From IMG/VR virus record IMGVR_UViG_3300025141_000755, positions 1 through 23,828 of that record: a DNA stretch of 23,828 nt. One strand, given 5' to 3'. This document shows, in pieces, positions 1-23,828 of the stretch. A model generated the notes under the pieces. The model was not told the DNA's origin. It saw only the letters and a list, made by a program, of their open reading frames with translations, and did not search any database. Each line of letters starts with the position of its first letter. Within the stretch, counting starts at the first letter, position 1. Made by a program: the position numbers and the translations under genes. This DNA is from a virus.

Positions 1-3000
1 CCCTGCCGCTACATCTAGCGAAGAGCCGGAGTTAGCGTCACTGTATAGAATAGCACCAGCCGTAGTAGCAGGGGCTTGTCCAATTTGAGTTGCATCAGCG
101 CTACTTTGTACTTGCATCCATAAGTCTTGGAATGCAATGAACTCTCGGTCATGTGCTACATCGTATAGCAATACACGAGCATGCTCTTCTGTACCCTGAT
201 ACGGATCGAGATAGGCAACTGTTGGCGCAAGTGCTGCAGCAAGCCCCAAAGCCTCGTAGTTCAACTCAATTGTTTTGTTAACATGCTGTACGAAATTCTG
301 AGCAGTTTCGGTACAAGAATCCCCAATCAAGAAATTCTCCATAGGTATACTGTCTCTTGGGTCAGCATCAAATCCACCCTTGCCGCCATTAAATCCAGTC
401 CAAACATCCCCTTCATTCAGAGTACCTCTGCTCTTAGCAAACAGCCCTTCTATAGAATGGGGATTAGTGTAATGCATGTTCATCCAAACAGTATCTCCAT
501 CACGCAAACCACCGGGAGCATACGGATATGCCCAAGACTTGTTTAGGAATACGCCCTCTTTGACTTCAGGATATATTGTACTAGGACTTGCGTGCATATC
601 CACCAATATTACTTCGTCGCCGGATGCTGGTTGGAAAGCAGCATCTCGTTGAGTTAATGTAAGTAAGTTATCAGCCTTTACATTATAATGTGCATAAGAG
701 ACAGTGCCACTCGCTGCCCTCCACGAAAGGCGATAACGATAGCCACTGTACCCGTCAACTCCCGATATATCGTCAGGGAAAAGACTTGCATCTTTCATAT
801 ACAAAAGGGTCGGGGCACCACCAGCCCAAGCCTGAACGATACCAACCGCTCTTCCACTTTGTATTCTGTCAAGGTGAGGATTCACACGGGGGCCTGCTCT
901 GAACTCTACAGCGCTGACATACTGCTTCATCCCATAATCGACATTACCGCCTTGTGTCATTACATTAGATCGGTCATAATAGAATGGGCGCCTGCCTTCA
1001 AATCCAGCACTCTTGAGTAGTGGGTTATCAGCAACTGGAGTATAATTCATATCTTGGTAACCCGGACTCGGAGTAAGTTGTACGCCTACTGAAAATTCCT
1101 TTACAAAGTTCTTACTCATTGCCCAGTTGCCACCTGCAGTGGCTGCTGCGGCTGCTGTAATTGTGTTAGCACTATTATCAATAGCAGTGTACAATACCCA
1201 TTCTCCACTTGGTAAAAATGCTCTACGGTACCTTGCGCTACCACTTATGCCTGCAACAACAGTACCACTTGCAGCAGCCGTCGGTATAGGGAATATATCT
1301 GCATCTTCTACAGAAATCGTAGTCCCAGTAAATGGTTTAGTAATCTTTGTACCGGACCTATGGGCATTACTTGAAATGCTATATGAAAATGCACCGAATA
1401 TTTCTGGATCCTGTGGTGCGATTGCGTCATGACGCCTACCTACTGGATTTGGTGCCCAATTGCTCGCAGTGTGAGTAGCGTCAATGTGTATCTTCATACT
1501 ATTGTCGGGTCCGGGGAATATACCGGCCTCTTCATTTATGAAAAATTGGTTAGGGAATAGTGGTATCTCTACCATAGCACGAGTACTTGCATACTGCGTA
1601 CCTAACTGATAATCATGTTGAATGGTGTCAAGTGTCTGAAATAACCTATCGTTAACCGTAGTGCCGTCACTACACATCGATTCTTCAAGGAACTTGTCAT
1701 CGACATGTAATTTATGACCAGTGCTTATTCCCGTAGCAGTAGCCCATGCGGCAAAGCCAACTGCTTCACTGCCATCTGCTAATATGAAATTACCTGAACC
1801 TAAGTGCGTAGTCCCTGATGCGAAATTAAACAAAACACCTGTCTTTGAAGTATACGCTGCTGATGCGAACTGTATAGGCTCATTCGGGTCAGTCCTTGGT
1901 AATTCAAGATAAATCCTACCTGCTTTGGGAAAACAGTATGTGCCCCAAGACTGCAAATCAGTAGCACGGTTATTGAGTGGAAGAGTGGTCACTGTAAAGG
2001 CACTCGCATCAAATGCGCTTACCTCCGTTGCACAGTCACGCCTTGTATTCCAAGCCATTCTAGCAGTAGGACTTGGATCCCATGTTTCCTTAGTATTGAT
2101 TGCACCTTGGCCGGGACCACCAAGAGTCATAGTGACTACGGGTGCGCCCGGCATTATCTCTTTCACAATATGAGAATCAGGGGCTCCGTCGCCCTTCGCA
2201 CTAACGCTAGCACTCGCAATATCAGAAATTATACCATAAGCGAGTAAATTGGAATTGCCTCCACCATCATCGTCAAATGATAATACTCTGCCTCTTGACA
2301 TTAAATATTCTATTGAGAGAGCATTTGGGATAGAAGCATTTGCTCTTAATTTTGTCAATTGTGAAAACCTTCTTCTGTCGCTAGGCTGAACGGTTAATGT
2401 CATCCTTTTCCCAATGATTTCATGCTCGATAATATCAAACACTTCGTGAACTGCCGTAGACTGATTTGTAGTACCCCTGCCTAAATCTATAGGACCGTTG
2501 TACAACTCTTCGTTATCATGTAATGCTACTGCGGTTCCACCGCCGCCTGAAATACGAATGGTCGTAGCAGTAACAGCATGGTTAATTGTACCGACAACTG
2601 TACCATCAGCACGGTATACGATGTCGTCTTCAGCAAATAAAGTCCTTGCATCTGTACCACTTACGGTAAGCGTAGTAGTAGTGGTGGCAGCATAACCTCC
2701 ACTATTGTTGATTAAGACCCCTGTTCTAATACGACGATTAATTGGCAATTGCCTCAACATGTCCTCTACTTCTTCCAAATTAGAAGAATAGCGGGTAGGG
2801 GTGATTATGACTTTGCTAAATTGTGATGCCTTGGTTGCCAAATTAGAATTGGGCAAAGCAATACTCTGAGGAGTCTTCATAGGGGTGTCCGTGGAAGCCA
2901 ATGGTAAGTAATTCTCAGGGCATAGTGTGAAATCCAATTTCGGCTCAGCGACAGTACCTTCTTCGGTGTCGCCTTCTAAATCACCTTCATCGAATGGCAA

Positions 3001-5328
3001 ATTACTAGGCACCTTCATTTCAATTTTGCCGCCGGGAGCGTATATGTCTAAATCCCCTGCGTCTAATTCAGTATGAATAAGATCGAGAATTGAAGTACTA
3101 CCTGTTACTATTGTACTGACATCCGGTACAGTCTTAGTCACCATAATCGATGGACCTTTCATTGCGAACTTCACAATTGCGCCAGTTATGTCTAATGCTT
3201 GGAATGCTGAATCGGTAGCAGCGCTGAATGTAATCTTCTTAGTAGAATGACTAAGAGTAGCGGTAATTTTACCATCGGTGGTCGCTGGTGTACTTCCTAT
3301 TGAAATCGATGTGGCTGGCAAAACCGCACCATCTTTACCAAAGGATTTGATGCTTTCTAATTTAATAATAGTAGAAGTACTAGTGAAAGAAGAATCAATC
3401 CTAGAAGCAGAAGCCACAGGGAAATTAGAACCGTTATGGCACACTGCATTGTAATGGATTTGTACGAATGGAGCATAATTGTAAGTGGAAAGAGATGGAA
3501 CATCCAATATTGCAATTCGTGCTTCACTGGAAGGGACGAGATGGCGAGCGGCTTCCTTTGAATCACTAGTAGCGTGACCCGCACCTAATGCTTTGAGGCT
3601 AAATAAACTAGATTTGAAATTATTTCCACCTAAAGCGATTATACCCCTATGTGGATCGGATGCATCACTTGGATCTATATCGCTCATTCCATTTTCTACA
3701 ACTTGACTAACCTTCGACTTAAAGGCCACGCCTGTAATTTTAATTGTGCCGTGCGAATCGTATGCAGTTATCTTAGAATTGATAGGGACTGTACCCTTAA
3801 CATCAGAATACTGAGAACTAAAAGATGCAGAGATTACATCTGCCGAAGCATCCAATTTCTTATCAACTGTTAAGTCGGACATTGGAGGTAATGTGCCCAT
3901 GAAAGAATGACTCTTGACATGGTTGAGTATGTGCCTGCCGGAATGACCAATATAGAATCCAGTGCCGGGGTTTACCGACGATGCAGAAAACTTATTGTAA
4001 TTATCAGAATCGATTGCCATACTCATCGAAAACATAATTCCATGATTTTCATAACCACTTTCATCGATACAGACTTGACCTTGCCTATGTGAAAATTGTG
4101 TACCACTACCCTGCGGCTGGTAATCATTACCTGCTCCTCCATCAATCAGACAATCCCCTGTTATTACAACGAATCGCCCAGCGTCGTGCGCCATCAATGC
4201 TCCCCTGCGGCCTGTCGAAGCATTAGAGGCAAAGTCGAGATGGATTGACTCAACCGTGATAAGGCCACTACCCGCAGTATTGATCGCCATGAGCCTTAGT
4301 CGCTCAGGTGCCTTATTGGTGGGCTTTCCAGTAGTAGGCCCATAACCCAATGGATTGACAATGATATTGTATGGTACTTTTGGAATGGCTACATCACTGA
4401 TAGATGAGGCGCCATGCACCTTTACTTCGTAAGAGCCTTGTGAATTCCAAGGACTATCTGCTGTGAAGTTAATAGCCGCTAATGTTGAACTACCGCTCAA
4501 CTGCTCAATCAATGCGGCAGCAGCAGTAGCGCCTATGTCAATTGTATGAGTAGTACCAGTAGTGGCAGAGATAGAAGGAGTTACAGTGATTAGAGAGATG
4601 GGATCGATAGGTTCTTCAAAGCGCCAAAGACCAATCGTGTCATCACTCTTTACGGGCGCATATGGAGCCTTGCCTGACGGCTTTGCTCCTTTAGATAAAT
4701 GGACAGCCTCGATAGTACCTCTGTATTCTCCACCTTTTCCTCCAATGTACATATTAGAAGGAGTCATAACAATTCGCTGGTCTTCATCGAACTTTTTACT
4801 TACGACTAAATCTCCATTGATGTGCATGGATAAACGACGATGATTGAATGTAACAGTGACATTGAGTAATTCACGATGGCCGTCATTCAAGGCAGTAGGA
4901 TCGTTAACTGCAGCATCGGTATAGATGTAAGAGTTATGTAGCCCTAAATTAGGATTAGGGAATGAGATACCATCCCAATATGCGAAATCCCCGTTAGGGC
5001 TATGTACGGGCTTAGCGCTACTAATGGTGCAAACGCTCGATGTACCCGCCGCTACATTTTCTAAATTGATTTCAAAGGAAGCCGGTGCTGGGCTAGAAGG
5101 AGTACCTACTGTCAAGCGCATTATGTTCTCATACTCGTAAACGATACCGCCGCAATCTGGTGCAATCCATGTTTCTAAAGTAAACGCATCTAAAACACTA
5201 GGTAGCGCTTTCTTTAGCCCATCGCTTCCGCCATGTACTACATTTAGGTTAGACGGCACCATCACGCTATCAGTTATACCGTTGAATGACAACGCATATC
5301 CGGGGTCGATTAGTATACTCATATTCAT
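1..5328 (-). CDS. Very large LamG-bearing tail fibre/adhesin-like protein (3' end outside window)
   Basis: I translated this frame by hand: it starts at ATG 5328 and stays open for 1776 codons to the left edge, so the C-terminus is missing. The ATG overlaps the stop of the 675-aa gene by four bases (ATGA), implying coupled translation; AGGGG just upstream is a weak ribosome site. Residues about 10-237 look like a LamG/concanavalin-type jellyroll: ALSFNG, FTLETWIAP, a VTFNHRRLSMHINGDLV strand, YIGG and GLWRFEEP. A second LamG-type motif, DESGYENHG, lies near residue 425. Residues about 867-945 hold the small beta module (TGVLINNSGGY to DNEELY) also found in the 616-aa protein. The rest is Ser/Thr/Gly-rich beta-type sequence that I cannot assign. 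Being last after the tail genes, with glycan-binding-type folds, it probably forms a tail fibre or baseplate adhesin. The coding call is secure; receptor binding is inference. Confidence 0.85.
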   Translation of the reverse strand, partial: MNMSILIDPGYALSFNGITDSVMVPSNLNVVHGGSDGLKKALPSVLDAFTLETWIAPDCGGIVYEYENIMRLTVGTPSSPAPASFEINLENVAAGTSSVCTISSAKPVHSPNGDFAYWDGISFPNPNLGLHNSYIYTDAAVNDPTALNDGHRELLNVTVTFNHRRLSMHINGDLVVSKKFDEDQRIVMTPSNMYIGGKGGEYRGTIEAVHLSKGAKPSGKAPYAPVKSDDTIGLWRFEEPIDPISLITVTPSISATTGTTHTIDIGATAAAALIEQLSGSSTLAAINFTADSPWNSQGSYEVKVHGASSISDVAIPKVPYNIIVNPLGYGPTTGKPTNKAPERLRLMAINTAGSGLITVESIHLDFASNASTGRRGALMAHDAGRFVVITGDCLIDGGAGNDYQPQGSGTQFSHRQGQVCIDESGYENHGIMFSMSMAIDSDNYNKFSASSVNPGTGFYIGHSGRHILNHVKSHSFMGTLPPMSDLTVDKKLDASADVISASFSSQYSDVKGTVPINSKITAYDSHGTIKITGVAFKSKVSQVVENGMSDIDPSDASDPHRGIIALGGNNFKSSLFSLKALGAGHATSDSKEAARHLVPSSEARIAILDVPSLSTYNYAPFVQIHYNAVCHNGSNFPVASASRIDSSFTSTSTIIKLESIKSFGKDGAVLPATSISIGSTPATTDGKITATLSHSTKKITFSAATDSAFQALDITGAIVKFAMKGPSIMVTKTVPDVSTIVTGSTSILDLIHTELDAGDLDIYAPGGKIEMKVPSNLPFDEGDLEGDTEEGTVAEPKLDFTLCPENYLPLASTDTPMKTPQSIALPNSNLATKASQFSKVIITPTRYSSNLEEVEDMLRQLPINRRIRTGVLINNSGGYAATTTTTLTVSGTDARTLFAEDDIVYRADGTVVGTINHAVTATTIRISGGGGTAVALHDNEELYNGPIDLGRGTTNQSTAVHEVFDIIEHEIIGKRMTLTVQPSDRRRFSQLTKLRANASIPNALSIEYLMSRGRVLSFDDDGGGNSNLLAYGIISDIASASVSAKGDGAPDSHIVKEIMPGAPVVTMTLGGPGQGAINTKETWDPSPTARMAWNTRRDCATEVSAFDASAFTVTTLPLNNRATDLQSWGTYCFPKAGRIYLELPRTDPNEPIQFASAAYTSKTGVLFNFASGTTHLGSGNFILADGSEAVGFAAWATATGISTGHKLHVDDKFLEESMCSDGTTVNDRLFQTLDTIQHDYQLGTQYASTRAMVEIPLFPNQFFINEEAGIFPGPDNSMKIHIDATHTASNWAPNPVGRRHDAIAPQDPEIFGAFSYSISSNAHRSGTKITKPFTGTTISVEDADIFPIPTAAASGTVVAGISGSARYRRAFLPSGEWVLYTAIDNSANTITAAAAATAGGNWAMSKNFVKEFSVGVQLTPSPGYQDMNYTPVADNPLLKSAGFEGRRPFYYDRSNVMTQGGNVDYGMKQYVSAVEFRAGPRVNPHLDRIQSGRAVGIVQAWAGGAPTLLYMKDASLFPDDISGVDGYSGYRYRLSWRAASGTVSYAHYNVKADNLLTLTQRDAAFQPASGDEVILVDMHASPSTIYPEVKEGVFLNKSWAYPYAPGGLRDGDTVWMNMHYTNPHSIEGLFAKSRGTLNEGDVWTGFNGGKGGFDADPRDSIPMENFLIGDSCTETAQNFVQHVNKTIELNYEALGLAAALAPTVAYLDPYQGTEEHARVLLYDVAHDREFIAFQDLWMQVQSSADATQIGQAPATTAGAILYSDANSGSSLDVAAG

Positions 5329-7352
5329 ACCCCTATTACGAAATCAGATGCCACCAATCTAAGTTTGTAAGCATAATAATTGTTCCCAGCATCATACCGT
5401 ACATGTAGTTTTTCAGGAATTATTCTCATGCCGCCCTCATTGCCGTGGGCTTCAGATGAGAGTGTGACGAATACATCTTTAACGAAATTGCCAGCGAATT
5501 CAGCAAAGGCGCCAACTGCTTCAACGGCATCTCCAGCAGCAGTCAGCCCCATTTGATCATACCAAGCATCATCATTGTCAACTCGTGTATCACCGCCCAA
5601 ACCACCGGGTAATAAACCGGGTATCATTTTATGAGACGCACTCAGTGCATTTTCCCTTGAACCCTTAGCATCACTAGTCTGTTCCCCAAAGGTAAGGAAA
5701 AAGTTCCTAGCGGTTGGTGTAACTGCATCACTTTGGATAAGGCTATCATAAGGTATCTGCACCCCTCTAATTAAATCTGTATCTTTCTTAGCATTAGAGA
5801 CCAAACCTAACAAATCTTGCACTTTATCACCTGCCGACTTACTATTAACACTAACTTGACTAATTACATATGGCTCTGTAAAGTATTGGATTCGTGCCAT
5901 GTCATAAATACCATCGTAATCGACAACCATTTCAATGTGCTCTGATGCATCATATTGAATACAAGGATCTAAAGTACTCAATACTGATTGATTAATCGGC
6001 CCATCCTTTTGTATCACTTTGATGGTAGGGCCACCTACTAATACACTGAAAGCACTAGCGATAGTCTGACCGTTAGTAGAGGTAATTGCTCCACCTTCAT
6101 TACTAACTACATCAGTAGTTAATTCCAACGCCTTCTTTACAATCAACGCTAATGTAGCCGCAGGGTTTCCATTTACAGCATGTGTACTTATCCCACCTAT
6201 TGGTAACTTAACTTGGACACCAGTACCTCCTCCCGCAATCCTTTGTCCAAAAATATCTCGCCCCTCCCCATTATGAGTGCCAGTTTTAATCACTGTCGGG
6301 TAAGCACCCCCGCTCATTTTATTTTGATAATCTCCATGAGCCAAATCAAGACTAAAGATAAATTCCACACCTAATGGTAAAGACTGTGTTCCTGTTATCC
6401 CGTCAATTCGCCAAAAGTTAGGATATAATACAAATTTCTTATCACTCAAAAGAGATTCTATCGGCGGAGTTGTATATGTAGTCATATAATAAGTAACATC
6501 TTCGTATACTGGTACATTTATACTATCCAATGTAAATTCCCTAATTATATTTTGTCTCACTACAACATCAACTATACTACCAACTACCTGACCCTGTGGG
6601 TTCCAAAGTGTCGTCCGATACGAATATACGGCTAAACCATCGGCTAAAGCAACTTTAGTGCCTCCGCTAAAGGAGATTGTGTTACCACTTGCACTTACGG
6701 CAGTAACTGTGCCGACAAAGGTACCATCTGATTTGTGTATTCTCTGCGATGGGTAAAAATAAGCCTTATCATCAACTACAATACTAGTTGCTCCCGCAGA
6801 ATAAGTACCTGCAGAAGGGTGGTCAATTGTCGTAAGTACGGGCCCACCACCGCTATAATTCCAGACATCCATAGTAGAAGTTAAAATTGTTTGAACTTCA
6901 TTGAACAATTGTGTATGAGACGGATCGGGCGAATCAAATATATCAATTGATGAAGTCACGCCACTTTGAGTTGCTAAGTCTCCTTGGAATTTAACAATCA
7001 TAGTTCTTAATGATAGGTTGGTTAATGCATAGATAGCAGAGGCCCCCCCTTCTGGAATAGCAAAATTAGTAGTAGGTAATACCGATGCGAAATTAAACCC
7101 AACATCGCCACCACTAAAACGAGAAGTTAATTTATCTACATCTGTTGTAACGCTGTCATCATCTTGGAAAATACCATCTATCTCTATACCAACAGTAGGT
7201 ATGTTAGTATCAATTGCCACTCTGCCTACGATATTGTCAGGAGTAGGAAAAGCAGAAGCATTACGGTCCACTACAATATCAATCGATTGAGCCTCTAATG
7301 AAATCTCCATCAGGTTATCAGGACCGACTACTAATCTAATTGGTAATGCCAT
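5325..7352 (-). CDS. Large tail/baseplate protein, paralogue of the 843-aa protein
   Basis: 675 aa from ATG 7352, with GAGGGAT upstream. The gap to the 843-aa gene is nine bases. Both ends match that neighbour: N-terminal LPIRLV, SIDIVVDR, SAF, AID, VGIEIDGIFQDD against VPIRLV, SIDMVVER, SAF, AID, VGFEIQGVFTDD; the shared motif SAGDKVQDLLG near residue 504; IPY; and a C-terminal YYAYKLRLVASDFVI end against KAYEFSLKFVAANVI. The middle differs: residues about 177-244 carry the small beta module (FVGTVTAV...NTISFSGG) instead of LamG. No enzymatic motif is visible. Position after the tape-measure-like gene and before the fibre-like gene suggests a distal tail, baseplate or tail-sheath-like structural role. 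The paralogy is seen directly; the exact function is unknown. Confidence 0.85.
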   Translation of the reverse strand: MALPIRLVVGPDNLMEISLEAQSIDIVVDRNASAFPTPDNIVGRVAIDTNIPTVGIEIDGIFQDDDSVTTDVDKLTSRFSGGDVGFNFASVLPTTNFAIPEGGASAIYALTNLSLRTMIVKFQGDLATQSGVTSSIDIFDSPDPSHTQLFNEVQTILTSTMDVWNYSGGGPVLTTIDHPSAGTYSAGATSIVVDDKAYFYPSQRIHKSDGTFVGTVTAVSASGNTISFSGGTKVALADGLAVYSYRTTLWNPQGQVVGSIVDVVVRQNIIREFTLDSINVPVYEDVTYYMTTYTTPPIESLLSDKKFVLYPNFWRIDGITGTQSLPLGVEFIFSLDLAHGDYQNKMSGGAYPTVIKTGTHNGEGRDIFGQRIAGGGTGVQVKLPIGGISTHAVNGNPAATLALIVKKALELTTDVVSNEGGAITSTNGQTIASAFSVLVGGPTIKVIQKDGPINQSVLSTLDPCIQYDASEHIEMVVDYDGIYDMARIQYFTEPYVISQVSVNSKSAGDKVQDLLGLVSNAKKDTDLIRGVQIPYDSLIQSDAVTPTARNFFLTFGEQTSDAKGSRENALSASHKMIPGLLPGGLGGDTRVDNDDAWYDQMGLTAAGDAVEAVGAFAEFAGNFVKDVFVTLSSEAHGNEGGMRIIPEKLHVRYDAGNNYYAYKLRLVASDFVIGV

Positions 7353-7361
7353 GCCTATCCC

Positions 7362-9893
7362 TCAAATTATTACATTGGCCGCTACGAATTTCAAAGAAAA
7401 CTCATAGGCTTTCATTTCAGCATCCCTATGGATATAGAAATCCGTAACGATACCGTGTATTCCATTCCGCCTACTGCCTTCTACATCAGGGTTGTAATCT
7501 ACCGATGCGTGCGTCTCGTTACTCAGCGCCATCTTGTCAGTCGTAGGTGCATCATCAGGTATTACCCAATGGTTTCTCTGTGCGACAACTTCATCTAATG
7601 TGTGCTTACCTTTAGTCACCTTTGTATTATAGGGGATCTGTATGGCATAGATGAAGTCACTGGTTTCCCTCGTACCGTATATTGGCTGTGTAATTAAGTT
7701 GGCAAAACCTCTCACAAAACTACCAATACCAGTACCCGTTGCCGTTTGCTCAAAGTTATTGCTATTAGCAAAAATGCCCAATAAGTCTTGAACTTTATCT
7801 CCAGCAGACTTTACTTTCTTACCAGCCTTCCCGCCAGTAAATCCTTGCAATGTAGGCAAGTTGCCAGCGCCAAAGTTATGTTTAATTTGGTTGTTAACCG
7901 TCCCTAATGAAGTGGCATACACTTGTGTTATCTCTAACCTTGTCTCAAAGCCATCACCACTATTCTTGATGGATGTGGAGAATACTTTATCCATGGTCTT
8001 TTCACCGGCTGCGTTAACTGCTCGCTCGCTAATTGACAGTGTGGAAGTCAATAACTGAGATAACAGATATGTGATGTATTCGTCTGCTCTTTTGCCATCG
8101 CCGTATATACTAGAATGAGTTGGAATTTGTGCCTTCCCTTCGCTTCTTGCACCGGAATCTTCGTAAGCAGGGTAATTAACATAAGTTAGCGTTTGCCCAT
8201 GGGCTGTGATTTCAGCAAAGGCATTTTCGATTGGCAATACCAAAATAGGCCCGCCGTAAAGTGAAGATTCATATTGAGGGCCTAAATTTTGACAAGGTGC
8301 CAAGTATATCTCATCGCCTGTCGTAATGGTTGCACCTAGCCCTGCATCCACTTCACAAGTAATGGTGGTCGCACCAACTGCTGTCACTTTAAGCAACAAG
8401 TCCGTTTTACCTGCATTTGCTTTGAAGCCTTTGGTAGCAGGGTCTTTTATCTTAATATGGTAGTCTGCAGTACTGTTTGTGACTTCCATCCAATCTCTTG
8501 GATCTCCACCTGCAACATTGATTGCTGTAACCGCACTACCACTAGCGAGAGTAAGCCCAGTCATTGCTCTAGCCTTGTTAACAAAACCATAAGGTTCATT
8601 CTTAGCGGCAACTCGCTCTGCATCGAATACGACTTTGACAGAATCTGCGTCTTCTCTAAAACTGAAATGTTCGTAAGGGTGTTCCCCGCCTAAAACACCA
8701 ATTAGAGGTATGCCATATTTACTCGACAAATAACCTTCAACTTGCTCTTGCTCATCAGTCGTTAATATTCGATTGTAAACTATGATTTCATAGATGTTAC
8801 CTGTCAAATAATCAGTGCTACCAGTGGCTCCAATTTGAGTGGAATCATCATCGACTATATCATAATCATCACCAGTATCAGTGTCTTCTTGGACACCTCG
8901 ATTATACAATTTAGTATGAGTGGTTCCATCCCCTTGTAAGTCAATGGTATGTGCATGCAATTGAGGTATACCTGCTACAAGTGTAGTAGTTGAATCCGAT
9001 ACATCATCAGAACCTGAATTGTACAATGACAATCTAATTTTATTATTAATACCAAATCTATAACGAATTGTCCAACCTTTGTCAGAACTTTCTCTAGTGC
9101 TTATTACATACTGCTCTGCTTCTACAGATGAATTTGTACTATTGGCGACAATAAATACTGTCTTATCTGCTGGATGAAGAGCAGCATTATATGTAATATC
9201 AAACTTTGAAGCGCCATCAAAATAAACATATGGGTTACCTCCAATACCGTGTTCCTTGTAAATCGGAGAGCCTGCTTTGTTTGCTACTACACTAGACGCT
9301 GAGTCTACCCAAGTGTTGACTGTTGCCCCATGAGTTAGAGCCCCACCTACCATGTTAGTAGCAACCAAGTCACTTGCACTAAATCTAACACTTAAGCCTG
9401 AAGTGATTGGTAAACCTCCAGTAGCAGTTGCGTTGTCAGACACCCACTTTGCGACTGGCAATGAGATATACCTACCGTGCCATTGCTGCCAACTTTGACT
9501 TTTGCGCTTTCTAGGTGTATACAAAGTAGTAGCACTAGTAGATGCTCCCTTTTTATTACTACGAGAAGCCTTTTCTTGCCCCCCGCCCGAATTCGCAGCG
9601 TAATAAGCCTGAGCCGCTTCTTGATCGAAAAGGGTTTGAGTATGATTAAGGTCAACCACGGCCTTTGCTTGCGACGAAACCTCTTGGCCTTCATCATCAG
9701 TGAAAACGCCTTGGATTTCAAAGCCCACCATCGCTTGATTTAGATCGATAGCCATTTTCTTAGCATCAGACAGTGGTATTCCAAAGGCCGATTGTTCACG
9801 CTCTACTACCATATCTATGCTAGTCGCATCAAGGGAGATAGTGGCACCGTTCTCTTGTACGAGACGGATTGGCACTCTTTCCCCATCAGCCAT
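7362..9893 (-). CDS. Large tail protein with central LamG-like domain
   Basis: 843 aa from ATG 9893, two bases after the stop of the 140-aa gene, with GGAGTGG upstream. Layout: an N-terminal domain of about 80 residues paralogous to the 675-aa protein (VPIRLV, DMVVEREQSAF, VGFEIQGVFTDDEGQ); a basic Ser/Lys linker near residues 105-140; then a LamG/concanavalin-like jellyroll at about 159-398 (LSVRFSASDL, YVYFDGASKFDI, TVFIVANS, YEIIVYNRILTTDEQEQVEGYLSSKYG). The YNRxLTxxExxxVExYLxxKYG ending is typical of such phage LamG domains. Then comes a region partly like the small beta module (VTAVGATTI...TGDEIYLAP), the SAGDKVQDLLG motif near 696, and a C-terminal domain again like the 675-aa protein. 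Probably a distal tail or baseplate component with carbohydrate-binding potential; function inferred from domain and position. Confidence 0.87.
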   Translation of the reverse strand: MADGERVPIRLVQENGATISLDATSIDMVVEREQSAFGIPLSDAKKMAIDLNQAMVGFEIQGVFTDDEGQEVSSQAKAVVDLNHTQTLFDQEAAQAYYAANSGGGQEKASRSNKKGASTSATTLYTPRKRKSQSWQQWHGRYISLPVAKWVSDNATATGGLPITSGLSVRFSASDLVATNMVGGALTHGATVNTWVDSASSVVANKAGSPIYKEHGIGGNPYVYFDGASKFDITYNAALHPADKTVFIVANSTNSSVEAEQYVISTRESSDKGWTIRYRFGINNKIRLSLYNSGSDDVSDSTTTLVAGIPQLHAHTIDLQGDGTTHTKLYNRGVQEDTDTGDDYDIVDDDSTQIGATGSTDYLTGNIYEIIVYNRILTTDEQEQVEGYLSSKYGIPLIGVLGGEHPYEHFSFREDADSVKVVFDAERVAAKNEPYGFVNKARAMTGLTLASGSAVTAINVAGGDPRDWMEVTNSTADYHIKIKDPATKGFKANAGKTDLLLKVTAVGATTITCEVDAGLGATITTGDEIYLAPCQNLGPQYESSLYGGPILVLPIENAFAEITAHGQTLTYVNYPAYEDSGARSEGKAQIPTHSSIYGDGKRADEYITYLLSQLLTSTLSISERAVNAAGEKTMDKVFSTSIKNSGDGFETRLEITQVYATSLGTVNNQIKHNFGAGNLPTLQGFTGGKAGKKVKSAGDKVQDLLGIFANSNNFEQTATGTGIGSFVRGFANLITQPIYGTRETSDFIYAIQIPYNTKVTKGKHTLDEVVAQRNHWVIPDDAPTTDKMALSNETHASVDYNPDVEGSRRNGIHGIVTDFYIHRDAEMKAYEFSLKFVAANVII

Positions 9894-9895
9894 TT

Positions 9896-10318
9896 TCAGC
9901 CACTCCTGCTAAATCCACTCTGGTTGAGCGGGCCACCGATTTTAGAACGAAGTTCTTTAGTGACCATTGCGCTAATTTCTTTGGCGAGTGCCTTCTTATC
10001 AGTCCTGTCAGTGACTCCGCTAACATCAATCCTGAGATTGACTGTTACATCACCTTGGGACTCTTGGGCAGCAACGCCACCCATTGGTTTACGCTCTGTT
10101 GAGTTGCTAGCAATTTGCTTGAAACCATCAGTCTTACTAGTCTGCCTCAATGATTCTCTAAGGTCATTACTATGCACCTTAGTCATTGACATGGAATTAG
10201 TAAATTTGTCCATTTGTGTCTGAAGCGCCTTCATGTTTTGCTGCGCTTCTTCGGTGTATTTCTTGAAATTCTCCATCGCCTCTACGGACTTTGGGTCGAT
10301 ATTGCCGTCTACCATCAT
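9896..10318 (-). CDS. Small tape-measure-like protein (resembles tape-measure C-terminus only)
   Basis: 140 aa if started at ATG 10318, or 139 aa from the adjacent ATG at 10315. The GGAGG at 10323-10327 is four bases from the first and seven from the second, so the second may be preferred. The first ATG overlaps the upstream TGA as ATGA. The N-terminal half is helical and amphipathic (ENFKKYTEEAQQNMKALQTQ). The C-terminal part, LRIDVSGVTDRTDKKALAKE then IxxMVTKELRSKIGG, resembles the end of phage tape-measure proteins as I recall them. Position directly after the chaperone-like pair also fits a tape measure. It is far shorter than usual tape measures and lacks long coiled-coil or hydrophobic segments. 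It could instead be a split C-terminal piece, or another small tail component. Confidence 0.75.
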   Translation of the reverse strand: MMVDGNIDPKSVEAMENFKKYTEEAQQNMKALQTQMDKFTNSMSMTKVHSNDLRESLRQTSKTDGFKQIASNSTERKPMGGVAAQESQGDVTVNLRIDVSGVTDRTDKKALAKEISAMVTKELRSKIGGPLNQSGFSRSG

Positions 10319-10584
10319 ATCCCCTCCAGTGGGGGCACGGAGTCATACCCCAAGTAAACTGCGTTTGCAGAGGCTTCTTCATCATCATTTGAAGCCTGCG
10401 CCCAATTCAAAAGTTGCTTGGCATCGTCCACACTTAATTCTCTCACTTCTCTCAGCCCCATGTTATAGTGTGTCATCAGTAAATATTCCATTCCTTCTCT
10501 TTGTAAACGAAGCCTATCCTTCACTGGTCTCCCGTTAATGAAGTACTTGATCTGTCCGACTTCGTGTCCCGAAAAAGCAACCAA
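10315..10584 (-). CDS. Putative tail assembly chaperone, second overlapping frame
   Basis: Up to 89 aa, in the -1 frame relative to the 105-aa gene and overlapping it by 64 bases. It can be expressed in two ways. A TTG at 10584 sits three bases after a strong GAGGTGAT, the same spacing as the GTG start at 13053. Alternatively, ribosomes translating the 105-aa frame could slip -1 in the overlap, for example at CTT TTT CGG near 10571-10579, giving a fusion. The part after the overlap (EYLLMTHYNMGLREVRELSV, then DDAKQLLNWA) looks like the second half of tail assembly chaperones, which usually have a short 'Y-x-hydrophobic-x-E-h-R-E-h-x-h' helix pair. It lies after the tail tube gene and before the tape-measure-like gene, as in lambda G/T. 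No classic X XXY YYZ heptamer is present, so the mechanism is open. Confidence 0.7.
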   Translation of the reverse strand: MVAFSGHEVGQIKYFINGRPVKDRLRLQREGMEYLLMTHYNMGLREVRELSVDDAKQLLNWAQASNDDEEASANAVYLGYDSVPPLEGI

Positions 10585-10838
10585 CCAATCACCTCGTTAG
10601 GTTCAGGTAGCATAGCAGATAGCGCTGCTCCTTCTTCAGGAGTTATATTCTCTATGTTGAATTCAGAATCATAAGTAAGCCAATTATCAAAAGCATATCG
10701 CCAGTATTGTGAGAAATCTAGGCTACCATCAGATAATAATGGTGCTACTGCTTGGACATCAAAGAAAGTTAATTGCTTAACTGTAACTTCTATTTCCTCG
10801 CCATTTATTTCGATTTTACTCTTCTTCTCCTGCGACAT
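10521..10838 (-). CDS. Putative tail assembly chaperone, first frame
   Basis: 105 aa from ATG 10838; the start lies inside the end of the 71-aa gene (23-base overlap) with GTGAG just upstream. The protein begins MSQEKKSKIEINGEEIEVTV, continues QLTFFDVQAVAPLL and then an aromatic/acidic helical part (FSQYWRYAFDNWLTY, ITPEEGAALSAMLPEP). Small size, acidity, helical character and position between the tube protein and the tape-measure-like gene fit a gpG-like tail chaperone, which coats the tape measure during tail assembly and is absent from virions. The last 20 or so codons overlap the next frame, which is -1 relative to this one. No family signature is certain; the assignment rests mainly on gene order and overlap phase. 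Confidence 0.72.
   Translation of the reverse strand: MSQEKKSKIEINGEEIEVTVKQLTFFDVQAVAPLLSDGSLDFSQYWRYAFDNWLTYDSEFNIENITPEEGAALSAMLPEPNEVIGWLLFRDTKSDRSSTSLTGDQ
10588..10595 (-). promoter_or_regulatory. Extended Shine-Dalgarno GAGGTGAT inside the 105-aa chaperone-like gene
   Basis: GAGGTGAT three bases before TTG 10584 in the -1 frame, the same arrangement as at 13057-13064. It could start the second frame independently, or act as an internal Shine-Dalgarno that stimulates -1 slippage at downstream T-rich codons. Confidence 0.6.
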
Positions 10839-11031
10839 ACTTACTCACTGTTTCCTCGGATGCAGCCGAATCGGGGGCATCCTCTGAAGCAAGGTGGGCG
10901 AATGGATCATCACTGGCCTTCCCTGCTTCGGGGTCGAAAAGGTAGTCTCCTCCCTCTTCTTCTTCATCATCTTCATCTATAACATCGATTTCAATACGAG
11001 GATGAAGGGGTGTCCAGAACTTCATCGGCAT
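10816..11031 (-). CDS. Small acidic protein between tail tube and chaperone-like genes
   Basis: 71 aa from ATG 11031, nine bases after the stop of the 670-aa gene. GAGTTGAT upstream differs by one base from the GAGGTGAT used elsewhere. A second in-frame ATG two codons later is possible. The sequence starts MPMKFWTPLHPRIEIDVIDE and then becomes strongly acidic (DEDDEEEEGG, SDDPFAHLASEDAPDS), probably disordered. The end overlaps the start of the 105-aa gene by 23 bases, so translation is likely coupled. I do not recognise a family. It may be a small tail assembly factor, because it sits inside the tail cassette, but this is inference. Confidence 0.65.
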   Translation of the reverse strand: MPMKFWTPLHPRIEIDVIDEDDEEEEGGDYLFDPEAGKASDDPFAHLASEDAPDSAASEETVSKYVAGEEE

Positions 11032-11040
11032 ATTATCAAC

Positions 11041-13053
11041 TCAACAATGGTATAGGGTATCTTGGCTGACTACTTTGACATTTCTTGGCTCCAGCCGTAT
11101 TTTGGAGTGCAACAAACCCATTTCATCAGGTACGGGAATAGGGACTTCGGTAATAACATAATCGTCTATTAGAATTCGCAAAGACTGTGCTGTGCTGCCA
11201 CCGCCGCTATAGATGGGCTTAGTAAAGTGAAGATGGATTAGGTTACCAGTTGCACCTGCCGAGCCACTCGTTTCGATGTGGCTTCGCAATCGATGGAACA
11301 AGGTTGAGTCGGTTAAGATTACATCTATTTCCATCTCAAATTCTTCACGGCCTTCACGGATAATAGAAGCGTTTCTAGTGCCGCCGTATGGTACCTGCTT
11401 GGTTGATAAATTATCAGAGTCTAATGTCTCCGCTACAGGGTTACTTTGGATAGTATGGAATAATTCTACTCCCGTTTTACCTCTTAATTCAAAGGCACTA
11501 ATGAACCCTAGGCTAGCCCCAAATGCTTCCACGCTACCATTGTAAAACATGAATGGTTTTTCAGAGCCATTCGCTATACCGGAAGCCTTTCTCGATGCGT
11601 CATCGGTTCCAGTGTTTTGGAACATACGGTGTGCAATATACCGATCTCCTTTGTTGTTTGTTTCCAATCGACCAGTATCTGTATAAGTGGAAAGTGCATC
11701 AAAAACGCACCTATACTTTAGTTCAGCATCTACAGTTGATGACAATTCCCATTCTACTATTTTGCATCCTCTGAAGATGCGAGTGAGTTGCTTACTGTCT
11801 GTTGCACCACCCGGTGCATTTGCACTTTGCTCTGTACTGTAAGAACCTACATCTCTGTTCCTAATGCTGTGCTCTATACAGAACGAGGGAATGGTGTCGC
11901 TAGAAAATAATAAGCGTCTGACCGGGTTAGTGATGTCATTGGTAGTGGCAATGCTAGGTCCAGTCGCATCGTACTTCCTTAGCAATACATCGTCTGCATC
12001 ACTGGTACCGTCACCACTATGCTCAAACTGCCAAGGGTCATCGACAAACACCCTATGCCCGCCAGTTATTGGCTCAATTGCCACAATTCTTCTACACTCA
12101 CTGGTTTCAGTCCACTCAAAATGATGAGCGTCTGAACTGAGGCTACTGCTGCTGGCGGACGGCCAGTAATCGGTAGTAGCCAAATCAGGAGTCTTGTAGG
12201 TGACTGTAGGGACTCTAGTTGTATCTTTTATGAGAATATAATCTCCAACGGCTGCTGTAGCAGAATTAAAGCCAAGATTATCTAAATCAATGAATGTCTG
12301 ACCGGGAGCAACCGTATATGTGAGGCTACCTTTAGCAGCAGAGCCTGAAGGTGCCGCCCCACAATTATACCCATCTACCACTTCTCTACCAAGGCTATAG
12401 TATAACCAGCGTGGACTATGGAGTGGCATTTCAAGCGCACCATTCATATGATGAACCTTGCCTGTCTGCTGCACTGCGACTTGTCTACCAAGTCCTACGA
12501 CATGGTACTTGTGAATATCAACTGTAGTGTCGGGTAGCGTCATGAAAGATGCCAGCCCTATGAATTGGTCAATCAAACTGACTTCAGAAGAAAGGTCTGC
12601 TCTAGCATTAATAGCAGTAGTTACACCAATAGTAGGCATGCCTAGAGAATGGATGCAAATTACATCTGTTGTAGTGCTAGTAGTAGCCGCCGCTAAATTC
12701 ATTCTTGGTACTATCTTAATTTTAGTGAAAGTAGAAAATGTATGATCGACTACACTGAATACTTTGCCGCTTACAGATTCGTAATAATGGCTAGTAAAAT
12801 TACCAGTAGTGCCTCCATGGAATGTCAACTTCGTACCAACAAGCATACCAATAGGTACAGACAAAATTCCTGTCGTACCATTATTACCCAATGAGCCAGT
12901 TGCTCCAGCACCGCCGAATACAATTTCTGTATAGTCGGGAAAATCAGTGGCTACCCATGTCAACGGTTCACCTGATTCTATGTAAAGCCCAGTCTCGTGA
13001 CCCATGGTGACTTCTGAAACATCACCTTTGTAGTGTATACCGAACCCGCCCAC
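11041..13053 (-). CDS. Putative major tail tube protein (large)
   Basis: 670 aa from a GTG at 13053. That start is chosen because GAGGTGAT at 13057-13064 sits three bases before it and overlaps the stop of the 148-aa gene. The protein is beta-rich. Motifs recall tail tube proteins of archaeal and bacterial siphoviruses: HHMNGALEMPLHSPRWLYYSLG in the first half, PSFCIEHSIRNRD, IVEWELSSTVDAELKYRCVF, EEFEMEIDVILTDSTLFHRL, and IHLHFTKP followed by ILIDDYVITEVPIP near the end. It is longer than most tube proteins, so extra surface domains are likely, including a region around WPSASSSS. Its place between a neck-type gene and chaperone-like genes fits the major tail protein. The tube assignment is moderate; the coding call is certain. 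Confidence 0.82.
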   Translation of the reverse strand: MGGFGIHYKGDVSEVTMGHETGLYIESGEPLTWVATDFPDYTEIVFGGAGATGSLGNNGTTGILSVPIGMLVGTKLTFHGGTTGNFTSHYYESVSGKVFSVVDHTFSTFTKIKIVPRMNLAAATTSTTTDVICIHSLGMPTIGVTTAINARADLSSEVSLIDQFIGLASFMTLPDTTVDIHKYHVVGLGRQVAVQQTGKVHHMNGALEMPLHSPRWLYYSLGREVVDGYNCGAAPSGSAAKGSLTYTVAPGQTFIDLDNLGFNSATAAVGDYILIKDTTRVPTVTYKTPDLATTDYWPSASSSSLSSDAHHFEWTETSECRRIVAIEPITGGHRVFVDDPWQFEHSGDGTSDADDVLLRKYDATGPSIATTNDITNPVRRLLFSSDTIPSFCIEHSIRNRDVGSYSTEQSANAPGGATDSKQLTRIFRGCKIVEWELSSTVDAELKYRCVFDALSTYTDTGRLETNNKGDRYIAHRMFQNTGTDDASRKASGIANGSEKPFMFYNGSVEAFGASLGFISAFELRGKTGVELFHTIQSNPVAETLDSDNLSTKQVPYGGTRNASIIREGREEFEMEIDVILTDSTLFHRLRSHIETSGSAGATGNLIHLHFTKPIYSGGGSTAQSLRILIDDYVITEVPIPVPDEMGLLHSKIRLEPRNVKVVSQDTLYHC

Positions 13054-13056
13054 CTA

Positions 13057-13064
13057 ATCACCTC
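13057..13064 (-). promoter_or_regulatory. Extended Shine-Dalgarno GAGGTGAT deciding a GTG start
   Basis: GAGGTGAT three bases before GTG 13053 of the tail tube candidate. It overlaps the stop of the upstream gene. Confidence 0.75.
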
Positions 13065-13509
13065 ATGGAATTAATTCAGCCAGTATTACTACCTCGACTT
13101 GAAAAGTATGCCTAAACAATTTCTTGGTTCTGTCGCTCAGATCGGTACGAGTCTTGATGATGAGTCTGTCATAATTGGCACCATCGCCTTTGCGCTTGGT
13201 ATGAACCAAACGGCGCATTTCATCTTCCATCTTTCTAAGCCTCGACCTGCTGATTGCAGTCCTCATATCAACAGTGATGTTGACTCTAGTAGTAACATAA
13301 TTGTAAAACAAATCCGGTTGCTCTTCACTATGAGCGGTCTCGTAGCATAGAACATAATCGCTACGGCCCAAATCTAGGCGCTTACCACGCTCAGGGCCAT
13401 GGTTTGCTATGTCCAAGATAACAGGTTTAATGTTATCAGTATTGGCTCTACTCCAGTCGCCAAGGACTGTGATGATAGAATCCAAGGGCTCAGTATATGT
13501 TGCCGTCAT
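13063..13509 (-). CDS. Putative neck / tail-completion protein
   Basis: 148 aa from ATG 13509, overlapping the stop of the 616-aa gene by four bases (ATGA). Mixed alpha/beta sequence: LDSIITVLGDWSRANTD near the N-terminus, then DYVLCYETAHSE, a strand pair TTRVNITVDMRTAISRSRLR, a helix KMEDEMRRLVHTKRKG, and DRLIIKTRTDLSDRTKKLFR followed by HTFQVEVVILAE. The pattern of a helix flanked by long strands, ending in a strand like FQVEVVI, fits small head-closure, neck or tail-terminator proteins, and so does its place between a connector-like gene and the tail tube gene. No specific family can be fixed from the sequence alone, and it could be either a head stopper or a tail terminator. Confidence 0.78.
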   Translation of the reverse strand: MTATYTEPLDSIITVLGDWSRANTDNIKPVILDIANHGPERGKRLDLGRSDYVLCYETAHSEEQPDLFYNYVTTRVNITVDMRTAISRSRLRKMEDEMRRLVHTKRKGDGANYDRLIIKTRTDLSDRTKKLFRHTFQVEVVILAELIP

Positions 13510-15356
13510 TCAAACACCACTACTTCCTTATACCTACTCAATATTGCCTTAGCCTGATTGCGATATATCTGAATCTTAGCACCAAGGTCAACATTCTGCG
13601 AACCCTCAGGGATTAGCACCGAGCGGTCATCAGACATGAGTAAATCGGAAGCAACCATCTTAGTAGCCGCTTCTTCGATGGCTCTTTCCAAATAACGCTC
13701 TCCGTAAATATAGGAAACCTTAATGGCATTCCATTCAAAGTATGGATAGGAATTATTGAAGTAAATGATACCCATTTCATGATCCATCCACCAGTCCTTC
13801 AGACGGGCTTGGTCGCCTCCTAAATCAGAGAATGCGCCTATGTCGGATTGAAGTCGTCTTTGGAATACAGTCGTATCTGCCGTATCAAGTGTAGTCAAAG
13901 GTGTACCTACAACATTAGCGCAACCCGTAAATGTAATTGCTGTTTTACCAGTATAACTGAGTATCGATACAGATGCACCGGAACCAACCATTAGTATTCC
14001 TCCATTAGCAAACCCTTCTGTAGAGGTTACGCCAACTGTGATGTTAGGACTACTTCCACTTACACTACCTCCAAATAATAATGCAGTTGTCGTGCTTGCT
14101 TCAGTGGTCTGCGATATTGTTATGTTAGTCAAATCAGTTACACCTACACTAACACTTTCCCCACCTTTGGTTTGGCGTAGACTGCTGATTTTTATTTTGC
14201 CATTACCATAGTCAGAGTTAGCCGTTGCTAATAATTCGTTATCGATTGCAATATTAGATGTACTACCCGGTAAAGTAAATGCAGGCGAGAAATCTACAGC
14301 GACTTTACTAACCCTGTCCTCTTTATTGATTAAGTCGGAAAGGCTTTGGGCAGCAGTAACTTTGTCAAACCTTGCATCCCATTGAGATGTACCCGGTCCC
14401 TGCGCTAATTCGGCATAACTTCCATTCGTTAAACCGATGTAAATATGCCCACCGGCTATGTAAAGTTCATCATCATTAGCAACTGCTGCTGAAATTCCTC
14501 CACCAACAGTAATACTAGTACTGCTACCTACAGCAGTAACAGTGCCTAATTTAACCCCACTACTGCCGTAAAGTAAATCACCAATTGAAAACTTAATAGT
14601 TGCGTCAACACCGTCTACTGTCATAGCACTAGTATGACTCGCACTATAACCTCCGCCATTATTGATTAAAACACCACTCGCTACATTTTCTAAAGCAGAC
14701 TCATCTACAATCTCCAACCTTGCTTCTGCTCCTGCCAAGTCTCTGTAATCGTCACCTTGCCATACCTCTAGCCTCAGGATTTGCTGAACATTTCTGAATA
14801 AAAGAGGAGCAGTACCGACATAATCTGTATAGTATCGGCGACGATAAGGCTTGTATGTATCGAAGTTGATATATTCGGCGACTACAATTGATGGTCGCCA
14901 AGCGTTGTGCGTTTCACTATCAATGCGATCTTGAGTGCGCTTGATGAAATCCTCAACAGTACTTCGCTTCATTCCACGGGTCTTGCCGTTGGTGAATGAC
15001 GCTGTGTTCTGAACATAGGCGTTATCAGCAACTTGAAAATTAGCATGAGTAATAGAACCAGTGAAATTCAACTGCACGCCGGGGCTGTTTGTTGCAATAG
15101 ATGTGATGACCTTTTCAAAACCGAGAGGGTCAGCATCTGAATAAATTAGAATCGTATCTCCGACTTCAAACCCATGGTCTCGGTAATCTGCACCTGTTAC
15201 ATACACAGCAGTAGCAGTGCTATCTTGTGCAACTAATACAGCCTCTTCCGGCCCAATGCCAAGGAGGTCTCCTACCTTTTGGGCAGTAGTGTATACAATT
15301 GCATCAGGGTTAAGAGGTCGTGTTTCAGCCTCGCCGGGTGAAAATATGATTGGCAT
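13506..15356 (-). CDS. Putative head-tail connector/adaptor with inserted beta modules
   Basis: 616 aa from ATG 15356, with GGTGAGG upstream in a 36-base gap. The N-terminus has YTTAQKVGDLLGIGPEE, like the first helix of gp6-type adaptors. Then come a beta stretch, a helix STVEDFIKRTQDRIDSETHN near residues 130-155, and an ISINFD-like segment (EYINFDTYKPYRRRYY). Beta modules are inserted in the middle, including SGVLINNGGGYSA to DDELYI at about 14455-14685. The C-terminal helix YLERAIEEAATKMVASDLLM then DDRS and QIYRNQAKAILSRYKEV resembles the C-terminal helices of phage adaptors. Adaptors are usually only 100-200 aa, so this one is greatly enlarged by insertions. It precedes a neck-type gene, as expected for a connector. 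Family assignment is moderate. Confidence 0.8.
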   Translation of the reverse strand: MPIIFSPGEAETRPLNPDAIVYTTAQKVGDLLGIGPEEAVLVAQDSTATAVYVTGADYRDHGFEVGDTILIYSDADPLGFEKVITSIATNSPGVQLNFTGSITHANFQVADNAYVQNTASFTNGKTRGMKRSTVEDFIKRTQDRIDSETHNAWRPSIVVAEYINFDTYKPYRRRYYTDYVGTAPLLFRNVQQILRLEVWQGDDYRDLAGAEARLEIVDESALENVASGVLINNGGGYSASHTSAMTVDGVDATIKFSIGDLLYGSSGVKLGTVTAVGSSTSITVGGGISAAVANDDELYIAGGHIYIGLTNGSYAELAQGPGTSQWDARFDKVTAAQSLSDLINKEDRVSKVAVDFSPAFTLPGSTSNIAIDNELLATANSDYGNGKIKISSLRQTKGGESVSVGVTDLTNITISQTTEASTTTALLFGGSVSGSSPNITVGVTSTEGFANGGILMVGSGASVSILSYTGKTAITFTGCANVVGTPLTTLDTADTTVFQRRLQSDIGAFSDLGGDQARLKDWWMDHEMGIIYFNNSYPYFEWNAIKVSYIYGERYLERAIEEAATKMVASDLLMSDDRSVLIPEGSQNVDLGAKIQIYRNQAKAILSRYKEVVVFE

Positions 15357-15392
15357 GCTTCATTCCCCTCACCTAAGCCACGCTGTGCCTCT

Positions 15393-18300
15393 TCAATAAC
15401 CCTGCCGCCAAAACTTGTCTTTGATACTCTTTAGGAGTTCGTCTCCTTTAGTTGCATTGAAATTGAGTAGAGGTTCGGATTTCTGTTCCATTCCTTCTAT
15501 TATCTCCTTCTGTTGCTCAGGAGACAACTGTTGAAAGTCAGGATCGTTCATCGTCTCTAATTGTTCAGGGCTAAAGACCACTCTAGACTGTGAAACCGTA
15601 GTGCCACTTGCAGCAGTAGCAGCAGGGCCGTCGCCAAGTGGTATGGTAGGGCCCGCCATTGGTGGCGGTGGTGCTTCAGGCATTGGTGCTTCAGGCATTG
15701 GTGCTTCAGGCGCTGGAGCAGGTGCTGGAGCAGGTGCTGGAGCAGGTGCTGGAGCAGGTGCTGGAGCAGGTGCTGGAACAGGCGCTGGAGCAGGCGCTGG
15801 AGCAGGCGCTGGTTCTTCCGGCGGTGCATTTTGCATCGCTTCTCGATGTGCCATTGCTGCCATCATTTCATTATACCTCTTCTTGTTTTCAGAAAGTGTC
15901 ACCCATGGTGCCGGGTCATCCATTGCTGTTGCTTCTCCATGTCGCACATCTTCTCTTTCTTGACCTTCTCTACGACTTTGTTGTTCACCGGAAGTATATG
16001 GATAAGCGGCTGCAATACCTTCCCTTGCAGCACTGGGGCGTTCAATGGGAGGAACTTGGGAGCCGGGGTCTAACCCAGCCTCTCTTGCCGCTATATCAGT
16101 ATCTCTCATTTCTTCATAATTCCTTCGCAGAGAATCCATCAACATCTCTTTGCCATCGTCTCTATACCTTTGCTCATGGATATGCTTATCGCCAGTAGCA
16201 TGTTCATCAATGATGCTTTTTACACCACTTTCTCTACTCTCTGCATGGTTATCCATTAAGAAATCGAGTACACGACTCAACTGAACTGAACGAGGTGCCT
16301 GTCGTAATTGTCGCATTACTCGATGACCAGCCTTTCTTTGCTTGGTGTCTATTACATCTCTACCACTGGTACTTTGTCTTACGGGATAATGTTCTTCTGT
16401 ACCATATCCAGACTTACCGCCATGTGCTCGATCGAGAACTTGGCGCTGTTCTACCTCGCCAATTTGCCTTCGGATGTTAGCAGCCTCTTCTTCTTTACCG
16501 GGTGTATCTTGTGCAATGCGAAGGAGGGCTTCTAATTTATCGGGGCGCTCAACTATTTTCTTGCTACCCCTTGTGCCCTCTTGTACACCAAAGGCCGAAG
16601 GTAAATGTTCATCTTGCATAACTGGTTGAATTGGAGTTCTAACATCACTGTCGGGGTCCATGGAATCATCAATCATTTCTTGCATCATACCTAAATGTGC
16701 ATGAACAGCAGAAGTAAGTGGTTGCTTCAATGTTTCAATCTCATCTTTAATGAAATCCTCTAATTCATCTTCACGACCATGTTCTTGTAAAAATTTAGCC
16801 TGAGGCTGATTGTAAGCCGTCAGTCTAGCCGCTTCATGTATTTGCCTTGCTTCATCTACCGCCTGCCTCTTTCGGTCATATTCCAAATTAGCAGCCTGCT
16901 GACCGGCAATTTCAGCATCACTTAAGAACTGCTGACTTGCAAAGGCCTCACTCTCCTTATGTGCTTTGAGTTGAGCCTTAACTTTCTCAATCTGTGATTG
17001 AATATCCATCCTTCGTTCATGCGTCATATTATCAGAAGCACTACCTAATTGATATTCAGGTGGTAGATTTTCTTCATCTAAATTTTCTGTTAAGAAGTCA
17101 GCAATGGCTCCCATCGTGGCTTGCCTCGCATTCTCTTTATGTCTAGCCAAGGGATTACCTGAGGGTGGCTCCACTCCTACTAATCTATCAACGCTTGGCT
17201 CAGAAGGTCTTTTGCGTGTCCCTTTACCATAAGAGGCACCCATCTGAGCCTGACCTAACTTACCTCTTTCAAGTGAAGGGAAATCTTCACCACCCACCTT
17301 TGTACCGGGTACGCCTTCAGGCGATAACGAAATACCCGTGCTATCATGATATTGCTGGAGATCTTCAGGTGAAAGTTCTTTCGTGTTTTCGTGATATTGT
17401 TCAAGTTCCATAGGTGAAAGTTCTTGATGCTTTGGGGGGCGCACTCCTAGTTTAGCAAATGCAGCCACTACATCCTCATTATCCTGAAGATTAAGGCCCA
17501 TATTTCTTGCTATATCTTGCCATGGACTTTCACGGTCATTCATTAATGAACCCATGATAGCAGTTCTCAAATCTTTAGGTTGGCCGTAATCCTGAGTCAC
17601 ATCACCCGCTTGGTTAGTTTTAATTCCAAATTGCTTTGGTACTGTTGGCGTAACGGCTACTCCCTTGTCCCTTTCATAATCTTCGACTCTGCCTTCAATC
17701 TCTGCTTGTCTTTTTGGAGCATCTTCATGCCATTGCTTCACTTCTGCTTTGAAATCCTTTTCGGCAGTAGCCCTTGCTCTTAGATACGCTGCCTGTTTTT
17801 CTCTGTTAGTAGAGGCTAATCTATTTCTTTCAGATTGAGTTAATCTTCCAGTCCTTGCCTCATCCCTCATAGTCTTATCATCGAACATAGTTTCCATAAA
17901 TTCCTGCCCTGTAGGTGCGGTACCTTCGCCCATTCTACGAGGTGCAACTTTCACTTTCCCTTTCCGATCTATAAATGTTCTATCCTCTTCAGGGTCAAGC
18001 CTAACAGCCGACCTAGTTGCTTCTAAATTGCGAGCAGTCTCATCGCCCAGCATGGCATCAGGGGTTTCCGGTTTTCTAATCCCTTTCTCTCGTAAATAAT
18101 TTTGGAATGACTTTAAGTGACTAGGCATCGATGGATAATGAGAACCATCCTCAGTAGGTTTGGCTAACTCCCCTAATCCTTTTTGTGCCCCTAGTCTAAT
18201 TTGCTCTACTTCTGCGGGGTCGTACATTGCACTCTCGCTTTCGTCTTTGGGTTTGGTTGTTAATTCGTGAATCTGTCTTTGAAGTTCAGAAGCATCTGCT

Positions 18301-19427
18301 TGCACTTTCCTCCTGTCCTCGCTCGGCGGCTCCTTCCCATCTCCTTGTGTTGCTGCAAGCGTTCTTTCAAGAGTCGCAAGTCGAGACTTCATCCCCTCCA
18401 GTGTCTTATCGTCACTCAGACCAGTAGGATCTACCTCTGTGGCAGCAGGCATAAGCACACGCCCTCCTAACTGAGCCTCAAGGTGCTTTAGATGTGCTTC
18501 TAATCTCTCACCAGTATCAACTTGCTTACCAGCAGCCTGAGCCGCCATCTGAGTCCTTAGTCGTTCTCTATCTGTGTCACTAATATCTTCGGGGATTGGG
18601 AAATATTCTTGCCCTCCCCCTTCAGTCCTTGGTTGAATTACTCGTACTATTTTACCTCGCCCAGTCCTCTTCAAACCCATTTCTTCTAATTTTTTGTCAC
18701 CCTCTCTAAATGGTAAACGATTTATTTGTTCAGTGACCTCTTGAGTTTCTTCAGGAGAAAGTTCTTCAGTACCGCCCATCTGTGCAAAGACTCGACCTAT
18801 ATCTTTACCTGTCTTTTTGTGACGCTTAACACCAACTTCTGCAGGACTTGCACCCTCACCAATTTGGCGCAATGCTTCATCTCGTTCTGCCCTCGTCTTT
18901 CGGGCTTCTACTCCAACCTTTTGACCTGTAGTCAAAGTAGGCGCTGTACCCTCGTGAATATCACGGAGCATTGCCCTCGTATCTCCTTTGTGCTTTACTC
19001 TAAGCAATTCAGGATCTATATCATGTATATCCATTATGTTATCCATAAGGCCGGGTTCTTTTCCAACCCGCCTAATCATTTCATTTAATCGACCTTCTCC
19101 GGTACGAAGGTCTGCACCTTCCATGAATTTACTAGGTGGTTCTTCTTTAGATTCTTCAACTGCTACTCCTTCTCTTTTAGGAAATTTAACAGGATCTTTT
19201 AATGTTTTAGAAGGTAATTCTATTCCCAATTTCTCGGCTGCTTCTTTGACGCTACCGGGCTTCACCCCGACTTTTCCACTTTCAGGTCGCTCTCTTGGTA
19301 TGTATTCATCTTCAGGGTTGGATAAGCCACGGGGGTCTTTTTTTTCCCTGCCTGCATAGTTGGCTTGTTGCTCTTCTAACTTAGCCTGTTCTTCTTCGGC
19401 CCTTGATTTGACTAAAACTTCGCCCAT
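15393..19427 (-). CDS. 1344-aa charged, helical, Pro-Ala-rich protein of unknown function
   Basis: Start ATG 19427 (MGEVLVKSRAEEEQ) is preferred over an in-frame upstream start at 19475, because GGGAGGA lies just ahead of it and the upstream choice would overlap the zinc-ribbon gene by 46 bases. The protein is highly charged, rich in Glu, Arg, Lys and Gln, with helical stretches (ERDEALRQIGEG, DIQSQIEKVKAQLKAHKE, EAANIRRQIGEVEQRQ) and much low-complexity linker. It has repeated LSPE motifs (for example LSPMELEQYHENT and LSPEDLQQYHDST) and a long Pro-Ala run followed by EAPMP repeats near the C-terminus. No transmembrane segment or catalytic motif is evident. It lies between head-decoration genes and the connector gene. 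It might be an internal head protein, an ejection protein or an assembly factor. I do not recognise a family. Confidence 0.85.
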   Translation of the reverse strand: MGEVLVKSRAEEEQAKLEEQQANYAGREKKDPRGLSNPEDEYIPRERPESGKVGVKPGSVKEAAEKLGIELPSKTLKDPVKFPKREGVAVEESKEEPPSKFMEGADLRTGEGRLNEMIRRVGKEPGLMDNIMDIHDIDPELLRVKHKGDTRAMLRDIHEGTAPTLTTGQKVGVEARKTRAERDEALRQIGEGASPAEVGVKRHKKTGKDIGRVFAQMGGTEELSPEETQEVTEQINRLPFREGDKKLEEMGLKRTGRGKIVRVIQPRTEGGGQEYFPIPEDISDTDRERLRTQMAAQAAGKQVDTGERLEAHLKHLEAQLGGRVLMPAATEVDPTGLSDDKTLEGMKSRLATLERTLAATQGDGKEPPSEDRRKVQADASELQRQIHELTTKPKDESESAMYDPAEVEQIRLGAQKGLGELAKPTEDGSHYPSMPSHLKSFQNYLREKGIRKPETPDAMLGDETARNLEATRSAVRLDPEEDRTFIDRKGKVKVAPRRMGEGTAPTGQEFMETMFDDKTMRDEARTGRLTQSERNRLASTNREKQAAYLRARATAEKDFKAEVKQWHEDAPKRQAEIEGRVEDYERDKGVAVTPTVPKQFGIKTNQAGDVTQDYGQPKDLRTAIMGSLMNDRESPWQDIARNMGLNLQDNEDVVAAFAKLGVRPPKHQELSPMELEQYHENTKELSPEDLQQYHDSTGISLSPEGVPGTKVGGEDFPSLERGKLGQAQMGASYGKGTRKRPSEPSVDRLVGVEPPSGNPLARHKENARQATMGAIADFLTENLDEENLPPEYQLGSASDNMTHERRMDIQSQIEKVKAQLKAHKESEAFASQQFLSDAEIAGQQAANLEYDRKRQAVDEARQIHEAARLTAYNQPQAKFLQEHGREDELEDFIKDEIETLKQPLTSAVHAHLGMMQEMIDDSMDPDSDVRTPIQPVMQDEHLPSAFGVQEGTRGSKKIVERPDKLEALLRIAQDTPGKEEEAANIRRQIGEVEQRQVLDRAHGGKSGYGTEEHYPVRQSTSGRDVIDTKQRKAGHRVMRQLRQAPRSVQLSRVLDFLMDNHAESRESGVKSIIDEHATGDKHIHEQRYRDDGKEMLMDSLRRNYEEMRDTDIAAREAGLDPGSQVPPIERPSAAREGIAAAYPYTSGEQQSRREGQEREDVRHGEATAMDDPAPWVTLSENKKRYNEMMAAMAHREAMQNAPPEEPAPAPAPAPAPVPAPAPAPAPAPAPAPAPAPAPAPEAPMPEAPMPEAPPPPMAGPTIPLGDGPAATAASGTTVSQSRVVFSPEQLETMNDPDFQQLSPEQQKEIIEGMEQKSEPLLNFNATKGDELLKSIKDKFWRQGY
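15670..15711 (-). repeat. 15-bp tandem repeat coding EAPMP
   Basis: The plus strand has GGTGCTTCAGGCATT twice (15670-15684, 15685-15699) and most of a third copy. On the minus strand it encodes EAPMP units right after the Pro-Ala run of the 1344-aa protein. It keeps frame, so it expands a linker rather than breaking the gene. Confidence 0.85.
15709..15804 (-). repeat. 12-bp tandem repeat (8 units) coding Pro-Ala linker
   Basis: Eight consecutive copies of GGYGCTGGARCA on the plus strand, with a partial ninth after 15804. Variation is limited to C/T at base 3 and one GGAACA unit (giving PAPV). On the minus strand each unit encodes Pro-Ala-Pro-Ala. Pro-Ala runs are typically stiff extended linkers, as in TonB. 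Near-identity at the DNA level points to recent slippage expansion. Confidence 0.92.
17344..17423 (-). repeat. 45-bp period repeat coding LSPxxLxQYHxxT
   Basis: Segments 17344-17378 and 17389-17423 match at most positions with a 45-base offset and end in the same AGGTGAAAGTTC. They encode LSPEDLQQYHDST and LSPMELEQYHENT in the 1344-aa protein, a 15-residue peptide repeat. Related LSPE motifs occur elsewhere in the same protein. Confidence 0.8.
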
Positions 19428-19429
19428 GA

Positions 19430-19714
19430 CTAATCCTCCCGTTCTCCTAAATTGAATTCCATTTGTCGCCCGCAAGTACTACAGTTGTCAACCCACATAA
19501 AGTACAACATCCCACAGTTCTTACACCGTGTGCCGGACCCTATGTTTAGGACATCACCGGCTTTCTTATTACGATTGCGCTGCTTCTTGGTAATACCTTG
19601 AAGTGGTTTGTCCTCGTTGAATACGGTGCCAGCCCCGTAGGACTCGGCTAACCGTACTCCACGCTTCTGCAATCGGGCGATGTCGTCTAAGCCGAGGCTG
19701 TTGTTTGACTTCAT
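19430..19714 (-). CDS. Small zinc-ribbon protein
   Basis: 94 aa from ATG 19714, with GTGAGGTT upstream overlapping the end of the 73-aa gene. The C-terminal half has CKNCGMLYFMWVDNCSTCG, two Cys-x2-Cys knuckles separated by ten residues, a typical zinc ribbon. The N-terminus is polar, with a basic patch TKKQRNRNKKAG between residues about 43 and 54. Zinc ribbons of this kind bind nucleic acid or protein. Its position in a structural operon, two bases before the 1344-aa gene, suggests an assembly or packaging-associated accessory, or a regulator made late; the sequence alone does not decide. The metal-binding fold is well supported; the role is unknown. Confidence 0.85.
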   Translation of the reverse strand: MKSNNSLGLDDIARLQKRGVRLAESYGAGTVFNEDKPLQGITKKQRNRNKKAGDVLNIGSGTRCKNCGMLYFMWVDNCSTCGRQMEFNLGERED

Positions 19715-19723
19715 CGATTAACC

Positions 19724-19945
19724 TCACACTGTGTAGGTTAATAAAAAGTAGTGATTACCTAAAGACTGGAATGCGTGTATATCGACGAGAGCAGTTGTAC
19801 TAGCAGCCGCTACACCAGTTGCAGTTGTACCACCACCAGTGGCTTTAATTTCTGCATCTATTAGTGCTGTTGCCGTACCGTCTGCCATTTGTCTAGGGCT
19901 AAAAGGCCCAATCACATTGCATCCATATCCGCTTAGTACTGCCAT
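19724..19945 (-). CDS. Small Ala/Thr/Gly-rich structural protein
   Basis: 73 aa from ATG 19945; GAGGTGAGG at 19950-19958 overlaps the stop of the gene before it and is four bases from the ATG. The sequence starts MAVLSGYGCNVIGPFSPRQM, has a low-complexity Ala/Thr/Gly middle (ATGGGTTATGVAAASTT), and ends in a hydrophobic/aromatic strand NHYFLLTYTV. I do not recognise a family. Size, strong ribosome site and place among capsid-proximal genes suggest a small virion component such as a decoration protein. It is clearly translated in the same tightly packed operon, but its role is inferred from location only. Confidence 0.72.
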   Translation of the reverse strand: MAVLSGYGCNVIGPFSPRQMADGTATALIDAEIKATGGGTTATGVAAASTTALVDIHAFQSLGNHYFLLTYTV

Positions 19946-19956
19946 CGGTCCTCACC

Positions 19957-20226
19957 TCAGCGAGTTCCAATTGCCCACCAAGTTCCGCCAACATTAGCCC
20001 CGCATACAAGCGTAATTGTAGTGCCAACTGTGGCATCTATTTCTGTGGATACTGTTGGTGCAGATGCAGCATTACCATTCTGCCCTGCTGCAAGTATCTT
20101 ACTAAAGTGGTCGGGGAGAGTAATATCTCCGCCTGTACTGCCACCATCGTTAGCGAAAGTTCCAGTTAGCATCATTAAGTCTCCTAAACTGTGTGGTCGT
20201 GTGTCTGTTGTTGTCGTAAATGCCAT
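19957..20226 (-). CDS. Small virion protein, head-decoration candidate
   Basis: 89 aa from ATG 20226; start and upstream stop share one base (TAATG) and GGAG lies about ten bases before it. The N-terminal MAFTTTTDTRPHSLGDLMML then TGTFANDGGSTGGDI recalls a group of small phage structural proteins with an 'MAFT...GTFxNxGGSTGGDI' start. The rest is beta-like (VSTEIDATVGTTITLVCGANVGGTWWAIGT). It follows the capsid gene within a run of small genes, so a surface or accessory head protein is a reasonable guess. The resemblance is from memory of the pattern, not from a search. Confidence 0.75.
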   Translation of the reverse strand: MAFTTTTDTRPHSLGDLMMLTGTFANDGGSTGGDITLPDHFSKILAAGQNGNAASAPTVSTEIDATVGTTITLVCGANVGGTWWAIGTR

Positions 20227-20642
20227 TATTGTTCATCTCCTGTTATAATTTGTTCTTCAACTGCCTCTTCGACTGGGACTTCTTCGACCACTGGGGCCTC
20301 TTCGACTACCGGCTCCGGCTCAGGAGCAGGTGGGTTGAGAACGGTCCCTACCATGTCGAGCAACTTGCTCTTGGTAGTATATCCACTCACAGCCTCGCCT
20401 TTTCCTTTGAGCCATGCACCTATGTCTTTCTTAGTCCAGCCACTGTCGGGGATCCCGTCATTACCAGCATCGACTGTTACACCTGCATCGCCATTAATGA
20501 CGAAGAACTGAGGTCGTAGTCTATGCCGTTGTTCGTCAAGCCATGCCTGACTAACTTGTACGGTTTCTCCTCTTATCCATTCGCCTGCCTTGTCCATCCT
20601 ACGACGGTACATTAAGGGGCCACGGAATGTAACTGTAGGCAA
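20226..20642 (-). CDS. Head-associated protein with HeH/SAP-like helical motif and acidic tail
   Basis: 138 aa from a TTG at 20642, chosen because a full GAGGTGAT at 20648-20655 stands five bases ahead and overlaps the previous stop. The N-terminus, MPTVTFRGPLMYRRRMDKAG then EWIRGETVQVSQAWLDE, resembles short beta domains in small phage head proteins. Residues about 67-103 (GWTKKDIGAWLKGKG then GYTTKSKLLDMVG) look like a helix-extension-helix HeH/LEM or SAP-like motif, a small fold often seen in phage structural proteins and linked to nucleic-acid or protein contact. The C-terminus is Pro/Glu/Val-rich and acidic (EPEPVVEEAPVVEEVPVEEA), probably disordered. Likely a minor head protein; the exact partner is unknown. 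Confidence 0.78.
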   Translation of the reverse strand: MPTVTFRGPLMYRRRMDKAGEWIRGETVQVSQAWLDEQRHRLRPQFFVINGDAGVTVDAGNDGIPDSGWTKKDIGAWLKGKGEAVSGYTTKSKLLDMVGTVLNPPAPEPEPVVEEAPVVEEVPVEEAVEEQIITGDEQ

Positions 20643-20647
20643 GTTGA

Positions 20648-20655
20648 ATCACCTC
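20648..20655 (-). promoter_or_regulatory. Extended Shine-Dalgarno GAGGTGAT deciding a TTG start
   Basis: GAGGTGAT is fully complementary to the AUCACCUC near the 16S rRNA 3' end. It stands five bases before TTG 20642 and overlaps the stop codon of the previous gene, allowing reinitiation. Confidence 0.8.
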
Positions 20656-21118
20656 AGTTAAGTAGTACCACCGTTACTGTAAATACACCAGCCGCTTCAC
20701 CGTGAGCCACAATTGCTGGTAGTGCTCCACCAGTCTTAGTAGCAGGTGCAGTTCCTGTGTTAGTAAAGGTCAATGCAAGGTCTTTGTCAGTTACTGCGAA
20801 AGAGTAGCCAGTAATTGCTACAATCTTTGAAGCACCTGCGCTGATAGTCATTGTCTGCTCAGCAGCGTCTGCCAAGGTAGCCTGAATGGTTACCATACGC
20901 ATACTGCCGACTGCGTTTCCATCTGCATTGTTAGCACTGAATCCAGTTAGTGAACCCGGATAAGAGCCACCACTGTTCCCACTTAACCAACCGGTTTCAT
21001 CTACTGGTGTTCCTGTTCGCATGTCAAGGTCCAAAAGAACCGAGACAGTACCTGATGTGAAATCGCCGTCGTCAAACGATATTGTTAGCCCTTTGCTTGT
21101 TGCTGTTTCTGTTGCCAT
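20654..21118 (-). CDS. Putative head decoration / capsid accessory protein
   Basis: 154 aa from ATG 21118, 35 bases after the capsid gene stop, with AGGAGAT eight bases ahead. The protein is beta-type and rich in Thr, Gly, Ala and Ser (GLTISFDDGDFTSGTVSVLL, AEQTMTISAGASKIVAITGY, SFAVTDKDLALTFTNTGTAP, VFTVTVVLLN). It has no cysteine and no evident catalytic residues. A small beta protein directly after the major capsid gene is typical of decoration or cementing proteins, and this is the likely role here. I cannot link it to a named family from sequence alone; an Ig-like or other beta-sandwich fold is possible. Confidence 0.75.
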   Translation of the reverse strand: MATETATSKGLTISFDDGDFTSGTVSVLLDLDMRTGTPVDETGWLSGNSGGSYPGSLTGFSANNADGNAVGSMRMVTIQATLADAAEQTMTISAGASKIVAITGYSFAVTDKDLALTFTNTGTAPATKTGGALPAIVAHGEAAGVFTVTVVLLN

Positions 21119-21153
21119 AATTTTTCATCTCCTATTATTTATCACCATTAACT

Positions 21154-22323
21154 TCACTTAAGCGCACGGATCTGTCCTTGGCCTCCAAAGAAAGTAGTCC
21201 AAACTTCACCCATTGTGCGGTAAAGTCCTTCCTGCCCTAGTCTGTTAATTGCGAATGGGTCACCAGTCTCAATACCAGACTCAAAGTATTGAGTTGGTTT
21301 TGCAGTACTGTAGTATAGGTAATCGGTGTCAAGCAGGTAAATTCTGCTGATACCGTCTGAGGCTACATCCTTAGATGGGATGATAGGTACGCCGTTGTAA
21401 GTTGCGACAATAAATCCTGCCTCAACACCGGGTACACCTTTAACGCCGTTGTAAGTTGGTACAACTCTCTTCTCTTCCATAAAGCGCTGTTGGCTTTGGA
21501 GGAGTTGCTGAATACGCATCAAAGTGTCATATCCAGTTAGGATGACCTTTGGATTACCACCACGAACCCAAAGTTTCTGGAACATCTCATCGAGATTGTC
21601 AAGACTTAGAGTTCTGTCAGTAGAAGTGTCGCCAACAATATTGTTGCTCATCTCTGCACTTGCCCAAGTGTTAGCACTTCGGTCAATACTGTAGATGTCA
21701 AGGTCGCTTTCAGCAGACAAGTCGTCATGCCCTGCGTTCATCCCTGTGGTTGTTGCTGCAGTACCGTCATCATGGTATGCTGCAGTGATTCGGTCCAAAG
21801 ACTCGATGTCATTTCCAGCAGGTGTGTCTACATCTGTAGTTAGCATTTGGTTGATGTGCTCAGCGTGGTGCTTGCCCATCTCTTCCTTTAGGACAGAGCG
21901 AATGTCGCCAAGTCCGTCATCCTTGTCATTCAAGAAGATTGCAACCTCGGACATATCGAATGAGTGTGCGATAGTCTTAGGCTTTGCTGCAACATTCTGG
22001 AATGTAGGCTTGGTAGTGTCAGGAAGTGTGCCGTTCTCTGCAATTCCGCCGCCAACTGCTGTTGAAGGCTTAGCAGTGACAACACGCCATCCACTTCGGT
22101 CCCACGGCTTCTTAGGTAGAATGGAGAATGCGTTGAATTCTTGGTTCAACTGGCTCCAGACCTTGCGTCCGTAGATTGCTTGGTAAGTTCCTGCAGTTGT
22201 GCTCAATAGTGGAGCATCTGCCTTGAGAAGTTCACTACCGGAGTAGCCGAATCCCATGTTAGTTCCAGCGCCATAGTAATAGCGCTCCATGTCTTGTACT
22301 GTTCGTGTATAATTTCGTGCCAT
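21154..22323 (-). CDS. Major capsid protein, HK97 fold
   Basis: 389 aa from ATG 22323 (MARNYTRTVQDMERYYYGAG). This start is preferred over an in-frame upstream start at 22380, because GGAGG at 22331-22335 sits seven bases before it in the 14-base gap after the protease stop. Features fit HK97-type capsid proteins: an N-terminal arm; a central part with DMSEVAIFLND and EEMGKHHAEHINQML; the P-domain helix NLDEMFQKLWVRGGNPKVI then LTGYDTLMRIQQLL; and a C-terminal ATYNGVPIIPSKDV, RIYLLDTDYLYYS, GEVWTTFFGGQGQIRALK. It follows a prohead protease, the usual order. Cleavage of the arm by the protease is possible, but no site can be fixed. Length is within the usual range. Confidence 0.9.
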   Translation of the reverse strand: MARNYTRTVQDMERYYYGAGTNMGFGYSGSELLKADAPLLSTTAGTYQAIYGRKVWSQLNQEFNAFSILPKKPWDRSGWRVVTAKPSTAVGGGIAENGTLPDTTKPTFQNVAAKPKTIAHSFDMSEVAIFLNDKDDGLGDIRSVLKEEMGKHHAEHINQMLTTDVDTPAGNDIESLDRITAAYHDDGTAATTTGMNAGHDDLSAESDLDIYSIDRSANTWASAEMSNNIVGDTSTDRTLSLDNLDEMFQKLWVRGGNPKVILTGYDTLMRIQQLLQSQQRFMEEKRVVPTYNGVKGVPGVEAGFIVATYNGVPIIPSKDVASDGISRIYLLDTDYLYYSTAKPTQYFESGIETGDPFAINRLGQEGLYRTMGEVWTTFFGGQGQIRALK

Positions 22324-22330
22324 ATTTATT

Positions 22331-22335
22331 CCTCC
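22331..22335 (-). promoter_or_regulatory. Shine-Dalgarno GGAGG of the capsid gene
   Basis: GGAGGAATAAATATG on the minus strand gives seven bases between the core and ATG 22323. It decides the capsid start and fits very high expression. Confidence 0.85.
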
Positions 22336-22337
22336 AT

Positions 22338-23210
22338 TCAGTTCCAAACTGTTCCTGCGAGACTGTGTACTTCGTCCCACGACATATTTGCTAGTTCCTC
22401 AGTCGTAGGAATTTCTACGCTGGAGTTGTTGGATGCCTTGCGGATTTCTACCGAAGGTGTTGCAGAACTGATGTTATCGATTCTGTCACTTAGTTGTGAA
22501 ATCGCCTTCTCGATGCTTGAGAGTGGGCCACGAGCGTCAAATTGTGACGCTGCACGGCTCTGTGCCTCTGCTGTGAGTTCCTTCTGGAGGCGCTCACCGA
22601 ATACATCGTTTAGGTTATTCTTGAATTGCTGCTCAACTGCTGCAGCCTTGAAGACAGCATATGCGTCTTCAATCTCGGAAGGTGAGACATTCTCAGGGCT
22701 TAGGTAAGATTTTGCGACTCCGCCGCTACCAAGTCCTGATGCTCCTAGAGCATTGGTGCCGGGTGAACCACCCTCAGTTGCACGGCCTGCTACCTGTCCA
22801 TTCATTTGTGTTTCTGGAAACTGCTCTGGTGTGCTACCAAGGTTAGCCTTGGAAACGCCATCAAAGTGTGAGCGAGCCGCACCAGTGTCTACACCTGCAG
22901 ACTTTAGGGTGTTCTCCATCCAGTCTAGGTATTCACTAGTGATGACATCGCTGTAACCATCGCTCTTTTTCGTGTCGTCCTTTTTATCGGTCATTTTTTC
23001 ATCGTCCTTGTCTTTATCTTTGTCGTCGTCATCGTCAGCCATGAGTACATCGTCTCCGACCGCCTCATCATCATCTTCAGGGCAATCTTCTTCCTCGCCA
23101 CCTTCAATCAGTTCTTCAAGGTCATCTTCCTTTTCCATACCATCGAGTTGCTTGGATAGCCGATCTATTACTGACGATAATTCGCCTAATGCATCTATTT
23201 CATTTGTCAT
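22338..23210 (-). CDS. Nested scaffold protein, internal start in the protease gene
   Basis: 290 aa in the same frame as the protease, from an internal ATG at 23210 (Met180 of the long form). A strong AAGGAGGA precedes it, with eight bases between GGAGG and ATG. That is better than anything at the long form's own start, which has no ribosome site. The internal start falls just after the protease domain ends. The short form begins MTNEIDALGELSSVIDRLSK, predicted helical; continues with very acidic runs (DDDDDKDKDKDDEK); and has Gly/Ser-rich and helical C-terminal parts (DAYAVFKAAAVEQQFKNNL, LSSIEKAISQLSDRIDN). This layout matches protease/scaffold pairs such as lambda C/Nu3, where the scaffold guides capsid assembly and is then degraded. 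Expression of the short form is inferred, not seen. Confidence 0.75.
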   Translation of the reverse strand: MTNEIDALGELSSVIDRLSKQLDGMEKEDDLEELIEGGEEEDCPEDDDEAVGDDVLMADDDDDKDKDKDDEKMTDKKDDTKKSDGYSDVITSEYLDWMENTLKSAGVDTGAARSHFDGVSKANLGSTPEQFPETQMNGQVAGRATEGGSPGTNALGASGLGSGGVAKSYLSPENVSPSEIEDAYAVFKAAAVEQQFKNNLNDVFGERLQKELTAEAQSRAASQFDARGPLSSIEKAISQLSDRIDNISSATPSVEIRKASNNSSVEIPTTEELANMSWDEVHSLAGTVWN

Positions 23211-23747
23211 AGTTGTGTCCTCCTTCAGTATTCTAAAGGATGCTTCGGGATTAATCCCTTTCTCACAAATGGTCACCTCATGTAGTTCTAACTTGGAGAT
23301 TTCTGTATAGTCTCCATGCTTTGCATCTGCTTTGTTAATGCGCTTAAACGCTTGTCCACCGATGCTGAACCCAGTTAGGTTACCCTTGCGAATCTCATTG
23401 GCTACTTCACGAGCCTTCTCGATGTCATCTCTTAGTTTGATGACAACGAACATGCCAGCGTCATCGACGCCGGACTTCCATAGTCTGCCATCAGAATCTG
23501 TATAATTACCGATGACTTCTCCAACTTGTATATTGGAGTGTGCGAGTTGTACATTGCGGAAACCTTGTGCTTTCATAAAGTTGCCAAACGCATCCTTGAG
23601 TGCCCCACGAGTAATCAAATCACCTTGCTTATCTACCATCTCTACAGATGCGTAGCCAGCAATGATTAGGTCATTGGAGGACTTGATAATGGATATACTA
23701 GACGGGTGGGCCGGGTTAGATAGCCGGAGTGCCGCAGCAGGTGCCAT
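22338..23747 (-). CDS. Prohead protease (HK97/U35-S78 type) fused to scaffold region
   Basis: 469 aa from ATG 23747. Residues about 25-175 match the HK97 prohead protease family: GYASVEMVDKQGDLITRGAL near the N-terminus; QLAHSN with the likely catalytic His70; GFSIGGQAF with likely nucleophile Ser128; and LELHEVTICEKGINPEASF, where family members usually have EVS/T...PAN and where Glu157 or a neighbour could complete the site. The protease cleaves scaffold and sometimes the capsid arm during maturation. Residues 180-469 form an acidic, partly coiled-coil scaffold-like region. The start lacks a clear Shine-Dalgarno; an AT-rich box lies about 27 bases upstream, which suggests a leaderless message. 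The position directly before the capsid gene supports the call. Confidence 0.88.
   Translation of the reverse strand: MAPAAALRLSNPAHPSSISIIKSSNDLIIAGYASVEMVDKQGDLITRGALKDAFGNFMKAQGFRNVQLAHSNIQVGEVIGNYTDSDGRLWKSGVDDAGMFVVIKLRDDIEKAREVANEIRKGNLTGFSIGGQAFKRINKADAKHGDYTEISKLELHEVTICEKGINPEASFRILKEDTTMTNEIDALGELSSVIDRLSKQLDGMEKEDDLEELIEGGEEEDCPEDDDEAVGDDVLMADDDDDKDKDKDDEKMTDKKDDTKKSDGYSDVITSEYLDWMENTLKSAGVDTGAARSHFDGVSKANLGSTPEQFPETQMNGQVAGRATEGGSPGTNALGASGLGSGGVAKSYLSPENVSPSEIEDAYAVFKAAAVEQQFKNNLNDVFGERLQKELTAEAQSRAASQFDARGPLSSIEKAISQLSDRIDNISSATPSVEIRKASNNSSVEIPTTEELANMSWDEVHSLAGTVWN
23218..23225 (-). promoter_or_regulatory. Internal Shine-Dalgarno for the nested scaffold start
   Basis: AAGGAGGA on the minus strand, inside the protease coding region, eight bases (from GGAGG) before an in-frame ATG at 23210. 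Such a match with ideal spacing at a domain boundary is unlikely to be neutral. Confidence 0.78.
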
Positions 23748-23764
23748 TACCCAAAAATACAGCG

Positions 23765-23780
23765 TTTATACTATTTAATT
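23765..23780 (-). promoter_or_regulatory. Candidate archaeal-type TATA promoter for the capsid operon
   Basis: On the minus strand AATTAAATAGTATAAA precedes the protease gene. The TTAAATA part is centred about 27 bases before ATG 23747, the usual TATA-to-start distance in archaea if transcription begins at the ATG. The gene has no Shine-Dalgarno, consistent with a leaderless message. AT-rich DNA at a gene junction could also arise by chance. Confidence 0.35.
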
Positions 23781-23828
23781 AGGTACGAAGGCTGCTTTGC
23801 CACCCTCTATAGACAAATGCCCATCGGT
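23775..23828 (-). CDS. 3' end of an upstream gene (portal or other head gene candidate)
   Basis: One minus-strand frame is open from the right edge for 17 codons and ends with TAA at 23775 (TDGHLSIEGGKAAFVPN). A second frame also reaches a stop nearby, so the correct frame is uncertain. In HK97-like virus order, a portal or other head gene would be expected here, but these few residues cannot show that. Confidence 0.3.
   Translation of the reverse strand, partial: TDGHLSIEGGKAAFVPN

Follow-up and report, generated by a model that had tools for sequence, protein, structure and literature searches.

An internal start conserved within the prohead protease gene of magrovirus-like viruses and the probable scaffolding protein that it would encode

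The prohead protease gene of a virus fragment of 23,828 nucleotides (hereafter the window, meaning the whole stretch that was analysed) carries a Shine-Dalgarno (SD) sequence followed by an in-frame ATG exactly at the end of its protease domain. The internal start, its SD and their register, as well as a TATA box ahead of the long start, are conserved features of the related sequences. The reading that we consider highly likely on these sequence grounds is that of a nested start, in which one gene would provide both a leaderless fusion of protease and scaffold and an SD-led protein of 290 aa that serves as the bulk scaffold. The initial annotation, which had proposed a nested scaffold gene of this kind, described the sequence correctly and is probably right about the mechanism.

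Source of the window, virus group and host

The window is an IMG/VR fragment that holds the head and tail region of a tailed virus on its minus strand, and more than 200 relatives are found in IMG/VR. The nearest isolated viruses by protease and major capsid protein (MCP) are the haloviruses of the Druskaviridae. One homologue, with 37% identity, is encoded in a single-cell assembly of Candidatus Poseidoniales, and a family-B DNA polymerase is encoded on three contigs of 97-109 kb that carry close homologues (the window itself being a fragment of 23.8 kb). The Magrovirales, viruses of Poseidoniales, have a family-B DNA polymerase and a genome of about 90-110 kb. The single-cell homologue and the polymerase on the long homologous contigs fit the magroviruses described in PMC10160649 and PMC12999244, and the window probably stems from a magrovirus-like virus with a Poseidoniales host. 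The 16S gene of the same single-cell assembly has the 3' end GGATCACCTCCT, and hence SD pairing would be possible in such hosts.

The protease gene and its internal start

The long form of the gene product (469 aa; 22338..23747, minus strand) is predicted to be an S78 prohead protease with a C-terminal scaffold-like region. The prediction is based on the profile matches to PF04586 (Peptidase_S78; E 1.4e-11, 45.3 bits against a curated cut-off of 21) and phrog_23555 (E 9.7e-16), and on the conserved catalytic His70 and Ser128, which are invariant in an alignment of 30 homologues. The Pfam match spans residues 24-179 (23211..23678, minus strand), so that the domain ends immediately before Met180. 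The part that follows is acidic, with 51% D+E at residues 200-262, and long helices are predicted in it, which agrees with its earlier description as an acidic coiled-coil region. The structure model of the full-length protein was poor (pLDDT 48.5) and was left unused. The public records examined list the long form alone.

The internal SD AAGGAGGA lies on the minus strand at 23225-23218, with its GGAGG at 23223-23219, and a spacer of 8 nt (ACACAACT) separates the GGAGG from the ATG at 23210-23208. This ATG codes for Met180 and is in frame with the 469-aa ORF, whose own ATG is at 23747. Both the coordinates and the Pfam limit bear out the initial claim of a GGAGG and, eight bases on, an in-frame ATG where the protease domain ends. 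In the whole 23.8 kb the coding strand contains AAGGAGG only once, and the Met180 site shows the strongest pairing with the 16S tail among the 12 in-frame internal ATG, GTG and TTG codons of the gene.

Given its amino acids, the window motif alone is not beyond chance, and it is the conservation that makes it more. The residues at this point are L-K-E-D-T-T, and 32% of the synonymous versions built with the codon usage of the gene pair as well as the window sequence does; across homologues the same test gave a median P of 0.14, with the wrong Met taken for L100 and L107, for which the pairing survey of 66 homologues has the right one. As the single sequence is not significant, the case depends on related sequences, which are not fully independent of each other. 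A chance GGAGG may appear in any single homologue given its residues, and at the protein level K175, E176 and D177 are conserved. The GGAGG could hence be mere Lys-Glu-Asp codons in a gene from which the 469-aa protein alone is made, the C-terminal part being freed by self-cleavage as for P2 gpO. The provision of protease and scaffold by a single gene is indeed known in P2 and lambda (PMC8508860). The codons and the position of the SD in homologues bear on this explanation.

Conservation of the internal start across homologues

Met180 is kept in all but one (L075) of the first 80 homologues, and AAGGAGGA precedes the Met in nearly all of them. Further comparison was made on a non-redundant set of 66 genes from magrovirus-like viruses of Poseidoniales. 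Pairing with the anti-SD at -7 kcal/mol or better was found at 63 of the 66 internal starts versus 8.4% of 750 other in-frame ATGs, with mean energies of -9.4 and -3.3 kcal/mol respectively; the use of the best Met's energy where several Met lie close together slightly favours the internal start in these figures. Regarding a loss of the ATG or the GGAGG among homologues, which the initial annotation had named as evidence against a nested start, the ATG is present in every gene of the set (66/66). The GGAGG is less constant (45/66), yet 17 of the remaining 21 genes have another SD-like sequence at the identical register, namely AGGTGA or TGGTGA in 12 and GGAGA in five. Weak SDs of -4.8 to -5.8 kcal/mol are seen in L011, L119 and L164, and L165, which is without GGAGG, is still at the pairing threshold with -7.6 kcal/mol, a pairing no better than its amino acids predict. 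The divergent homologues L119, L164 and L165 keep the internal Met (KMTD), and since the SD is weak or ambiguous there, initiation in these three might depend on another feature.

The first base of the GGAGG or its equivalent stands 13 nt from the ATG in 62 of the 66 genes, even though the distance from a conserved ILK to the internal Met varies between 4 and 11 residues. A constant register in spite of a variable linker would be kept by ribosome binding and would not be kept by selection at the protein level. The sister clade found via L075 mostly retains Lys-Glu-Asp, mostly written as AAA GAA GAC or GAT, and thus the GGAGG is lost there. Its Met is located several residues downstream and is preceded, at the same register, by AAGGTGA, CAGGTGA or GGAGATGA, a form that also precedes other genes of the window at 20226 and 21118.

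Codon choice points in the same direction. Glu176 is written as GAG in all 46 GGAGG-type genes with zero synonymous changes on their tree, although these genes prefer GAA and write only 468 of their 1586 Glu codons as GAG. None of the 78 two-fold codon columns has a lower count (mean 8.3 changes). Since some others come close to it in conservation, the measure is supporting and not decisive; Lys175 shows one synonymous change on the tree. A GGAGG that merely follows by chance from the amino acids, which could happen in one sequence, is ruled out by the synonymous conservation combined with the relocation of the SD in the sister clade. Together with the universal Met in a variable linker, these observations make release of the C-terminal part by self-cleavage of a sole 469-aa product unlikely.

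The purine-rich site is situated exactly at the domain boundary, where a pause could aid folding, and it might therefore act as a translational pause or a frameshift stimulator between the two domains and not as a start. Such a role is highly improbable, since an ATG at a fixed distance would be unneeded for it and yet the ATG is universal and its register nearly so; moreover, a single frame is open throughout the gene across homologues. The nested start accounts for these features, and on the sequence evidence the gene very probably yields a short co-terminal product.

The long start and its putative promoter

The long start of the window has no SD (GTATTTTTGGGTA-ATG). Rather, a TATA box (TTAAATAG; 23771..23778, minus strand) that may act as a promoter begins 31 nt before the start codon, and 31 nt is also the median of this distance in the homologues. 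A strict TATA-like box 28-35 nt upstream of the long start was found in 60 of the 66 homologues, a count for which the chance level is somewhat raised by the search over several candidate start codons. At this distance the box was present at none of the 66 internal starts, none of 64 MCP starts and 0.24% of random positions. A promoter of its own for the internal start is ruled out by this absence.

In archaea the TATA box precedes the transcription start by about 25-28 nt. Given this distance and the spacing of 28-35 nt seen here, the mRNA should begin at or near the ATG of the long start, and the long form is probably translated from a leaderless mRNA. The long start of the sister clade is often GTG or TTG. 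The SD-less long start noted in the initial annotation holds for the window and most relatives but not for all, as 13 of 64 long starts have SD-like pairing at -7 kcal/mol or better. The suggestion that the protease is read in a leaderless mode and the scaffold in an SD mode draws support from the TATA box, which accompanies the long start and not the internal one.

The short form and the major capsid protein

The short form would run from Met180 to the end of the gene (290 aa; 22338..23210 including the stop, minus strand), with the predicted N-terminus (M)TNEIDALGELSSVIDR. Its structure model (pLDDT 68.6, pTM 0.29) is all-helical apart from a disordered acidic linker, the predicted order being an N-terminal helix, the linker, two short helices, a helix of 47 residues, another helix and a small C-terminal helical pair. 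The C-terminal motif NMSWDEVHxLAG is strongly conserved in the homologues. A second SD-like site, weaker than that of Met180, is found within the acidic linker (GGAGACGATGTACTC-ATG, Met236, window 23040-23042).

The MCP gene (389 aa; 21154..22323, minus strand; phrog_24667, E 5.6e-56) follows directly after the protease gene with a short gap and has its own SD, GGAGG, at 22335-22331; the mean energy of the MCP SD in homologues is -8.6 kcal/mol. The window MCP aligns from near its N-terminus to position 76 of phrog_24667, the alignment reaching the end of the latter, and by this alignment the N-terminal delta domain of ~100 residues is absent from it. The short protein is most likely the scaffold, because of its position by the MCP, the MCP without a delta domain and its acidic helical make-up.

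As function is judged here from gene position and composition, internal initiation could be real while the short protein is an internal head protein or a protease regulator, and PDB sequence and fold searches with the C-terminal part gave no match and no link to a known scaffold. This other role has a small though appreciable chance. It sits less well with a short form placed between protease and MCP, with the lack of a delta domain, with the helical and disordered acidic composition, and with the conserved C-terminal motif, as an MCP-binding tail might show.

Comparison with known systems

The lambda C/Nu3 gene shares with the window a single ORF upstream of the MCP gene, with an N-terminal protease and an in-frame internal start that leads to a co-terminal scaffold, and by this analogy the window gene probably works like lambda C/Nu3. 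However, the annotation of lambda gpC is that of an S49 peptidase, whereas the window protease matched S78-type Pfam families only; therefore descent from lambda C is not claimed. Lambda is also bacterial, whereas the window virus is archaeal, and an archaeal TATA promoter probably gives its long form a leaderless mRNA. The same scan applied as a yardstick to lambda C (L175:219-1538) gave Met309, with AGGAGG, as the best SD-led internal ATG; the lambda RefSeq record places Nu3 at residue 239, which is without a clear SD. In HK97-type viruses, as in the window, the gene for an HK97-fold MCP directly follows that of the S78 prohead protease, but in HK97 the MCP itself carries the scaffold as its N-terminal 102 residues (PMC8508860), whereas the scaffold-like part of the window is carried on the protease gene instead.

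Among isolated viruses, the closest are HVTV-1, HCTV-1 and HCTV-5 of the Druskaviridae (protease 32-34%, MCP 32-34%), which, like the window, have a long acidic C-terminal extension on the protease followed by the MCP. Their MCP aligns from about residue 76 only, unlike that of the window. No SD is found at the protease domain boundary of these haloviral relatives. This is in line with a report on Haloferax volcanii, which describes the SD mechanism as unused at 5'-UTRs (PMC3986360). With VKNM conserved but the SD absent, the haloviral relatives were set aside as support for the internal start.

An S78 protease with an acidic coiled-coil C-terminal part, followed by a short MCP, is shared with the window by the Streptomyces and Rhodococcus phages Annadreamy, Comrade, Gilson, Wakanda, Yaboi, Angela and Trina. 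In the Streptomyces phages and in Rhodococcus phage Trina (L168, residue 268 of ORF 2459-3778; L176-L181), an internal GTG or ATG is preceded by a very strong and conserved SD, either GGAGGTG or GGAGGTC. It is retained in their relatives to about 45-55% identity, and the records list the long protein only. These phages differ from the window in their bacterial hosts and in the position of the internal start, about 70-100 residues past the protease domain and not directly after it. For a more distant virus, vir519 of Methanofastidiosa (L085:1514-3913), a protein of 799 aa annotated as hypothetical lies upstream of the MCP and matches a head-maturation-protease family at residues 413-579. Its AAGGAGGTTGAGAAT-ATG at residue 590 is just past the protease match, with the 8-nt spacing of the window, and a second strong SD-led internal ATG is at residue 666.

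Proposed mechanism and significance

The capsid-assembly operon would start with the TATA promoter, transcription beginning at the protease ATG or a few bases from it, and the long fusion of protease and scaffold would be translated from this leaderless 5' end. A second entry of ribosomes at the internal SD and ATG 23210 would yield just the C-terminal 290 aa, and translation of the MCP would follow from its own SD. We infer that both proteins are made and that the short one is present in excess over the fusion and scaffolds the capsid as the bulk scaffold. The fusion may then carry a few copies of the protease into the procapsid via the shared C-terminal region. A wider proposition, to which we give even chances, is that the protease-to-scaffold ratio is set by using leaderless initiation for the fusion and SD initiation for the nested scaffold on the same mRNA, and that nested starts are general but unannotated where an S78 protease of an archaeal or actinobacterial virus has a long C-terminal part.

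No scaffold is mentioned for magroviruses in PMC10160649 and PMC12999244, and it may have gone unseen because it is hidden within the protease gene. The present analysis indicates a probable scaffold for uncultured viruses of marine archaea that form a widespread group. An arrangement like that of lambda C/Nu3 would also occur in archaea and with a protease of a different family, and it may offer a natural test of leaderless versus SD initiation on one transcript.

Other features of the window

A suspected sequencing-adapter remnant near 688, in an ORF reading MCIRDS, was ruled out, as a search allowing 2 mismatches did not find the adapter pattern. The ORF at 19430-19714 codes for 94 aa with two CxxC-type pairs and appears zinc-ribbon-like, with weak matches only. 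The product of the ORF at 15393-19475, which has no Pfam or PHROG match, contains a run of Ala-Pro repeats. Its listed TTG start is probably wrong; GGAGGATTAGTC-ATG would place the start at 19427 and give a protein of 1344 aa.
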